NCBI GenBank assembly: GCA_017447185.1
Contig: JAFSOC010000024.1
Span: 1-64,000, forward strand
Reading direction: 5' to 3'
From: Clostridia bacterium
GTDB lineage: Bacteria; Bacillota; Clostridia; Christensenellales; Aristaeellaceae
DNA length: 64,000 nt
Shown in pieces: positions 1 to 64,000 of the stretch. A program made the translations under genes and the position numbers. The notes under the pieces were generated by a model, which did not search any database, was not told where the DNA came from, and saw only the letters and a list, made by a program, of their open reading frames with translations. Position 1 is the first letter of the stretch, and each line of letters begins with the position of its first letter.

Positions 1-44
1 AGCTGCTTGATCTTTGTGACCAGAAAACCGCCGTTCGTTACCAT
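1..44 (-). CDS. MarR-family regulator, 5' end only
   Basis: Only the first 14 codons lie in the window; the gene continues off the left edge on the minus strand. They read MVTNGGFLVTKIKQL, which resembles the first helix of MarR-family regulators, where a 'GGFLISKIKQ' start is common. A clear AGGAG ribosome binding site lies 8 bases before the ATG and a good promoter lies upstream. MarR proteins are dimeric winged-helix repressors that often control their own promoter. The family call rests on a very short stretch. Confidence 0.55.
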   Translation of the reverse strand, partial: MVTNGGFLVTKIKQ

Positions 45-76
45 GAAAACAACTCCTACATAGTAGTACTTTGAAA

Positions 77-104
77 TTGTACCATATAGGAGTTTTTCTG
101 TCAA
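77..104 (-). promoter_or_regulatory. SigA-type promoter of the marR-like gene
   Basis: On the minus strand TTGACA (99-104) and TACAAT (77-82) are 16-17 bp apart, close to consensus. An inverted repeat, AACTCCTA at 51-58 and TAGGAGTT at 87-94, brackets the -10 box; its left arm is the ribosome binding site read on the other strand. It could be the operator of the regulator or an mRNA hairpin hiding the ribosome binding site. Confidence 0.7.
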
Positions 105-138
105 TGAGAAATTGCAAGGAGTGATATGAACATGAGGA

Positions 139-219
139 ATTGATGGAACGCATATTACGCGAGAAATTGCTGGAGTCCAGCGACAGCGCGACCACCAATT
201 CGCGCAGGGTTTCAGCCAT
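139..219 (-). pseudogene. Phage tail tape-measure protein, 5' stub
   Basis: A GGGAGGT ribosome binding site precedes an ATG at 219, and the first 27 codons read MAETLRELVVALSLDSSNF then SRNMRSIN. This closely resembles the N-terminus of siphophage tape-measure proteins of Bacillota, which set tail length. Resemblance ends after codon 27, where the reading runs into the marR promoter. It is a stub of a gene normally over 2 kb long and points to a deleted prophage. The identification comes from a remembered family pattern, not from a search. Confidence 0.55.
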
Positions 220-255
220 GGGGTTCACCTCCCGTTAAGGTTTTACAGTGCTCCA

Positions 256-1422
256 TCAGATAAACGATCCCCAGTCTTTCCAGGAAATATATCGTGTACC
301 TTGGATTGTCATCGTTACATCGCCAAGGTAGAAAACTGCGCTTCTGACTGATTCATCCTTTCGCAGTTCCAGATATTTTCTGGTATTCGCGGACATCTTC
401 TTCTCTGCTTCAATGGAACTCTTGATCTCAATAGCAAAGGTATGCTTCCAGTCGGCAATCGTATCCACTTCAAAGCCATGATCATCCCGGAAAAATGTCA
501 GATTAGGTTTTCTTCCCTGGTTCATTCTTTGCTTCATCATTTCCGAAACCGCAAAGGTTTCCACAACTGCGCCTTTGTGACGGCTCAAAAGCAGTTCTTC
601 CTTGCTTTCCAGACGAAGAAGATGACACAGCAGTCCTGAATCTGCAAAATACAATTTCGGTGTTTTCACCACGGTTTTTCCAAGATTATTGCTGTCAGGT
701 TCAAGGAAATGAATGATATATGACTTTTCCAGAATAGACAGCCATGATTTGATTGTTGGGGCGGAAACACCGACCGATCCGGCTATACTTTCCATGGACA
801 GCAATTGTCCGCTGTGTACAGCGCATACCTGGATAAACTTCCTGAATGTCGAAAGATTCCCTGGGTTAATCAGATCCCTGACATCCCTTTCCAGATAAGT
901 ATCGATATAACTTTCGAACCAGTCATAGGGAATAAAGTTCTTTTCAGGATCATAAAGCGGAGGGTACATTCCCTGATGAATCAACCTGTATGCATCTTCC
1001 CCGCGAAGGTTTGCGTCAGACAGTTCCGTAAGTGAGAACGGAAGCAGATTCAGGAAAGCTGCCCGGCCTGCCATGCTGTCGGACATATTTTGTTTCAGTT
1101 TAAACTGGCTGGAACCCGTCAGGATAAACATCCCCGGATTCCATTTTTGCCGGTCTACCAGCAGTTTCAGAGCGTCAAAGATTTCCGGCACTTTCTGTGC
1201 TTCATCAATGACTGCCCCGTCCGGAAATGCCATCAGAAAATCTGCAGGCCCGCCTGCAGCCAGTTCTTTCATGGACTTATCATCAAATGAAACGTATTTT
1301 TTGTCCGGGAATGTATCACATGCCAGTGTTGTTTTTCCGCTTTGTCTCGGGCCGGTAATGCCGACAATTGGAAACTGGCTGCTCAGGCGCAGCAGTGTAT
1401 CCTTTGCCACTCGGTTAATCAT
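256..1422 (-). CDS. ATP-binding protein, AAA+/DUF4143 family
   Basis: This 388-residue protein has a P-loop, GPRQSGKTT, near residues 25-33 and a Walker B strand ending VIDEAQ near residue 75, followed by the DUF4143 C-terminal region with a nuclease-like segment (FAIEIKSS) near the end. Such proteins are common accessory genes of gut bacteria and archaea; their role is unproven, though defence or toxin-like functions have been suggested. I chose the ATG at 1422 because GGAGG lies 7 bases upstream. The in-frame ATG at 1467 lies in the promoter region and has no ribosome binding site. The gene sits between a phage stub and an attachment-site-like sequence, so it is probably mobile cargo. It is complete. 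Confidence 0.85.
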   Translation of the reverse strand: MINRVAKDTLLRLSSQFPIVGITGPRQSGKTTLACDTFPDKKYVSFDDKSMKELAAGGPADFLMAFPDGAVIDEAQKVPEIFDALKLLVDRQKWNPGMFILTGSSQFKLKQNMSDSMAGRAAFLNLLPFSLTELSDANLRGEDAYRLIHQGMYPPLYDPEKNFIPYDWFESYIDTYLERDVRDLINPGNLSTFRKFIQVCAVHSGQLLSMESIAGSVGVSAPTIKSWLSILEKSYIIHFLEPDSNNLGKTVVKTPKLYFADSGLLCHLLRLESKEELLLSRHKGAVVETFAVSEMMKQRMNQGRKPNLTFFRDDHGFEVDTIADWKHTFAIEIKSSIEAEKKMSANTRKYLELRKDESVRSAVFYLGDVTMTIQGTRYISWKDWGSFI

Positions 1423-1460
1423 CTTAGTCCTCCGGGAATTTTTTAAGTCATAATATGGAT

Positions 1461-1518
1461 AATCCAAAGTTTATATCCGGGTAATCCAAAGTTTATCATT
1501 TGGAAAATCTAAAGTCAA
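1461..1518 (-). promoter_or_regulatory. Promoter of the DUF4143 ATPase with repeated motif
   Basis: TTGACT (1513-1518) and TAAACT (1490-1495) are 17 bp apart on the minus strand. On the plus strand AATCCAAAGTTT occurs twice, at 1461-1472 and 1484-1495, the second copy covering the -10 box; a degraded third copy covers the -35 box. The same 12-mer occurs in the promoter near 59996. The repeats look like an operator. Confidence 0.65.
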
Positions 1519-1543
1519 TCCTCTGGCTGATGTTGAAAACAGC

Positions 1544-1575
1544 TGATGTCTCCGGCCGATGAACCGGAGACATCA
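1544..1575. terminator. Perfect 12-bp hairpin, possible terminator
   Basis: TGATGTCTCCGG and CCGGAGACATCA pair perfectly around an 8-base loop. The plus strand continues with ATTTGT and the minus strand with a TTTT eight bases later, so the direction of any termination is unclear. It separates the ATPase promoter from the attachment-site region. Confidence 0.5.
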
Positions 1576-1637
1576 TTTGTAAGCAGATTGGGAACCAGAT
1601 CGAACTAATCAATACAGATTGATACAGGAAGTACTAA

Positions 1638-1660
1638 TTCAAATCCCGGCTTCTCCGCCA
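1638..1660 (+). other. tRNA-Ser 3'-end copy, probable attachment site
   Basis: The sequence holds a T-loop (TTCAAAT), the 3' strand of a T-stem (CCCGG), an acceptor 3' strand (CTTCTCC), a G discriminator and CCA, as at the 3' end of a tRNA-Ser. The bases before it do not complete the T-stem and there is no anticodon arm, so this is not a whole tRNA. A tRNA 3' end alone is what integrating elements leave at one end of the insertion. A tyrosine-recombinase stub lies 110 bases away, which supports this reading. Confidence 0.6.
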
Positions 1661-1665
1661 AAACG

Positions 1666-1694
1666 CCCGCAGATCAAAGGTCTGCGGGTTTTTT
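1666..1694 (+). terminator. Rho-independent terminator after the tRNA-end copy
   Basis: CCCGCAGA (1666-1673) pairs with TCTGCGGG (1681-1688) around a 7-base loop and is followed by six T. It would terminate a tRNA transcript from the left. Confidence 0.8.
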
Positions 1695-1771
1695 CTTGCT
1701 TTTGGGCAAAAATCAAAAACAGGCCAAATACGGCCCGTTTTTGTGTGCTATTCCTAACGTATTCCTAACAA

Positions 1772-1942
1772 TCAAACTGGCTTCTTTAAGGTATCGACGG
1801 CGTCCAGTGTATCCTTCTGATCCGGGTGGACGTACCGGTCCAGCATCTTTGCCGTGGACCAGCGCATTACTTTTTTAATCGTCTGCGGCGCGATGCCCTC
1901 TGTGATGGCCAGGGCAGTGGCTGTCGTGTGCCGGCAGCGACC
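1772..1942 (-). pseudogene. Tyrosine recombinase/integrase, C-terminal remnant
   Basis: About 55 codons ending at the stop at 1772 match the end of phage-type integrases: CRHTTATALAI holds the box II Arg-His, and AKMLDRYVHP holds the catalytic Tyr. The rest of the catalytic domain, including box I Arg, is missing, and there is no start codon with a ribosome binding site. The usual second His (in 'LGHSS') is Trp here (MRWST). The upstream side is fused to the tail of the GH28 gene, so the remnant cannot be functional. It marks one edge of a lost integrative element. Confidence 0.7.
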
Positions 1943-2012
1943 CGCCTCCAGATGAAGCCGGATGGCTGCGCGTTGTCGATCAGATCCTGCACCAGCGGGA
2001 GGATGGACTGCA

Positions 2013-3410
2013 TCAGCAGGGGAGCAGCAGCGCGGGGCGCGGCTCCGGGCCTTCTGGAAGGACCTCATAGGAACACAGGGACAGGCGGCGGACATGCCGC
2101 GCCCACAGGGCGTAGGCCGGCGCGTCCCCGACGGAATCGATCATATGGGCATCGGGATAAACCCCGCGCATCTCATCGAAATCATCTTCTTTGGCAGCCG
2201 GTTTGCCGGACACGGCCTGGGAAATCCGGATATTGCTGAAGGCGATATCCTCGATCGGCTTTTCGGGAATCCCCAGGAGGTAGGACCCACGGGGGCCATT
2301 GCCGCAGCCGGTAATATCCTCGAAGAGGATCCGCCGCAGGGTTCCCGGAGCGGGGACGGGATCCCCCGGCTTAACCCGGCCGCGGTTTTCAAGCCGGAGG
2401 AAGAAGGGACTCCAGGCCCGGAGGATCCGGATATCCCGGATCAGGAAATCCTCCAGGGTTCCGCCGTCCACCATTTCCAGGGAGACGCCGCTGTCCGCCC
2501 CGGCATGCTTGAGGCCGGAGGGATCCTCGGAAAGGCCGCCGATCCTGCAGCGGCGGATCAGGACCTGGCGGAAATCCCCCTGGGTATCCGTTCCGACCTT
2601 CACCGCGTTGCAGGCGGAATAAAAATCGCAGTCCTCCACCAGCACCCGGCTCAGGACGCTCTGGCCCGCGCCCTTGAAGCAGAGGGCGTCGTCCCCGCTG
2701 GTGACCCGGCAATGTCGGATGACCACATTGTGGCAGCCGTCGATATCCATCCCGTCATTATTGTAATTGGCGTGATTGCGGACCGTGACGCCTTCCAGCA
2801 GCAGGTTTTCACAGTTCAGGTAGTTCTGCATCCAGCAGGCGGCGTTTTTCAGGGTAAGGTCCGCGACATGCACGTTCCGGCAGTCGATGATCCGGATCAG
2901 GAAAGGCCGCCCGGGGGTGCCCTGGGCCGTTTCCTCGCCGGGGAAATTCAGCTGGCTTCCCCGGCCGTCCAGGATGCCCGTTCCCCGGAGGCAGATGTTC
3001 TCACAGCCTTCGGCGAAAATCAGGGACTGGTGCATACCCATGCTGGTATCCTGCACGGTGAGCCGCTTTGCGTGATGCTCCGGATAGTCCGCAAGGTCCG
3101 TGCTGCCCAGCAGGCGGGATCCGGCGGAGACCTCCAGGCATACGCCGGAGCGGAGTACCAGGGTACCGCTGACATAATCGCCCTGCCGCAGGCGGACGAT
3201 GCCGCCTTTTTCCGCCGCGGCGTCGATGGCGCGCTGAATGGCGCCGGTCGCCTTCTGCCCGGGAACGTATCCGAAATCCTCCGGGAGAAAGACCGTATCG
3301 GGGCCGTTCCAGCCCCGGACGTCCCGGGTTAATTCATCTGCCATGCGCTCCAGGCTTTCCCGCAGGGAAGGGCACCAGGCTGGCAGGCTGCCGGTATTCA
3401 ATGCGTTCAT
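2013..3410 (-). CDS. Glycoside hydrolase family 28 (polygalacturonase-like)
   Basis: The 465-residue protein has the right-handed beta-helix signature of GH28 pectinases: NNDGMDIDGC followed by SGDDALCFKG, which carry the acidic catalytic residues. The usual Gly-His-Gly block is not obvious; the equivalent stretch reads ACNAVKVGTDTQG, so the exact substrate (galacturonan or a substituted pectin) is uncertain. There is no signal peptide, so it probably acts in the cytoplasm on imported oligosaccharides. I chose the ATG at 3410 because GGAGGA lies 6 bases upstream; the ATG at 3416 touches the ribosome binding site. It follows the GH gene at 3413 in one operon. The C-terminus stops just after RPALLL, where the integrase remnant begins, and may be slightly truncated. 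Confidence 0.85.
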   Translation of the reverse strand: MNALNTGSLPAWCPSLRESLERMADELTRDVRGWNGPDTVFLPEDFGYVPGQKATGAIQRAIDAAAEKGGIVRLRQGDYVSGTLVLRSGVCLEVSAGSRLLGSTDLADYPEHHAKRLTVQDTSMGMHQSLIFAEGCENICLRGTGILDGRGSQLNFPGEETAQGTPGRPFLIRIIDCRNVHVADLTLKNAACWMQNYLNCENLLLEGVTVRNHANYNNDGMDIDGCHNVVIRHCRVTSGDDALCFKGAGQSVLSRVLVEDCDFYSACNAVKVGTDTQGDFRQVLIRRCRIGGLSEDPSGLKHAGADSGVSLEMVDGGTLEDFLIRDIRILRAWSPFFLRLENRGRVKPGDPVPAPGTLRRILFEDITGCGNGPRGSYLLGIPEKPIEDIAFSNIRISQAVSGKPAAKEDDFDEMRGVYPDAHMIDSVGDAPAYALWARHVRRLSLCSYEVLPEGPEPRPALLLPC

Positions 3411-3412
3411 GA

Positions 3413-4864
3413 TCATTCCTCCGCTTCCCCGATGCGCAGGGTTTCCAGCACATTCCCCGCCTCATCCGTAATGACCCGCCATCCGCAGTCCCACCGGCCG
3501 AGGCGCTTGCCGTCCGCGAAGATTTCCGCCGCGGTGCCGCTGCTGCGGATTCCGTAACGGTGATTGCAGAACACCGCGCTGTATTCATAGGGCTTCCCGG
3601 CGCCCAGGCTGAACCAGACCTTGCCCAGGCAGGGGCGGATGCCGTAGCGGTGGGCCGTGTACTCCAGGCAGGCGAGCACGGTGGGGCCGTAGGCGTCCTG
3701 GACGGCTTCGCCACTTTTTTCGTCCACGGGCAGATGGGTGTCCGTGCTGACCAGGGAGGCCTTTCCGGTGAAGGGATCGTACTGCTGGGTAAAGCGGCAG
3801 TTATTCCGGCTGACCGCGTCGACGAGCTTTTGCCCCAGGGCTGTGACGATCCCGTGATACCCGTACCGCTCCAGGGCCAGGATGGCCCGCTGGTAGGTGA
3901 GGCCTTCCGGCTGGCCGCTCCAGTTGTTCTCCTGCGCGTTGCGGAAGGCGGGATCGTTGGCCGCCACGCTGGGCAGCGGGAAGGGAGTCCAGAATTCCGC
4001 GGGGTTCAGCAGGTGCTCCCGCACAAACCGGTCCGCCATGGCCGGGGAGACGCTGCCCCAGTACATGCACCGCAGGGTGTTGTGGCAGAGGACATCCACG
4101 GTTTTCCCGCTTTTGTCCCGGTCATACAGGGCGCCCCGGCCCTCGTCCCACAGGCCCTGCCGCAGGGACGCGGCCACGGCCTCCGCCTTTTTCCGCCAGG
4201 CGTCCGCTGCCGCCGGGTCCCCCTGGATCCGGCCAATTTCCGCCAGGGTATCCCGGGCGGCATAGCTCCAGCTGGTCACGTCCATGCTGGCCATGGGGAC
4301 AACCGCGCAGCCTTCCGGAGGGGTATCCTCCTCCCACCAGCAGGGGGCGTCCCCGTAGCGCAGGGCGTTGTCCTCGCCGGTATCGTAGACGCAGAAGGAG
4401 GAAAGGAGCCCGTCCCCGGACAGGTGCCGGGTCTTCCACAGGCAGGCGTCAAAGCGGATCAGAGTTTCCTTCAGCTGTTCCAGATAATCCTTATCTCTGC
4501 CGATCAGGTAATAGAGGTTCAGGGCGGGAAAGGGGAAGCAGAAGCCCTGATACTTATTGAACTGAGGCTCAACCTTTCCGCCGGTATACTGGATGGAACC
4601 GGGAAGCCTTCCGTCCTCCCGCTGATGGCGCATAAAAAGGAGGGAATTGTTCAGCGCCGCCTGCAGATTGCGCAGGGCGTACATCTCTCCGCCCATGGGC
4701 TGGGTTTCCAGCCAGATCTTTTCATACCCGCCGCCCTCCACCAGCACGGGATCCGCGCCGAAGAGCTTCAGGTTCAGGCGGCTTTTTTCTTCCGCGGCGT
4801 CATAGACCCGCTGGAGATTTTCATCTTCCGTACGGAAGGAAACGCTCGTTTCAGGCAGCTTCAT
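3413..4864 (-). CDS. (alpha/alpha)6-barrel glycoside hydrolase, MGH1/GH63-like
   Basis: This 483-residue protein looks like the trehalase/GH63/MGH1-like glycosidases: a WLETQPMGGEMYALRN segment near the start, WSYAARD in the middle, and WSGQPEGLTYQRAI followed by an ALERYGY helix near residue 320. No signal peptide is visible, so a cytoplasmic role on imported oligosaccharides is likely. It is the first gene of a minus-strand operon with the GH28 enzyme, divergent from the importer at 5099. The start at 4864 is preceded by AAAAGG. The specificity cannot be told from sequence; an alpha-linked residue on pectin or a side chain fits the context. Confidence 0.7.
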   Translation of the reverse strand: MKLPETSVSFRTEDENLQRVYDAAEEKSRLNLKLFGADPVLVEGGGYEKIWLETQPMGGEMYALRNLQAALNNSLLFMRHQREDGRLPGSIQYTGGKVEPQFNKYQGFCFPFPALNLYYLIGRDKDYLEQLKETLIRFDACLWKTRHLSGDGLLSSFCVYDTGEDNALRYGDAPCWWEEDTPPEGCAVVPMASMDVTSWSYAARDTLAEIGRIQGDPAAADAWRKKAEAVAASLRQGLWDEGRGALYDRDKSGKTVDVLCHNTLRCMYWGSVSPAMADRFVREHLLNPAEFWTPFPLPSVAANDPAFRNAQENNWSGQPEGLTYQRAILALERYGYHGIVTALGQKLVDAVSRNNCRFTQQYDPFTGKASLVSTDTHLPVDEKSGEAVQDAYGPTVLACLEYTAHRYGIRPCLGKVWFSLGAGKPYEYSAVFCNHRYGIRSSGTAAEIFADGKRLGRWDCGWRVITDEAGNVLETLRIGEAEE

Positions 4865-4909
4865 TTTGCCTTTTCCCCCATCCCCGTTTTTCTGCCATGG
4901 TTATGAAAA

Positions 4910-4915
4910 ATTGTA
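4910..4915 (-). promoter_or_regulatory. Candidate -10 box of the GH63-like/GH28 operon
   Basis: TACAAT on the minus strand lies about 45 bases before the start at 4864. No convincing -35 box is found at 16-18 bp, which suits a promoter that needs an activator. Confidence 0.4.
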
Positions 4916-4941
4916 CCATCTGAACCCCGATTTGGACAGAT

Positions 4942-5010
4942 GCGAAAATTCTGCATATCCGCCCGAGACCCGGAAAGCCTTGAAAAATCAAGGGTATGCA
5001 AAATTTTCGC
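4942..5010. promoter_or_regulatory. Long inverted repeat between divergent pectin operons
   Basis: The 19-base arms at 4942-4960 and 4992-5010 match at 17 positions and are separated by 31 bases. The arm begins GCGAAAATT and ends with a TGCATA core. It lies in the 234-base gap between the divergent hydrolase and transporter operons and is a plausible binding site for a dimeric regulator such as the AraC-type protein at 10238. Confidence 0.6.
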
Positions 5011-5098
5011 TTCTTCCTTTTTGGCGTTTGCCCGCAGATAATGAGGGCGTGAAATGCAGCCGGCCGTTTATGCGAATACACCGAAGGAGGATCCCAGG

Positions 5099-6052
5099 AT
5101 GAGTGTTTCCGTTTCCACTTCCCTCCGGCACAGGAGCCTGAGGTACAGGGCGGGCGTGGCCGTGCGCCGGGACTGGCAGCTCTGGGCCCTGATGCTTCCC
5201 TGCCTGGCCTTCTTTATTGTGTTCTGTTATTTCCCGATGTACGGCGTACAGATCGCCTTCCGGGATTACAAGGCCGCCTTCGGCATTACGGGAAGCCAGT
5301 GGGTGGGGTTCAAGTACTTCGAGAAGTTCTTCACCAGCTACTACTGCGGAAGAATGTTCATGAACACCTTCCTGCTGAACCTCTTCGGCCTGGTTTTCGG
5401 CTTCCCGATTCCGATCCTGCTGGCCATCATGCTCAATCAGCTGAACCGGAAGCGGTTCAAGGGCTTCGCCCAGACGGCGATCTATGTGCCCCACTTTATT
5501 TCCACGGTGGTACTGGCGGGCATGATCTACCTCTTCTTTTCCCCGACCAACGGGATCATCAATCACCTGATCACCGCGGCGGGCGGGAAAAGCATCTACT
5601 TCATTATGGAGCCGGGCTGGTTCAGGCCGCTGTTCATCGGGTCGGAGATCTGGCAGAACGCCGGATGGAACACGATCCTGTACATCGCGACGCTGACCAG
5701 CATCGACCCGCAGCTGTATGAGGCCGCCACCATCGACGGGGCCACAAGGTGGGAAAAAATCCGGCACATCGATATTCCGCACCTGATTCCCATCGCGGTG
5801 ATGATGCTGATCCTGAACTGCGGATCCCTGCTTTCGTCCAACACGGACAAGGCGCTGCTGCTGCAGACCAGCGGGAATATGGCCACCTCGGACATCCTGG
5901 GCGTGTACGTGTACAACGTGGGCATCGCCGCATCCAAGGCCCAGTATTCCTACGCTTCCGCCATCGGGCTGTGCCTGAACGTGATCAACTTCGCGATCAT
6001 CATGATCGTGAACGCCGTCTCCCGCAAGATGAGCGACATCAGCCTGTTCTAA
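5099..6052 (+). CDS. ABC sugar importer permease, LplB family
   Basis: This 317-residue inner-membrane protein is a type I importer permease. It has about six membrane segments and the EAA loop near YEAATIDGATRWEKIRHIDIPHL, which docks on the ATPase. The N-terminal WALMLPCLAFFIVFCYFPMYG is typical of LplB-type permeases that import plant-derived oligosaccharides. I chose the ATG at 5099 because AAGGAGG lies 8 bases upstream; the in-frame ATG at 5054 has no such site. It forms an operon with the permease at 6071 and the binding proteins. No ATPase gene is in the locus, which is usual for this family: a shared MsmX/UgpC-type ATPase, such as the one at 44087, would power it. Confidence 0.92.
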   Translation: MSVSVSTSLRHRSLRYRAGVAVRRDWQLWALMLPCLAFFIVFCYFPMYGVQIAFRDYKAAFGITGSQWVGFKYFEKFFTSYYCGRMFMNTFLLNLFGLVFGFPIPILLAIMLNQLNRKRFKGFAQTAIYVPHFISTVVLAGMIYLFFSPTNGIINHLITAAGGKSIYFIMEPGWFRPLFIGSEIWQNAGWNTILYIATLTSIDPQLYEAATIDGATRWEKIRHIDIPHLIPIAVMMLILNCGSLLSSNTDKALLLQTSGNMATSDILGVYVYNVGIAASKAQYSYASAIGLCLNVINFAIIMIVNAVSRKMSDISLF

Positions 6053-6070
6053 GGAAGGGAGGGAAAAGAC

Positions 6071-7003
6071 ATGAACGCGATTGCCGTGAAAAAGAAAAAC
6101 CGTGTGCGGGAAACCCGGAAAGACCGGATCTTCAACGCCGTCAACATCCTTTTCTGGATCATCGTCCTGTTTATCGTGCTCTATCCGCTCTGGCTGATCC
6201 TGATCGCTTCCGTTTCGGACCCGGATGCGGTGCTGCAGGCGAAGGTGCTGCTGTGGCCGGTGGACTTCTCCCTGATGGGGTATGAGGCGGTGTTCCAGTA
6301 CAAAGAGCTGTGGGGCAGCTACCTGAACTCCATTATCTACACGGTGGTGGGTTCGGGTTTAAGCGTGATCGTCACCCTGGCCGCGGCCTACGCCCTGTCC
6401 CGCCGCTTTGCGGGGAAGAAGATCGTAAACCTGGCCATTACCTTCACCATGTTCTTTTCCGGCGGCCTGATCCCGATCTTCCTGAATATCCGGGACCTGG
6501 GGCTGTACAACACCCGGGCGGTGATGATCCTGATGAACCTGGTTTCCGTGTGGAACCTGATGGTGGCCCGGACCTATATCCAGACCAGCATTCCCAACGA
6601 CCTGTACGAAGCGGCGGTGATCGACGGGGCGGACCACTTCACCTATTTCTTCAAATGCGTTCTGCCGCTGTCGGGGACGATCGTGGCGGTGCTGGCGGTG
6701 TACTACGGCGTGGCCCGCTGGAACGACTACTTTACCGGCCTGGTGATGCTGCGGGACAGGAGCCTCTACCCCCTGCAGCTGGTGCTGCGGGAAATCCTGG
6801 CGTCGCTGACCTCCACCGGGTCTTCCGATACCTTCTTCGCCGCCTACGCGGACAACCTGGGCGGGCTGCAGGAGGCGCTGCGCAAGGCGGAGGTGGCCAA
6901 GTACTGCTGCATCGTGGTATCCACGGTTCCCGCCGTGCTGCTGTACGTGTTCATGCAGAAATACTTCGTCAAGGGCGTCATGATCGGCTCCCTGAAGGGC
7001 TGA
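6071..7003 (+). CDS. ABC sugar importer permease, YtcP/LplC family
   Basis: This 310-residue permease is the partner of the LplB-like protein. It has an N-terminal membrane segment after a basic start, an EAA loop at LYEAAVIDGADHFTYFFKCVLP, and the C-terminal FMQKYFVKGVMIGSLKG that is a hallmark of this family. GGAAGGGAGGG upstream supplies the ribosome binding site. With the permease at 5099 it would form the heterodimeric channel that accepts oligosaccharides from the binding proteins encoded next. Confidence 0.93.
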   Translation: MNAIAVKKKNRVRETRKDRIFNAVNILFWIIVLFIVLYPLWLILIASVSDPDAVLQAKVLLWPVDFSLMGYEAVFQYKELWGSYLNSIIYTVVGSGLSVIVTLAAAYALSRRFAGKKIVNLAITFTMFFSGGLIPIFLNIRDLGLYNTRAVMILMNLVSVWNLMVARTYIQTSIPNDLYEAAVIDGADHFTYFFKCVLPLSGTIVAVLAVYYGVARWNDYFTGLVMLRDRSLYPLQLVLREILASLTSTGSSDTFFAAYADNLGGLQEALRKAEVAKYCCIVVSTVPAVLLYVFMQKYFVKGVMIGSLKG

Positions 7004-7062
7004 GGACGCGAAAACGTAATTCTGGGCTTTCAGGCCCTGAAATAAAAAAGGAGGGTACCCAT

Positions 7063-8568
7063 ATGAAGAAACTCGTTTCCCTGCTGCTGGCATGCTGCAT
7101 GCTGCTCAGCCTGAGCGCCGCCTTCGCCGAGGACAAGGTGGAGCTCACCGCCTTCCAGTACGCGCTGGAGAACCAGAACACGGACTTCAACGGCCTGTGG
7201 TTCTTCAACGAACTGGAAGAGAAGACCAACACCCACGTCACCTTCCAGATGGTGAAGGACGCCGACTGGGCCACCAACGTGAACCTGATGTTCGCCGTAC
7301 CGTCCCAGATGCCGGATATGATCATCCGCCATGCCGTGGACGTGGAAGAATACGGCGTCTCCCAGGGCCTGCTGCTGCCGCTGGACGAATACCTGACGGA
7401 AGAGATCATGCCCAACTACGTGAGCCGCCTGAACATCAACAACGCCGGCGACTCCATTCCCGCCAGCGACGGAAAGACCTACTACATCGGATTCCTGATG
7501 GCGCAGAACGTGAACCACACCGGCACCTGGTACGTGAACCAGAAAGAGCTTGAAAAGCTGGGCAAAACCGCTCCCACTACCATCGCCGAGGTGACCGAGC
7601 TGCTGCGGGCCATGAAGGCCGACGGCATCAAGTGGCCCTTCTCCGCTTCATACACCCAGTTCGGGCCGGAAACCATCTGGAACCAGTTCGCTTCCTTCGG
7701 CGTACCGGAGAACACCTACTACTACTTCATCGACGGGAACGACAAGGTTCAGTTCACCTGCGAACAGCCCGGCTGGCGCGCCTGCGTTGAATGGCTGCAT
7801 CAGCTGTACGAGGAAGAGCTGATGGATCCGGAATCCCTGACCCAGGACTCCAACCTGTGGGCCAACAAGGTCAATGACGGCGAGGTGGGCTACTTCTGCT
7901 ACCTGCGGCTGATCAACACCGCCATCAAGGCGGAAAACGTCGGGAACTTCAAGTCCATCCTGCCCCCCGCGGCGGAAGGCTTCAAGGCCTGCGTGTCCCA
8001 GATCCTGGAGGTTCCGGAAGCCGGCGCCTACCTGACGAAGAACTGCAAGGACCCCGTGGCGGCCCTGAAGTGGATCGACGCCCAGCTGGAGACCGAAACC
8101 ATGATGGTTTCCCTCAACGGCAAGGTGGGCGAGCAGATCGTACTGAACAGCGAAGGCAAGTATGAAGTCATCGACATTCCGGCGGACAACGGCCTGTACC
8201 AGTTCGTGCCCGTGACCATGGGCCAGTTCTTCGCCCCGGGCGACTACTACACCTCCATCTACCAGATGGCGCCCCACCGGGTGGAACGCTATGAGGACAG
8301 CAAATGGTACGCCGAAGCCGGCGTGCTGGAACCCAAGAGCTTCCAGTACCTGCGGGACCTGAGCAAGCTGAGCAACGAAGACGCCACCGAGGCGGCGGAT
8401 ATCTACACCGAGCTGCAGAAGCTGGTGGAAGAATCCTTCGCGAACTTCGTGCGCAACGGCGTGACGGACGACAGCTGGAACAACTTCATCGCCCAGGCGA
8501 AAGCCATCGGTTCCGAGCGCTATATCGAACTGTACCAGAACGCTTACAACACGTATCTGGCGAAGTAA
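7063..8568 (+). CDS. Extracellular solute-binding protein, LipO family
   Basis: The 501-residue protein starts with a Sec signal peptide (MKKLVSLLLACCMLLSLS then AAFA). No clear lipobox is seen, so it may be released or retained by other means. The mature part has the bilobed arrangement of family 1 binding proteins, with DMIIRHAVDVEEYGVSQGLL and WLHQLYEEELMDPESL conserved in the paralog at 8685. The ATG at 7063 follows AAGGAGG; the reading frame is open further upstream but that part overlaps the permease gene. It would deliver the oligosaccharide to the two permeases. High expression is suggested by the strong ribosome binding site and the hairpin after it. Confidence 0.9.
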   Translation: MKKLVSLLLACCMLLSLSAAFAEDKVELTAFQYALENQNTDFNGLWFFNELEEKTNTHVTFQMVKDADWATNVNLMFAVPSQMPDMIIRHAVDVEEYGVSQGLLLPLDEYLTEEIMPNYVSRLNINNAGDSIPASDGKTYYIGFLMAQNVNHTGTWYVNQKELEKLGKTAPTTIAEVTELLRAMKADGIKWPFSASYTQFGPETIWNQFASFGVPENTYYYFIDGNDKVQFTCEQPGWRACVEWLHQLYEEELMDPESLTQDSNLWANKVNDGEVGYFCYLRLINTAIKAENVGNFKSILPPAAEGFKACVSQILEVPEAGAYLTKNCKDPVAALKWIDAQLETETMMVSLNGKVGEQIVLNSEGKYEVIDIPADNGLYQFVPVTMGQFFAPGDYYTSIYQMAPHRVERYEDSKWYAEAGVLEPKSFQYLRDLSKLSNEDATEAADIYTELQKLVEESFANFVRNGVTDDSWNNFIAQAKAIGSERYIELYQNAYNTYLAK

Positions 8569-8620
8569 ATCCTTGAATGCCGCGGCCTGAGATGCTACAA
8601 TATCCGCATCGAAAGCCGCC

Positions 8621-8662
8621 GGGCACCGCCGCGGGGCATGCTCCCATCGGCGGTGCCCTTTT
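8621..8662 (+). terminator. Intercistronic hairpin (partial terminator)
   Basis: GGGCACCGCCG (8621-8631) pairs perfectly with CGGCGGTGCCC (8648-8658) around a 16-base loop and is followed by TTTT. Its place between two binding-protein genes suggests it lowers expression of the second gene or protects the 3' end of the first message. Confidence 0.75.
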
Positions 8663-8684
8663 GCCGTATAAACAGGAGATTCAT

Positions 8685-10235
8685 ATGAAACGTACGATCA
8701 AACTGGTTTGCCTGCTGGCGGCGGCCGCTTTTCTGCTGAGCAGCTGCTCGGATCAGGCAGCCGTTTCAAAGGAACCCTCCGGCGCGCAGGCGCCGCTTAC
8801 CGCGCTGCAGTATGAAATCGACAATATCGCGGTGGATTTCTCCAGCATGTGGTACTATCAGCAGATCGAAAAGCAGACCGGCGTCCGGGTGGATTTCACG
8901 GAGGTCAAGGATTCGGAGTGGAGCAGCGCCGTGGCCCTGGCCTTTGTGAAGGGGAAAATGCCGGACATGATCCTGCGGGGTTCGCTGGATATCGAGGAGT
9001 ACGGCGTCACCCGGCACCTGCTGGTTCCGCTGGATGAATACATCGAAAAGGGGCTGCTGCCGAATTATGCCGCCCGGATGGACGAGGCCGGGCTGCGGGA
9101 ACAGCTGACCGCATCCGACGGGCATATCTACCAGCTGGGTTTCCTGATCTCCCAGGACGTGAATACCAACGGCCATTTCTTCATCAACCGGAAATGGCTG
9201 GACGCGCTGCACCTTTCCGTTCCGGAAACCACGGAGGAACTGACGGAGGTGCTCCGCCGCTTCCGGAACGGGGATCCCAACGGGAACGGCCTGCAGGACG
9301 AGATCCCGCTGGAGTTTACCTTCGACGACAACACCACCGGGATTTACAACCTGTTCTCCTTTTTCGCCCTGCCCCTGAATGAGGACTTCGTCTATCTGGA
9401 CGGCAGCGGGAAAGTCCGCTTCGCACCGGAGGAGGACGCCTTCTTCGAGGCCGCGGAATGGCTGCATCAGCTGTATCTGGAAGGGCTGCTGGACATCGAC
9501 TTCATCAGCCAGGGCAGCAGCATCTGGGCGGCGAAGGTCAATGAGGGCAACGTGGGGATGTTCAGCTACTGGCGGCTGCAGAACACCGCGCTGAACCCGG
9601 GTATCACGGCGGATTACGAAATCATGCTGCCGGTGCACGCGGAGGGGCGGAAGGCCTGCCTGCCCCGGAACATGGACATTATCGAGTTCGGGGCGGCGCT
9701 GACCACCGACAACCGGGATATTGAGGTCAGCCTCCGGTGGCTGGACGCGCAGTTCGAGACGGAAAACATGCTGGTGTCCCAGAACGGACCCGTGGGGGAT
9801 ACGCTGACCCGCCGGGAGGACGGAAGGTACGAAGTCGCCTACGTGCCCGCGGACAACGAGCTTTATCAGACCGTGCCCGTGATCTGCGGACAGTTTTTCG
9901 CGCCCGCGGAATACTACGCCTCCGTTTACGTTCCCGCCGCCCACCGGCGGGAGAAAGCCGGCTACTGCGAGCTGTACGGGCAGGCGGGGGTGCTGGAGGC
10001 GGTATCCGCCAAGGAGCTGACCGCGGTGGCGGCCAAGACCACGGCGGAGTCCTCCGTCATTACCCGGCTGAAAACAAAGCTGAAGTCCGTGGTGGACGCC
10101 GGGATCGTGGCCATGGTTACCCAGGGGGTCACGGAAGAACGCAAAACGGAATTCCGCCAATCGCTGAAGGAGAACGGGTATGAAGAATACTGCCGGGTTT
10201 ATCAGCAGATCCATGACCGCCGGAAGGAGAAATAA
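8685..10235 (+). CDS. Second LipO-family binding lipoprotein
   Basis: This 516-residue paralog of the protein at 7063 has a lipoprotein signal ending LLSSC, so Cys would be lipidated and anchored to the membrane. Shared blocks include IEEYGVTRHLLVPLDEYI, WLHQLYLEGLLDIDFI and QFFAPAEYYASVY. Unlike the first copy it has an insertion reading DPNGNGLQDEIPLEFTF, a calcium-site-like DxNxNG loop seen in many members of the family. The ATG at 8685 follows CAGGAG. Two bases separate its stop from the regulator GTG at 10238, so the two are translated together. It may sense a ligand for the membrane regulator or bind a different oligosaccharide. Confidence 0.9.
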   Translation: MKRTIKLVCLLAAAAFLLSSCSDQAAVSKEPSGAQAPLTALQYEIDNIAVDFSSMWYYQQIEKQTGVRVDFTEVKDSEWSSAVALAFVKGKMPDMILRGSLDIEEYGVTRHLLVPLDEYIEKGLLPNYAARMDEAGLREQLTASDGHIYQLGFLISQDVNTNGHFFINRKWLDALHLSVPETTEELTEVLRRFRNGDPNGNGLQDEIPLEFTFDDNTTGIYNLFSFFALPLNEDFVYLDGSGKVRFAPEEDAFFEAAEWLHQLYLEGLLDIDFISQGSSIWAAKVNEGNVGMFSYWRLQNTALNPGITADYEIMLPVHAEGRKACLPRNMDIIEFGAALTTDNRDIEVSLRWLDAQFETENMLVSQNGPVGDTLTRREDGRYEVAYVPADNELYQTVPVICGQFFAPAEYYASVYVPAAHRREKAGYCELYGQAGVLEAVSAKELTAVAAKTTAESSVITRLKTKLKSVVDAGIVAMVTQGVTEERKTEFRQSLKENGYEEYCRVYQQIHDRRKEK

Positions 10236-10237
10236 GC

Positions 10238-12499
10238 GTGATCAAAAAGAGCCGGTCCTCTGTTTTTATCCGCTATGCCCTGTCGTATATCGCGGTCGTG
10301 CTGCTGCTGTTCTTCAGCATTACCGGCTATCTGTACGTCCGGCTCAGCGGGAAATCCAAGGAAGATTTTATTGACAACCAGATCAATCGGCTTTCCCGGA
10401 TCGCAAACCAGCACGAGAGCTATATTTCCGCCATGCTGAACATGGCGGAGGAGATCGGGCTGAGCCCGGATATCGAGTTTTTCCGGTATGAGGAGGAACC
10501 CTGGAAAGCGTATGACCTGCAGCTGAAGCTGGTGCCGTATACCTCCACCGCCACCTTCTGCGGCCATGTTTTCCTGCACTTCTTCGGGGACGACAGGATC
10601 TATTCTTCCTCCTCGTCCATGGAGCTGTCCCTTTTCGCGCGGATGATGCGCTATGAGTTCCTGCCCATGGAGCGGCTGACCTCCATGATCAGCAGCACGG
10701 ACCGGCTGACCGTGATTCCCGCCCAGCAGGTATCCTCCACGCTGGTGGACAGTTCCCGGGTGGTGACGTTCCTGGTTCCCCTGGGGGCGGCGCCCCAAGC
10801 CGGGAAAGGCGTGCTGATTTTCCTGATCAAGGATAACGTGTACCAGACGCTTTTCGCCGACGCCATCGAAGGCCATCTCAATACCTACATCTTCCAGGAC
10901 GACGCGCTGCTCTCCTCCGCGGAGGAGCTGCCCGTTCCCCTGGAGCAGCTGGATCCAGCGCAGAAGGAGTCAGCCCGCTCCTTCCGCTGGGACGGGCAGG
11001 AATGGACGCAGGTATCCTTCTCCGGCAAGAACCGGGGCCTGACCTACGTGACCGTCCTGCGGAACTCGGATATTACCTCCTCCATCGCCCAGCAGATTTT
11101 CAGCAACCTGGCGATCCTGCCGGTGTTCGTGGTGCTGTCCCTGATGCTGGCCCTGTGGATGGCCAACCGGCATGCCCGGCCGATCCGGGCGATTACCGGC
11201 ATGCTTTCCCGCCAGGAAGAGGAAGGATCCCGGGACGAGCTGCAGCAGATTTCCACCGGCATCCGCCGGCTGACGACGCGGAACCAGGAGCTGTCCTCCA
11301 GGCTGGACTGCGCGCTTCCGCTCCAGCGGCATGATTTCGTGTTCCGGTTTGTCAAAGGCCGCTTTGCCTCCAGGGAGGAGGCCGTCGCCGCCGCACGGGC
11401 GGTGGGGCTGGAGATCGACCGGGCCGTTTACGCCATCGTCCTGTCCGCCGGCACCGGCGGGAACGACCATCCGCTGGACCTGAACGCGGCGCCCTTTAAC
11501 CGCTTTTCCGGGTACTCCGGGGCGGGGGTGGAACTGGTGGCGCTGAAGGCAAACCTCTACCTGATCTTCGCCGACAGCCCGGAGACGCTGCCGGAAATGG
11601 CGGAGACCATCCGGGCGGAAGGGGAGGCGGGAGGAGAGCCCTGCGTGACATCCCTGTCCCTGTCCCACGGAGACTTCGCGGAGGCGTCCGCGGCATACCT
11701 GGAAGCCTTCTCCGCCTATGAAAACCGTTTTGTGATGGGCAGCCGGAAGGTGCTTTGCTACAGCGATATCACCACGAACCTGCCGGAAATCCTGCCCCAG
11801 GCGCGGAAGATCACCACAGCGATCAGCCAGGCGCTGAGCCTGGGAAACCGGGAAGTGCTGGACGTGCGGATCAACGATCTGCTGCATTTCCTGAAGAACA
11901 CCAACATGTCGCCCTTCGCCTTCCGGATGATCTACAGCGACGTGATCAACTCCCTGGTGCACACCCACAGCGCGGCCCTGACCGACGGAAGCTCCGTGCA
12001 GGAAGCCTACAACAACATTTTCTCCCTGACGTCCTGCCAGTCCATCGACGACCTGGACGAGCTGCTCCGGGGCCTGTGCGACCGGCTGCTGAGCAGGGAA
12101 ACCCCAGCAGAAAGCGGCGCGGAGGAGGAAGACGAGATCGGGCAGGTGGTCCGGTATATGGAAGAGCATTTCAGCGATCCTGAAATCTCCATGACCGCGC
12201 TGGCGGATTCCTTCGACATCACCACCACCCGCTTCAGCCTGACCTTCAAGGAAAAGCTGGGGATGTCGCCCCTGGAATACCTGACGCTGCTGCGGGTGGA
12301 GCACGCCAAGGAGCTGCTGGCCTCCACGGATCTGACGATCCGGGAAATCAGCGCCCGGACCGGGTATTACGACGCCGGCTCGTTCATCCGCCGCTTCAAG
12401 CAGGTGACCGGGGAGACGCCGCTCCAGTACCGCCGCGGACGGGGCGGCCGGGAGACGGCTCCAGAAAGCGGCCCGGAAGGCGAAGAAGATCAACCGTAA
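10238..12499 (+). CDS. Membrane-bound AraC-family regulator
   Basis: The 753-residue protein has a membrane helix at 11-33, an extracellular sensor region of about 250 residues, a second helix at about 291-309, a short HAMP-like stretch and a C-terminal AraC DNA-binding domain. The latter has two helix-turn-helix units, at about 655-680 and 705-735 (ISARTGYYDAGSFIRRFKQ). This layout is typical of regulators beside LplB/YtcP/LipO importers in Bacillota, which activate the locus when an extracellular glycan fragment is sensed. The start is GTG, after GGAAGGAG, and lies 2 bases past the stop of the binding lipoprotein. Its likely target is the divergent promoter region at 4865-5098. Confidence 0.9.
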   Translation: MIKKSRSSVFIRYALSYIAVVLLLFFSITGYLYVRLSGKSKEDFIDNQINRLSRIANQHESYISAMLNMAEEIGLSPDIEFFRYEEEPWKAYDLQLKLVPYTSTATFCGHVFLHFFGDDRIYSSSSSMELSLFARMMRYEFLPMERLTSMISSTDRLTVIPAQQVSSTLVDSSRVVTFLVPLGAAPQAGKGVLIFLIKDNVYQTLFADAIEGHLNTYIFQDDALLSSAEELPVPLEQLDPAQKESARSFRWDGQEWTQVSFSGKNRGLTYVTVLRNSDITSSIAQQIFSNLAILPVFVVLSLMLALWMANRHARPIRAITGMLSRQEEEGSRDELQQISTGIRRLTTRNQELSSRLDCALPLQRHDFVFRFVKGRFASREEAVAAARAVGLEIDRAVYAIVLSAGTGGNDHPLDLNAAPFNRFSGYSGAGVELVALKANLYLIFADSPETLPEMAETIRAEGEAGGEPCVTSLSLSHGDFAEASAAYLEAFSAYENRFVMGSRKVLCYSDITTNLPEILPQARKITTAISQALSLGNREVLDVRINDLLHFLKNTNMSPFAFRMIYSDVINSLVHTHSAALTDGSSVQEAYNNIFSLTSCQSIDDLDELLRGLCDRLLSRETPAESGAEEEDEIGQVVRYMEEHFSDPEISMTALADSFDITTTRFSLTFKEKLGMSPLEYLTLLRVEHAKELLASTDLTIREISARTGYYDAGSFIRRFKQVTGETPLQYRRGRGGRETAPESGPEGEEDQP

Positions 12500-12519
12500 A
12501 GAAAGAGAGGGACTGCAGG

Positions 12520-13362
12520 ATGATGAAGACAGACGAAATCAATATCCGGGATCCTTTTGTGCTTGTGCACGGCGGAAAGTATTATCTCTACGGAACCCGG
12601 GGGGAAACCTGCTGGGGCCCCGCGGACGGGTTTGACGTGTACGTGGGGCAGGACCTGAAGAACTGGGAGGGCCCGATTGTCTGCTTCCATAACGACGGAT
12701 CCTTCTGGGCGGACCGGAACTACTGGGCGCCCGAGGTTCACTGCGTGAACGGCGCTTTCTACATGTTCGCCAGCTTCAAGAGCGACAGCCGCCGCCGGGG
12801 CACCGCGATCCTGCGGGCGCTGTCGCCCCTGGGCCCCTTCGAGCCCTGGTCGGAGGGCCCGGTGACGCCGGAAGACTGGGAATGCCTGGACGGGACCTTC
12901 TACGCCTCGCCGGACGGAACGCCCTATATGGTTTTCTGCCATGAGTGGGTGCAGGCCGGGGACGGGGAGATCCACGCCATGAAGCTGACAAAAGACCTGC
13001 GGGCTCCCGCGGGAGAGCCGTTCCTGCTCTTCCGGGCTTCTGAAGCCCCCTGGTGCCGCCAGGTGCATCACTCCTCCGGCCTGGACGGATATGTGACGGA
13101 CGGACCCTTCCTCTGGCGGAAGGAGGACGGGACGCTGCTGTGCCTGTGGTCCGGGTTCTCCGAAACAGGATATGCCCAGGGGCTGGCGGTATCGGACAAC
13201 GGGGATATTGACGGGCATTTTACCCAGCTGCCGCCCCTCTTCCCGGAGGACGGCGGCCACGGCATGCTTTTCCGGACGCTGGAAGGGGAGCTGCTCCTGG
13301 CGCTGCACAGCCCGAACAAGCATCTGCTGGAGCGGCCGAGGTTTATCCCGGCGCGGCTGTGA
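12520..13362 (+). CDS. Glycoside hydrolase family 43-like protein
   Basis: This 280-residue protein has the five-bladed beta-propeller motifs of GH43: NIRDPFVL near residue 8 (general base Asp), WAPEVH near residue 70, and LDGTFYASPDGTPYMVF near residue 127 (the pKa-modulating Asp). The general-acid Glu, usually in an EGP motif, is replaced by Asp in VTDGPFLWRK near residue 195, as in some subfamilies I recall. Family members cleave arabinan, xylan or galactan side chains. It has no signal peptide and is the last gene of the importer operon, 20 bases after the regulator. A cytoplasmic debranching role on pectin oligosaccharides fits. Confidence 0.85.
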   Translation: MMKTDEINIRDPFVLVHGGKYYLYGTRGETCWGPADGFDVYVGQDLKNWEGPIVCFHNDGSFWADRNYWAPEVHCVNGAFYMFASFKSDSRRRGTAILRALSPLGPFEPWSEGPVTPEDWECLDGTFYASPDGTPYMVFCHEWVQAGDGEIHAMKLTKDLRAPAGEPFLLFRASEAPWCRQVHHSSGLDGYVTDGPFLWRKEDGTLLCLWSGFSETGYAQGLAVSDNGDIDGHFTQLPPLFPEDGGHGMLFRTLEGELLLALHSPNKHLLERPRFIPARL

Positions 13363-13402
13363 GCGGGAAGGAGAAAAATGGTTCAAAATGACAGGCTTCC
13401 TG

Positions 13403-14902
13403 CTAAATGATCATTGCAACGGTAAATGCCATTACGGCAGACAGGAAATTGCTTGCCAGATTCACCATGTCATTGTCCATCCAGTGAACGCCGCTGAATA
13501 ATGTATTGTCCTTTCCGGACGGTGATTTTTTCTTCTCGGTGTATTTCCCCGAATCCGCGTCGATATAAAGGGCCTGGAAATACGCGCCGAGAACCGAATC
13601 AAATATGCAGCCCGCAAAACCGGACAATGTGATAACGGCAATTCCCAGCGGCAGCTTCTTCATCAGCGCATCCGCCGGTCCTGCTGTTCCTGAAAAAAGC
13701 ACATACCAGAATACCGCGATGAAAGCCGCTCCTGCCAGTCCTCCGCCGTATCCCAGCAGCGTCACGCCGCCGCTCACGCCCCGCGGAACGATTTTTCCTG
13801 TTTTCAGGGAGACCGGCGGTTTCTTCGATAATCTTCCGATCTCACCGGCCCAGGTATCGCTCGTGGCTTCTGTCATTGCCGCGCCGAACATCACGATGGC
13901 CGCAAACATCATCCGCATCGGAAGCAGCGCTTTTGCATCTGCGGCAGTCAAAGCATTCGTCCTTAAATACGCATCCGAAACCGCGAAAACCACCGCCGCC
14001 AGGACCGCCATCAGTCCGTTTGCAAGCACCTGCATGAGATCTCTTCTGCTGTTCTTCTTCTCGGTAAAATTGCCTTCTTCCTTCTGAATATGATCCCTGA
14101 TTTTCCCGATCACATTCGCGCTGGCAAAGAAAAGAAGAAGCAGCACGAGTCCGGCAAGGCCGAAGATCCACGTACATAAAACCGCGAGCACGAACGCACC
14201 CACGACGCCGTTTGCGGTCAGAAGTTTCCATTTGTACGCAAGACACGCCATCAGCGCAAACCCCAGAAGCATCGCGCTCTTCGGCCAGAACGCGACGGTC
14301 GCGTAAAGCACCAGCGGAACCGTTATATTGTCAAGGCCGAAGGGCGTCATGAATTCAAAGACCGCGCCTGTCAGCCCGCACACAACCGACAGAAGGATAT
14401 TGTGCGTGAAAAGGAAAGCAATGACGGTTACAGCAGCAAAAAACGCCGCCATCCCTTCCAGTGATTTGCCCGTATTCAGCCTGTGCTTTCCGAATTTCAT
14501 TCCGACAATGGCCGCCAGTCCGTCTCCCCATCCCATTCCGAGGAGCCCGACGCCGAGTTCCGTCATTCCGCCGATTCCAGATTTTCCCATTAGGATCATG
14601 ATAAAAATTGAAACCGGATACCATACCAGGCCCCAGTTTCTCTTTTTATTGCCTTGCCCCAGTGCTTTATCAAACATCCCTGTGGCGTTCGCTGCTGCGA
14701 CAAGCGCGGCGACAACCGGCAGTCCGATGAGCGCCGGGACCGGCGAGGTAAAAAATCCCGCATAGATGAAATACCAGTGGGCTGCCCCGATATGGACGAT
14801 TTTCCTGGCCGTCTCCGGATTCTTTTTTGACACCGGATACGCAATCACAAAACAGATGAAAACCAGCAAAATCGATAACAGTAATCCAATGAGGTCCTGC
14901 AT
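13403..14902 (-). CDS. Fusion: phytol/dolichol kinase-like domain + DUF92 (VTE6-like)
   Basis: This 499-residue polytopic membrane protein joins two isoprenoid-kinase-like halves. Residues 1 to about 215 resemble the CTP-dependent phytol/dolichol kinase family (plant VTE5): ARKIVHIGAAHWYF near 31-44 and GWGDGLAAIVG with KSLEG near 123-150. Residues from about 215 on match DUF92, whose plant member VTE6 is a phytyl-phosphate kinase: SDTWAGEIGRLSKK and PRGVSGGVTLLG are typical. Together they could convert a prenyl alcohol to its diphosphate in two steps. It is the last gene of a minus-strand operon with UbiA and a glycosyltransferase. The ATG follows GGGGAG. The family assignments are good; the substrate (phytol, geranylgeraniol or a polyprenol) is inferred. 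Confidence 0.75.
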   Translation of the reverse strand: MQDLIGLLLSILLVFICFVIAYPVSKKNPETARKIVHIGAAHWYFIYAGFFTSPVPALIGLPVVAALVAAANATGMFDKALGQGNKKRNWGLVWYPVSIFIMILMGKSGIGGMTELGVGLLGMGWGDGLAAIVGMKFGKHRLNTGKSLEGMAAFFAAVTVIAFLFTHNILLSVVCGLTGAVFEFMTPFGLDNITVPLVLYATVAFWPKSAMLLGFALMACLAYKWKLLTANGVVGAFVLAVLCTWIFGLAGLVLLLLFFASANVIGKIRDHIQKEEGNFTEKKNSRRDLMQVLANGLMAVLAAVVFAVSDAYLRTNALTAADAKALLPMRMMFAAIVMFGAAMTEATSDTWAGEIGRLSKKPPVSLKTGKIVPRGVSGGVTLLGYGGGLAGAAFIAVFWYVLFSGTAGPADALMKKLPLGIAVITLSGFAGCIFDSVLGAYFQALYIDADSGKYTEKKKSPSGKDNTLFSGVHWMDNDMVNLASNFLSAVMAFTVAMII

Positions 14903-14981
14903 CCTATACTCCCCGCCGTTTTATTCTTTCATGCATTTTGCAGCTGTTCGGAACCCTCCGGTTTCCGGACCGCCGCCCGGT

Positions 14982-16229
14982 TCATTTCTTTTTCGCGCTG
15001 TACATTTTCTCCGCCGTAACCGTATGCCGGATCGGCTTCCATTTCGGTTTGTAAAACAAAGCGACCACCGTCAGAGGCACATACGTCAGAGTGAAAAAAG
15101 GAAAAGTAAATAAGTAAAGAATCTTGCTCCGCGCGCCGGCCCGGATGTTTTTCCACTCCGTGACGATAAAAAACAGACCGGCCAGGAAGAACATACCATA
15201 CATTTCGACAAACAGCAAAGCAAAAGACTGCACCGCCTCCATAAAACCGTTCCCTGTAACGGCGCCGTGAAGGATCAGGCCGAGGTTCAGGAGCAAAGAC
15301 GCCACACAAATGACGTAAACCGGCGCAAAAAGGATCAGTTCAAAGCAGGAAAGATTTCCGTGAAAGATCCCCCAGAACACCTTTTTCATGTACCGTACCA
15401 TCACCTGCAGCAGCCCGCTGAGCCACCGGATCCGCTGGTGGCATGACACAGGAAAGGAGGTCGGCTGTTCGTCGTATAACACAGCCTGCCGGCAGAATGC
15501 GATTTTCTCTCCTTTTGTCACCTGGTCAAAAGAAAACTCCCAGTCTTCCGTCAGCATATGATACGGCCATCCGCCCGTTTTTTCGGCAATTCTCCTGCTG
15601 AACAGAAATCCGGTGCCGGATACGGTTCCGCTGATCCCCAGCAGATACCGGGGATAATTCAGGTAGATACTGTCCCACAGGAACCACAGCGTATACCCGG
15701 CGCTGATCCAGTTGTCCCCGAAGTTTTTGCTGTTTCTGAAACCGGTGACGATCTCGTGCCCGTCCGAAAACTTCCTGTTCATCTGTTCGATATAATCATG
15801 CGCAGGAATGTTGTCCGCGTCAAATACAAAGTATCCGTCAAATCCCTCCGGATAATCCTCCCGGATGTGATGCATCAGTGCTTCCAGCGCATAACCTTTT
15901 CCGACTTTTTCCGGATCAGAACGGGTATATACATGAACGCCGCGGGAAGAAGCCGTGTCAGCGGTGCTGTCCGTGCAATTGTCCGCCATGACAAAAACGT
16001 CGATGAGATCCTGCGGATAGGATTGGGATTTTATACTGTCAAGCAGATCCGCAATGACGTTCGCTTCATTTCTCGCACAGATCAGGACTGCATAATGGTG
16101 AAGAGAAGGTTCCCTGCCGGAAGATTTCTCTTTCCTGAACAAAGCGACAAAAAGAAAGACGACCAGTTTCAGATTCAAAAAAATGGAAATAAAGAAAATC
16201 AGATGATTGATGAAATCAGGGACACGCAT
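14982..16229 (-). CDS. GT2 glycosyltransferase, processive membrane type
   Basis: The protein of about 415 residues has an N-terminal membrane helix, a GT-A domain and three or four C-terminal membrane helices. Catalytic motifs are visible: YAVLICARNEANVI at the nucleotide-binding start, VFDADN (metal-binding DxD-like), TEDWEFS and HQRIRW (the QxxRW motif of cellulose/hyaluronan-synthase-like enzymes). It would transfer a sugar from a nucleotide donor to a lipid or growing glycan at the membrane. I chose the ATG at 16229, 8 bases after GGAGG; the in-frame GTG at 16238 touches the ribosome binding site. It lies between UbiA and the prenol-kinase fusion in one operon, so its acceptor may be an isoprenoid lipid. 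Confidence 0.85.
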   Translation of the reverse strand: MRVPDFINHLIFFISIFLNLKLVVFLFVALFRKEKSSGREPSLHHYAVLICARNEANVIADLLDSIKSQSYPQDLIDVFVMADNCTDSTADTASSRGVHVYTRSDPEKVGKGYALEALMHHIREDYPEGFDGYFVFDADNIPAHDYIEQMNRKFSDGHEIVTGFRNSKNFGDNWISAGYTLWFLWDSIYLNYPRYLLGISGTVSGTGFLFSRRIAEKTGGWPYHMLTEDWEFSFDQVTKGEKIAFCRQAVLYDEQPTSFPVSCHQRIRWLSGLLQVMVRYMKKVFWGIFHGNLSCFELILFAPVYVICVASLLLNLGLILHGAVTGNGFMEAVQSFALLFVEMYGMFFLAGLFFIVTEWKNIRAGARSKILYLFTFPFFTLTYVPLTVVALFYKPKWKPIRHTVTAEKMYSAKKK

Positions 16230-16284
16230 CTCCTTCACCTCCCTCCGGCAGCTGTTCAGAGCCCTTCGGGTCTGAGCCTCTGTC

Positions 16285-17154
16285 TTAAAAAAACAATGAT
16301 CCTGCTGTAATGGCGAGCAGGCTGACGGCCATTGCGATTTTTAAAAACTTTATCACTTTTGTACAGGTTGCTTCAGCAGGTTCCAGATTCGAAGCAATCA
16401 GGGCGTAAACCGCGTATCCGTACAGACTTAACGCGATCACGAAGATCACGAGATATGCGATATTGAAGATCCCGAAGGCGTATAAAACGACATGCACCGC
16501 AACTGTCAGAGCAAGCAGGAGAATCGTTATGACTGAAGACGCTTTTTTTCCGTACAGAATGGGGAAGGTTTTTGCGCCTTCCAGCTGATCTCCCTGAACA
16601 TCTTCCATATCCTTGACGAGTTCTCTGGCAACATTGGCAACCGCGGCCAGAAGACCGATGTAAACCGATACCCTGAAGATTTCCCGGTCGTTTATACTGC
16701 AGAGAAGAATAAATCCGCCGAGGACAAAACAGAACCCGATCATACCGCCTACCACGATATTTCCGAACAAAGGCATCGCTTTGAAATAACGGGAATAAGC
16801 ATAGATGATCACAGCGGAACAGAGGATGATCACAGAAAACAAAAAGTTGCGGATCAGAATACTGATGATGACGCTGAGAACGGCTGAAACGGCATACAGG
16901 ATTCCCGCGTAAATCCTGGCGTTCTTCAGCGATATTTTTCCGGAAGGAATCGGGCGGTCCGGTTTGTTCACCGCGTCAATTTTGTAATCAAACACGTCGT
17001 TGATTACATTCCCGGCGCCGGCCATTAAAAAAACAAGGATCGTGCCCAGAATGACAGAAACCGAAAAATGATGCCCGACAATTGCGGTGATCACAATCGG
17101 CATGGACATCATAAGCGCTTCATCCGGTCTTAAAATTTTTATATAAGCCTTCAT
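16285..17154 (-). CDS. UbiA-family prenyltransferase, DGGGP-synthase-like
   Basis: This protein of about 289 residues is an integral membrane prenyltransferase with nine or so helices. Both metal-diphosphate motifs are intact: NDVFDYKIDAVNKPDRPIP near residues 52-70 and RELVKDMEDVQGD near 185. The 'RELVKDxEDxxGD...GAKTFPILYG' pattern most resembles archaeal-type digeranylgeranylglyceryl phosphate synthases rather than MenA or UbiA of quinone synthesis. It would attach a prenyl diphosphate to a lipid or aromatic acceptor. I prefer the ATG at 17154, 11 bases after AGGAG; a GTG at 17166 overlaps that site. It is the first gene of the operon with GT2 and the prenol-kinase fusion. Confidence 0.8.
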   Translation of the reverse strand: MKAYIKILRPDEALMMSMPIVITAIVGHHFSVSVILGTILVFLMAGAGNVINDVFDYKIDAVNKPDRPIPSGKISLKNARIYAGILYAVSAVLSVIISILIRNFLFSVIILCSAVIIYAYSRYFKAMPLFGNIVVGGMIGFCFVLGGFILLCSINDREIFRVSVYIGLLAAVANVARELVKDMEDVQGDQLEGAKTFPILYGKKASSVITILLLALTVAVHVVLYAFGIFNIAYLVIFVIALSLYGYAVYALIASNLEPAEATCTKVIKFLKIAMAVSLLAITAGSLFF

Positions 17155-17233
17155 GAACTCATTCACTCCTGTGAAACTAAAAAGCTTGGTTTACCTGTTT
17201 TTTTGATAAGGCCATCGGGAAATAATACGGGGC

Positions 17234-17263
17234 ATTATACCACGTACAAGGCAAATTTGACAA
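17234..17263 (-). promoter_or_regulatory. Promoter of the UbiA-GT2-prenol-kinase operon
   Basis: TTGTCA (17258-17263) and a perfect TATAAT (17234-17239) are 18 bp apart on the minus strand, with TGG just before the -10 box giving an extended -10. It lies about 75 bases before the UbiA start. Confidence 0.75.
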
Positions 17264-17330
17264 CTTATCGTCCAATACCGTCCTTTTGGAAGAATATGGT
17301 TTGATCAGCCTTCTTCCTGTTGGTTTTTCG

Positions 17331-20189
17331 TTATTCTTTCTCTTTTACGATCTCCACAATATTCCATTTTTTCATGGACCGCGAAGAAATCAGGTGGCTG
17401 AGCACAATGCAGCCGAAGAGCAGTCCCGCCGTCAGCAGGCATTCGACGATTCCGCTGGCGAACGGATATTCTGTTTCTTTCGTCGCGAGCTGACGCAGCG
17501 CCGTTACGGCGAATACTGCACCGAGGGGTGTGCCGATGATGCAGGAGAATACAAAGTAGAGCAGGGACTGCAGAAACAGTTTCGCTGAGACAAACCGGTG
17601 AGAAAATCCCAATGTACGCAGCACACACAGTTCTTTTTTCTGTTCCAGAAGATTGGTCTGCATTGTGTTGACGACAATGATCAGGCCGATCAGCACGGCA
17701 AAGCCGATGATGATCCATGCCGCCAGATCGTAAAAGGCAAAGCCCTTCTCCGTGCCTTTCCGGAACAGCCTGGTGAAGATACAGTACCGGTAATCATCCC
17801 GGCCGGCCAGCAGGGCCTGCACGGAACGTTCTCCCTCCCTGATCGCGGTTTCATCCGTTTCCTCCGTCCGGATCAGGATTGCCCGAAACGTCGGTTCCCC
17901 AAGCTTTTCTGCCTGACGGGCGGATATATACTGACTGCGGTTTACGTTCTGATTGGATATGCCGGCTACTTCCATCCTGACTCCGTCAACCAGGACAAGA
18001 TCGCCGGGAACAGCCCCCAGTTCCTCCGCCAGGTGTTTTTCCAGAAGAATGCCTTCTGACGGGACCGAAAGAGGCTCGTCCTTTATCCCGAATATCCGGA
18101 TCATATCGGTATCCTCCGGAAGTGCGTTTACCGAAGCGGTTTCCGTATGTCCCTGAAATGAAATATCCGAAGTATAATAACCCATCTGCAGGGTTTCGGA
18201 CACATAGTCCAGAGCCTCAAGTTCTTCCATAAAGGTTTGATCCGGCACATCTTTCAGAAACACCTGGCAGTCATAACGGATCTGTTTTTCAAAAAGCTCC
18301 GTCAGAATTGCGTTTTTCGATGCGATGAACGAGAGGGAAGCAAAGATAATCATCACAGATGCAGAAAGACAAAAGGCTGAAAAGATGAACCGTTTTTTAT
18401 TGCGCAGCAGGGAGATAATGCTGTACCGGGTGAAGGGACCGGCTTTCCGGGTCAGCCACCGGCCGAACCCGGAGAGTTTCCCGGAGGACGGCGGCTGCCT
18501 GGACATTGCTTCCGAAGGCTGGATCCGGCTGATCAGGGAGGTTCCGGACAGCGTCGCGGCCTGGCCGACAACGACCGTCAGCAGGGCGGAAAAAACCACG
18601 TTTCCGGTATCGAAAACATTCTCATAGAAGGGAAGCGGGAAAAAAGATTCGAACTCCGACCCGATATAACGGGCAATCCCGATGCTGATCAGCGTGCCTA
18701 GAATAATCGCACCCAGCGAAACCGGGAGGTTTACTTTGCAGAACAGCAGCCGGATGTCCCCGGCGGAGAAGCCCAGGGCCCGCAGAATGCCGATCTCCCG
18801 CCTGCTCTGGCGGATGATCAGGGACATGAATAAAAAGGCGGCGATCAGAACGACCATGAAGAAGACCGTCGGCAGCAGGAGAGTCAGTGTGTTGACCGGC
18901 GGCAGAACTGAGTCGATCCGGTTTTTCACAGCGGAATTATCATAAAGAAAAAAATACTGGATTTCCGGAACTTCACCCTCCAGGATCCGGACCGCTTCCT
19001 CCAGCGTCTCTTCCCGGTCGGCGCCCGGGGTGAACCGGAGCAGGAATTCGTTGCAGAACACCTGGTATCCTTCCCATTCTCCCAGCTCATCGTATGCGGC
19101 CGCCAGCTCCGCCTGCTTTTCCTTCAGCAGGGCGCAAGCGTCGTCCAGCTCCTTTTCTGCCGTGGAAATCTGTTCAGCGGCAGCGTCCAGCTGTACACGC
19201 AGCTCCTCTGCCTCCGCGATGCCCGCATCCAGCTGCGCCTGTTTTACGTTCAGCAGGGTGTATGAGGTCTCCAGTACCGTCAGTTTTGTCTTCAGCAGGG
19301 TGTAGGCGGCGTCCAGCGCGAAGGCGGTGCCTGGTTCCATTTCTCCAGCGGCAATCTGTTCAGCAGCAGCGTCCAGCTGTTCAGCGGCAGCGTCCAGTTG
19401 TGCACGCTGCTCCTCTGCCTCCGCGATCCCCGCATCCAGCCCGGTCTGTTTTTCCTGCAGGGCTGCTTCAGCCTGCTCCAGTTCAGCCCGCTGCTCCAGC
19501 AAAAGCTCTCGATTGCTGTCCAGCTCCTGCTGCTTTTCTTCCAGTTCTTCGGCTTTTTCTTCGAGCGCCGCTTTGGATCCTGTGTACTCGGTATTTTCCT
19601 CCTGTTCCAGAAGGCGGATGGGAACATAGATATAACCGAAGTCGGAATTTGCGCCCCAGGCAGTCTGTGTCGGCTGTACTGCCAGCGTTTCCGGCATGGA
19701 GACGATTCCCGCGACCAGATAGCTGCGGTACTCGTCGCCGACGCGGACCGAAACGGTATCTCCTGCAGAAATCCCGTTGTCATCGGCAAAATTAACATCC
19801 AGAAGAATGGCATCCTTCTCTACCGGGTCTGCCTTTTGCCAGTAATGAAACCGCTGGAAATCCCCGTCGGAAAAGGAAATGGCCCGGACTGACAAGTACC
19901 GCCCTGAGGGACTCATCATCACCGTATCTCCCAGCAGGCGTGTATTCACCTCGGAAATGCCCGGCAATGAGCGCAGGAGGTCCGCCTTGTCCCGTGTGGT
20001 AACCGCGGTCTGGATCACCCCATCCGGATAGCCATAGTCCCGGATATAATGCGTCAACGACCTTTCCAGGGAAAGGTAACCGCTGGCAAGCCCTGTCACG
20101 CTGGCGCATCCTACGGCGGATACCAGGAGAATGGAAAGCAGGAGTTTCCAGTATCTTTTTATGATCGCCCGGAACATAAATCCTTTCAT
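17331..20189 (-). CDS. FtsX-type ABC permease with coiled-coil insertion
   Basis: This 952-residue protein has an N-terminal membrane helix, an extracytoplasmic region, and two FtsX/MacB permease domains of three helices each, near residues 455-590 and 830-945 (REIGILRALGFS and KELCVLRTLGFS are the FtsX signature loops), plus a helix near 630. Between the first helix and the first FtsX domain, residues 207-375 form a long coiled coil rich in Glu, Ala and Gln in which LDAGIAEAEE recurs. Such permeases move lipids, peptides or lipoproteins or transmit force across the membrane. It has its own promoter and is partnered by the ATPase at 20486 and the permease at 21166. The function is unknown. 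Confidence 0.85.
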   Translation of the reverse strand: MKGFMFRAIIKRYWKLLLSILLVSAVGCASVTGLASGYLSLERSLTHYIRDYGYPDGVIQTAVTTRDKADLLRSLPGISEVNTRLLGDTVMMSPSGRYLSVRAISFSDGDFQRFHYWQKADPVEKDAILLDVNFADDNGISAGDTVSVRVGDEYRSYLVAGIVSMPETLAVQPTQTAWGANSDFGYIYVPIRLLEQEENTEYTGSKAALEEKAEELEEKQQELDSNRELLLEQRAELEQAEAALQEKQTGLDAGIAEAEEQRAQLDAAAEQLDAAAEQIAAGEMEPGTAFALDAAYTLLKTKLTVLETSYTLLNVKQAQLDAGIAEAEELRVQLDAAAEQISTAEKELDDACALLKEKQAELAAAYDELGEWEGYQVFCNEFLLRFTPGADREETLEEAVRILEGEVPEIQYFFLYDNSAVKNRIDSVLPPVNTLTLLLPTVFFMVVLIAAFLFMSLIIRQSRREIGILRALGFSAGDIRLLFCKVNLPVSLGAIILGTLISIGIARYIGSEFESFFPLPFYENVFDTGNVVFSALLTVVVGQAATLSGTSLISRIQPSEAMSRQPPSSGKLSGFGRWLTRKAGPFTRYSIISLLRNKKRFIFSAFCLSASVMIIFASLSFIASKNAILTELFEKQIRYDCQVFLKDVPDQTFMEELEALDYVSETLQMGYYTSDISFQGHTETASVNALPEDTDMIRIFGIKDEPLSVPSEGILLEKHLAEELGAVPGDLVLVDGVRMEVAGISNQNVNRSQYISARQAEKLGEPTFRAILIRTEETDETAIREGERSVQALLAGRDDYRYCIFTRLFRKGTEKGFAFYDLAAWIIIGFAVLIGLIIVVNTMQTNLLEQKKELCVLRTLGFSHRFVSAKLFLQSLLYFVFSCIIGTPLGAVFAVTALRQLATKETEYPFASGIVECLLTAGLLFGCIVLSHLISSRSMKKWNIVEIVKEKE

Positions 20190-20326
20190 TCGACCTTACA
20201 ACCTCTTGATTACTCAAGATCAGAACTGGCCTTATTTATCAGGGATGCGAAGCACGACCGAAGGGAGCCTGTCCTTGATAAAGGAGGACCGCTCTGATAT
20301 AGACAAACGGCGGGGCCAGTGGCGCA
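20190..20326 (-). other. Untranslated leader of the coiled-coil permease
   Basis: About 130 bases lie between the mapped promoter and the ATG at 20189. The leader can form a stem from 11-base arms at 20235-20245 and 20272-20282 with one G-U-type mismatch, enclosing 26 bases. No known riboswitch class is recognised and no poly-T follows the stem. Confidence 0.4.
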
Positions 20327-20355
20327 AAAGTAACAGATCTGGTTCTGCGTGTCAA
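20327..20355 (-). promoter_or_regulatory. Promoter of the coiled-coil permease
   Basis: A perfect TTGACA (20350-20355) and TACTTT (20327-20332) are 17 bp apart on the minus strand. This lets the permease be transcribed independently of the damaged ATPase gene upstream. Confidence 0.8.
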
Positions 20356-20485
20356 GAAGGAACGGAGCGCAAAAAACAACTGAAGTACCAAAAATTCGCA
20401 AGGTTTTTTGATATCTGTATACGTTATATGCGGAAAAAGGCCCGGTTTCACAGACGTTGTCAGCGCTCTGCTTAACATCCGGCAT

Positions 20486-21148
20486 TCACACCAGTTGGCC
20501 ATCCTGGAGCCGGAGGATTTCATCGGCGCGTTTTCCCAATTCACTGTCATGGGTTACGATCACGACACAGTAACCGTCCTCATGGGCCAGGCGCTCCAGG
20601 ATGCTGAAAATGTTGTCACTGTTCCGGGAGTCCAGGTTGCCTGTGGGTTCATCCGCCAGGAGCACCCGGGTTTCCATGCCCAGTGCGCGCGCGATCGCCA
20701 CGCGCTGCTACTCGCCGCCGGAGAGCATGGCGGGGAAACGGTCCAGCACCGTTTCCGGCAGGCCGACCCGGGCAACGAGTTCCGCCGCGCGTTTTTTTGC
20801 CGCGGCGGGCTTCATTCCCCGCAGTTCCATGGGATACATCACATTTTCCGCCGCGGTGAGCAGGGGAAAGAGGCGGAAATCCTGATAGATCACCGCTACG
20901 CGCTCCCGGCGGTACTGCTCCAGGTCCATTTCCGCGGTGGAAACCCCTTCGCACATGACGTTTCCTTCGGTGGGGATATCCAGTCCGGCCATCAGGGAGA
21001 GCAGGGTCGTCTTTCCGCCGCCGGAGCTGCCCATGATGGCGTACACCTTACCCGGCTCAAATGCGCAGGAAATGCCCCGAAGGGCTTCCACCCGCTGATA
21101 CTGGGACTGGTAAACATATTTCACATCGCGCAGTTCAATGACGCTCAT
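20486..21148 (-). pseudogene. ABC transporter ATPase with in-frame amber codon
   Basis: Read through, this is a complete ATPase of about 220 residues of the MacB/LolD type: Walker A GSSGGGKTT, Q-loop VIYQDF, signature LSGGE, Walker B VLLADEPTGNLDS and the switch His in VIVTHD. A TAG at 20708-20710 interrupts it between LSGGE and QRVAIARALG, where the family has a Gln codon (CAG); one C-to-T change explains it. No frameshift or other damage is seen. Translated normally it would end at about 146 residues and lack Walker B. Restart at the downstream ATG (20701) gives only the C-terminal 71 residues. It may be a recent null mutation, a sequencing error or, less likely, suppressed. Both partner permeases are intact. 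Confidence 0.85.
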
Positions 21149-21165
21149 ATTCTTTCCCCTTTCCG

Positions 21166-24100
21166 TTAATCGCGAAGCGTCAGGAGCTCCATGAGATCGG
21201 TCTTTCCCGCCATCAGCACGGATACGGCTGTTCCCAGCAGATAGCAGGCCAGATAAACCGCCGCGGCCAGGGGCTGTGTCAGCCTGCCCGCATACAGCCA
21301 CAGGAGCGCTGTGCATCCTGCCAGGCATCCTGCGATGCTGAGAATCGCCTGCTCCAGGAAGAAGGAGGCGAACACCCGCCGTTTCGGAGCGCCGAAGCCT
21401 CGCATCAGTGCGAACTCCTGCCGCCGGGAGAAGGTCATCAGCCAGGAAATCACAAAGCCCAGGATAGCGATCAGCAGCAGGAGGGCTGTGGAGATCACCC
21501 GGCCCATGGTGATGTTGCGCTCCATATTCTCCTTGAGCTTCAGGAAGGCTGCATCCCGCAGCAGCAGCGTCGTACGGTTGGCAGACGGGCGTCCCACCGC
21601 ACTGAAGCCCTGCTCCCGCAGGTGCTTCCGGATCAGGTCCAGGTCCCGCGCAGAGGAAAGATGGAACCGGCAGGTACGGAAGGTAAAAAGGATCTCGCTG
21701 TAGATGCCATCCGGCATTTCTGCGTCTGTCAGCATTTCCGGCGGGAGATAACAGGACAGCGGCACGAAAACTGCAGCTTTATTCTCCTTCTGGACATAGC
21801 TCCCCACGGCCTGCAGGATCACGGGAACCTCCCACCGGGAATACCCGTTGTAATCGGCCTGGACCATGCAGGGGAAAGTATCGCCCAGGGCAAGGCCGTG
21901 ATCTTCCAGGAAGGCTGCGCCGCACACGGCAGGAATGCATTTTTCTTCCACTTCTTCTATATCCCGCAGGAGGATCGGCGTAAAGCCCGTTTCCTTCAGC
22001 ATGGATTCATCCCAGCCTTCCAGCCAGGTGACAGCCGGATCCGCATAGTAGAACTCCCTGGCTGCTGCCAGGCTGTTCAGCGCCACGATTTCCGGCTGCA
22101 TGTCAATCCATTCAAGCCTGCGCCTCCGGCCGTTTTCCCCGTTGGTGAAGGAGGGTACATCCTCCTTCAGCCAGTAGCGGTAACCATAGGATACGGAGAC
22201 ATCATCCACACCTTCGGTGGCCAGGAGCGTCCGGACATCATACACGGACAGGACCAGGTTCGAATAATACCGGCCATTGAGGCTGACGACAAGCCCGTCA
22301 ATGCGCGTGTTATCCAGGGCGCTGTCCAGTTCGTTCTGCCAGTCCTGGTACATCCCGCCCAGAAAGACAATCATCACTGTAAGCGCGAGGGAAACCAGCG
22401 GAACAACCCATGACCGCGGGCCGCCCCGGCGAATGGAAAGCAGCGCGAAACGCAAACCGCCCTGATCCCTCACAGACGTTTTTCCATGCGGGACACGGAT
22501 CCTGCTCCGGCCGCGCCTGCGTGTTCCGCCCCGGCGGGCAATACGGAGAAACAGCAGGCAGAACAGCACCGCAAGCGCCACGATCCCCGCTGCGGACAGC
22601 AGGCCGGGCCAGAGCGGCACCTGCGGATCAAAGGCCGTCTCCTTCACGATACCCAGGGAACTCTCACTGTACAGCAGGCGTCCGGCTTCTGCCCGGGCGG
22701 CATTCAGCGCGTCTTCGATCATATGGAACACTGCCGGGCGCAGGGCCGTGCCCAAAGCGGTTCCCAGAAGGACGGAAATACCGCAGATAACCAGCATGGC
22801 TGACAGGAACCAGAGGACAATATCACGGCCGGGCGTTCCCAGGGAAACCATGATTTTCACAGTGCTGCCCTGCCTGCCCACAAACAGGAGCGCGAACAGC
22901 AGCAGTACGGCCGCAACGCCTGCCGAACAGATCAGCAGCACATTGATGGCTGTTTTCCTGACTTCACGGAAGGGTTGCACGGCATTGCCGTATCCCTGAT
23001 CCAGCAGGGTTACCCGCACCCGTTCGGGCATGAGTGCCTGCAGCGCTTCCGCCGCTTCTTCACCCTGCCCGTTGCGAAGGGAAACGGTGCCCAGCAGATA
23101 ACCGAAAAGCGGTGTGTCCGCATCCTCCGCAATGACCCAGACTGTACCGCGGTAATTCGCGGCGGTGGCGGCAATACCGCTGACCGTGTAATCCTGCGTT
23201 TTGCCGGTAAGCATGAGCCTGTAACGGTCGTCGTCCGTTCCACGGAGTTCATCCATCGAAAAGGTGTCGCCCGGCTTCAGGCTCAGGGCATCCGCCAGAT
23301 CAGCGGTAATCACGCAGGAGTACGGAGAACCGGGATCCGGCATGGAACCTTCCGTCAGATGCAGATCGTTCTGCTGGAATCCATACACATCGTTCACATC
23401 GCGGCAGGGCACGACCCGCACGTAGTTATTCATGATCCGGTACTGTTCCGTCGCGCGGAGGAAGGGCTCCGGAACGGGTTCGCCCGCGGCGTGGTCCGCG
23501 TATGGAAGATCGTCAGAAGAAAGGAAGGATTCAACCCTGAAGATATCAAAACCGTTCATCGGATAATCGCCGATATGCCGGGTGTCCCGGGATTTATCCA
23601 CAAAGGTGCCGTTCAGGATATATGTTTTTCCTTCCTCCGGCATGAAACCGCTGTCGCCGGGAAGAAGATCGATATGGGTTTCTTCCTTTCCCTTCCGGGA
23701 ATAGAATATTTTGTCCAGCGTACAGGTATAATAAGTAAAGGATCCTTCCGATTCGACCGGATGATTCAGTCTGTCAAACAGATACCATTGGGAAATGGGT
23801 TTGGACACACGGCTGACGGCAATTACAGCCCGCCAGCCGTAGGGCATGATATCGAATTTTCGCTCATATCCCGCAGCGGACGCGAAAGCGGTATTGCCGC
23901 GGGTCCACGCGGTAACACCGGGAACGGCAAGAATGCTTTCGTCTGTCAGCGCTTTCGCTGCGGCCCGGGCGGCAGCATCCGGCTCGTCCTCACTGGGGTA
24001 TTCCGAACCCATGTATTCAATAAGCGCGATGGAACGATAAGCCCTGTCGCAGGCATCCAGCGCGCTGTCACAGTACTGAAGCACGCTGAGGGACAGAATC

Positions 24101-24192
24101 ATGATCACCGTCAGAAGCACAACCAAAAGCGAGAACAGTGCCGTCCGGCCCCGATCCCGCAGAATGGACCTGATCCCGTTGCGAACAATCAT
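21166..24192 (-). CDS. FtsX-type ABC permease, large
   Basis: The product of 1008 residues has an N-terminal membrane helix (TALFSLLVVLLTVIMIL), a large extracytoplasmic domain, three helices near 425-545, another helix near 605, a second external domain and three helices near the C-terminus (FALMRGFGAPKRRVF is the FtsX loop). It ends 18 bases before the ATPase gene start, as expected for a transporter operon. I chose the ATG at 24192 because the only good promoter overlaps the in-frame ATG at 24237, and AGGA lies 9 bases before 24192. With the ATPase and the permease at 17331 it would form a heteromeric exporter or mechanotransmitter; the substrate is unknown. Confidence 0.85.
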   Translation of the reverse strand: MIVRNGIRSILRDRGRTALFSLLVVLLTVIMILSLSVLQYCDSALDACDRAYRSIALIEYMGSEYPSEDEPDAAARAAAKALTDESILAVPGVTAWTRGNTAFASAAGYERKFDIMPYGWRAVIAVSRVSKPISQWYLFDRLNHPVESEGSFTYYTCTLDKIFYSRKGKEETHIDLLPGDSGFMPEEGKTYILNGTFVDKSRDTRHIGDYPMNGFDIFRVESFLSSDDLPYADHAAGEPVPEPFLRATEQYRIMNNYVRVVPCRDVNDVYGFQQNDLHLTEGSMPDPGSPYSCVITADLADALSLKPGDTFSMDELRGTDDDRYRLMLTGKTQDYTVSGIAATAANYRGTVWVIAEDADTPLFGYLLGTVSLRNGQGEEAAEALQALMPERVRVTLLDQGYGNAVQPFREVRKTAINVLLICSAGVAAVLLLFALLFVGRQGSTVKIMVSLGTPGRDIVLWFLSAMLVICGISVLLGTALGTALRPAVFHMIEDALNAARAEAGRLLYSESSLGIVKETAFDPQVPLWPGLLSAAGIVALAVLFCLLFLRIARRGGTRRRGRSRIRVPHGKTSVRDQGGLRFALLSIRRGGPRSWVVPLVSLALTVMIVFLGGMYQDWQNELDSALDNTRIDGLVVSLNGRYYSNLVLSVYDVRTLLATEGVDDVSVSYGYRYWLKEDVPSFTNGENGRRRRLEWIDMQPEIVALNSLAAAREFYYADPAVTWLEGWDESMLKETGFTPILLRDIEEVEEKCIPAVCGAAFLEDHGLALGDTFPCMVQADYNGYSRWEVPVILQAVGSYVQKENKAAVFVPLSCYLPPEMLTDAEMPDGIYSEILFTFRTCRFHLSSARDLDLIRKHLREQGFSAVGRPSANRTTLLLRDAAFLKLKENMERNITMGRVISTALLLLIAILGFVISWLMTFSRRQEFALMRGFGAPKRRVFASFFLEQAILSIAGCLAGCTALLWLYAGRLTQPLAAAVYLACYLLGTAVSVLMAGKTDLMELLTLRD

Positions 24193-24227
24193 ACTGTGCC
24201 GTCCTGAAACGTTTTTTAATCCCCTAA

Positions 24228-24256
24228 ACATTACCATACATGCGAACTGCGGTCAA
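24228..24256 (-). promoter_or_regulatory. Promoter of the FtsX permease/ATPase operon
   Basis: TTGACC (24251-24256) and TAATGT (24228-24233) are 17 bp apart on the minus strand, about 36 bases before the chosen ATG at 24192. Confidence 0.6.
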
Positions 24257-24381
24257 CATTTGTGCTGCCTCCGGGAGGGAATGGCAAAATGCAGAAAACC
24301 ATGATACAATGACGCAAATAAATCATCAGAAGCCGGCTGATCCGGCCATTCCGGAAAGCCGGGAAGACGGAAACAAAACCA

Positions 24382-24410
24382 TTTTCATCTGTTATATCCT
24401 ATGGTATGAT
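24382..24410 (+). promoter_or_regulatory. Promoter of the glgX-like gene
   Basis: TTTTCA and TATGAT are 17 bp apart; the -10 box is good and the -35 box weak. It lies 58 bases before the ATG at 24469. Confidence 0.5.
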
Positions 24411-24468
24411 AACTGAAACGGCCCGAGAACAGACATGATGTAAAAAACACAGCGGAGGAATCTCCCCC

Positions 24469-26541
24469 ATGAAAAGAATTGACGAGCTGGATCTGATCAC
24501 GATCGACGGCGTGCCATGCTGCCACGGCCACGTCCTGCCCTTCGGAGCCTCCCTCCTGACAAACGGCGGAATTAACTTTTCCGTCAACACCGCGGACGCG
24601 GAAGGATGTGAGCTCCAGCTGTACCATCACGGGCAGGCGAAGCCTTACGCCAACATCATGCTTCCGGAAAGCTACCGGACCGGCAACAATTATTCCATCA
24701 TCGTATACGGGCAGGACCCGGAGGAACTGGAATATACCTACCGCTTTTTCGGACGGATGGAGCCGGAAAAGGGATATCGCTTTGATCCGAAAATCCCGCT
24801 GCTGGATCCTTATGCCAAACTGATCTCCGGCAGGGATAAGTGGGGCGACCGGAAACGGAAGAACCGGCCGATGCGCTGCCGGGTGCTGATGGAGGATTTT
24901 CCCTGGCAGGGAGACCGTCCGCTGGAAACGCCCTTTGAAGACCTGATCATTTATGAAATGCATGTGCGCGGACTGACCAATGATCCCTCCAGCCCGGCGA
25001 AGCACAAGGGCACCTTCAGCGGCATCGTGGAGATGATTCCGTATTTCAAGGAGCTGGGAATCAACTGCATTGAGCTGCTGCCGGTGTTCGAATTTGACGA
25101 GCTGCAGAATCCCAGGACCTACGACGGGAAGCCGCTGTGCAACTACTGGGGTTACTCCACGATCAGCTTCTTTGCCCCCAAATCCGGCTACGCCGCCTCC
25201 GGTCCCATGGGGATGGCGGCGGATGAAATGAAGAACATGGTCAAGCAGCTTCACCGCAACGGGATCGAAGTGATCCTGGACGTGGTGTTCAACCACACGG
25301 CGGAGGAAGGCAGCGGAGGGCCTACACTGAACTACCGCGGCATTGACAACCGTACCTACTATCACCTGGACAGCAAAGGAAATTATATTGACTACAGCGG
25401 CTGCGGCAACACCGTCAACTGCAACAACGCCGTGGTGCGCCAGCATATTATCGACAGCCTGCGGTACTGGGTTTCCGAATACCACGTGGACGGATTCCGC
25501 TTTGACGAGGCGCCCATCCTTTCCCGGGACTCCAACGGAAATCCCATGCAGAACCCGCCGCTGCTGGAGTCGCTGGCCCATGACTCGATCATCGCCACGA
25601 GCAAGCTGATCGCGGAAGCGTGGGACGCGGCCGGACTGTACCAGCAGGGCACCTTCCCGGCGCCGGAAAAATGGGCGGAGTGGAACGGAAGATTCCGGGA
25701 CTGTGTCCGCCACTTTATCAAGAGCGACGATTTTGCCGGGCCGGAGCTGATCAAACGGATCCAGGGGTCGCCGGATATCTATTCCGACAAGACAGCCCAT
25801 TCCACCCTGAATTTCGTGACCTGCCACGACGGATTCACCCTGAACGATCTGGTGTCCTACAACGAGAAGCACAATGAGGCCAACGGCGAGTGCAACCGGG
25901 ACGGCGCGAACGAAAATGCCAGCTGGAACTGCGGCACGGAAGGGGAGACGGAGGATCCGGAGACGGAGGCGCTGCGGAACCGGCAGGTGAAGAACGCCTT
26001 TACGCTCCTGATGCTCAGCCGCGGCACACCGATGATGCTGGCGGGGGACGAGATCCGCAATTCCCAGAGGGGCAACAACAACGCCTACTGCCAGGACAGC
26101 CCTCTTTCCTGGGTAAACTGGGGAAACAAGGAACGCTATCCTGACGTATTTGCGCATTTCAAAAAGCTGATTCATCTCCGCAGGGAGCATCCCGTGATGC
26201 GGCGGAGGGACTATTTCACCGGGCATAACGCCAGCGGCTATCCGGAGCTTTCCTTCCACGGGGAGAAGGCCTGGCAGCTGAACATGTGGGAGCCGTTCCG
26301 CACCTTTGGCTTCATGTACGCCGAGCCGGACGCGGATTTCCATACCGGGAAGGACTGCTTCATCTACTGCGGCGTCAACGCGTATTGGGAGGAAAAACAG
26401 ATGGAGCTTCCCATCCTGCCGGAGGGCATGAAGTGGAGGATTTACACGGATTCCGCCAACCCGGAGAACGAGGACCGGGAAGTGGAAGGCAATAGCATCC
26501 GCATGATTCCGCGGAGCAGTATTGTATTGATCGGAGGATGA
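24469..26541 (+). CDS. glgX: Glycogen debranching enzyme, GlgX/isoamylase type (GH13)
   Basis: The 690-residue enzyme has an N-terminal CBM48-like beta domain (about 20-140), the GH13 barrel and a C-terminal beta domain. Catalytic residues are visible: nucleophile Asp346 in DGFRFDEAP, acid Glu383 in LIAEAWDAAG, and Asp454 in FVTCHDGF. It would cleave alpha-1,6 branches of glycogen or limit dextrins in the cytoplasm, releasing malto-oligosaccharides. GGAGG precedes the ATG. The GNAT gene begins 6 bases after its stop, so the two share a transcript. Other glycogen genes are not in the window. The length and motifs fit the family. Confidence 0.92.
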   Translation: MKRIDELDLITIDGVPCCHGHVLPFGASLLTNGGINFSVNTADAEGCELQLYHHGQAKPYANIMLPESYRTGNNYSIIVYGQDPEELEYTYRFFGRMEPEKGYRFDPKIPLLDPYAKLISGRDKWGDRKRKNRPMRCRVLMEDFPWQGDRPLETPFEDLIIYEMHVRGLTNDPSSPAKHKGTFSGIVEMIPYFKELGINCIELLPVFEFDELQNPRTYDGKPLCNYWGYSTISFFAPKSGYAASGPMGMAADEMKNMVKQLHRNGIEVILDVVFNHTAEEGSGGPTLNYRGIDNRTYYHLDSKGNYIDYSGCGNTVNCNNAVVRQHIIDSLRYWVSEYHVDGFRFDEAPILSRDSNGNPMQNPPLLESLAHDSIIATSKLIAEAWDAAGLYQQGTFPAPEKWAEWNGRFRDCVRHFIKSDDFAGPELIKRIQGSPDIYSDKTAHSTLNFVTCHDGFTLNDLVSYNEKHNEANGECNRDGANENASWNCGTEGETEDPETEALRNRQVKNAFTLLMLSRGTPMMLAGDEIRNSQRGNNNAYCQDSPLSWVNWGNKERYPDVFAHFKKLIHLRREHPVMRRRDYFTGHNASGYPELSFHGEKAWQLNMWEPFRTFGFMYAEPDADFHTGKDCFIYCGVNAYWEEKQMELPILPEGMKWRIYTDSANPENEDREVEGNSIRMIPRSSIVLIGG

Positions 26542-26547
26542 GAAACG

Positions 26548-27009
26548 ATGACGATTCGCGAAGTAACAGACGCGGAGGAGAAAAAACGGATCAGCCGGCT
26601 GGTGCTCGAAGCGCTGCCGGACTGGTTTGAGGTGACGGAGACGCGGGAAGCCTATATCCGGGAAAGCGCGGAACTCCCGCTGTTTGCCGCCTTCGACGGG
26701 GAAAAGCCGGTGGGATTCCTCTGCCTGAAGGAAACCGGGAAGGACACCATGGAACTGCACGTGATGGGGATCCTGAAGGAATACCACCGGCACGGCATCG
26801 GGAAGAAGCTCTTTGCGGAAGCCCGGGACGCGGCGGCGCAGGAGGGCTATTCCTTCTTCCAGGTGAAAACCGTGCAGATGGGGAAATACCCGGACTACGA
26901 TGATACCAACCGGTTCTACATCGCGCTGGGATTCAAGGAGTTTGAGGTTTTCCCGACGCTGTGGGACGAACTGAATCCCTGCCAGGTCTACGTCATGTCC
27001 CTGCGCTGA
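26548..27009 (+). CDS. GNAT-family N-acetyltransferase
   Basis: This 153-residue protein has the GNAT fold: an acceptor-side N-terminus, a PVGFLCLKETG strand, and the acetyl-CoA pyrophosphate loop at about residues 83-90 (RHGIGKKLF). Near residues 110-125 FQVKTVQMGKYPDYDDTNRF precedes the last helix (YIALGFKEFEVF). It would transfer an acetyl group from acetyl-CoA to an amine of unknown identity. GGAGG lies 10 bases before the ATG, inside the glgX stop region, so it is co-transcribed with glgX. Nothing ties the substrate to glycogen. Confidence 0.88.
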   Translation: MTIREVTDAEEKKRISRLVLEALPDWFEVTETREAYIRESAELPLFAAFDGEKPVGFLCLKETGKDTMELHVMGILKEYHRHGIGKKLFAEARDAAAQEGYSFFQVKTVQMGKYPDYDDTNRFYIALGFKEFEVFPTLWDELNPCQVYVMSLR

Positions 27010-27031
27010 ATCCGGAGAATAATGGATTGCC

Positions 27032-27063
27032 AAGCTGCCCCGGCCCTGCCGCGGCAGCTTTTT
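27032..27063 (+). terminator. Terminator of the glgX-GNAT operon
   Basis: AAGCTGCC (27032-27039) pairs with GGCAGCTT (27053-27060) and runs into a T tract. The loop can pair further (CGG with CCG). Confidence 0.8.
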
Positions 27064-27164
27064 CTGCGGGCGGATATCCGGACCCGGGACAGGGCTGCGG
27101 AAGGACACAGCGGCGCGGGGAACCGGAGAAAAACCAAATAAAGACACAGGTACGAACAAATTTA

Positions 27165-27173
27165 TGGTATAAT
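27165..27173 (+). promoter_or_regulatory. Extended -10 promoter of the secreted protein
   Basis: TGG followed directly by a perfect TATAAT (27168-27173) lies 55 bases before the ATG at 27228. No good -35 box is seen, as allowed for extended -10 promoters. Confidence 0.6.
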
Positions 27174-27227
27174 CTTCCTGTTTGACGCGGAAACAGACGT
27201 CCGCGATGGAAAGGAGAATGGAAGAAT

Positions 27228-28391
27228 ATGAAGAAATGGATTGCGATGCTGCTGATGGTATGCCTGCTGGCAGCAGCGGTTCCTGCCCTGGGTGAAGAGG
27301 ATTATACCGGAAACTGGTACATGACAGTTGCGGATGTCAGCCTCGCCTCCATGACGCTGAACGCTGACGGCAGCGTCGAATTCAACATGGCGGAACAGGG
27401 AACCATGAACGGCACCTGGACCTCCGGCGAGGGAAAAATTACGGTAACCATCGACGGGGATGGCCTGGATTTCACCTATGAGGACGGAAAGCTGACGGCT
27501 GCAGGATTTTTCCCGGTTCCCTTCGTCCGTGAAGAAGGAAAGATCAACTCGGAACTGATCGGCAAGATGATGAGCGGTGAAGCCTACGACATTCCGGAAG
27601 GCATGACCGAAGAAGAAATGATGGCGATCGCCAAGAACTTCATGACCGAATACCAGGCGATCCTGGCGGAACAGGCCGGCGACGACACCACAACGGAAAC
27701 CACGACAGAAACCACTGTCGAGACACCTGTGGCCGATGCAGGTGAACCCGCGACGGAAGACGCAGCGCTGGCGGTTTCCATCCTGAAGGAGAATATGATC
27801 CTGGTAAAGGACAGCTACAGCGAAAAACTGCGGGCTTTCTATTTCGCTGAGATCCAGAACAATACACAGACAGCTTATTCCGTCAACAAAGGTTTGTTCA
27901 ATCTGCTGGACGGGGACGGCAACGTAGTGGCGGAGGAAACCTACTTCCAGTCCAACGGCTCCAGCTATCTGGAACCCGGTGAAACCAGTTTTGCCTGCTT
28001 CCGGGTGGACGTTCCGGAAGGCGTGGAGAATCCCAGCTATAAGGCTTCATTTGAAGCGCAGGTCAACGACTGGGCACGGAAGGACCTGGCGGTGAGCGTT
28101 ACCGGAACCGAAATCGGAAAAGACCGGTATGACAGAACCGTTATGCGGGTTACTGTTGCCAACAACCAGAATGCCAACCTGGTGGATCTCCGGACGGTTG
28201 CCGCACTGGAAGACGCTGACGGAAACCTGATCTGGGTAACCCAGGGATACCTTAACAACGCGGAACTGCTTCCCGGTAACTCTATCGTGCTACTGGTGAA
28301 TATCGATTCCGATGCGGATACTTATTTTGCGGAAAACAACATTACTCCGGCACAGGTGGAAGCCTATGCCTACGAGGAGATCAGAGACTGA
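27228..28391 (+). CDS. Secreted protein with N-terminal lipocalin-like domain
   Basis: The 387-residue protein starts with a signal peptide (MKKWIAMLLMVCLLAAAVPA, cleavage near ALG-EE). Residues 24-115 form a beta-rich unit beginning DYTGNWYMTVADVSL, as in small secreted lipocalin-like or 'copper-resistance-like' beta-barrel repeats of Clostridia. A Thr/Glu/Val-rich linker follows (about 150-175). The C-terminal half holds two Ig-like FxLYD-type units, one with AFYFAEIQNNTQTAYSVNKG and one with TVMRVTVANNQNANLVDLRT. There is no lipobox or cell-wall signal, so it is probably released. AAAGGAG lies 11 bases before the ATG. I cannot assign a function. Confidence 0.75.
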   Translation: MKKWIAMLLMVCLLAAAVPALGEEDYTGNWYMTVADVSLASMTLNADGSVEFNMAEQGTMNGTWTSGEGKITVTIDGDGLDFTYEDGKLTAAGFFPVPFVREEGKINSELIGKMMSGEAYDIPEGMTEEEMMAIAKNFMTEYQAILAEQAGDDTTTETTTETTVETPVADAGEPATEDAALAVSILKENMILVKDSYSEKLRAFYFAEIQNNTQTAYSVNKGLFNLLDGDGNVVAEETYFQSNGSSYLEPGETSFACFRVDVPEGVENPSYKASFEAQVNDWARKDLAVSVTGTEIGKDRYDRTVMRVTVANNQNANLVDLRTVAALEDADGNLIWVTQGYLNNAELLPGNSIVLLVNIDSDADTYFAENNITPAQVEAYAYEEIRD

Positions 28392-28406
28392 TCCGGCAAA
28401 TTCATC

Positions 28407-28440
28407 CGGGCGGCAGGATAAGGATCCAGCCGCCCGTTTT
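28407..28440 (+). terminator. Terminator after the secreted protein
   Basis: CGGGCGGC (28407-28414) pairs with GCCGCCCG (28429-28436) around a 14-base loop and is followed by TTTT. Confidence 0.75.
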
Positions 28441-28443
28441 CTG

Positions 28444-28472
28444 TTGACTTTTCCGGGAGATTTAGGTATTGT
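28444..28472 (+). promoter_or_regulatory. Promoter of the RluA-family gene
   Basis: TTGACT (28444-28449) and TATTGT (28467-28472) are 17 bp apart, 60 bases before the ATG at 28532. Confidence 0.65.
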
Positions 28473-28531
28473 GAAGCCGGTTTTTGTTATTGCCGGCGCC
28501 GCGAAGGCGGAGCTGTAACAGGGAAGGCAGC

Positions 28532-29428
28532 ATGGAATACACCGTCACTGCAGAAGAAGCCGGAAGGAAGATCCGGGACATCCTGCGGCGCAGCATGGGC
28601 GTCAGCTACACGGCCATGAAAAGCGCCAAATGGAACGGCCGCATCTTCCTGAACGGGGAAAGTGTATATACGGACACACCGGTACAGGCGGGGGATACGG
28701 TACGCATTGAATGGGCGGAGGAAACGCCGGCGTACCGCCCCCGCCGGTTTGATCTGTCCCTGGAGATCCCGTGGGAGGATGAGCACCTGCTGGCGGTGGT
28801 GAAACCGGCGCCGCTGGCGAGCCAGAGCAGCCGGAACCATCCGGACGACAGCCTGGAGAACGCACTATATACTTACTTCGGATGTCCGGAGGACTTTGTG
28901 TACCGGCCGGTGAACCGGCTGGACAAGGGAACGAGCGGACTGATGATGGTGGCCAAGACCCCGCATGCCCAGCACCGGATGCAGCGTCTGCTGCACACGC
29001 CGGCATTCCGGCGGCGGTACCTGGCGCTGACGGACGGGATACCTGAAGCGCGGGAAGGCGTCATCGACCTGCCGATCGCCAAGGCGCCGGGGGCGACAGT
29101 GCGGCGCGTTATCTCACCGGAAGGGAAGCCTTCCAGGACCCACTACCGGGTGCTGGAGGAACGGGACGGAAAGGCGCTGATCCTGCTGGAGCTGGAAACC
29201 GGACGTACGCACCAGATCCGGGTGCATCTGAGCGCCATCGGCTGCCCGGTGCGGGGCGATTTCCTGTACGGGACGGAACAGCCGGAGGAATACCCCGGAC
29301 GGTTTGCCCTGCACAGCGCGGTGATCCTGGCAGAGCATCCCGTGACCGGGGAAAGGATCCTGCTGACCTCCCGCCCGGAATGGGCGGCGGACGTCCCGGA
29401 ATCTGTTCTTTTAATGGACACAGATTGA
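28532..29428 (+). CDS. RluA-family pseudouridine synthase
   Basis: The 298-residue enzyme has an N-terminal S4-like RNA-binding segment (about 1-65) and the pseudouridine synthase domain. The catalytic Asp sits in VNRLDKGTSGLM near residue 132, and ELETGRTHQIRVHLS near residue 218 is the second conserved block. It would isomerise uridine to pseudouridine in rRNA or tRNA; which site cannot be told. The ATG at 28532 follows AGGGAAGG; an upstream in-frame ATG at 28484 lies inside the promoter region and lacks a site. It stands alone between its own promoter and the promoter of the next operon, whose -35 box overlaps its stop codon. Confidence 0.9.
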   Translation: MEYTVTAEEAGRKIRDILRRSMGVSYTAMKSAKWNGRIFLNGESVYTDTPVQAGDTVRIEWAEETPAYRPRRFDLSLEIPWEDEHLLAVVKPAPLASQSSRNHPDDSLENALYTYFGCPEDFVYRPVNRLDKGTSGLMMVAKTPHAQHRMQRLLHTPAFRRRYLALTDGIPEAREGVIDLPIAKAPGATVRRVISPEGKPSRTHYRVLEERDGKALILLELETGRTHQIRVHLSAIGCPVRGDFLYGTEQPEEYPGRFALHSAVILAEHPVTGERILLTSRPEWAADVPESVLLMDTD

Positions 29429-29453
29429 CTTTCAACCTGGATGTTTGTATAGT
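29425..29453 (+). promoter_or_regulatory. Promoter of the ligase-iorAB operon
   Basis: TTGACT (29425-29430) and TATAGT (29448-29453) are 17 bp apart. The -35 box overlaps the stop codon of the preceding gene. This places the in-frame ATG at 29461 at or near the transcription start, so the ATG at 29491 is the better start. Confidence 0.75.
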
Positions 29454-29490
29454 AAATTCAATGCACTCCGGAAAGGAATGGAAAAACCCG

Positions 29491-31125
29491 ATGACGATTA
29501 TTGAACTGCTGGAAAGAAATGCCCGGGAGTGGCCGAATGACACGGCGCTGATCGAGATCAACCCCGACCAGCCGGAAACCCGCCGGGTGACCTGGCACGA
29601 CTTCGAACTGGTGGAGCCGAGCACGAAAAAGAAACATTACCGCCGGGAAATCACCTGGGCGGTTTTTGACGAAAAGGCCAACCGCGTGGCCAACATGCTG
29701 AAGAGCTACAACATCGGCAAGGGCAAGAAGGTTGCGATCCTGCTGATGAACTGCATTGACTGGCTGCCGATCTATTTCGGCATCCTGAAGACCGGCGCCG
29801 TGGTGGTTCCGATGAACTTCCGCTACGCCTCCAACGAGATTGAATACTGCCTGAAGCTGTCGGAAAGCAACATGCTGATCTTCGGACCGGAATTTATCGG
29901 CCGCGTGGAAGAAATCGTGGAAAAGATTCCGGGAGTGGACCTGGTTTTTGAAGGCCCGGGATGCCCCGGATTTGCCGATGACCTGACGGAACTGATCAAC
30001 GAGTGCTCCAGCACGTTCCCGCTGTGCAGCCTGACCGAGGATGACGACGCGGCGATCTACTTCTCCTCCGGCACCACCGGATTCCCGAAGGCAATCCTGC
30101 ACAAGCACCGCAGCCTGATCCACTCCGCGCGGGTGGAGCAGGAGCATCACGGGCAGACGAAGGACGACTGCTTCCTGCTGATTCCGCCGCTGTACCATAC
30201 CGGCGCGAAGATGCACTGGTTCGGCAGCCTGATCTCTGGCAGCAAGGCTGTGATCCTGAAGGGAACACGGCCCCAGACGATCCTGGAAGCAGCCAGCCGG
30301 GAGCACTGCACCATCGTATGGCTGCTGGTGCCGTGGGCACAGGATATCCTGACGGCCCTGGACAGCGGGGAACTGAAGCTGTCGGATTACCAGCTGGACC
30401 AGTGGCGGCTGATGCACATCGGCGCGCAGCCGGTACCCCAGAGCCTGATCCGCCGCTGGCTGGAATACTTCCCGCATCACGCGTACGACACCAACTACGG
30501 CCTGAGCGAATCCATCGGCCCCGGCGCGGTGCACCTGGGCGTGGAGAATGTACGGAAAGTCGGCGCCATCGGTATTCCCGGATACGGCTGGCAGACGAAG
30601 ATCATCAACCCGGACGGCAGCGAAGTGAAGCAGGGTGACGTGGGCGAGCTGTGCCTGAAGGGCCCGGGCGTCATGGTGTGCTACTACAACAATCCGCAGG
30701 CTACCGCCGAAACCCTGAAGGACGGATGGCTGCTGACCGGCGATATGGCGCGGCAGGATGAGGAAGGGTTCATCTACCTGGTGGACCGGAAGAAGGACGT
30801 GGTCATCACCGGCGGGGAGAACCTGTATCCGGTGGAGATCGAGAACTTCATGGCAGCCTATCCGCCGATCAAGGACGTGGCAGTCATCGGCCTGCCGGAC
30901 GCGCGGCTGGGCGAAATCGCCGCGGCGATCGTGGAACTGGTTCCCGGCGCCACCGCCACGGAAGCGGATATCCAGGAATTCTGCATGGGCATGCCGCGGT
31001 ACAAGCGGCCGCGGAAGATCATCATCGCACCGGTGCCGCGGAACGCCACCGGCAAGATTGAGAAGCCGAAGCTGCGGAAGATGTATGGCGGCGAGGGACT
31101 GGTGGATTCACAAAACAAAAGCTGA
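29491..31125 (+). CDS. AMP-forming acyl/aryl-CoA ligase
   Basis: The 544-residue enzyme carries the core motifs of the adenylate-forming ligases: phosphate loop YFSSGTTGFPKAILHKH, aromatic/active-site motif TNYGLSESIG, hinge LVDRKKDVVITGGENLYP, and the C-terminal catalytic Lys in NATGKIEKPKLRK. It would activate a carboxylate with ATP and load it on CoA, or run in reverse. Because iorA and iorB follow directly, an arylacetate or branched-chain acyl substrate is likely: IorAB turns aryl-pyruvates into aryl-acyl-CoA and the ligase could interconvert that with the free acid. AAAGGA precedes the ATG at 29491. A small insertion near residues 25-45 (EPSTKKKHYRR) is unusual. Confidence 0.88.
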   Translation: MTIIELLERNAREWPNDTALIEINPDQPETRRVTWHDFELVEPSTKKKHYRREITWAVFDEKANRVANMLKSYNIGKGKKVAILLMNCIDWLPIYFGILKTGAVVVPMNFRYASNEIEYCLKLSESNMLIFGPEFIGRVEEIVEKIPGVDLVFEGPGCPGFADDLTELINECSSTFPLCSLTEDDDAAIYFSSGTTGFPKAILHKHRSLIHSARVEQEHHGQTKDDCFLLIPPLYHTGAKMHWFGSLISGSKAVILKGTRPQTILEAASREHCTIVWLLVPWAQDILTALDSGELKLSDYQLDQWRLMHIGAQPVPQSLIRRWLEYFPHHAYDTNYGLSESIGPGAVHLGVENVRKVGAIGIPGYGWQTKIINPDGSEVKQGDVGELCLKGPGVMVCYYNNPQATAETLKDGWLLTGDMARQDEEGFIYLVDRKKDVVITGGENLYPVEIENFMAAYPPIKDVAVIGLPDARLGEIAAAIVELVPGATATEADIQEFCMGMPRYKRPRKIIIAPVPRNATGKIEKPKLRKMYGGEGLVDSQNKS

Positions 31126-31192
31126 GCTTTTATTTTGTGAATATGAAGCTGCCAGTTGTTAGTTATAAGTTTTTATAGTGTGGAGAAATGGT

Positions 31193-32950
31193 ATGAAAAA
31201 GCTATTAATCGGGAATGAAGCGGTGGCATGGGGCCTTTACAACGGCGGCATCGGACTGGTGTCCAGCTATCCGGGAACCCCTTCCACGGAAATCACGGAA
31301 TTTCTGGCAAAGCATGACGACATCCACTCCGAATGGGCCCCGAACGAAAAGGTGGCCATGGAGACGGCCTTCGGTGCGAGCCTGGCCGGAATGCGCAGCG
31401 CATGCGCGATGAAGCATGTGGGACTGAACGTGGCGGCGGATCCGCTGTTCACCATGAGCTACACCGGCATCACCGGCGGTATGGTGGTATGCGTGGCGGA
31501 CGACCCGGCCATGCACTCCAGCCAGAACGAGCAGGACTCCCGGCATTACGCGATTGCCTCCAAGGTGCCGATGCTGGAGCCCTCCGACTCCGCGGAAGCC
31601 TATGCCTTCGCGAAGAGTGCCTTCACCCTGAGCGAAGAATACGACACACCGGTGCTGCTGCGGATGTGCACCCGGATTGCCCACAGCCAGTGCGTGGTGG
31701 ACATCGGGGAGCGGGAAGAAATTCCCATGAAGGAGTACGTCAAGCAGCCCTCCAAATACATCATGATGCCCGGATACGCGAAGCTGCGCCATCCCATCGT
31801 GGAAGAGCGGACAGAAAAACTGCGGGCCCTGGCGGAAGACTGCATGTACAACCGGGTTGAGATGGCGGAGAACAGGGAGATCGGCATCATCACCTCCGGA
31901 TGCAGCTACCTGTACGTGAAGGAAGTATTCGGCGACAGCGTGAGCGTGCTGAAGATCGGCATGCCCAACCCGCTGCCGGAGAAGATGATCCGCGACTTCG
32001 CCGCCCAGGTGAAGAAGCTGTACGTGATCGAAGAGCTGGATCCGGTGATCGAGAGCCACGTAAAGGCGCTGGGGATCGAAGTGACCGGCAAGCAGCTGTT
32101 CAGCGCCATCGGCGAATTCAGCCAGAAGACCATCCGGGACGCTTTCCTGAGTGAAGGCGTTGCCATCGCGGATGTGCCGGAGATCCAGGGCGCGGCGCCT
32201 GCCGTGCCGGGCCGGCCGCCCATGATGTGCTCCGGCTGCCCGCACCGGGGAATGTACTACACGCTGGTAAAGAACAAGATCACCGTGATCGGTGACATCG
32301 GATGCTACACGCTGGGCGCGGTGGCTCCGCTGAACGCGCTGGATTCCACCCTGTGCATGGGCGCCAGTGTCAGCGGCATCCACGGATTCAACGCGGCCCG
32401 CGGCAGCGAGACGGAAAAGAAGACCGTGGCCGTGATCGGCGACAGCACGTTCATGCACAGCGGCATGACGGGCCTGGTGAACATCGCCTACAACGCGACG
32501 AACTCCACGGTTATCATCCTTGACAACTCCATCACCGGCATGACCGGCCACCAGCAGAACCCCACCACCGGATACAACATCAAGGGTGATCCGGCGGCCA
32601 AGGTGGACCTGGAAGCGCTGTGCCATGCGCTGGGAATCAACCGGGTACGGGTTGTGGATCCCTACGACCTGAAGGCCTGCGAGGAAGCCGTGCTGGAGGA
32701 ACTGGCGGCGGAGGAACCGTCGGTCATTATTTCCCGCCGGCCCTGCGTGCTGCTGAAGTACGTGAAACCGAAGACACCGCTGCAGGTGGACACGGACAAG
32801 TGCCGCGGCTGCCGCAAGTGCATGAAGATGGGCTGCCCGTCCATCAGCTTCAAGGAAGGGAAAGCGCGCATTGACAGGACGCTGTGCATCGGATGCGGCG
32901 TATGCGAACAGCTGTGCGCTTTCGGTGCGATCGGAGGGAAGGCAGAATGA
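31193..32950 (+). CDS. iorA: Indolepyruvate ferredoxin oxidoreductase, alpha subunit
   Basis: The 585-residue protein has the N-terminal pyrimidine-binding domain (YPGTPSTEI, ALASLAG-like stretch GASLAGMRSACAMKHVG), a domain III, the thiamine-diphosphate domain (GDIGCYTLG, GDSTFMHSG, DNSITGMTGHQQNP) and two C-terminal [4Fe-4S] motifs (CRGCRKCMKMGCP and CIGCGVCEQLC). It oxidatively decarboxylates aryl-pyruvates from aromatic amino acid transamination, giving aryl-acetyl-CoA, CO2 and reduced ferredoxin in the cytoplasm. I chose the ATG at 31193, 7 bases after GGAGA, over one at 31178. The iorB start overlaps its stop by four bases, so the two subunits are translationally coupled. Confidence 0.94.
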   Translation: MKKLLIGNEAVAWGLYNGGIGLVSSYPGTPSTEITEFLAKHDDIHSEWAPNEKVAMETAFGASLAGMRSACAMKHVGLNVAADPLFTMSYTGITGGMVVCVADDPAMHSSQNEQDSRHYAIASKVPMLEPSDSAEAYAFAKSAFTLSEEYDTPVLLRMCTRIAHSQCVVDIGEREEIPMKEYVKQPSKYIMMPGYAKLRHPIVEERTEKLRALAEDCMYNRVEMAENREIGIITSGCSYLYVKEVFGDSVSVLKIGMPNPLPEKMIRDFAAQVKKLYVIEELDPVIESHVKALGIEVTGKQLFSAIGEFSQKTIRDAFLSEGVAIADVPEIQGAAPAVPGRPPMMCSGCPHRGMYYTLVKNKITVIGDIGCYTLGAVAPLNALDSTLCMGASVSGIHGFNAARGSETEKKTVAVIGDSTFMHSGMTGLVNIAYNATNSTVIILDNSITGMTGHQQNPTTGYNIKGDPAAKVDLEALCHALGINRVRVVDPYDLKACEEAVLEELAAEEPSVIISRRPCVLLKYVKPKTPLQVDTDKCRGCRKCMKMGCPSISFKEGKARIDRTLCIGCGVCEQLCAFGAIGGKAE

Positions 32951-33519
32951 AAACGACAAGCGTAATGATCGTCGGCGTCGGCGGACAGGGAAGCCTGCTG
33001 GCCTCCCGGCTGCTGGGAACCCTGCTGACGGATGAAGGATACGACGTAAAGGTCAGCGAAGTGCACGGCATGAGCCAGCGCGGCGGCAGCGTCGTGACAT
33101 ACGTGCGGTACGGCGACAAGGTCTATTCTCCCATCGTGACCGAGGGAGAATGCGACTACATCATCAGCTTTGAAAAGCTGGAAGCGGCCCGGTACGCGGG
33201 ATGCCTGCGCAAGGGCGGCAAGATCATCGTGAACACCCAGGAAATCGATCCCATGCCGGTGATCACCGGCGCGGCGGAGTATCCGGCGGATGTGCTGGAG
33301 GGACTGAAGGCCGAAGGGTTTGACGTGGACGACTTTGACGCGCTGGCGCCGGCCCTGGAAGCCGGAAGCGCAAAGTCCGTGAATATCGTGCTGATGGGTC
33401 ACTTCGCAAAGTGCTCGGACATCCCGAAGGAGAAATGGATCCAGGCGCTGAACAAAGTGATCAACCCGAAATTCCTGGAGATGAACCTGAAGGCATTCGA
33501 CCTGGGATACAATTCCTGA
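32947..33519 (+). CDS. iorB: Indolepyruvate ferredoxin oxidoreductase, beta subunit
   Basis: This 190-residue protein is the gamma/beta-type subunit of 2-oxoacid:ferredoxin oxidoreductases, with the N-terminal GVGGQGSLLASRLLG nucleotide-like loop and the EVHGMSQRGGSVVTYVR block typical of IorB. It pairs with IorA to bind CoA and complete the active enzyme. Its ATG overlaps the iorA stop (ATGA). A bidirectional terminator follows 12 bases after its stop. The length is normal for the family. Confidence 0.94.
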   Translation: MKTTSVMIVGVGGQGSLLASRLLGTLLTDEGYDVKVSEVHGMSQRGGSVVTYVRYGDKVYSPIVTEGECDYIISFEKLEAARYAGCLRKGGKIIVNTQEIDPMPVITGAAEYPADVLEGLKAEGFDVDDFDALAPALEAGSAKSVNIVLMGHFAKCSDIPKEKWIQALNKVINPKFLEMNLKAFDLGYNS

Positions 33520-33530
33520 CAAAAAGAAAA

Positions 33531-33553
33531 AAAGGGCGCAAGCCCTTTTTCTT
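33531..33553. terminator. Bidirectional terminator
   Basis: AAAGGGC and GCCCTTT pair around a GCAA loop, with T-rich tracts on both strands. It serves iorB on the plus strand and the c-di-GMP phosphodiesterase gene on the minus strand. Confidence 0.85.
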
Positions 33554-33565
33554 ATGCCTTTTCGG

Positions 33566-35353
33566 TTACGCGGGATCATCCGGCTCCGGGGGACGCGCCG
33601 CGGATTCAACGAACTGCTGGCGCTCGGCATTCGACTCCCAGCGGCCCACATAGGAATCGCTGCGGACAATGAACAGGATGGTTTCCAGCGGAACCGGCCG
33701 GCGCATGAGGAAGCCCTGTCCCAGGTCGCAGCCGACAGAAGTCAGGAACTCCTTTTGCTCCTCGGTTTCGATGCCTTCCGCCAGGGTCTCGATCCCCAGG
33801 GCGCGGGCGATGGAGATCATGGCCTTGATAATTTCCCGGTTGATGCCGTTATGATCATCCAGATGCTGGACCAGCGCCATATCCAGCTTGATCAGATCCA
33901 CATCGAAGCGGCTGAAGACATTCAGGGAGGAATAGCCGCTGCCGAAATCGTCCAGCCAGAGGCAGTATCCCATGCTGCGGAGCTGCTTCAATTGCTCATG
34001 GAAGTTTTCCGTACCGGTGGCCATATCCTGCTCAGTGATTTCAACGATGATGTTGCTGCGGGGAATCAGCTGGTCCGCGCCGGTGGAATGATACAGCGAC
34101 TCGATCTCCTCCGGAATATTCCGGTAATCGAAATCCTGGGCGGAGAAGTTGACGGAAACCGGCAGCAGGGGGAGGCCTGCAGACAGGCGGTCGCCCAGTT
34201 CCAGGAGGACCTGCTTCATCATATACAGATCCAGCTTGTAGAGCAGATGGTACCTCTCCAGCACGGGAATGAAATCCCCGGGGGAGATGGTGCCGCGGAA
34301 GGGGTCGTTCCACCGGGCCAGGGCCTCAAAGGCGGAGGTCTTGCCGGTTTCCAGCCGGAGAATGCCCTGGTAGAAGACGCGGATCCAGCGTTCGTTCAGC
34401 GCCTTGTCCAGATTCTCGATAATATAGCGCTGGTTCCAGTATTCATCGTCCGCCCGCTGGGAATAGATGCGGTAGGAACGGTTCAGGTCGCTGCCGATAC
34501 GCTTCAGGGCGCTCTTCGCATGGTCAATAGCCTGGAGGAAATTCATCTTTTCGCCCATGATGACGATGCCGGCCTGGATACCGGTGGTATTCCCGGTGGC
34601 GCCGGCGCGGATCTGCCGGTTCGTCTCCAGCATCAGGCGGGCTACTTCATCCTCGCCCGGGAAGGCGTCGATCAGCAGGAAATGGTCATCCGCGCCGCGG
34701 CTCAGCAGGGCATCCGGGAAAAGCTTGTTCAGAACATCGGCAATCAGGCAGAGCAGGTCGTTGCCGCCGGAAAAGCCATACTGGTTGTTATAGAACTGCA
34801 TGGAATTCACGTCCGAATAGATGACCATGGGCGTTTTCCCGTCCACGCGGAGGGCATGGATCCGCTCATCGGCAAATTCCTGCATATAGTTGAGATTGGG
34901 GAGGCCGGTCAGGGGATCGCGGTAGAAATGATCCTGGTGGAAGAGATGATACTTTTCCTCGAATTCCTTGAATTCCTCGCCGGCGGCGGAAAGATTCTGG
35001 TAGGTCAGGAGCGCCAGCTCCGTCCCGTCGTCCATATTGAGCCAGTAGCCCACGGCGTGGACATTGTGATACCCGTCCGCATGGCGGCTGCGGAAGAAAA
35101 CGTCATACCGGCTCCGGTGTGCGGCAAACTCCCGCGTGGCCTGGAGGATGCGGCCAGCGTCATCCGGATGGATGGTTTCGAACTGGCCGGAATCCAGCAG
35201 CTTCATCAGTTTCTCACGGGGAACCTCCATCTGCTCACAGAACCCGTCGGACACGAGGAGGGGAATGATCTTACCTTCCAGGTCCTGATAGACCACAAAC
35301 GGGATGCGCATGGATTCATAGAATGTTCGTAATTCCGACGGGAACTGATACAT
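33566..35353 (-). CDS. PAS-GGDEF-EAL protein, probable c-di-GMP phosphodiesterase
   Basis: The 595-residue cytoplasmic protein has a PAS-like sensor (about 15-125), a GGDEF domain (about 145-300) and an EAL domain (about 315-570). The GGDEF active site is degenerate (RGADDHF), so it is probably not a cyclase. The EAL residues are intact: EALARW, VSVNFSAQ, IVEITEQ, WLDDFGSGYSSL, LIKLDM, LAEGIET and GQGF. It should hydrolyse c-di-GMP, lowering the signal that favours sessile growth. AAGGAG precedes the ATG. It is a single-gene unit with its own promoter. No membrane helices are seen. Confidence 0.92.
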   Translation of the reverse strand: MYQFPSELRTFYESMRIPFVVYQDLEGKIIPLLVSDGFCEQMEVPREKLMKLLDSGQFETIHPDDAGRILQATREFAAHRSRYDVFFRSRHADGYHNVHAVGYWLNMDDGTELALLTYQNLSAAGEEFKEFEEKYHLFHQDHFYRDPLTGLPNLNYMQEFADERIHALRVDGKTPMVIYSDVNSMQFYNNQYGFSGGNDLLCLIADVLNKLFPDALLSRGADDHFLLIDAFPGEDEVARLMLETNRQIRAGATGNTTGIQAGIVIMGEKMNFLQAIDHAKSALKRIGSDLNRSYRIYSQRADDEYWNQRYIIENLDKALNERWIRVFYQGILRLETGKTSAFEALARWNDPFRGTISPGDFIPVLERYHLLYKLDLYMMKQVLLELGDRLSAGLPLLPVSVNFSAQDFDYRNIPEEIESLYHSTGADQLIPRSNIIVEITEQDMATGTENFHEQLKQLRSMGYCLWLDDFGSGYSSLNVFSRFDVDLIKLDMALVQHLDDHNGINREIIKAMISIARALGIETLAEGIETEEQKEFLTSVGCDLGQGFLMRRPVPLETILFIVRSDSYVGRWESNAERQQFVESAARPPEPDDPA

Positions 35354-35419
35354 AAAACCAATCTCCTTGACGAAGAGTTAACGCATATTATTACCGGATG
35401 TTTTTTTCAATGTATGTAT

Positions 35420-35447
35420 ATTATACAGGATTCAGCGTGAAAGTAAA
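35420..35447 (-). promoter_or_regulatory. Promoter of the EAL gene
   Basis: TTTACT (35442-35447) and a perfect TATAAT (35420-35425) are 16 bp apart on the minus strand, about 66 bases before the ATG at 35353. Confidence 0.7.
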
Positions 35448-35508
35448 GGATTTGTATCAATTAAGGATGAGATGACACCGATTTAACAATTTTGGAACAT
35501 CTTCTTCA

Positions 35509-35537
35509 TTGAAATATTCGGATTTTTGGCATATAAT
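35509..35537 (+). promoter_or_regulatory. Promoter of the xpt-nucleoside importer operon
   Basis: TTGAAA (35509-35514) and TATAAT (35532-35537) are 17 bp apart. The leader to the GTG at 35583 is only about 40 bases, too short for a purine riboswitch. Confidence 0.78.
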
Positions 35538-35582
35538 GGCGACGTCCGAAGACGGAATGTTCGTGTTTTTGGGGGCGAGTTC

Positions 35583-36167
35583 GTGGAAGCACTGAAACAG
35601 ATGATCCTGAAGGAAGGCAAAGGGATCGGCGCGGATATCGTGAAGGTGGATATGTTCCTGAATCACCGGATCGACACCAAGCTTCTGTTTGCCATGGGCG
35701 AAGCCTGGGCGGAGGAATTCCGCGCAGAGAAGCCGGACCTGGTGCTGACGGTGGAAGCCAGCGGCATCGCGATGGCTGTCGCCGCGGCGCACGCACTGGG
35801 AGACCTGCCGGTGGTCTTCGCGAAGAAGAGCAACACCGCGGTGCTGGGAAGCGAAACGGTGCAGGCCGGTGTCTATTCTTTCACCCACAAGACGCAGAAC
35901 ACGATCCGGATTGAGCGCCGCTACCTGCCGGAAGGCAGCCGCGTGCTGATTATCGATGACTTCCTGGCGGACGGGCAGGCCGTAAAAGGCATGATGAACC
36001 TGTGCGAGCAGCAGAAGGCGACGGTGATCGGCGTGGGTATCGCAGTGGAAAAGGGCTTCCAGCCCGGCGGACAGCAGCTGCGGGAAGCGGGCGTGCGAGT
36101 CAAGTCGTTGGCAATCGTTGAGCGGATTGAGAACGGGAAAATCATTCTCCGTCCGGACGACGATTGA
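35583..36167 (+). CDS. xpt: Xanthine phosphoribosyltransferase
   Basis: The 194-residue enzyme matches Xpt throughout: EALKQMILKEGK at the start, KVDMFLNHRID, the PRPP-binding VLIIDDFLADGQA near residue 120, and the C-terminal IENGKI. It joins xanthine and PRPP to XMP in purine salvage. I chose the GTG at 35583, preceded by GGGGGCGAG, because it aligns with the family's 'MEALK' start; an upstream in-frame ATG at 35526 lies inside the promoter. It is the first gene of an operon with a BMP-type importer, which implies that the importer brings in purine nucleosides or bases. Unlike B. subtilis xpt, no purine riboswitch precedes it. Confidence 0.92.
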   Translation: MEALKQMILKEGKGIGADIVKVDMFLNHRIDTKLLFAMGEAWAEEFRAEKPDLVLTVEASGIAMAVAAAHALGDLPVVFAKKSNTAVLGSETVQAGVYSFTHKTQNTIRIERRYLPEGSRVLIIDDFLADGQAVKGMMNLCEQQKATVIGVGIAVEKGFQPGGQQLREAGVRVKSLAIVERIENGKIILRPDDD

Positions 36168-36216
36168 ACGAAATATTCTTAATTCTTTTCGGGGGAAGAA
36201 AGAGGAGGAAGAACAC

Positions 36217-37407
36217 ATGAAGAAGATTTTTGCCCTGGTCCTGGCCCTCTGCCTGTGCCTGACCGCCTTCGCCGCGATGGCGGACGGGATCGCCAAGGAA
36301 GACATCAAGCTCGGCGTCATCACGCTGCACGATGAACTGTCCACCTACGACAAGAACTTCATCGATGCCGCGAAGGAAGCGGCCAAGAACATGGGCCTGA
36401 CGGAAGACCAGATCAAGATTGTTTCCGGCATTCCGGAATCCGAAGCCTGCTACGACACCGCCGCTGAACTGGCGGAAGACGGATTCAACATCGTCTTCGC
36501 TGACAGCTTTGGCCATGAAGACTTCATGATCAAGGCCGCCAAGGAATTCCCGAACGTGGAATTCTGCCACGCCACCGGCACCAAGGCTCACACCGAGAAG
36601 ATGGCCAACTACCACAACGCCTTCGCCTCCATTTATGAAGGCCGCTACCTGGCCGGCGTTGCCGCCGGAATGAAGCTGAAAGAGCTGCAGGACGCCGGCA
36701 AACTGAAAGGTGAGAAGCCCCTGATGGGTTACGTCGGCGCTTTCCCCTACGCGGAAGTGAAATCCGGCTACACCAGCTTCTTCCTGGGCGCCAAGAGCAT
36801 CGTTCCGGATGTTGAGATGAAGGTTATCTTCACCCAGAGCTGGTATGACGAAGAAGGCGAAAAGACGGCTGCCAAGGCGCTGATCGCCGCCAACTGCGAC
36901 CTGATTTCCCAGCACGCGGACTCCTGGGGAGCTCCCACCGCCTGCGAGGAAGCCGGCATCCCGAACGTAACCTACAACATGGCTACGATTGAAAAGAGCC
37001 CGACCACCTTTATCGTGGCGAGCCGCATCAACTGGGTGCCCTACTTCGAATACATCATCGACCAGCGGATAAAGGGCGAAGCAATCGACACAGACTGGAC
37101 CGGCAACACGGACAAGGGTTCTGTTGAACTGGTCGGACTGAACGAGAAGGTCGCCGCTGAAGGAACCGCCGCAAAGATCGCTGAAGTTACTGATCAGCTG
37201 CTGAAGGGTGAGCTGCACGTTTTCGACACCGCGAGCTTCACCGTCAAGGGAGAAAACCTGACCACCTATACGGCGGACGTGGATGACATGGGCGACTTCG
37301 TTCCGGAGACCGAAGCGATCGCGGACGGCTACTTCCATGAATCCGAATTCCGCAGCGCTCCCTACTTCGATATCGATATCGACGGCATCGAAATCCTGAA
37401 CAACTGA
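36217..37407 (+). CDS. BMP-family nucleoside-binding protein
   Basis: The 396-residue secreted protein has a signal peptide (MKKIFALVLALCLCLTAFA) and the basic-membrane-protein fold: KLGVITLHDELSTYD, a FADSFGHEDFM block, a GYVGAFPYAEVKSGYTSF block and LISQHADSWGAP. BMP proteins bind nucleosides outside the cell and pass them to NupOPQ-type importers. There is no lipobox Cys at the cleavage site (AAMADG), unlike most Bacillota BMP lipoproteins, so how it stays at the surface is unclear. AGAGGAGG precedes the ATG. A strong hairpin separates it from the ATPase gene, so it is probably made in excess. Confidence 0.9.
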   Translation: MKKIFALVLALCLCLTAFAAMADGIAKEDIKLGVITLHDELSTYDKNFIDAAKEAAKNMGLTEDQIKIVSGIPESEACYDTAAELAEDGFNIVFADSFGHEDFMIKAAKEFPNVEFCHATGTKAHTEKMANYHNAFASIYEGRYLAGVAAGMKLKELQDAGKLKGEKPLMGYVGAFPYAEVKSGYTSFFLGAKSIVPDVEMKVIFTQSWYDEEGEKTAAKALIAANCDLISQHADSWGAPTACEEAGIPNVTYNMATIEKSPTTFIVASRINWVPYFEYIIDQRIKGEAIDTDWTGNTDKGSVELVGLNEKVAAEGTAAKIAEVTDQLLKGELHVFDTASFTVKGENLTTYTADVDDMGDFVPETEAIADGYFHESEFRSAPYFDIDIDGIEILNN

Positions 37408-37441
37408 GGTTAAGCCTCAAGTGTAAACAGACAACCTGCAA

Positions 37442-37483
37442 GGACTGCCGCCCGTGGACGGGCGGCAGTCCCTGTCCTTTTTT
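37442..37483 (+). terminator. Strong intercistronic hairpin after the BMP gene
   Basis: GGACTGCCGCCCG (37442-37454) pairs perfectly over 13 bp with 37459-37471 around a TGGA loop, followed by a T-rich stretch. It probably causes partial termination and stabilises the binding-protein message. Confidence 0.85.
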
Positions 37484-37512
37484 CAACATGGGCGAAACGA
37501 CGGAGGAAGAGC

Positions 37513-39219
37513 GTGGAAAGACAGATTGCGCTTCAGATGCGGGGAATCACGAAACGTTTCGGCATGGTCCTGGCAAACGACCATGTGGATCTGGACGTTT
37601 ACCGGGGAGAGATCCTGGCCGTGCTCGGCGAGAACGGCTGCGGCAAGACGACCCTGATGAACATGGCGGCAGGCATCTACTATCCCGACGATGGCCAGAT
37701 CCTGATCGACGGGAAAGAAGTTGTCATCCGCTCCCCGAAGGATGCGTTTGACCACAAAATCGGCATGATTCACCAGCACTTCAAGCTGGTGGACCTGTTC
37801 ACCGCGGCAGAAAATATTGTGCTGGGCCTGAAGGAAGAGGGCCGGTACAATATCAAAGCCGTGAACGACGAGGTGGCCAAGATTGCGGATCGCTACGGCT
37901 TCCACCTGGATCCTGCCAAGAAAATCTATGACATGTCCGTCAGCGAAAAGCAGACGGTGGAAATCATCAAGGTACTGTACCGCGGAGCGGACGTGCTGAT
38001 CCTGGACGAGCCGACGGCCGTGCTGACGCCCCAGGAAATTACCCGCCTGTTTGCTGTGCTGCGCCGGATGAAGGAAGACGGAAAGAGCATCATCATTATC
38101 ACCCACAAGCTGAACGAGGTGCTGGAGGTCAGCGACCGGGTGGCAATTCTCCGCAAGGGAGAACATGTGGCCACGGTCAACACGGTGGACACCAATGAGC
38201 AGCAGCTGACAGAGATGATGGTAGGCCGGAAGATCGACCTGAACATCCTGCGGAGCACCCCGGTGAACGCTGTGCCCCGGCTGATTGTGGAGGGACTGAA
38301 CCTTTACAACAGCGAAGGCATACAGGTGCTAAAGGATATCAGCTTTACCGCCAACGGCGGGGAAATCCTTGGCATTGCCGGCATTGCGGGCAGCGGCCAG
38401 CGGGAACTGCTGGAATCCATTTCCGGCCTGCAGCCGGTGGCAAACGGAAAGATCACCTTCAACAACCCGAAGAAAGACCGGCCGGTCAGCTTCTACCACA
38501 AGAACATGAAGCAGGTGCGGGAGCTGGCGGAAAAAGGTGCGTTCCACGACCGGAACATGAACAACGTTTCCTTCCACGGGATGCGGAACAAAGCGGTACG
38601 CAAATGGGTGGAATCGGGAGACGTGCTGTTCCGGGAAGATGAGGTCATGAACCTGCGGGACAAGGATCCGCTGGAGATCCGGCAGCTTGGGATTCACCTG
38701 AGCTTTGTGCCGGAGGACCGGCTGGGCATGGGCCTGGTGGGCAGCATGGACATCACGGACAACATGATGCTGCGCAGCTACCGGAAGGGCCGGGCCGGAT
38801 TTGTGGACCGCAAAAAGCCCCGGGCGCAGGCGGAACAGATCATCCGCGAGCTGGGCGTTTCCACGCCGGGCGTGAGTACGCCGGTGCGCAGGCTTTCCGG
38901 TGGCAACGTACAGAAGGTGCTGGTAGGCCGGGAGATTGCCTACGCGCCGAAGGTGCTGATGGCGGCCTATCCGGTGCGCGGACTGGACATTAATTCCAGC
39001 TACACGATCTACAACCTGCTGAACCAGCAGAAGAACAACGGCGTCGCCGTGATCTACGTGGGCGAGGACCTGGACGTGCTGCTGGAGCTGTGCGACCGGA
39101 TCATGGTCATGAACAGCGGCCGGATAACCGGCATCCTGGACGCCCGGACGGCCACCAAGGAAGAAATCGGCCTGATGATGACCCAGACGGAGCGGAGAGA
39201 GGAGGCGGCCCATGAGTAA
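37513..39219 (+). CDS. Nucleoside importer ATPase, two ABC domains (NupO-like)
   Basis: The 568-residue protein has two ABC cassettes. The first is complete: Walker A GENGCGKTT near 40-48, Q-loop IGMIHQHFK, LSVSEKQ-type signature, Walker B VLILDEPTA. The second has IAGSGQREL as Walker A, signature LSGGNVQKV, but a Walker B that reads VLMAAYPVRGLDI without the catalytic Glu, as is usual in this family. An insertion of about 50 residues near 315-370 (from PKKDRPVSF) is unusual. It powers the two permeases that follow. The start is GTG after GGAGG. Its stop overlaps the next gene by 8 bases. Confidence 0.92.
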   Translation: MERQIALQMRGITKRFGMVLANDHVDLDVYRGEILAVLGENGCGKTTLMNMAAGIYYPDDGQILIDGKEVVIRSPKDAFDHKIGMIHQHFKLVDLFTAAENIVLGLKEEGRYNIKAVNDEVAKIADRYGFHLDPAKKIYDMSVSEKQTVEIIKVLYRGADVLILDEPTAVLTPQEITRLFAVLRRMKEDGKSIIIITHKLNEVLEVSDRVAILRKGEHVATVNTVDTNEQQLTEMMVGRKIDLNILRSTPVNAVPRLIVEGLNLYNSEGIQVLKDISFTANGGEILGIAGIAGSGQRELLESISGLQPVANGKITFNNPKKDRPVSFYHKNMKQVRELAEKGAFHDRNMNNVSFHGMRNKAVRKWVESGDVLFREDEVMNLRDKDPLEIRQLGIHLSFVPEDRLGMGLVGSMDITDNMMLRSYRKGRAGFVDRKKPRAQAEQIIRELGVSTPGVSTPVRRLSGGNVQKVLVGREIAYAPKVLMAAYPVRGLDINSSYTIYNLLNQQKNNGVAVIYVGEDLDVLLELCDRIMVMNSGRITGILDARTATKEEIGLMMTQTERREEAAHE

Positions 39220-40333
39220 CGTTTCAAAAGCGGAAACACGGGAGCCGCTGATCCGCCTGAGCCGGCGCGCTTCCATTACGCCGCGCAAGGCATGGACCAT
39301 CCGCATCGTGGCGGTGCTGCTGGGACTGCTGGTATGCGGCATCGCGGCATTCCTGCTGATTGAGAAACTGCAGAGCAACCCGGGCAAGATCGGGGAGTTC
39401 TACTACACCTTCATCAAGGGATCCTTCTCCTCCAGCCGGAGAATCTGGAAATTCCTGAAGAACGTATCCATCCTGCTGTGCATTTCCCTGGCGCTGACAC
39501 CGGCGTTCCGGATGCGGTTCTGGAACATCGGCGGTGAAGGACAGACGCTGATGGGCGTGCTGAGCGCTATCGCGGTGGCCTTCTACCTGGGCGGAACCGT
39601 TCCGGAAGGCGTACTGCTCCTGCTGATGCTGCTGGCTGCGCTGCTGGTGGGTGCGATCTGGGGCGTGATCCCCGCGCTGTTCCGCGCCAAATGGGGGACG
39701 AACGAAACCCTGTTCACCCTGATGATGAACTATGTGGCGACCTTCATTGTCAGCTACTTCCTGATCATCTGGGTGCCCAGCGGATCCTCCTCCCTGGGGA
39801 AACTGAAATACGGCAAACTGCCGATGATCGTGAACGAGCAGCTGCTGACGGTGATCGTGGTGCTGCTGCTTTCCGTGGGCCTGTATATCTACCTGACCTA
39901 CACGAAGCACGGATATGAGATCAGCGTGGTGGGCGAAAGCGTCCGGACCGCGCAGTATGTCGGCATCAACGAAAAGAAAGTCATCATCCGGACGATGATC
40001 CTGTCCGGCGCGCTGTGCGGCCTGGCGGGATACCTGATCGCTGCGGGCGCGGACCAGACGGTGACCACCAACTCCGTGGGCGGACAGGGCTTCACGGGCA
40101 TCATGGTGGCCTGGCTGGGCAAATTCAATCCGCTGGCCATGATCCTGACGGCCGCACTGATCCAGCTGCTGAGCCAGGGCGCCAGCCAGATCAGCCAGGA
40201 CTTCGGCGTGAACAACGCCCTGCCGAACGTCATCGTCGGCATCGTGCTGTTCTTCATTATCGGGAGTGAGTTCTTCATCAACTATGAGATTCACTTCCGG
40301 GGACACAGCAAGGCAAAGGGGGGCATCAAATGA
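39212..40333 (+). CDS. Nucleoside importer permease (NupP-like)
   Basis: The 373-residue permease belongs to the BPD_transp_2 family with about eight to ten membrane helices: an N-terminal one (IRIVAVLLGLLVCGIAAFLL), then FRMRFWNIGGEGQTLMG, the typical start of the conserved core, and the C-terminal FFIIGSEFFINYEI. With the following permease it forms the channel for nucleosides. It overlaps the ATPase gene by 8 bases and the next permease by 4, so the three are translationally coupled. Confidence 0.92.
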   Translation: MSNVSKAETREPLIRLSRRASITPRKAWTIRIVAVLLGLLVCGIAAFLLIEKLQSNPGKIGEFYYTFIKGSFSSSRRIWKFLKNVSILLCISLALTPAFRMRFWNIGGEGQTLMGVLSAIAVAFYLGGTVPEGVLLLLMLLAALLVGAIWGVIPALFRAKWGTNETLFTLMMNYVATFIVSYFLIIWVPSGSSSLGKLKYGKLPMIVNEQLLTVIVVLLLSVGLYIYLTYTKHGYEISVVGESVRTAQYVGINEKKVIIRTMILSGALCGLAGYLIAAGADQTVTTNSVGGQGFTGIMVAWLGKFNPLAMILTAALIQLLSQGASQISQDFGVNNALPNVIVGIVLFFIIGSEFFINYEIHFRGHSKAKGGIK

Positions 40334-41283
40334 ACATCTGGGTTGACTTCCTGATTACCTCGCTGGCCTTCGGCGCAGTGTTCATGTACGGCTCCACGGG
40401 CGAAATCCTGACGGAGAAAGCCGGACACCTGAACCTGGGTATCCCCGGCATCATGTGCATGGGCGGCGCGGGCGGATGCCTCGTGCTGAACCTGGTGGGG
40501 AAAAGCTCGCTGCCGGGGTTCCTGATCGTGATCCTGGGCATTCTCGGGGCGCTGATCTTCTCCATGCTCTGCGGGCTTCTCTATTCCTTCCTCGCGGTGA
40601 CGCTGCGGGCGAACCAGAATGTAACCGGCCTGGCCATGACCACCTTCGGCGTGGGCCTGTCCAAGGTCATCATCAACAAGCTGGATTCCAACATCTACCT
40701 GATCGGGCCGAAGCTGCTTTACCGCTGGCCCTTCGCGGAGCGGCGTGACGCGCTGCAGTACCTGGGGGTGCTGTTCTTCCTGGCTGTGATCATCGCGATC
40801 CTGTCCAGCTGGGTGCTGTTCCGCACCAAGGTGGGCCTGCACCTGCGGGCCGTCGGCGAGAACCCGGCCACCGCGGACGCTGTCGGCATCAACGTGTCGA
40901 GGTACAAATATGTCGCCACCTGCGTCGGCAGCGGCATTGCCGGACTCGGCGGATTCTACTACATCATCGACTACATGGCGAGCCAGGAGGCTTACCTGAG
41001 CGTGGAAGCGCTGGGCTGGCTGAGCATCGCTCTGGTCATCTTCGCCCTGTGGCGGCCGCACCTGACGATTGTCGGATCCACGGTGTTCGGTATCCTCTTC
41101 TCCTGCGCCAGCTACCTGGCCAACGTGAAGTGGCTGAACATCACGATGGCGACCACACCGCTGCTGAAGATGCTGCCCTATGTGGTGACCATCCTGGTGC
41201 TGATTATCTCCAGCATCCGGAACAAGAAGGAGAACCAGCCGCCCACCAGCCTGGGACTGAGCTATTTCCGGGAGGAACGGTGA
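40330..41283 (+). CDS. Nucleoside importer permease (NupQ-like)
   Basis: This 317-residue BPD_transp_2 permease has the family start TEKAGHLNLGIPGIMCMGG and the LRAVGENPATADAVGINVSRYK loop that contacts the ATPase. About eight membrane helices are visible. It is the second half of the heterodimeric channel. Its ATG overlaps the stop of the preceding permease (ATGA). About 50 bases separate it from degV. Confidence 0.92.
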   Translation: MNIWVDFLITSLAFGAVFMYGSTGEILTEKAGHLNLGIPGIMCMGGAGGCLVLNLVGKSSLPGFLIVILGILGALIFSMLCGLLYSFLAVTLRANQNVTGLAMTTFGVGLSKVIINKLDSNIYLIGPKLLYRWPFAERRDALQYLGVLFFLAVIIAILSSWVLFRTKVGLHLRAVGENPATADAVGINVSRYKYVATCVGSGIAGLGGFYYIIDYMASQEAYLSVEALGWLSIALVIFALWRPHLTIVGSTVFGILFSCASYLANVKWLNITMATTPLLKMLPYVVTILVLIISSIRNKKENQPPTSLGLSYFREER

Positions 41284-41333
41284 GTTTAGTTATTCGTTTT
41301 TGAAAAATGTTTTACCCAATGGAGGGCAGTTCC

Positions 41334-42185
41334 TTGAAAGTGCGAATGACAGCAGACAGCACCTGCGACCTGAGCCCGGAGCTGCTGCGCAAATATGAGA
41401 TCGGGATCGCGCCCCTGAGCGTGATCATTGACGGGGAAGTTTTCCACGATGGCGTGGACGTGACACCGCGGGATATTTTCCGGGCCGCGGAGGCCGGTAA
41501 ATCCGTACGGACGGCGGCGGTCAACACCTATGAATACCGGGAGTTTTTCACGGAGCAGCTGAAGAACTGCGATGAGATCGTGCACATCTGCATCAGCAGT
41601 GAATTTTCCACCTGCTACAATGATGCGGTGGAAGCGGCACGGCATTTTGACCACGTATACGTCGTGGACAGCCGGAACCTTTCCACAGGCAGCGGACTGC
41701 TGGTGCTGGAAGGTGCGGAGATGGCGGCGAAGGGCATGGAAGGGAAGAAAATCGCCGAAGTGCTGAAGAACCAGACCGGGCTGGTGGATGCAAGCTTCGT
41801 GGTGCACACGGTGGACTACCTGCGCCGGGGCGGCCGCTGCAGCGGGCTGGAAGCCCTGGGGGCGAAGATGCTGCACATCCGGCCCAGCATCCTGGTGCGG
41901 GACGGGAAGATGCATCCCGGCGAGAAATACCGGGGAAGCTATGAACACTACCTGAAGCACTACATCGCAGACATGCTGGCGGACGACAGCACGATCGACT
42001 TTAACCGGGTATTCGTTACCCATTCCCCCAGCGAAGAGGGACTGGTGCAGTTTGCCATTGACACGGTGAAGAGCTGCGGCCTGTTCCGCGAAGTGCTGGA
42101 AACCATGGCCGGCTGCACGGTCTGCACCCACTGCGGTCCGAATACTTTAGGCATTATGTTTGTAAGGAAAGAGAAAGAGACATGA
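41334..42185 (+). CDS. DegV-family fatty-acid-binding protein
   Basis: The protein of 283 residues has the DegV fold: KVRMTADSTCDLS at the start, DVTPRDIF near 45, VDSRNLSTGSGLLVLEG near 110, and a TVDYLRRGGRCSG block near 160. DegV/FakB proteins bind a fatty acid and present it to the kinase FakA. I chose the TTG at 41334, 7 bases after GGAGGG, because the family starts at this position; the ATG at 41307 has no ribosome binding site. It follows the nucleoside importer and overlaps the next gene by four bases. No fakA is in the window. Confidence 0.88.
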   Translation: MKVRMTADSTCDLSPELLRKYEIGIAPLSVIIDGEVFHDGVDVTPRDIFRAAEAGKSVRTAAVNTYEYREFFTEQLKNCDEIVHICISSEFSTCYNDAVEAARHFDHVYVVDSRNLSTGSGLLVLEGAEMAAKGMEGKKIAEVLKNQTGLVDASFVVHTVDYLRRGGRCSGLEALGAKMLHIRPSILVRDGKMHPGEKYRGSYEHYLKHYIADMLADDSTIDFNRVFVTHSPSEEGLVQFAIDTVKSCGLFREVLETMAGCTVCTHCGPNTLGIMFVRKEKET

Positions 42186-42607
42186 AATCCAATCCGAAAA
42201 CACTGGTCGGCGTGATCCTGCTGGTGGTTCTGGCAATCGCGCTGGGATTCCTGCTGAGCCGGATGATTCCGACCATCGGGGAAGTACAGCGGGAGAAAAG
42301 CCTGACCCCGACGCCGCTGCCGGATATTCCGGCCAACGTGATGGAAGTGACGCCGGATCCTGCCGGCCCGACACCGGAACCGGTGCTGCGGACCGGATCC
42401 CGCGGCGAAGACGTGAAGACGCTGCAGGGAAGGCTGCACGACCTGGGCTACTATACCGACGAGATTGACGGGCAGTTCGGCGCGGCAACGAAAGCGGCGG
42501 TCATCGAATTCCAGCAGGCCAACGGGCTGGACGCGGACGGCATGGTGGGCAGCGAGACGAAGACGTTGCTGTATTCGGTAAACGCAAAGCCGAAAGGCAG
42601 TAATTAG
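42182..42607 (+). CDS. Membrane-anchored peptidoglycan-binding protein
   Basis: The 141-residue protein has an N-terminal membrane helix (TLVGVILLVVLAIALGFLL), a Pro/Thr-rich linker (about 38-70) and one PG_binding_1 domain (LRTGSRGEDVKTLQGRLHDL, then YYTDEIDGQFGAATKAAV). It would sit outside the cell on the membrane and bind peptidoglycan; there is no catalytic domain. Its ATG overlaps the degV stop, so it is the last gene of the operon, followed by a terminator. Why it is coupled to degV is unknown. Confidence 0.85.
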   Translation: MKSNPKTLVGVILLVVLAIALGFLLSRMIPTIGEVQREKSLTPTPLPDIPANVMEVTPDPAGPTPEPVLRTGSRGEDVKTLQGRLHDLGYYTDEIDGQFGAATKAAVIEFQQANGLDADGMVGSETKTLLYSVNAKPKGSN

Positions 42608-42626
42608 TTGTTAGTGATTGGATTTA

Positions 42627-42656
42627 AAAAGCCTGGAGCTTACGCTTCAGGCTTTT
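42627..42656. terminator. Bidirectional terminator
   Basis: AAAAGCCTG (42627-42635) pairs perfectly with CAGGCTTTT (42648-42656) around a 12-base loop. It lies between the convergent genes and overlaps the last codons of the minus-strand gene. Confidence 0.8.
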
Positions 42657-43935
42657 GTGATGATTTCTTTGGGGGAAGGGTGGAAACGGACATGCCCAGG
42701 ACGGCCCAGAACATGGGAGCCACGATACAGACCGAGAAGGAGAAGAATGCCTGGATGCCGTAACACAGGACGCTGTCCCGCCAGGCCTTTCCGCCGAAGG
42801 AACCGATGATCACCAGCGCCGCAAAGAGCAGGCACGCGGGGATGCCGCAGTTGACCACCAGGGCGAGATATTCATTGTGCGGATTGTCGTAATAATACCG
42901 GAGGCGATCCGCTTCCGGATGGGCCTCATAATACTGCTGCAGGTAGGCATTGAAGCGGGTGGCATAGGTATCCGCGCCGGTGCCAAAGAGCAGGCGGCCC
43001 TCCTCCCGCAGCATCTTCAGCGTATAGAACCAGACGCCGATGCGCTCTGCTCCGTAATCCATCTTCGCGCGGCCATGGAGTGTTTCATGCAGCTCGTTGA
43101 GGGTACTGACCTGGGTGAAAGGGCAGAACCAGACCAGCGCCAGCGCCGCCACCATCAGCAGCAGGAACACCGGAACACGGTATTTCTTCGGCAGGAAACG
43201 GATCAGGATCACGAGAACCAGGAAGGCCAGCGTCAGCAGGCCGAAACGGACCTCCATGGTGACGAAAAGATAAATACAGGCTGCCAGGGCGGCCGCCAGG
43301 AAAACCACGGAGAGGATAGGGAGGACCGGCAGCTTCGCGGGGGTATCCGCTGATTTCTGCCGCAGGGAACGGAAGACGGAACGGACACTGTCCAGCAGGG
43401 CCGGAACGAACAGGCCGGCGGCGATCAGCAGATAGCCGGAGCACATATCCACATTGCCGATGGTTCCCTGGAAGCCCGGGGAAGTGGCATAGCTGTAGGC
43501 GGCAGGATAGAGGCCGAAGGGATTCCCGCCGGCACGCTGCATCAGGACCACTGCCAGGAAGATGAAAACGCCGCAGACGGCGGAAATGATCACCGGAGTA
43601 CGGCGGAACCGGGAGAAAGAGAAGAGAAAGAAGATCCCGAAATAGCACAGCTGGGTGGCCAGACCTTCCCGCCGGCCGGTGCCGATCCACCAGGGGGTGC
43701 CGGGATAAGAGCAGAGGAGGCAGCTGACCAGCGTCCAGAGCAGCAGGATGCCGCCCAGCAGCAGGGGCAGCAGGCGGGGACGGGAAACCCGGCGGCAGAT
43801 ACAGTCCGAGATAAAACCGGCGAGGGTCACGCCGCTGAGGATGAACATGATGATCCATTTATCCCGGGTGATGCTGGAAAAAGTACCGAACTGAAGAAGC
43901 GGAAAAAGCCCCAGCCACAGGCACGCGGAAACGGT
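42640..43935 (-). CDS. O-antigen ligase/polymerase-like membrane protein
   Basis: The protein of about 431 residues has ten to twelve membrane helices and the Wzy_C/WaaL-type loop with GTGADTYATRF and DNPHNEYLALVV, where the conserved His and Glu lie. Such proteins join lipid-linked glycans to acceptors or polymerise surface polysaccharide. The start is uncertain: the ATG at 43935 is right before the first helix but has only a weak GGAA, while the open frame reaches an ATG at 44037 inside the divergent promoter region. GGAGGG lies near 43978 but no standard start codon follows it in frame. No other polysaccharide genes flank it. Confidence 0.8.
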   Translation of the reverse strand, partial: TVSACLWLGLFPLLQFGTFSSITRDKWIIMFILSGVTLAGFISDCICRRVSRPRLLPLLLGGILLLWTLVSCLLCSYPGTPWWIGTGRREGLATQLCYFGIFFLFSFSRFRRTPVIISAVCGVFIFLAVVLMQRAGGNPFGLYPAAYSYATSPGFQGTIGNVDMCSGYLLIAAGLFVPALLDSVRSVFRSLRQKSADTPAKLPVLPILSVVFLAAALAACIYLFVTMEVRFGLLTLAFLVLVILIRFLPKKYRVPVFLLLMVAALALVWFCPFTQVSTLNELHETLHGRAKMDYGAERIGVWFYTLKMLREEGRLLFGTGADTYATRFNAYLQQYYEAHPEADRLRYYYDNPHNEYLALVVNCGIPACLLFAALVIIGSFGGKAWRDSVLCYGIQAFFSFSVCIVAPMFWAVLGMSVSTLPPKKSSQKPEA

Positions 43936-43989
43936 CATGCCGATTCCGTATTTTGTTTGTCCTGATTGCGTGAGAACTCCCTCCCTTCG

Positions 43990-44018
43990 TTGTTTTTCAA
44001 GGGGTGATGTGATAGAAT
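43990..44018 (+). promoter_or_regulatory. Candidate promoter of the CUT1 importer operon
   Basis: TTGTTT (43990-43995) and TAGAAT (44013-44018) are 17 bp apart, 68 bases before the ATG at 44087. ATACATCA at 44032-44039 matches one arm of the palindrome in the promoter at 48688. Confidence 0.5.
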
Positions 44019-44086
44019 TTCCGGGGACAGTATACATCAACCGGACAATCTGCCGCAAGCGAGGCAGATGAAAGGAAGCGGATGCC

Positions 44087-45172
44087 ATGAAGGTGGTTCT
44101 GGAGGACCTGACCAAGATTTTTCCATCCAGGAATAAGAAGGGTGCGGAAGTCACGGCCGTTGATCATTTCAATTTTGAGATCCCGGACGGGCAGCTGATC
44201 GGTCTGCTGGGGCCCAGCGGATGCGGGAAGAGCACGACGCTGAACCTGATCAGCGGACTGGAATCGCCCACCTCCGGCCGGATCCTGTTCGGCGATGAGG
44301 ATGTAACCGACCTGCCGCCGGAAGCCCGGGGCATCGGCCTGGTATTCCAGAATTACGCGCTGTATCCGCACCTGACGGTGGAGGAGAATATTATCTTCCC
44401 CCTGCAGAACCTGAAGGGCAGCCGGAAGATGACGAAAGAAGCCATGCACGAGAAAGCCGTGGAAGCGGCAAAACTGGTACAGATTGATACCCTGATGGAA
44501 CGCAAGCCGAAGGAGCTTTCCGGCGGACAGCAGCAGCGCGTGGCGATTGCCCGGGCGCTGGTCAAGATTCCGCGGGTGCTGCTGCTGGACGAGCCGCTGA
44601 GCAACCTGGACGCGCGACTGCGGCTGCAGACCCGGGAAGAGCTTCGCCGGATCCAGCGGGAGACGGGCGTCACCACCATCTTCGTTACCCATGACCAGGA
44701 AGAGGCTATGAGCATCAGCGACCTGATCATCGTGATGAAGGAAGGCAGGGTGCAGCAGATCGGCAAGCCCCAGGATGTGTACGACGATCCGGCCAACCTG
44801 TTTGTGGCCATGTTCCTCGGTACGCCGCAGATCAACGTGTTCGAAGGCGAAATCCGGGGCGGAAAGGTCTGGATCGGGGACGAAGCCGTGCTGGACGCGG
44901 AGGGAAAAGCGGACCGTGCGATCTGGGTCGGGATCCGGCCGGAAGGATTTGTTCCGGATCCGAAAGGCCCCTTTACCTGCCAGATGGACCGGGTGGAAGT
45001 GATGGGACGGGACGTGAGCGTCGTATCCACCCACCCGAAGATGACCGGCCGGAATATCCGGTCCATTGTCAGCGCGGAAAACAGGTTTGAGCCGGGACAG
45101 GAAGAAGTCCGCTTCAGCCTGAAACCCTATAAAGTGTTCCTGTTCGACCGGGAGAGCGAGGAACGCGTATGA
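44087..45172 (+). CDS. Sugar ABC importer ATPase, UgpC/MsmK family
   Basis: The 361-residue ATPase has all ABC motifs: Walker A GPSGCGKST, Q-loop LVFQNYALYPH, signature LSGGQQQRVAIARA, Walker B LLLDEPLSNLD and switch His in FVTHDQ. A C-terminal TOBE/OB region (about 240-361) is typical of CUT1-family ATPases. It heads an operon with two permeases and a binding protein; it could also serve the ATPase-less importer at 5099-8568, as MsmX does in B. subtilis. The next gene overlaps its stop by four bases. Confidence 0.93.
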   Translation: MKVVLEDLTKIFPSRNKKGAEVTAVDHFNFEIPDGQLIGLLGPSGCGKSTTLNLISGLESPTSGRILFGDEDVTDLPPEARGIGLVFQNYALYPHLTVEENIIFPLQNLKGSRKMTKEAMHEKAVEAAKLVQIDTLMERKPKELSGGQQQRVAIARALVKIPRVLLLDEPLSNLDARLRLQTREELRRIQRETGVTTIFVTHDQEEAMSISDLIIVMKEGRVQQIGKPQDVYDDPANLFVAMFLGTPQINVFEGEIRGGKVWIGDEAVLDAEGKADRAIWVGIRPEGFVPDPKGPFTCQMDRVEVMGRDVSVVSTHPKMTGRNIRSIVSAENRFEPGQEEVRFSLKPYKVFLFDRESEERV

Positions 45173-46065
45173 AGAAAAAGAACAATCTGAAGGCCTGGCT
45201 GTACCTGCTGCCGGCTATTCTGTTCCTTGGTGTATTCATGCTCTACCCGCTGGTGGACGTATGCGTATACTCCCTGGAGGAGAACTTCCATTTTGTCAGC
45301 CAGAAATACAGCGGCATCGGCTTTGAGAACTTCCGTCACGTGCTGACGGATCCCTATTTCGCGAACGCCCTGAAGAACACGCTGATCCTGGTGGCCATCA
45401 CGGTGCCGGTGAGCACCGGGCTGAGCCTGCTGATCGCGCTGGGACTGAGCTCTATCAAAAAAGTCAGGAAAATGTTCCAGACCGTCTACTTCCTGCCGTA
45501 TGTGACGAATACGCTGGCAGTCGGCCTGGTGTTCTGGCTGCTGTTCCGGAATACGGAGCATACGAACGGCCTGATCAGCTCGCTGATTACGATGCTGGGC
45601 GGGGAGACCATCAACTTCATCGAGGGCACTTACTGGCAGAAGATGCTGGTGACCTGCCTCTACACGATCTGGGTTGTCATGCCCTTCAAAATCCTGATCC
45701 TGACCAGCGCGCTGGCCAGCGTGAACCAGGACTACTACAAGGCGGCACGGGTGGACGGCGCCAGCAGCGCGCGAATCTTCCGGAAGATCACCCTGCCCAT
45801 GATCAGCCCGACGGTATTCTATCTGATCATCACCGGATTTATCGGCGCGTTCAAGGCTTACAGCGACGAGGTGGCCCTGTTCGGCACCAACCTGAACGCG
45901 GCGGAAATGAATACGATTGTCGGTTATGTGTATGACATGCTGTACAGCGACAGCGGCGGATTTCCCGGATACGCAGCGGCCGCGGCGCTGCTGCTGTTCG
46001 GTATCGTCTTCACGATTACGTACGTGAACCTTCGTTTCAGCCGGAACAAGGTTCAGTACATGTGA
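45169..46065 (+). CDS. CUT1 sugar importer permease, MalF/UgpA type
   Basis: The 298-residue permease has six membrane helices, the N-terminal WLYLLPAILFLGVFMLYPLVD typical of the family and the EAA loop YYKAARVDGASSARIFRKITLP. It pairs with the permease at 46082. Its ATG overlaps the ATPase stop (ATGA), so the two are coupled. Confidence 0.93.
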   Translation: MKKKNNLKAWLYLLPAILFLGVFMLYPLVDVCVYSLEENFHFVSQKYSGIGFENFRHVLTDPYFANALKNTLILVAITVPVSTGLSLLIALGLSSIKKVRKMFQTVYFLPYVTNTLAVGLVFWLLFRNTEHTNGLISSLITMLGGETINFIEGTYWQKMLVTCLYTIWVVMPFKILILTSALASVNQDYYKAARVDGASSARIFRKITLPMISPTVFYLIITGFIGAFKAYSDEVALFGTNLNAAEMNTIVGYVYDMLYSDSGGFPGYAAAAALLLFGIVFTITYVNLRFSRNKVQYM

Positions 46066-46081
46066 CGGGAGGCGTTGCTGA

Positions 46082-46924
46082 ATGAGTGAAAGAAAAGGCA
46101 GCCGCCTGTCCAAAACCCTGATCGTGATCTTCCTGGTCATCTGGGCGCTGATCGTGCTGTTCCCGTTCTACTGGATGGTGCTGACCAGCTTCAAGGATAC
46201 CACCCTGTTCATGGATGAGAAGGTTCCGACTTTCTTTACCACGCAGCCCACACTGGCCAACTACACCAAGGCGTTCACGGAGGTTCCGCTGGGACGGTTC
46301 CTGCTGAACACGCTGATCTTCACCGTGGCCACCACCGGCCTGATGATGGTGATCATCGTTCCGGCGGCGTTCGCATTCGCCCGGCTGGAGTTCCGGGGGA
46401 AGAACCTGGTATTCGCCCTGTTCCTGAGCCTGATGATGATCCCCACGGAACTGGTCATCATCACCAACTACGCGACGATTGTACACTGGAACATGCGGAA
46501 TACCTTCCTGGGCCTGATCCTGCCATCGGTCACGAGCGTATTCTACATCTACCTGCTGAAGGAAAACTTTGAAGCCATTCCGGACGAACTGTACAACGCG
46601 GCACGGGTGGACGGCACCAGCGACCTGAAATACCTGCTGAAGGTGATGGTGCCCATCAGCAAGCCCACCGTAATCACGATTGTCATCCTGAAGGTCATCG
46701 AATGCTGGAACAGCTATATCTGGCCCCGGCAGATCACCGACAAGCAGAACTATTTCCTGGTGTCCCAGGGAATCCAGAGCATCCGGGAGAGCGGATATGG
46801 CCGGGAGGATATCCCGGCGATGATGGCGGCGGTGGTCGTCGTCAGCGTGCCCCTGATTATCCTGTTCCTGGTGTTCAGGGACAAGATTATGGCGGGTGTC
46901 TCGAGAGGGGGCACCAAGGGTTAA
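46082..46924 (+). CDS. CUT1 sugar importer permease, MalG/UgpE type
   Basis: The 280-residue permease has six helices, the FPFYWMVLTSFKD start motif, the EAA loop LYNAARVDGTSDLKYLLKV and the C-terminal IMAGVSRGGTKG found in UgpE-type proteins. GGGAGG precedes the ATG. The binding protein follows after a hairpin. Confidence 0.93.
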   Translation: MSERKGSRLSKTLIVIFLVIWALIVLFPFYWMVLTSFKDTTLFMDEKVPTFFTTQPTLANYTKAFTEVPLGRFLLNTLIFTVATTGLMMVIIVPAAFAFARLEFRGKNLVFALFLSLMMIPTELVIITNYATIVHWNMRNTFLGLILPSVTSVFYIYLLKENFEAIPDELYNAARVDGTSDLKYLLKVMVPISKPTVITIVILKVIECWNSYIWPRQITDKQNYFLVSQGIQSIRESGYGREDIPAMMAAVVVVSVPLIILFLVFRDKIMAGVSRGGTKG

Positions 46925-46947
46925 GGGGGCTTTCCGATCGAATCCAA

Positions 46948-46970
46948 CGCAGGCCGCACTGTGGCCTGCG
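46948..46970 (+). terminator. Hairpin between permease and binding-protein genes
   Basis: CGCAGGCC (46948-46955) pairs perfectly with GGCCTGCG (46963-46970) around a 7-base loop. No T tract follows, so it more likely stabilises or separates messages than terminates. Confidence 0.5.
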
Positions 46971-47035
46971 CCCCTTAGACCCCTTCGGCCCGAGACTTCA
47001 ATCATGGCCAATGCCTTGAGAGGATGAACATAGAA

Positions 47036-48691
47036 ATGAGGATGCGGAAGATTATTTCCCTGGTTCTTTTGCTGGGGATGGCGCTTTTTGTGCTTTCCGG
47101 ATGCCACGGAACCATGGACCGGGATGCGGCGGACCAGAACCAGATCAGCAAGGTTCCGCTTTACCTGGATGAAACCAAAAAGATCGAGCTGAACTTCTGG
47201 GCCAAGAACGATACGAACAAGGTGCAGACCGCCGTCTATACCGACGCCATTGAGGAATTCCAGAAGCTGTATCCGAATATCACGGTAAACATCCGCCTGT
47301 ACGCGGACTACGGCCGGATTTTCAACGACGTGATCACCAACATCGCGACGAACACGACGCCGAATGTCTGCATCACCTATCCGGACCATATTGCCACCTA
47401 TCTGACCGGCGACGGCGTCATGCTGCCGCTGGAGGACTGGATGACGGATCCGCGGTTCGGCCTGGGCGGAAGCGAGGTGCGCTTCGATTCCCCGAAGAAG
47501 GAGGAGATCGCGCCGAAATTCCTGGAGGAATGCGTGATCAGGGACGGATACTACGCACTGCCCTACATGCGCTCCACGGAAGCCCTGTATATCAACAAGG
47601 AACTGGTGGAAAAGCTCGGATATCAGGTGCCGGATGTGCTGACCTGGGACTTTGTATGGGAAGTCAGCGAGAAGGCCATGGAGAAGAACGAAGACGGCAC
47701 CTTCAAGGTGAACGGGCAGAACGTCATGATTCCGTTCATCTACAAGAGCACGGACAATATGATGATTACCATGCTGCGGCAGCTGGGCGCGCCGTACTCC
47801 AACGAGAACGGCGAGGTGCTGATCTTCAACGACACCACCGCGAAACTGTTGAAGGAGATCTACACCCACGCGAAATCCCGGGCCTTCTCCACCTTTGCGA
47901 TCAGCAGCTATCCGGGAAACTTCCTGAACGCGGGCCAGTGCATCTTCGCCCTGGACTCCACCGCCGGCGCCACCTGGATGGGCAGCAGTGCGCCGATGCT
48001 GGATATCCACAAGGAACAGGTGGTGCCCTTCACCACGCTGGTCCGGCCGGTTCCGCAGTTTGACACGGAAAACCCGGTGATGATCAGCCAGGGACCAAGT
48101 ATCTGCGTGTTCAACAAGAGTGACCCCCAGGAAGTGCTGGCCAGCTGGCTCTTTGCCCAGTATATGCTGACCAACAAGGTGCAGCTTTCCTATGCGGAGA
48201 CTGAGGGCTACCTGCCGGTGACCCTGAAAGCACAGCAGTCGGAGGAATACCAGGACTACCTGCGCCGGAAAGGGGAAGACAACCAGGAACATTACGACAT
48301 CAAGATCGAGGCCAGCGAACTGCTGCTGAAATACCTGGACAATACGTTTGTGACCCCGGTATTCAACGGAAGCGCCAGCCTGCGTTCCGCTGCGGGACAG
48401 CTGATTGAGAACGTCTGCAAGAGCGCCCGCCGGAAGGAAGAAATGAACGACGACTATATTGAGAAACAGTACCATGATGTGAGCAGCCTGTACCGGCTGG
48501 ACCAGATCAGGGTAACAGCTTCCGGAACGGGAGAAACGGGCGGGGAAACCGAAGAGGTAAAGGATAAACCCTTCACCTGGAATGATCTGCCCGGGATCTC
48601 ACAGGCACTGCTCATCAGCCTGCCCTGCATCTGGATCCTGATTATCGGAATTTCCCTGTTCCGGTCGAAAAAGCGAAGCAAAAATAATTGA
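47036..48691 (+). CDS. CUT1 solute-binding lipoprotein with C-terminal membrane helix
   Basis: The protein of 551 residues has a lipoprotein signal ending FVLSGC and a family 1 binding fold (FWAKNDTNKVQTAVYTDAI, YALPYMRSTEALYINKELVE, TWDFVWEVSEKAMEKN). The binding lobes end near residue 470. A linker with GTGETGGETEE follows, and then a membrane helix at about 523-542 (SLPCIWILIIGISLF) with a basic tail, so the protein would be held by lipid at one end and a helix at the other. Normal binding proteins lack the second anchor. I chose the ATG at 47036, 12 bases after GAGAGG; the ATG at 47024 touches that site. It would serve the permeases just upstream; the substrate is unknown. Confidence 0.87.
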   Translation: MRMRKIISLVLLLGMALFVLSGCHGTMDRDAADQNQISKVPLYLDETKKIELNFWAKNDTNKVQTAVYTDAIEEFQKLYPNITVNIRLYADYGRIFNDVITNIATNTTPNVCITYPDHIATYLTGDGVMLPLEDWMTDPRFGLGGSEVRFDSPKKEEIAPKFLEECVIRDGYYALPYMRSTEALYINKELVEKLGYQVPDVLTWDFVWEVSEKAMEKNEDGTFKVNGQNVMIPFIYKSTDNMMITMLRQLGAPYSNENGEVLIFNDTTAKLLKEIYTHAKSRAFSTFAISSYPGNFLNAGQCIFALDSTAGATWMGSSAPMLDIHKEQVVPFTTLVRPVPQFDTENPVMISQGPSICVFNKSDPQEVLASWLFAQYMLTNKVQLSYAETEGYLPVTLKAQQSEEYQDYLRRKGEDNQEHYDIKIEASELLLKYLDNTFVTPVFNGSASLRSAAGQLIENVCKSARRKEEMNDDYIEKQYHDVSSLYRLDQIRVTASGTGETGGETEEVKDKPFTWNDLPGISQALLISLPCIWILIIGISLFRSKKRSKNN

Positions 48692-48716
48692 AAAATACAT
48701 CAGTTTGATGTATCAT
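48688..48716 (+). promoter_or_regulatory. Promoter with palindromic operator, coiled-coil lipoprotein
   Basis: TTGAAA (48688-48693) and TATCAT (48711-48716) are 17 bp apart. The spacer is almost filled by a perfect palindrome at 48695-48713: ATACATCA, GTT, TGATGTAT. A protein bound there would block RNA polymerase, so repression is likely. The -35 box overlaps the end of the preceding gene. Confidence 0.75.
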
Positions 48717-48763
48717 GAGGGTAACTGCTGAGGGACAGCAAAATAGGAGAGGAGATACTGGAT

Positions 48764-50407
48764 ATGAAGAAGTCATGGAAACGGTTACTGGCTGTTGCTG
48801 TGGTTCTGGTTCTCACGCTGTGCGTGCTGAGCAGCTGCGGTGACAACACGCAGGCAAAGATCGACGAGGCCGTCAAGAAGGTGACCGACACCCTCACCAA
48901 GGAGAAGGACGATGCGCTGGCTGCGGCAAAGACTGCTGCGGATGACGCGCTGAAAACTGCGCAAGACGCTGCGGATGCTGTCAAGACCGAGCTGGAAGGC
49001 AAAGTTACGGAGCTGACGACGAAGCTGACCGAAACGGAAGAAGCAGCCAAGACCGCTGTTGAAGCCGCCGCGAAGGAAAAGGATGATGCGGTTGCCGCCG
49101 CAAAGACGGAAGCGGAAGAAGCTGCCAAGACAGCTGCCGAAGCTGCCACCAAGGCGCTGGACGACGCTGTAGCCGCGGCCAAGACCGAAGCGGAAGAAGC
49201 CGCCAAGACGGCTGCTGAAGCTGCCGCCAAGGACAAAGAAGATGCCCTGGCCGCCGCGAAGACGGCTGCGGACGATGCACTGAAGGCCGCTCAGGACGCC
49301 GCTGACGCCGTTAAGGCCGAGCTGGAAGGCAAGGTTGCGGACCTGACCAAGAAGCTGGAAGATGCCGAAGCGGCTGCGCTGAAGGGCGCGGACGAAGCGG
49401 TAAAGAACGCGCAGGCTGCTGCGGACACCACGATCAAGGAACTGCAGGATAAGCTGACCGCTGCCGAAGCGTCCGCCAAGACCGCTGTGGAAGACGCCCT
49501 GAAGGAAGCCGCCGAAAAGGCCGCCAAGGAAAAGGACGACGCGGTTGCCGCTGCCAAGGCTGAAGCTGAAACTGCTGCCAAGACGGCTGCAGAAGCTGCG
49601 GAAGCTGCCAAGAAGGAACTGGAAACCAAGATTGCTGAACTCGAGACCAAGGTAGCCGATTACGAAAAGCAGATCGCGGAAGCTGCTGCGGCGAACGTGG
49701 AAACCGTAGAGGGAAAGATTGAAGAAACAGTTGAAGAAAAAGTTGAAGAAGTGAAGACAGAAGATACTCCCTATCTGGCTGCTGTGATGACCTATGCGGA
49801 CTACGTTGCTGCGGAACTGGACAGCGAAGTTACCGTCGAAGCCTATGTGCAGGACTGCCAGGGCTGGTGGGACGGAAAGATTACCGTGTACGCCCAGGAC
49901 AAGGACGGCGCTTACTTCATCTACAACATGACCTGCTCCGAGGAAGATTCCAAGAAGCTGGTTCCCGGAACGAAGATCAAGGTCCACGGCTTCAAGAGCG
50001 AGTGGAGCGGCGAAGTGGAAATCACCGACGCCACCTTCGAATTCGTTGAAGGCGATACGTTCATCGCAGAACCGAAGGATGTAACCGCCCTGATCGGCAA
50101 GGAAGAACTGATCAGCGAACAGAACCAGCTGGTAACTTTCAAGGGCCTGACCGTTGAGGCGCAGGACGACGGTGCTGCTTTCAACTACAAGGATGCGGTC
50201 GGCAAGACGGATGACCTGTACTTCAAGGCCTCCAAGGATGGCCAAACGGTCAGCTTCTGCGTGGAGTTCTATCTGCGCGGACAGGACACTGACGTGTACA
50301 AGGCTGTTGAAGGTCTGCAGGTTGGCGACGTGATCGATGTGACCGGTTATCTGTACTGGTACAACGGTGCGAATCCCCATGTCATCGGCGTGACCAAAGC
50401 CCAGTAA
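48764..50407 (+). CDS. Ala-rich coiled-coil lipoprotein with C-terminal OB-like domain
   Basis: The 547-residue protein has a lipoprotein signal with the lipid-accepting Cys at 25 (VLSSC). Residues 28 to about 335 are one long amphipathic helix built of Ala/Lys/Glu/Asp repeats in which AAKTEAEEAAKTAAEAA-type 11-residue units recur, ending in a Glu/Val-rich stretch. Residues from about 343 to the end look like two OB-like beta domains (DSEVTVEAYVQDCQGWWDG and LVTFKGLTVEAQDDG), as in secreted OB-fold proteins of Clostridia. It would be a long rod on the cell surface carrying a binding head. AGGAGAGGAG precedes the ATG. The gene is a single unit under a palindromic operator, with a terminator after it. 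The function is unknown. Confidence 0.82.
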   Translation: MKKSWKRLLAVAVVLVLTLCVLSSCGDNTQAKIDEAVKKVTDTLTKEKDDALAAAKTAADDALKTAQDAADAVKTELEGKVTELTTKLTETEEAAKTAVEAAAKEKDDAVAAAKTEAEEAAKTAAEAATKALDDAVAAAKTEAEEAAKTAAEAAAKDKEDALAAAKTAADDALKAAQDAADAVKAELEGKVADLTKKLEDAEAAALKGADEAVKNAQAAADTTIKELQDKLTAAEASAKTAVEDALKEAAEKAAKEKDDAVAAAKAEAETAAKTAAEAAEAAKKELETKIAELETKVADYEKQIAEAAAANVETVEGKIEETVEEKVEEVKTEDTPYLAAVMTYADYVAAELDSEVTVEAYVQDCQGWWDGKITVYAQDKDGAYFIYNMTCSEEDSKKLVPGTKIKVHGFKSEWSGEVEITDATFEFVEGDTFIAEPKDVTALIGKEELISEQNQLVTFKGLTVEAQDDGAAFNYKDAVGKTDDLYFKASKDGQTVSFCVEFYLRGQDTDVYKAVEGLQVGDVIDVTGYLYWYNGANPHVIGVTKAQ

Positions 50408-50430
50408 CAGACCAGACTGTAATAACAGAG

Positions 50431-50466
50431 CCCGTGCCGGAAACAACCGGCACGGGCGTCTTTATT
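50431..50466 (+). terminator. Terminator of the coiled-coil lipoprotein gene
   Basis: CCCGTGCCGG (50431-50440) pairs perfectly with CCGGCACGGG (50447-50456) around AAACAA and is followed by a T-rich tract. Confidence 0.88.
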
Positions 50467-50470
50467 GGGT

Positions 50471-50589
50471 GCTTCCAGTCCTGGGCGCAGATCACGGCGG
50501 AAGTGAACTATACGGAGCGATATGTGCACATGAAACACGGGGCAGGATTCCGGGCAGTGCAGGAGATGCTGGATGAGAGGGAAGGGTGA
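50471..50589 (+). repeat. 119-bp repeat, copy 1: gene-tail fragment
   Basis: This segment and 54759-54877 are direct repeats with about 105 of 119 identical bases. One frame is open in both and ends at the final TGA; in copy 1 it includes ITAEVNYTERYVHMKHGAG. Most differences keep the frame. The TERYVHM pattern recalls the end of a tyrosine recombinase, but no catalytic core is present. There is no start codon with a ribosome binding site. It lies right after a terminator and 9 bases before the histidine kinase stop. Confidence 0.75.
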
Positions 50590-50598
50590 ATGCACGAA

Positions 50599-51927
50599 CT
50601 AAGACAAAAGATGCGTTCCCTTGTCTTTTGGGATTGTCACCGTCACCACGGTTCCTTTGCCATCTTTGGGGATGATGTCGAGCCGTCCGTCGCACATGAG
50701 TTCGAGCCGTTGCCGGATGTTTTCGAGTGCAATCCCCCGGGTGCTGTCATCGGCGGGGGCAAAACCACGGCCGTTGTCTTCCACAACAACCTCAGCACCG
50801 GAGTCCGTGTGCCGTGTCCGGATGGAGATGCGCAGCGCCCCGGAATAAGGATCCATCCCATGCTTGACAGCATTTTCCACGATAGGCTGAAGCGTCAGCG
50901 GCGGCAGGCGGAAATTGATAAACGGCATATCGTAATCCACCACAAGCATATCGTCATACTGTGCCTGCTCTACGGCCAGGTATGCGCGGGTGTGTTCCAG
51001 TTCCGTAGAAAAGGGTATGGTGCTGTCATTGGCAACGGCATTGAAATTCTTGCGCAGATAGTTGGTGAAGTCCATCGTGACCTGCTGGGCTTTCATGGGA
51101 TCAAGCCTGCAGAGGCTGTGAATGCTCATCAGGGTATTATAGATAAAATGCGGCCGCATCTGCAGTACCATGACACTGGCGCGCTCATGGGCGATTCTCT
51201 GCTGCTGCATGGCAATTTCCTGCTTCTGCCGGACGATTTCATTCTGGCGGAGGCGATCCTGTTCTATCTGATCAGACAGGATAAGGCTGTACAAGGCCAG
51301 CGCGGAGCAGACGTGGCTGATATCGATGAGCGGGAATACATCGATGAACAGATGCGCAATCAGCGCAATCATAATCGGCAGGATCGCGACGAGGAAAGCT
51401 GAAAAGGCCTTGCAAGAAAGCTGTTTCCGGCGTTTTATTGTCCCCGCCAGATTGAGGACCTGGATCGTGATCACCGGAAGCAGAAAGAGCGGATACAGAG
51501 GGCCACGGTTAAACTGGTTTTCCGGAGTGAGATAGAAAAAACCGTCGACAAACGCGGAGCTTGCAGACACGATAAAATAGACGGCCCACACGCCAAGCAC
51601 GGTGTAAAGCAGCTTGCTCTTTCGAGTGTTTTCACCGCAGCAGTGCAGCAGAAAAACCGTCAGCATGGGCAGCGGCAGGGAGAGCAGCAGGGATTCCAGA
51701 AGCATCAAAAAATAAAATACCGCGCCGGAGACGATAAAATGCTGGGAAACGCTTTCGACGATACTGGACAGGCAGCAAAGCATAAAAATGATAAAATAGC
51801 TCATGAAAAAGCGCTTGCTCCAGCGGTCGATCCCGGGAATGACGGCGGTGAACCACAGCCCGATCACGCTTAACAACAGCGCCGCACCGGCGATAGAAAA
51901 GCTGAAGGATTCAATCCAGTCGTTCAC
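50599..51927 (-). CDS. LytS/YehU-type sensor histidine kinase
   Basis: The 442-residue protein has six or seven N-terminal membrane helices (to about residue 220), a coiled linker and a His_kinase domain with the phospho-acceptor His260 in MRPHFIYNTLMSIHSL. An HATPase domain follows with PIVENAVKHG (N box) and VVEDNGRGFAP (G1 box). Kinases of this type sense signals in or at the membrane. Its ATG overlaps the stop of the regulator gene by four bases, so the two are a pair. The pair is divergent from the DUF3089 lipoprotein gene, its likely target. Confidence 0.9.
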   Translation of the reverse strand: MNDWIESFSFSIAGAALLLSVIGLWFTAVIPGIDRWSKRFFMSYFIIFMLCCLSSIVESVSQHFIVSGAVFYFLMLLESLLLSLPLPMLTVFLLHCCGENTRKSKLLYTVLGVWAVYFIVSASSAFVDGFFYLTPENQFNRGPLYPLFLLPVITIQVLNLAGTIKRRKQLSCKAFSAFLVAILPIMIALIAHLFIDVFPLIDISHVCSALALYSLILSDQIEQDRLRQNEIVRQKQEIAMQQQRIAHERASVMVLQMRPHFIYNTLMSIHSLCRLDPMKAQQVTMDFTNYLRKNFNAVANDSTIPFSTELEHTRAYLAVEQAQYDDMLVVDYDMPFINFRLPPLTLQPIVENAVKHGMDPYSGALRISIRTRHTDSGAEVVVEDNGRGFAPADDSTRGIALENIRQRLELMCDGRLDIIPKDGKGTVVTVTIPKDKGTHLLS

Positions 51928-52523
51928 TCGTCCGTACCTCCATCAAAAACCGGATAACCAAGCTTTTTGAGCAGTCTGCGGACACTCTCCAAGGTCAGCG
52001 GCTTGACCATGAATCCACAGGCATCAGTTCCCCATGCATCGAGGGCATAGTCGGGATAGGCGGTCAGATAGACCACCTTAGTGCAGGGATTGATTTCAAG
52101 CAACGCACGGCAGAGATCAAGTCCGCTGGCTGTTCCCATCTCGATATCCAGAACAGCCAGGTCAATCCGGTTCGCTTTTGCGTATTCAATTGCCTCCTGT
52201 GGCCAGTTAAAGCCTACGATCGCAGCGTTCGGCACAACCTCCTCCAGAATCAACAGACTGTAGGAGAGGATAGCCTTGTTGTCATCCACCATGATGATGT
52301 TGAGCGATTTGTCGCTCTCGACCGCGGAAGAAAGAAGGGTGCCGACGTCCACCTCCAGGATCTTGGACAAACGGGTAATCATAGCGGCGTCTGGCAGACG
52401 GATGCCGTTTTCCCATCGGGCGATTGTGGACTTGTTGACAAACATTTGACTTGCCAGCTGACTCTGCGAAAGACCTTTCTCTTTCCTCAGCTTTCTCAAT
52501 GTTTCCGCAAACAGGGTGTTCAT
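51924..52523 (-). CDS. Response regulator with N-terminal XRE HTH and C-terminal REC
   Basis: The 199-residue protein has a Cro/C1-type helix-turn-helix at 8-62 (GLSQSQLASQMFVNKSTIARW) and a receiver domain at 74-190 with Asp80/Asp81, phospho-acceptor Asp126 in LAVLDIEMG, Thr154 and Lys174. This order is the reverse of most response regulators, which have REC first, and kinases of the LytS type usually pair with REC-LytTR or REC-AraC proteins. It would bind DNA through the XRE domain, probably in the 190-base gap upstream. Translation is coupled to the kinase. The start at 52523 has only a distant AAAGG. Confidence 0.9.
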   Translation of the reverse strand: MNTLFAETLRKLRKEKGLSQSQLASQMFVNKSTIARWENGIRLPDAAMITRLSKILEVDVGTLLSSAVESDKSLNIIMVDDNKAILSYSLLILEEVVPNAAIVGFNWPQEAIEYAKANRIDLAVLDIEMGTASGLDLCRALLEINPCTKVVYLTAYPDYALDAWGTDACGFMVKPLTLESVRRLLKKLGYPVFDGGTDE

Positions 52524-52550
52524 GGCAATGCAACCCGCCTTTCTTTAAAA

Positions 52551-52579
52551 ATTGTAATCAAATGCATTTCTTCAATCAA
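52551..52579 (-). promoter_or_regulatory. Promoter of the HTH-REC/kinase operon
   Basis: TTGATT (52574-52579) and TACAAT (52551-52556) are 17 bp apart on the minus strand. In the same gap GTTTCC-ATTCT-GGAAAC (52598-52614 region) is a perfect 6-bp dyad, a candidate operator. On the plus strand TTGACT near 52620 with CAAAAT 18 bp later may start the lipoprotein message. Confidence 0.6.
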
Positions 52580-52715
52580 GTGCGTAGAAAAACGCAGAGT
52601 TTCCATTCTGGAAACCCCGCTTGACTGCAGAACGGCAAAATCTGCAAAATAACAGTACATAAAACAAAAAGGATGCGGGATGAAATACCCGCCTCCCCAA
52701 ATAAGGAGGACTACC

Positions 52716-54656
52716 ATGGAAAAATTAACTTTGGTATTGGCTGTAATCTGCATTGCAGTCTTTAGTCTGATGAGCTGCGCAATGGCAGAGACCGGCACTG
52801 CGGGGAATGCGCCTGACTATTCACAGGAGAGCAGCTGGTTACAGATTCCTGAAATCACAAAGGATGTCGACACATTTTACATCTACTCGACTGCGTATAT
52901 CGAATCAAGCTTCAAAGAAGGTTCCCCCGATTATGCAACGCTTGACAACGAGGAGATGATTGCGGGCGCGATAGGCGAATACGTGACGAACGCAAGCGTG
53001 TTCGAGGATTCTACCAACGTGTTCGTGCCATTCTACCGCCAGGCCGGTATGCGGTTTGCCGGAGAAATAAGTGCAAAAACCGGTGACATCGACGCAGCGC
53101 TCTCCGGCATATCCTACAATGATATCAGTGCGGCGCTCGACTGTTTCTTTGAGAACTATAATAACGGCCGTCCGTTCATCATCGCGGGACACAGCCAGGG
53201 TTCGGCCATGGTCAAATATGTATTGAAAAACTATTTCAAGGAGCATCCCGAGTACTATAAGCGTATGGTCGCAGCCTATCCTATCGGCTACGCCGTCACG
53301 AAGGAGGACCTCGAAGCAAACCCGCACCTGAAGTTTGCCACCGGCGAGAGCGATACGGGCGTGATTATCAGCTGGAATACTGAAGGTCCGAAGAACGTGG
53401 AGGAAAATGCTCATAACGCAGTGGTATTGCCGAATGCGATATGCATCAATCCTCTCAATTGGAAACTCGATGACACTTATGCATCGGCCGACGAGAACAT
53501 GGGTTCTCTCGTGCTCAATGAGAAAACCGGCGAGTATGAGATCGGCGATGTCGGAGCGGACGCACAGTTGATCCTCGACAGAGGTGTGATACTGACGCAT
53601 GCCAAAGCTACCCCCGTCGAGCTCACCGATTACTTCGGCCCGGAAAGCTTCCATGATGACGACTACACATTCTATTACAACAACATCAAGGACAATGTGG
53701 CAAAGCGCATCGCGGCCTATAAGGCTGATGCCGTAGACGCTCCGGACTATTCCAATGCAGCCTGCTGGGCTCAGATTCCGGAAATCACGAAGGAAGTGGA
53801 CACATTCTTCGTCTACCCGACGGAATACATGGCCGCAAACGAAGGCGATCCCGATTACGCCCCACTCGACAATCCCGAGATGATCGAAGGCGTACAGTTT
53901 GATAAACTGGCTCTGGCCAGCGTGTATGAAGATGCCACCAATGTATTCATGCCGTACTATCGCCAGGCAGGCATGATGTACGCGGCAGCGGTAGGAAAAG
54001 AGACCGGTGACCCGCGCGCAGCATTTGCCACAATTCCCTACAGCGATATAACCGCCGCTCTTGACTACTACTTTGAACACTACAACAACGGACGCCCATT
54101 CATTATCGCAGGCCACAGCCAGGGTTCCGGCATTGTAAGCCTGGTACTGGCGGGCTACTTCAAGGAGCATCCCGAGTACTGCGAGCGCATGGTCGCGGCC
54201 TATGTCATCGGCTTTGCCATTACAAAGGATTACCTCGAGGCCAATCCGCACCTGAAGTTCGCCGCAGAGGAAAGCGACACGGGCGTCATCATCAGCTGGA
54301 ACACCGAGGGCCCCAGGAATATAGAGGAAAACGCCTCGAACGCGGTTCTGCTGCCAAATGCCATCAGCATTAACCCGCTGAACTGGAAGCTGGACGAGAC
54401 TTATGCGCCGGCAAGTGAAAATCTGGGCTCTTTCGTACTGAACGAAAAAACCGGCAAATACGAGATCGGAGACATCGGTGCGGACGCGCAGGTAGTTCTC
54501 AGCCGCGGCTCGATTCTGACGAACGCCAATTCCGAACCTGTGGGAGGAGACGTCTTCGGCCCGCAGAGCTTTCACAACGGCGACTATACGTTCTATTACA
54601 ACAACATCAAGGATAACGTGGCTAAGCGTGTCGCAGCTTATATGGCTGACAAATAA
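52716..54656 (+). CDS. Lipoprotein with two tandem DUF3089 hydrolase domains
   Basis: The 646-residue protein has a lipoprotein signal (FSLMSC, Cys21) and two homologous alpha/beta-hydrolase units, about 33-339 and 342-646. Each has the nucleophile elbow AGHSQGS (Ser160 and Ser468), a DVDTFYIYSTAYI / EVDTFFVYPTEYM start and the GVIISWNTEGP block. The halves share well over half of their residues, so an internal duplication took place. DUF3089 members are lipase/esterase-like; the substrate is unknown. AAGGAGGA precedes the ATG at 52716; an upstream in-frame ATG at 52680 would bury the signal. A terminator follows. The codon use seems less G/C-ending than in the neighbouring operons. Confidence 0.88.
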   Translation: MEKLTLVLAVICIAVFSLMSCAMAETGTAGNAPDYSQESSWLQIPEITKDVDTFYIYSTAYIESSFKEGSPDYATLDNEEMIAGAIGEYVTNASVFEDSTNVFVPFYRQAGMRFAGEISAKTGDIDAALSGISYNDISAALDCFFENYNNGRPFIIAGHSQGSAMVKYVLKNYFKEHPEYYKRMVAAYPIGYAVTKEDLEANPHLKFATGESDTGVIISWNTEGPKNVEENAHNAVVLPNAICINPLNWKLDDTYASADENMGSLVLNEKTGEYEIGDVGADAQLILDRGVILTHAKATPVELTDYFGPESFHDDDYTFYYNNIKDNVAKRIAAYKADAVDAPDYSNAACWAQIPEITKEVDTFFVYPTEYMAANEGDPDYAPLDNPEMIEGVQFDKLALASVYEDATNVFMPYYRQAGMMYAAAVGKETGDPRAAFATIPYSDITAALDYYFEHYNNGRPFIIAGHSQGSGIVSLVLAGYFKEHPEYCERMVAAYVIGFAITKDYLEANPHLKFAAEESDTGVIISWNTEGPRNIEENASNAVLLPNAISINPLNWKLDETYAPASENLGSFVLNEKTGKYEIGDIGADAQVVLSRGSILTNANSEPVGGDVFGPQSFHNGDYTFYYNNIKDNVAKRVAAYMADK

Positions 54657-54696
54657 CACCCGCATCCTTGAAATAATTATCCTCCGCTGAGTACAG

Positions 54697-54732
54697 AAAC
54701 TCCCTGCCGGAATTGCCGGCGGGGAGTTTTTT
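54697..54732 (+). terminator. Terminator of the DUF3089 gene
   Basis: AAACTCCCTGCCGG (54697-54710) pairs with 54716-54729 with one G-U pair around a 5-base loop and runs into TTTTTT. Confidence 0.88.
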
Positions 54733-54758
54733 GACTTTTCCGGAGAAAAGATAACTGC

Positions 54759-54877
54759 GCTTCCGGTCCTGGGCGCAGATCGCGGTGAAACTGAACTATA
54801 CGGAGCGATATGTGCACATGAAACACGGGGCAGGGCTCCGGGCGGTGCAGGAGAGGTTGGATGAGAGAAAAGCATGA
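54759..54877 (+). repeat. 119-bp repeat, copy 2: gene-tail fragment
   Basis: This is the partner of the segment at 50471, in the same orientation, with the same open frame ending at TGA (NYTERYVHMKHGAG then LRAVQERLDERKA). Like copy 1 it follows a terminator directly. The toxin-antitoxin promoter starts 7 bases after it. Confidence 0.75.
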
Positions 54878-54883
54878 AAACTC

Positions 54884-54912
54884 TTGACTTACCCTATTAT
54901 TTAGGGTATCCT
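54884..54912 (+). promoter_or_regulatory. Toxin-antitoxin promoter with operator palindrome
   Basis: TTGACT (54884-54889) and TATCCT (54907-54912) are 17 bp apart. TACCCTA (54890-54896) and TAGGGTA (54902-54908) form a perfect palindrome with a 5-base centre that fills the spacer, as expected for autorepression by the antitoxin complex. Confidence 0.82.
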
Positions 54913-54931
54913 TTATGCGGAGACGATGCGA

Positions 54932-55291
54932 ATGGATCCCGTGTCCCGTATGTTTATTGAGTTACCCAGCTTCCGATTAAGATGGAAAAATCTTGGTCTG
55001 AGTGACGATGATTTGAAAAATCTGGAGAAGGAACTGCTGGATGATCCGAAGATTGGAGACGTGTTACAGGGAACCGGCGGTGTTCGCAAAATGCGCTTTT
55101 CCTTTCCACATCGCGGGAAAAGCGGCAGCGTCCGGGTAATCTATGTGGATTTTGAAGTATATGAGCGAATTTATCTGATCACTGCCTTCCAGAAGGCTGA
55201 CCAGGGAAACCTGAGCAAAGCGGAGCGCAATGATCTGAAGAAACTTGTTGAATTTCTGGAGCTGGAATTGGAAAGGAATGAACTGCTATGA
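54932..55291 (+). CDS. RelE/HigB-family toxin
   Basis: The protein of 119 residues has the RelE-type fold: a KMRFSFPHRGKSGSVRVIY core with the basic residues of the active site, then ERIYLITAFQKADQGNLSKAERNDLKKL, which is typical of HigB-like RelE toxins. Such toxins cleave mRNA at the ribosome. I prefer the ATG at 54932, 9 bases after GGAG, to the one at 54926. The toxin gene comes first and the XRE antitoxin second, with a four-base overlap, which is the HigBA order. Confidence 0.85.
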   Translation: MDPVSRMFIELPSFRLRWKNLGLSDDDLKNLEKELLDDPKIGDVLQGTGGVRKMRFSFPHRGKSGSVRVIYVDFEVYERIYLITAFQKADQGNLSKAERNDLKKLVEFLELELERNELL

Positions 55292-55611
55292 GCAAACTGT
55301 ATGAAGATATCAAGAAGGGCCTGGAGGAAGCCATTGCCTTTGAGCAGGGCGATCCGGATGTTGTTTCCAAAACCGTCGTTCATAAAATGAAAGTAAATCC
55401 TGTCCCGGATTTTTCCCCGAATGAGATTCGGGAGATCCGGCTGAAATCGGCCATGACACAATCTGTTTTCGCTGCCTGTATCGGGGTTACCAAGAAGGCG
55501 GTGGAATCCTGGGAAGGCGGCAGAAGCCATCCGGATGGAGCTGCTCGCAGGACACTGTCCCTGATGAGCAGAAACCCGCATTTTGCGGAGACTAATGGAA
55601 TTCTGGAATAA
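55288..55611 (+). CDS. XRE-family antitoxin (HigA/NadS-like)
   Basis: The 107-residue protein has a C-terminal helix-turn-helix (EIREIRLKSAMTQSVFAACIG then VTKKAVESWEGG) and an N-terminal part that would cover the toxin. Its ATG overlaps the toxin stop (ATGA). It would neutralise the RelE-like toxin and repress the promoter at 54884 through the palindrome there. A weak hairpin (GATTCT/AGAATC) lies after the stop, between this gene and larC. Confidence 0.88.
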   Translation: MSKLYEDIKKGLEEAIAFEQGDPDVVSKTVVHKMKVNPVPDFSPNEIREIRLKSAMTQSVFAACIGVTKKAVESWEGGRSHPDGAARRTLSLMSRNPHFAETNGILE

Positions 55612-55666
55612 ACTGAGAGATCCCTGCTTTCACACCTGCAGAGTTCCTTGAGCGATTCTGACAGAA

Positions 55667-56989
55667 TCATTCTTCTTCCAGAAGAACCTTCTGGACGGCT
55701 TCCCGGACGGTTTTCAGGGGAACCCCGTGCTCCCGGGCAAGGGCCGCGAGATCTTCATATTCCGCTTTGGCCTTTTCCACGCCCATGCCGGAAGCAACTT
55801 TGATCCGGACCTCGCCGTATTCAGTACGGACGGTCCGGATTTCACGTTTCAGGATGTACCGCTTCAGGTCCTGGCGGCGGACGCCCAGGGTGGTGGTATG
55901 CTTCATGACCAGGCCGGCCAGCTTGTCCGCGTTATCCGGACTGCAGATGACGGACAGCAGGATCCCCGGACGGCTCTTTTTCATGCCGATGGTTGTCGTA
56001 TACACGTCAAAGGCGCCGGCGGCAAACAGCTGCTCCATGGCAAAACCGATTTCCTCACCGGTCATGTCGTCCAGATTGCAGTCCAGGCGGACAACCGGCT
56101 CCCGCCGGGCTTCCGATTCTCCCAGGAAGGCGCGGACGCAGTTGGCCTGCTCAAAGTCCTTTTTGCCCATGCCGTAGCCGATGGCTTTCACAGTCATCAC
56201 CGGGCGTTCGCCGAAAGCGGAAACGAAATGCTTCAGGAGCGCGGCACCGGTGGGGGTGCAAAGCTCGCCTTTCACAGGCCCCGCCAGGGAGGGAATGCCC
56301 TGCAGGATCAGGGCGGTGGCCGGCGCGGGCACCGGCAGGATGCCATGGGCACAGTGGACATGGCCGCTGCCTGTGACCACCGGGGAAGCCAGCACCTGAT
56401 CCGGGGAAAGGATTTCCATCAGTATGCAGACGCCGATGACATCCGCCACGGCGTCCATGGTGCCGACCTCATGGAAATGGATCTTTGTCACCGGGCGGCC
56501 GTGGACCTTGCTTTCTGCATCCGCGATCAGGGCATAAACAGCCTTGGCATCCGCCTTCACGCGGGTGGAAACATCCAGGGAATCGATCAGCTTATTGATA
56601 TCCTTCAACGAAGTATGAAAATGGTGGTCATGGTCATGGTCATGGTCAGGCCCGTGCTCATGTTCATGCTCATGTTCGTGATGGTGCTCATGTTCATGTT
56701 CGTGTTCATGATGATGGTCATGCTCATGCTCATGTTCGTGATGATGGTCATGGTCATGATGAGAATCCGCGTCCAGGGATTCTTCCTCCACACCGTCCAC
56801 GGTCACACGCATATGCGTGCCGGTGATGCCGCATTTCACGGAAGGCTCGCAGTCCACATGTACACCGGGCAGCCACAGGGAGTTCATCTGATCGATGAAG
56901 GCCTGTTTGTCTTCTGTCAGTTCCAGCAGGGCGGCGGTGAGCATATCGCCCGCGGCGCCCATATTGCATTCGAGATAAAGCGTTTTCAT
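55667..56989 (-). CDS. larC: LarC nickel-pincer cofactor cyclometallase
   Basis: The 440-residue protein matches LarC, which inserts nickel into the pyridinium thio-acid cofactor of lactate racemase and related enzymes. Family blocks are present: NMGAAGDMLTAALLEL at the start, KIHFHEVGTMDAVADVIG near 170, a CTPTGAALL segment near 245 and LDCNLDDMTGEEIG near 300. Residues 77-125 are an almost pure His/Glu/Asp run, a probable nickel store that is longer than I expect. The gene is a single frame; in some lactobacilli LarC is made by programmed frameshift. LarA, LarB and LarE are not in the window. It is 13 bases after the ECF gene, in one operon. Confidence 0.92.
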   Translation of the reverse strand: MKTLYLECNMGAAGDMLTAALLELTEDKQAFIDQMNSLWLPGVHVDCEPSVKCGITGTHMRVTVDGVEEESLDADSHHDHDHHHEHEHEHDHHHEHEHEHEHHHEHEHEHEHGPDHDHDHDHHFHTSLKDINKLIDSLDVSTRVKADAKAVYALIADAESKVHGRPVTKIHFHEVGTMDAVADVIGVCILMEILSPDQVLASPVVTGSGHVHCAHGILPVPAPATALILQGIPSLAGPVKGELCTPTGAALLKHFVSAFGERPVMTVKAIGYGMGKKDFEQANCVRAFLGESEARREPVVRLDCNLDDMTGEEIGFAMEQLFAAGAFDVYTTTIGMKKSRPGILLSVICSPDNADKLAGLVMKHTTTLGVRRQDLKRYILKREIRTVRTEYGEVRIKVASGMGVEKAKAEYEDLAALAREHGVPLKTVREAVQKVLLEEE

Positions 56990-57002
56990 CGGTACAGCCT
57001 CC

Positions 57003-57536
57003 TTATTTATTCAGGGAAAGCCCTGCTTTCTCCAGGACGATGACCAGCAGCGGGACCAGCACCAGATGGAGAATGATCCCGGGGACCGCGTTGGTGAAGG
57101 CACCGGCCAGGAAAAGCGCCCAGGTGAAGCTCTGACCGCTGAGGCCGGCGAGAATCAGGCGGGCGATGCCCCACACGGCGCGGCCCAGCAGCATTGCGAC
57201 GACAATCGTGATATAGACGCTGGACTTCCGGCGGGGAAGGATTTTATACAACAGGCCGGAAACTGCACCGTAGGTCGCCAGTTCGAAGGACATGGCAACG
57301 GCACCGGGGAACATAGCCGGCATTCCGAAGATTACGGAGCGCAGAAGCGGAGAGATCAGGCCGACGGCCAGGCCCCAGGGCCAGCCGCACAGGAAACCGC
57401 ACAGCAGGGCCGGAATATGCATGGGAGACAGGGCGGAACCGATCTGCGGGATCTGTCCGGTGAGAAAGGGAAGAACCATGGCCAGCGCCAGGAACAGCGC
57501 GGAATAGGTCAGTTTTCTGATCTGGAGGGATGTCAT
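57003..57536 (-). CDS. ECF transporter S component
   Basis: The protein of 177 residues has six membrane helices and the S-component pattern, starting with a short Arg-containing stretch (IRKLTYSALFLALAMVLPFL) that fits the ECF docking AxxxA region, followed by ALSPMHIPALLCGFLCG. S components bind a vitamin and use a shared energy module. Because it heads the larC operon, a precursor of the nickel-pincer cofactor such as nicotinate is plausible; this is only inferred. I chose the ATG at 57536, 9 bases after AAGGAG, over one at 57566. Confidence 0.78.
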   Translation of the reverse strand: MTSLQIRKLTYSALFLALAMVLPFLTGQIPQIGSALSPMHIPALLCGFLCGWPWGLAVGLISPLLRSVIFGMPAMFPGAVAMSFELATYGAVSGLLYKILPRRKSSVYITIVVAMLLGRAVWGIARLILAGLSGQSFTWALFLAGAFTNAVPGIILHLVLVPLLVIVLEKAGLSLNK

Positions 57537-57568
57537 CAGTTTTTTTCTCCTTGGGTTTTGATGCATCT

Positions 57569-57599
57569 ATGATAAACCTTAAAGCAAACTCAAAGTCAA
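57569..57599 (-). promoter_or_regulatory. MerR-type promoter of the ECF-larC operon
   Basis: TTGACT (57594-57599) and TATCAT (57569-57574) are 19 bp apart on the minus strand. The spacer holds a dyad, ACTTTGAG-TTTG-CTTTAAGGT. A 19-bp spacer filled by such a dyad is the mark of promoters activated by MerR-family regulators. No merR gene is in the window. Confidence 0.6.
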
Positions 57600-57686
57600 G
57601 ACCTGAAGTATCGCAGGATGTATAAAGTGACGGTAGCTCCACTTACACAATCTGCCCAAAGATCTGAAGCAGATCACCGATACCTA

Positions 57687-58097
57687 TCAAAGGTCTTTTT
57701 CCGCGTATGGTTTATTCCAGGAACCAATTTCGATCAGATTCCCCTCCGGATCCGCAATATAGCAGGTTCTCTGACCCCACGGTTCCGTTTCCGGTTCCAG
57801 AACTGGTTTCGCGCCGTTTGCAACAGCATTCCTGAACGCAGCATCCACTTCCTCAAATGTGTCCACATAGAGGGCGATCTCGGAATGCCCGTTCAATCCC
57901 TTCACATAGTCATACCTGTGATGTGTCATTTCTTCAAAGTCTTTTCTGCCGTACAGCAGGAACAATGTCCCGTCCTTTACAAGATACACATTTGAACTGT
58001 TTTCTGGTTCCCTGATTTCAAAACCAAGCACATCCCGGTAAAAACGGATCATCGTTGCCATATCGTTTACCAAAAGACCAAAGCCGTCTAATCTCAT
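57687..58097 (-). CDS. VOC-family (glyoxalase-like) protein
   Basis: The 136-residue protein has the paired beta-alpha-beta-beta-beta modules of the vicinal oxygen chelate fold: FYRDVLGFEIREPENSS in the first module and IADPEGNLIEIGSW in the second, with Glu at the C-terminal metal position. Members isomerise, hydrolyse or simply bind small substrates; the role here is unknown. I chose the ATG at 58097, after AGGAGG, over one at 58112. It follows the truncated HAD gene and precedes the larC promoter. Confidence 0.85.
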   Translation of the reverse strand: MRLDGFGLLVNDMATMIRFYRDVLGFEIREPENSSNVYLVKDGTLFLLYGRKDFEEMTHHRYDYVKGLNGHSEIALYVDTFEEVDAAFRNAVANGAKPVLEPETEPWGQRTCYIADPEGNLIEIGSWNKPYAEKDL

Positions 58098-58127
58098 GTT
58101 TTCCTCCTGCAACTTTCTGGCTGAGCT

Positions 58128-58382
58128 TCAGATCAGTTCCCTCAGATCCCTGATCTTCAAAAAAGATGTCTCCACATCAGTCTCCGGATTGGCGGCAATC
58201 AGGATGGGCATAATCCCCAGGACAGCTGCGCCTTCCAGGTTCCGAACGCTGTCATCGACGAAGACCGTTTCCTCGGCTGGAACGCCGCTTTTACCCAGCG
58301 CGTCCATATACATTCGACTGTCTGGTTTGAATACGCCCAGGTTACAGCTGAATGTCCGAATGGAAAAGAAATGGGATGTGCA
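58128..58382 (-). pseudogene. HAD-superfamily hydrolase, 5'-truncated
   Basis: The frame FFSIRTFSCNLGVFKPDSRM, then DALGKSGVPAEETVFVDDS and NLEGAAVLGI, is the C-terminal half of a HAD subfamily IA phosphatase (motif III Lys and motif IV Asp-Asp). The N-terminal half with the nucleophile DxD is missing. The frame begins exactly at the stop codon of the AlbA_2 gene at 58383, so the 5' half was replaced when that gene arrived. The remaining piece can start at 58313 but lacks the active-site Asp, so it should be inactive. Confidence 0.78.
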
Positions 58383-59957
58383 TCATGACAAGAATCTGTA
58401 CTTCCCCTTCCCGGCACCTTCAACCGGAGCAATCAGTTTTAATTCTTCGAACAGTTTCCGGATATATGATGTTGCGGTCACGCCTGAGCAGTTCAAAATC
58501 CGGGCAACTCGTGAATTTCCAAACACTTCTGTTCTGATTTCTTCATAGATTCTGATCAGGTTATGTTTAACACGCTCCGTATAGCCTGAAGAATTGATTA
58601 TTTGCTTTATATCTTTGGATTCACTATGAATCCAAAGATTTTCCTTTGCTTTCGAACCTTTCTTTATTTGGTCATATTCACTGTTCACCGGGATAACCAC
58701 GGATGTGACATTATCATTTCCATCAAACAACTTATAATACAGCTCCGGAGAATGGTTTTCAGCCATGGCACGCTTTGCTTCACCGATTCCGGTTCCAAAG
58801 GATTCAATAATCCCAAGCTGTTTGAACATATCCCTTATTTCAGGATTTTCAGTATCCCGTTCATTGAAATATGCCCTTTCATTCAGATCACTGATTCTGA
58901 TTGGAGGAAGCGGCTTGTTGTAATTCACGATATTGATCTGTTGCTCAGAAATATATACCTGTATTGGTTTTTCATTTTCATAGTTGTTATGTACAATCGC
59001 GTTAGCCACCAATTCCTCCACTGTCACAAAGGGAAAATTGGCAACCTTTCGATTCTCTGCTATATCATCTTCTCTGATTGTCAGTACATTCAGAAAATGA
59101 TCATTGATATAAGTCATGATTGAATGGTAAAGTTTCCAGACTGGGCCTTTGAACAGTTTTGACTCCATTTTTCGTTTTGTACCGAACATATCCACAATCA
59201 TTTCAACGTACGAATGCGGAATAAACTGCTCAGGATGATCTGAAAACATCAGTACCGCAAAGTTCCTCACTCTGCTTTCTGTCGGATCGTTTTTGTCCAG
59301 CAATCTCATCGCCCGGGCAATTTCAATCTTGCTCAACTGACCGGAAATCTGTCTTTCGCTGGTTACAGACAGGTATTCACGCATCAAATCCAGATTCAGA
59401 TCGTCAACAGTTGCATCAGTGCTCGCAATGGAGCTGAAATGAAAATGGGCAAACTTCCGGAGAAGATCATATTCCTCGTCCACCCTCGCCAATCTTGTAT
59501 CTGCTTCGATCCGGATATAACGCCCGGCTTTCAGGTTGATCTTTTTATCACGTTCCGCTTTCTCGCTGACCATGAACGGTCCGCCTGTCTGCCTTGGAAC
59601 GGCTATCAGAATATAATTTCTTCCCTCAAATTCATTTGCAATCAGTTCAAACGAAACATTTGGATACAGATATGAACGGAGGGCATTCAGAACATTTTTG
59701 TTTTTCTCAATGCTTCCCTTTGGCATTCCTGTTTCAGGAAGCTTTGGGGTCGCTTTATTCCGTTCATCATTCTCTTCTTCAATTCCCACAAAAAGATACT
59801 GCATATCATTATCGTAGTAGTTGTTCCCATAAGCACAAAGCGTTTTCAGAATCCTGTCTTTCTGATGCACAGACGCCTTGTATTCGATATATGAGCATTC
59901 AGCTGATCCTGCCCGTAAAATCTCGTTTGCCTGTTTCTTCACTCTTTCATAATCCAT
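58383..59957 (-). CDS. AlbA_2 (Schlafen-like) protein with C-terminal HATPase domain
   Basis: The protein of about 524 residues has an N-terminal AlbA_2/Schlafen-type domain (ECSYIEYKASVHQKDRI, YLFVGIEEEN) and a HATPase_c_4 region (VEELVANAIVHNNYEN, then IVNYNKPLPP and SFGTGIGEAKRA), followed by a winged-helix-like end (NSRVARILNCSGVTATSYIRKL). Such proteins, often called RecG-like or 'ATP-binding', are common accessory genes and appear in defence islands. The ATG at 59957 follows GGAGGG; an upstream ATG at 60023 lies in the promoter. Its stop joins a truncated HAD gene, and hsdR/hsdM lie on the other side, so it is probably part of an acquired block. Its role is unknown. Confidence 0.85.
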   Translation of the reverse strand: MDYERVKKQANEILRAGSAECSYIEYKASVHQKDRILKTLCAYGNNYYDNDMQYLFVGIEEENDERNKATPKLPETGMPKGSIEKNKNVLNALRSYLYPNVSFELIANEFEGRNYILIAVPRQTGGPFMVSEKAERDKKINLKAGRYIRIEADTRLARVDEEYDLLRKFAHFHFSSIASTDATVDDLNLDLMREYLSVTSERQISGQLSKIEIARAMRLLDKNDPTESRVRNFAVLMFSDHPEQFIPHSYVEMIVDMFGTKRKMESKLFKGPVWKLYHSIMTYINDHFLNVLTIREDDIAENRKVANFPFVTVEELVANAIVHNNYENEKPIQVYISEQQINIVNYNKPLPPIRISDLNERAYFNERDTENPEIRDMFKQLGIIESFGTGIGEAKRAMAENHSPELYYKLFDGNDNVTSVVIPVNSEYDQIKKGSKAKENLWIHSESKDIKQIINSSGYTERVKHNLIRIYEEIRTEVFGNSRVARILNCSGVTATSYIRKLFEELKLIAPVEGAGKGKYRFLS

Positions 59958-59974
59958 ATATGTTCCCTCCGTTA

Positions 59975-60027
59975 AAAGCAAACATATTTTAAACCAATCC
60001 AAAGTTTTTGTCAACCAAAGCAAACAT
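59975..60027 (-). promoter_or_regulatory. Promoter of the AlbA_2 gene with direct repeats
   Basis: TTGACA (60009-60014) and TAAAAT (59986-59991) are 17 bp apart on the minus strand. AAAGCAAACAT occurs as a perfect 11-bp direct repeat on both sides (59975-59985 and 60017-60027). Between them AATCCAAAGTTT (59996-60007) is identical to the repeat in the DUF4143 promoter at 1461-1495. Between 60028 and 60232 I see no gene; AAAGTAGTAAAAC and ACGGTAGTAAAAC near 60099 form a short direct repeat. Confidence 0.75.
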
Positions 60028-60232
60028 TTGTGTTGGCATTCAAATCAGCGGATATCTTCAATTGGTTAAGGATTCATATATCAGCCAAAATTTCGCCAAA
60101 AGTAGTAAAACGGTAGTAAAACCAACGAAAGCGGGCACGTTTTGAAGCGTTTTGCCGCGATTTGGGCGTGTCCTGCCAACCCCTTAGTCACTGTTAACGT
60201 GGCATGCGGAATTAATATAAAAAAACCTTAGG

Positions 60233-60262
60233 TTGAAAGCAAGTGTGCCTCAATGCTATAAT
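60233..60262 (+). promoter_or_regulatory. Promoter of the hsdR-hsdM operon
   Basis: TTGAAA (60233-60238) and TATAAT (60257-60262) are 18 bp apart, 30 bases before the ATG at 60292, which follows CCGGAGG. Confidence 0.72.
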
Positions 60263-60291
60263 GTTTAACACGAACAATCCGGAGGTTCCAT

Positions 60292-64000
<3,709 letters not shown>

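Follow-up and report, generated by a model that had tools for sequence, protein, structure and literature searches.

Phytol, a C20 alcohol, is released from chlorophyll in herbivore guts, and its salvage by VTE5 and VTE6 feeds a UbiA enzyme. Only a few prenol-salvage kinase genes have been identified, in plants and cyanobacteria (PMC9782597, accessible text). A fusion of a Sec59-like domain with DUF92 has already been described in Methanosarcina barkeri (Mbar_A3310; PMC5898192), and a bacterial homologue of DGGGP synthase is known from the FCB group, where Ca. Cloacimonetes carry GGGP and DGGGP synthases together, both grouping with TACK archaea (PMC7852524). The locus reported here lies in a window of 64,000 nucleotides (the whole stretch of Clostridia DNA analysed) and resembles each of these systems in part. 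It shares the DUF92 domain and, apparently, prenol-kinase-like motifs with the plant and cyanobacterial pair (PMC9782597), but they sit in one fused protein of putative activity, the likeness to VTE5 is one of motifs and not of sequence comparison, and the accompanying UbiA is of the ether-lipid and not the tocopherol/quinone type. The same domain order and two conserved aspartates per domain are found in Mbar_A3310, although the accessible part of PMC5898192 does not mention a cassette of UbiA, GT2 and permease. In contrast to Ca. Cloacimonetes as described in the available text of PMC7852524, no GGGP synthase over cut-off accompanies the UbiA, whose kin are in Methanobacteria. The preliminary description knew of no described pathway with this gene set; the literature searched contained none for the three genes together, whereas the fusion by itself is not new, given the M. 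barkeri protein (PMC5898192).

The three genes proposed in that description, all on the minus strand behind one promoter, were recovered as ORFs with Pfam matches, separated by 46 and 79 bases (Table 1). The promoter ranked best among six promoter-like sites of the region; however, shuffled sequences gave 4.2 (sd 1.7), so the scan by itself is no proof. In two related contigs (L066 and L073) the promoter recurs at the same place, there with a perfect TTGACA; in a third (L067) it is deleted. For UbiA, the ATG at 17154 is a more probable start codon than the GTG at 17166, given that the ORF of L067 begins at the matching ATG.

Table 1. Features of the prenyltransferase locus (positions in the window)
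Feature	Position	Strand	Basis
Conserved DNA block (permease, UbiA, GT2, fusion)	13397..20199	-	Common to L066 and L067; flanks unrelated
Fusion protein, whole ORF, 499 aa	13403..14902	-	ORF call, Pfam
Fusion C-half, DUF92/VTE6 (residues 216-488)	13439..14257	-	PF01940
Fusion N-half (about residues 1-205), likely prenol-kinase-like domain	14288..14902	-	Motifs RK..H, DGLA...G...G...KSLEG, E...GLDN
Membrane GT2, 418 aa	14982..16238	-	PF13641, motifs, hydropathy
UbiA prenyltransferase, DGGGP-synthase descent, 293 aa	16285..17166	-	PF01040, MjDGGGPS (6M31), tree, catalytic residues
Promoter, -35 TTGTCA, spacer 18, extended -10 TATAAT (TG before -10)	17234..17263	-	Scan and conservation
FtsX/MacB-type ABC permease, 952 aa, coiled-coil insert	17331..20189	-	Pfam FtsX 1e-26, MacB_PCD 6.9e-14

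The genes belong to a 6.8-kb block which recurs in the two MAG contigs L066 and L067 with a DNA identity of 83-89%, its edges lying 10 bases upstream of the permease gene and no more than 6 bases past the fusion stop. The FtsX-type permease is a fourth gene that travels with UbiA, GT2 and the fusion: it precedes UbiA in the window and in both of these contigs and, as a partial gene, in the truncated copy of L073. By blastn, the three genes were 83.1-83.3% and the permease 88.3-88.7% identical, and the dS of the permease against the window (0.22) was lower than that of the other three (0.41-0.54), so its history may differ from theirs. The dN/dS between block copies (0.18-0.42) indicates that the genes are under purifying selection; together with the Pfam matches, it argues against chance ORFs. 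That the three genes would be conserved as neighbours had been set beforehand as a test, and they were adjacent in both L066 and L067, though this does not hold for the close relatives of the window genome. Since the block recurs between unrelated flanks and 36 further genomes from the genus lack UbiA, save for one distant match, the block looks like a transferable, horizontally spread gene set. Plasmid sequences searched with the fusion and viral contigs searched with the fusion and UbiA gave no match in scans that detect close kin only, which weakens the idea that the block resides on such elements.

UbiA matched PF01040 (2e-39, 135.8 bits, cut-off 34.2), was the only UbiA found in the window genome, and had as its best PDB match the DGGGP synthase of Methanocaldococcus jannaschii (MjDGGGPS, 6M31, 2.3e-41). 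This match and the tree bear out the earlier assignment to the archaeal ether-lipid type; profile scores for the MenA, CyoE and decaprenyl-ribose types were much lower. With the archaeal enzymes it shares the UbiA family, the N/D motifs 1 and 3 and the Y-x5-K motif. All eight catalytic residues mapped from MjDGGGPS (N62, D66, D70, Y125, K130, D180, D183 and D187) were the same in the window and in both L066 and L067, and 10 of the 11 mapped motif and tunnel residues given in the accessible part of PMC9385802 were unchanged. The nearest kin outside the block were the DGGGP synthases of Methanobrevibacter (40-49% identity), each the sole UbiA in the four archaeal genomes checked. However, the block enzyme differs from these archaeal proteins in 20 of the 80 methanogen-conserved columns, in all three copies compared, and occurs in bacteria without a GGGP synthase over cut-off. 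An Asn present in all 52 methanogen rows (Mj N19) was replaced by Glu in the three block copies (N16E), so that the acceptor or the donor may have changed. In a first tree, UbiA was nested inside the methanogens (96/98), beside Methanobrevibacter, on a long stem (0.97). In a second tree this grouping had dropped out of the well-supported sets, and a topology uniting the 52 methanogen rows in a single clade that excludes the cassette was not rejected by an AU test (p 0.29). We therefore dropped the nesting and claim only kinship with methanogens.

The C-terminal half of the fusion matched PF01940 (3.3e-60, 204 bits, cut-off 27.5), while its score for TIGR00297 (79 bits) was under the cut-off of 206. 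D349 and D435 were kept in all 11 fusions and presumably correspond to the two conserved aspartates discussed in the available text of PMC5898192. The VTE6-like part of the fusion as first described was thus confirmed, but the VTE5-like part was not: PF01148 had no match in the fusion (E<=1), eight stand-alone homologues (E<=10) or five archaeal homologues (E<=1), with filters that drop most weak matches, and none of the prenol-kinase HMMs of Pfam and NCBIfam matched the N-half or its stand-alone relatives. The N-half is nevertheless likely a prenol-kinase-like domain, judging from its motifs and its relatives. It carries RK..H and D..A...G...G...K(S/T), which we take to be the prenol-kinase motif; the pattern (D127-G150 in the window) was matched by 5 of 20000 shuffles, but it had been fitted after the sequence was seen. 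R33, K34, H37, D127, A130, K146, G150, E183, D191 and N192 were kept in 11/11 fusions, and G134 in six of them and in 8/8 and 9/9 of the aligned stand-alone homologues. Of 120 Methanobacteria genomes, at least 17 have an N-half homologue (E 2.9e-14 to 5.0e-7 per genome) encoded next to DGGGP synthase in divergent orientation, at gaps of 60-489 bases. A profile comparison of the two halves aligned GDGxAxxIG with ADSxASDIG at 14% probability, a weak case for common ancestry, and no solved structure related to the fusion was found. Among the 396 genomes of the order searched, 27 had a fusion match at E<=1e-10; the kinase-like domains were fused in 13 (own genome included) and encoded by adjacent genes in four, and the remaining ten genomes all belong to one genus. 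In G019 and G110, which belong to the same related genus, the fusion homologue comes after a squalene/phytoene-synthase ORF (recognised by Pfam in L019 and by eye in L018); in L018 it also comes after an amine-oxidase-type FAD protein.

GT2 matched PF13641 (1.9e-27) and showed hydrophobic segments at both ends, one at the N-terminus and about three at the C-terminus, in agreement with its description as a membrane GT2. DAD140, TED230 and QRIRW268 were present together with these C-terminal segments, a set which we take to be that of processive GT2 synthases (PgaC/CesA type). Its nearest relatives in the phylum (42-46%) occurred in 4 of 397 other genomes. No clear prenyl-lipid context was seen near the GT2 relatives (eight surroundings by eye; six ORFs near five of them by Pfam), and GT2 could thus be a passenger. 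As a separate observation, in L151 a PF07456 protein (heptaprenyl diphosphate synthase component I, 8e-41) lay beside the GT2 of that contig on the opposite strand, in what by eye was an Rnf-like gene run.

We tentatively favour, with somewhat less than even confidence, the reading that the block is a prenol-salvage and prenyl-ether-lipid module. It is supported by the genes themselves, the fact that they are conserved together, the relationship of UbiA to DGGGP synthases with its active site intact, the DUF92 half and the lack of a GGGP synthase over cut-off. Further support comes from the fused or adjacent kinase-like domains in genomes of the order, the N-half homologues next to DGGGP synthase in Methanobacteria and the squalene/phytoene-synthase ORF ahead of fusion homologues; against it stand the N-half, which has no HMM match and keeps G134 in six of 11 fusions, the surroundings of the GT2 relatives, the Asn-to-Glu change in UbiA and the lower dS of the permease. 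The fusion would add two phosphates to a scavenged prenol, the first by the N-half (Sec59/VTE5-like and probably CTP-dependent), giving prenyl phosphate, and the second by the DUF92/VTE6 half, giving prenyl diphosphate. UbiA, of methanogen-type DGGGP-synthase origin, would then attach the prenyl group to the hydroxyl of an acceptor that is not aromatic and is most likely built on glycerol phosphate or a polyol phosphate. GT2 would glycosylate the product at the cytoplasmic face, after which the permease may carry it out of the membrane together with an ATPase whose gene lies elsewhere than in the block. We infer the kinase activities of both halves, the order of the steps and all substrates. 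Phytol would be our first guess for the prenol and geranylgeraniol the second, and sugar and acceptor are likewise guesses; according to PMC9385802 (Fig. 14 legend), DGGGP synthase is not known to take phytyl-PP. A salvaged donor would fit the window genome, which has one trans-prenyl-diphosphate synthase; its Tyr five residues ahead of DDxxD is what we take to mark the FPP synthase type, so that a C20 donor would need an outside source.

Alternatively, UbiA could have remained a true DGGGP synthase that produces an archaeol-type lipid, with GGGP scavenged or supplied by an undetected enzyme; the retained active site and the position next to Methanobrevibacter in the best tree agree with this. 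However, it met neither NCBIfam equivalog cut-off (PRK12882, 205 bits vs 296; PRK12883, 141 vs 353), the long stem and N16E point elsewhere, and GGGP synthase (PcrB) exceeded its cut-off in none of the four carrier genomes (own and three others). The sub-threshold match of the own genome falls in a gene pair that resembles hisA/hisF by eye. With the own genome at 88.7% completeness and no such figure given for the other carriers, these absences are not final; all in all, we regard this possibility as improbable. Polyprenol recycling for surface polymers, in which the fusion re-phosphorylates an endogenous undecaprenol-type polyprenol, UbiA makes a carrier resembling a prenyl-phospho-sugar and GT2 extends a polysaccharide, seems unlikely, though less so. 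The GT2 motifs would suit it, as would the best NCBIfam matches, the exopolysaccharide enzymes EpsU and PgaC, although these were far below cut-off and no named equivalog cut-off was reached. Archaeal DUF92 genes neighbour uppS, from which an isoprenoid kinase step was deduced in the accessible text of PMC5898192. But UbiA is closest to a C20 DGGGP synthase and not to decaprenyl-phosphate phosphoribosyltransferase (36 bits vs 243 for PRK12884), and the tunnels of MjDGGGPS are seemingly too shallow for C40 chains according to the available part of a review (PMC9385802). Quite unlikely, too, is a lipid signal or secondary metabolite, such as an antimicrobial or competition molecule, with UbiA prenylating a small aromatic or other specialised acceptor, GT2 glycosylating it and the permease exporting it. 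The accessory, patchy nature of the block with its MacB/FtsX-type permease is in keeping with that, and radical-SAM and DUF5685-type genes adjoin fusion homologues in three genomes of the order; however, the block holds no acceptor-making gene and the closest relatives of UbiA take a glycerol phosphate acceptor.

For the salvage and ether-lipid module that we prefer, a bolder version, which we consider unlikely, is that rumen Bacillota took over a DGGGP synthase from a methanogen and joined it with a bifunctional prenol kinase, making archaeol-like glycosylated prenyl ether lipids from the phytol of dietary chlorophyll while synthesising neither GGPP nor GGGP themselves; the result would be an archaeal/bacterial membrane-lipid hybrid built by salvage and carried on a mobile block. 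The locus hints at such a hybrid membrane lipid, unrecognised so far, and offers a genomic handle on prenol-salvage kinases. Should the module work as proposed, it would be a bacterial ether-lipid route without GGGP synthase or an own C20 chain, using plant or archaeal prenols. Consequences would follow for the lipid divide, for gene exchange between methanogens and bacteria of the gut, and for how ether-lipid biomarkers are read in guts.

A search with the UbiA protein of the window in genome_contigs, described as covering 84,980 species, returned 13 loci, and in three of them (L066, L067 and L073) the protein was 76-81% identical to the query. L066 is the UbiA-bearing contig of a goat duodenum MAG labelled Oscillospiraceae, L067 that of a MAG labelled Lachnospiraceae (RUG12865), and L073 belongs to a MAG labelled Solobacterium (Tb.RUG.32), the contig end falling inside UbiA; RUG in these names presumably denotes rumen genomes. 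With contigs of only 3.1-10.0 kb in all three cases, the taxon labels may be binning errors; the contig around the window copy is at least 64 kb long. The order permease-UbiA-GT2-fusion was common to L066 and L067, the last three genes showing 77-83% protein identity, so that their conservation as neighbours, a point on which the preliminary description depended, was borne out, though not in close relatives of the window genome. The shared DNA corresponds to window positions 13397-20199, its edges lying 10 bases ahead of the permease start and at most 6 bases from the fusion stop. The flanks in L066 and L067 were unrelated: 3 of 10 flanking ORFs had a 24-40% protein match to ORFs in distant parts of the window, and none was syntenic. 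Within the window's genus, 35 of 36 further genomes had no UbiA match and the remaining one, G026, a distant match (28% over residues 5-161); among 397 other genomes of the phylum (E<=1e-12) two distant matches were found, G897 (25% over residues 5-286) and G940 (35% over residues 3-151, interrupted by a contig end). G+C content was 46% in UbiA, 49% in GT2 and 53% in the fusion versus 56% in the window, and 42-43% across the same genes of L066 and L067. Among the copies, dN/dS ranged from 0.18 to 0.35 in UbiA, GT2 and the fusion and from 0.34 to 0.42 in the permease. Since dS against the window was 0.22 in the permease versus 0.41-0.54 in the other three genes, the permease possibly has a separate history. 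Its coiled-coil part (19092-19460) carries imperfect repeats of about 100 bases that align at multiple positions in the other copies, which may mean that their number differs from locus to locus. Upstream of the permease, an ABC ATPase ORF (20708-21328) has an in-frame stop just after the SGGE signature and the frame stays open some way beyond, as would follow from a sequencing error, a pseudogene or recoding. In L066, the ATPase ORF ahead of the block (1346-2257) consists of a DUF1016_N fragment fused with an ABC domain; this junction resembles a scar left by recombination at the block's edge.

Genes downstream of the permease in the window
Gene	Position	Strand	Pfam match
UbiA	16285-17166	-	UbiA, 2e-39
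GT2	14982-16238	-	1.9e-27
Fusion	13403-14902	-	DUF92, 3.3e-60 (residues 216-488)

The three minus-strand genes reported earlier were all recovered as ORFs with Pfam matches. UbiA itself stood, its start being shifted: translation probably begins four codons into the ORF first drawn, with the ATG at 17154, a position favoured because L067 starts likewise. The single promoter placed ahead of the genes (17263-17234) has 11 of 12 consensus bases; by itself the promoter scan is weak, as 6 promoter-like sites were found in the region versus 4.2 expected. The claim was upheld by L066 and L073, where the same promoter occupies the equivalent position with a perfect TTGACA. L067 has lost this promoter by deletion, and its permease-UbiA gap is only 36 bases, which suggests that the two genes are transcribed jointly there.

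The window genome yielded no PF01040 protein besides UbiA, whose proposed archaeal ether-lipid type was supported. The best solved relative of UbiA was MjDGGGPS, the DGGGP synthase of M. jannaschii (6m31, 2.3e-41); the best NCBIfam models, all below cut-off, were PRK12884 and the DGGGP synthases PRK12882 and PRK12883. The nearest loci outside the block were from Methanobrevibacter (40-48% identity). Four of these archaeal genomes (G991-G994) have exactly one UbiA apiece, which would thus be their DGGGP synthase; in the class of this genus, 119 of 120 genomes had a match and 12 a second, distant one. A tree of 58 rows placed the three copies from the block in one clade (100/100), on a stem of 0.97 and beside a group of 12 methanogen rows including Methanobrevibacter L068-L070 (96/98). 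In a second tree with other outgroups, this wider grouping was not among the well-supported sets, and an AU test did not reject a tree with the 52 methanogen rows excluding the block (p 0.29). Kinship to methanogen DGGGP synthases is therefore firm, whereas nesting inside the methanogens is not. Of 11 MjDGGGPS residues taken from the review PMC9385802, N62, D66, D70, Y125, K130, D180, D183, D187, I29 and F148 were identical in the block UbiA and S171 was replaced by Ala. The 52 methanogen rows have 80 columns with a conservation of 90% or more, of which 56 were kept and 20 differed in all three block copies; the latter include residue 16, which is Glu in the block copies versus Asn in 52/52 methanogen rows and MjDGGGPS.

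No PcrB (GGGP synthase) above cut-off was found in the window genome, where a match below it sits in a hisA/hisF-like gene pair (by eye), or in any of the three other carrier genomes; the control search was positive in 7 of 14 named genomes. The one trans-prenyl synthase match of the window genome has Tyr five residues before DDxxD, which marks FPP synthase. With no PcrB and an FPP-type synthase only, the carriers seem not to make a GGGP acceptor of their own, nor the window genome its own C20 donor, absences limited by the 88.7% completeness of the window genome.

The fusion had been described as VTE5-like plus VTE6-like. The second part held, since the C-half is DUF92; the N-half is represented by motifs, as prenol-kinase HMMs matched neither it nor its stand-alone or archaeal relatives, and the only hits were weak ones to unrelated families. 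The motifs are RK..H (33-37), DGLAAIVGMKFG...KSLEG (127-150) and E...GLDN (183-192). In 11 aligned fusions R33, K34, H37, D127, A130, K146, G150, E183, D191 and N192 were kept in all, G134 in 6 and G138 in 5; the Gly matching G134 was kept in 8/8 and 9/9 stand-alone homologues in two alignments. The kinase pattern, fitted after the sequence was seen, occurred in 5 of 20,000 shuffles. Matches to the fusion (E<=1e-10) were found in 27 of 396 genomes of the order. In 13 of them, the own genome among these, the two domains are fused, in 4 they are encoded by adjacent genes, and in 10, of a single genus, DUF92 stands alone within the stretch examined. At least 17 of 120 Methanobacteria genomes carry an N-domain homologue next to the DGGGP synthase gene in divergent orientation, 60-489 bases apart (the last of 18 same-contig pairs measured has a distance of 4.6 kb); as the genomes are related, these are not 17 independent events. 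Other contexts were also observed. Radical SAM and DUF5685 genes directly precede a fusion homologue in L162 (4251-7885), L164 (6141-9688) and L166 (6521-10051), a separate recurring cluster in three order genomes (Pfam throughout, except DUF5685 by eye in L164). In two genomes of one genus, squalene/phytoene synthase comes just before the homologue (L019:1132-3610, PF00494; L018:6525-10541, a similar ORF by eye at 8051-8818, itself preceded by an FAD amine-oxidase-type ORF). Single proteins of about 500 aa place an N-type domain behind a TauE/SafE permease in L009 (583-2094, the one run against Pfam), L011, L012, L013 and L016.

GT2 has DAD, TED and QRIRW motifs, and its hydrophobic segments number one at the N-terminus and about three at the C-terminus. 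Relatives (E<=1e-30) occur in 75 of 398 phylum genomes, own included, and are 42-46% identical in four others; a second GT2 of the window genome (G000:C22:5581-6723) is 31% identical. No clear prenyl-lipid context was seen by eye around eight of these relatives. Of six ORFs near five of the eight, Pfam identified one, in L151, as heptaprenyl diphosphate synthase component I (PF07456); it lies on the strand opposite to the relative. GT2 is a Bacillota-type gene, and the block thus appears chimeric, combining genes of bacterial and of archaeal type.

Every family in the block is already known. The fusion architecture is in print for Methanosarcina barkeri: PMC5898192 places its N-terminal domain in the Sec59 dolichol-kinase family and its DUF92 domain in the cytidylyltransferase family, inferring an isoprenoid kinase step. 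To this extent the earlier statement that no bacterial pathway with this set is described is qualified; we found no paper on the permease/UbiA/GT2/fusion set in the open-licence literature searched, and the bond of the fusion to a DGGGP-synthase-type UbiA is new here. The block also differs from the case of FCB-group bacteria, in which, according to PMC7852524, GGGP and DGGGP synthases occur together and group with TACK archaea. Most likely, the fusion would convert a prenol to prenyl phosphate and then prenyl diphosphate, UbiA would transfer the prenyl group to a hydroxyl acceptor, GT2 would glycosylate the product and the permease would export or flip it. In our judgement, UbiA probably uses a prenyl diphosphate on a non-aromatic acceptor, and the fusion is, with almost equal probability, a prenol/prenyl-phosphate kinase. 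Ruminant diets and guts contain chlorophyll-derived phytol, according to PMC8495353 and PMC7012361; for DGGGP synthase, PMC9385802 gives G3P-based GGGP as accepted and phytyl-PP use as not demonstrated. Phytol may be the natural prenol, although we rate this as somewhat less likely than not, and a glycosylated prenyl ether is a slightly more tentative suggestion for what the block would make.
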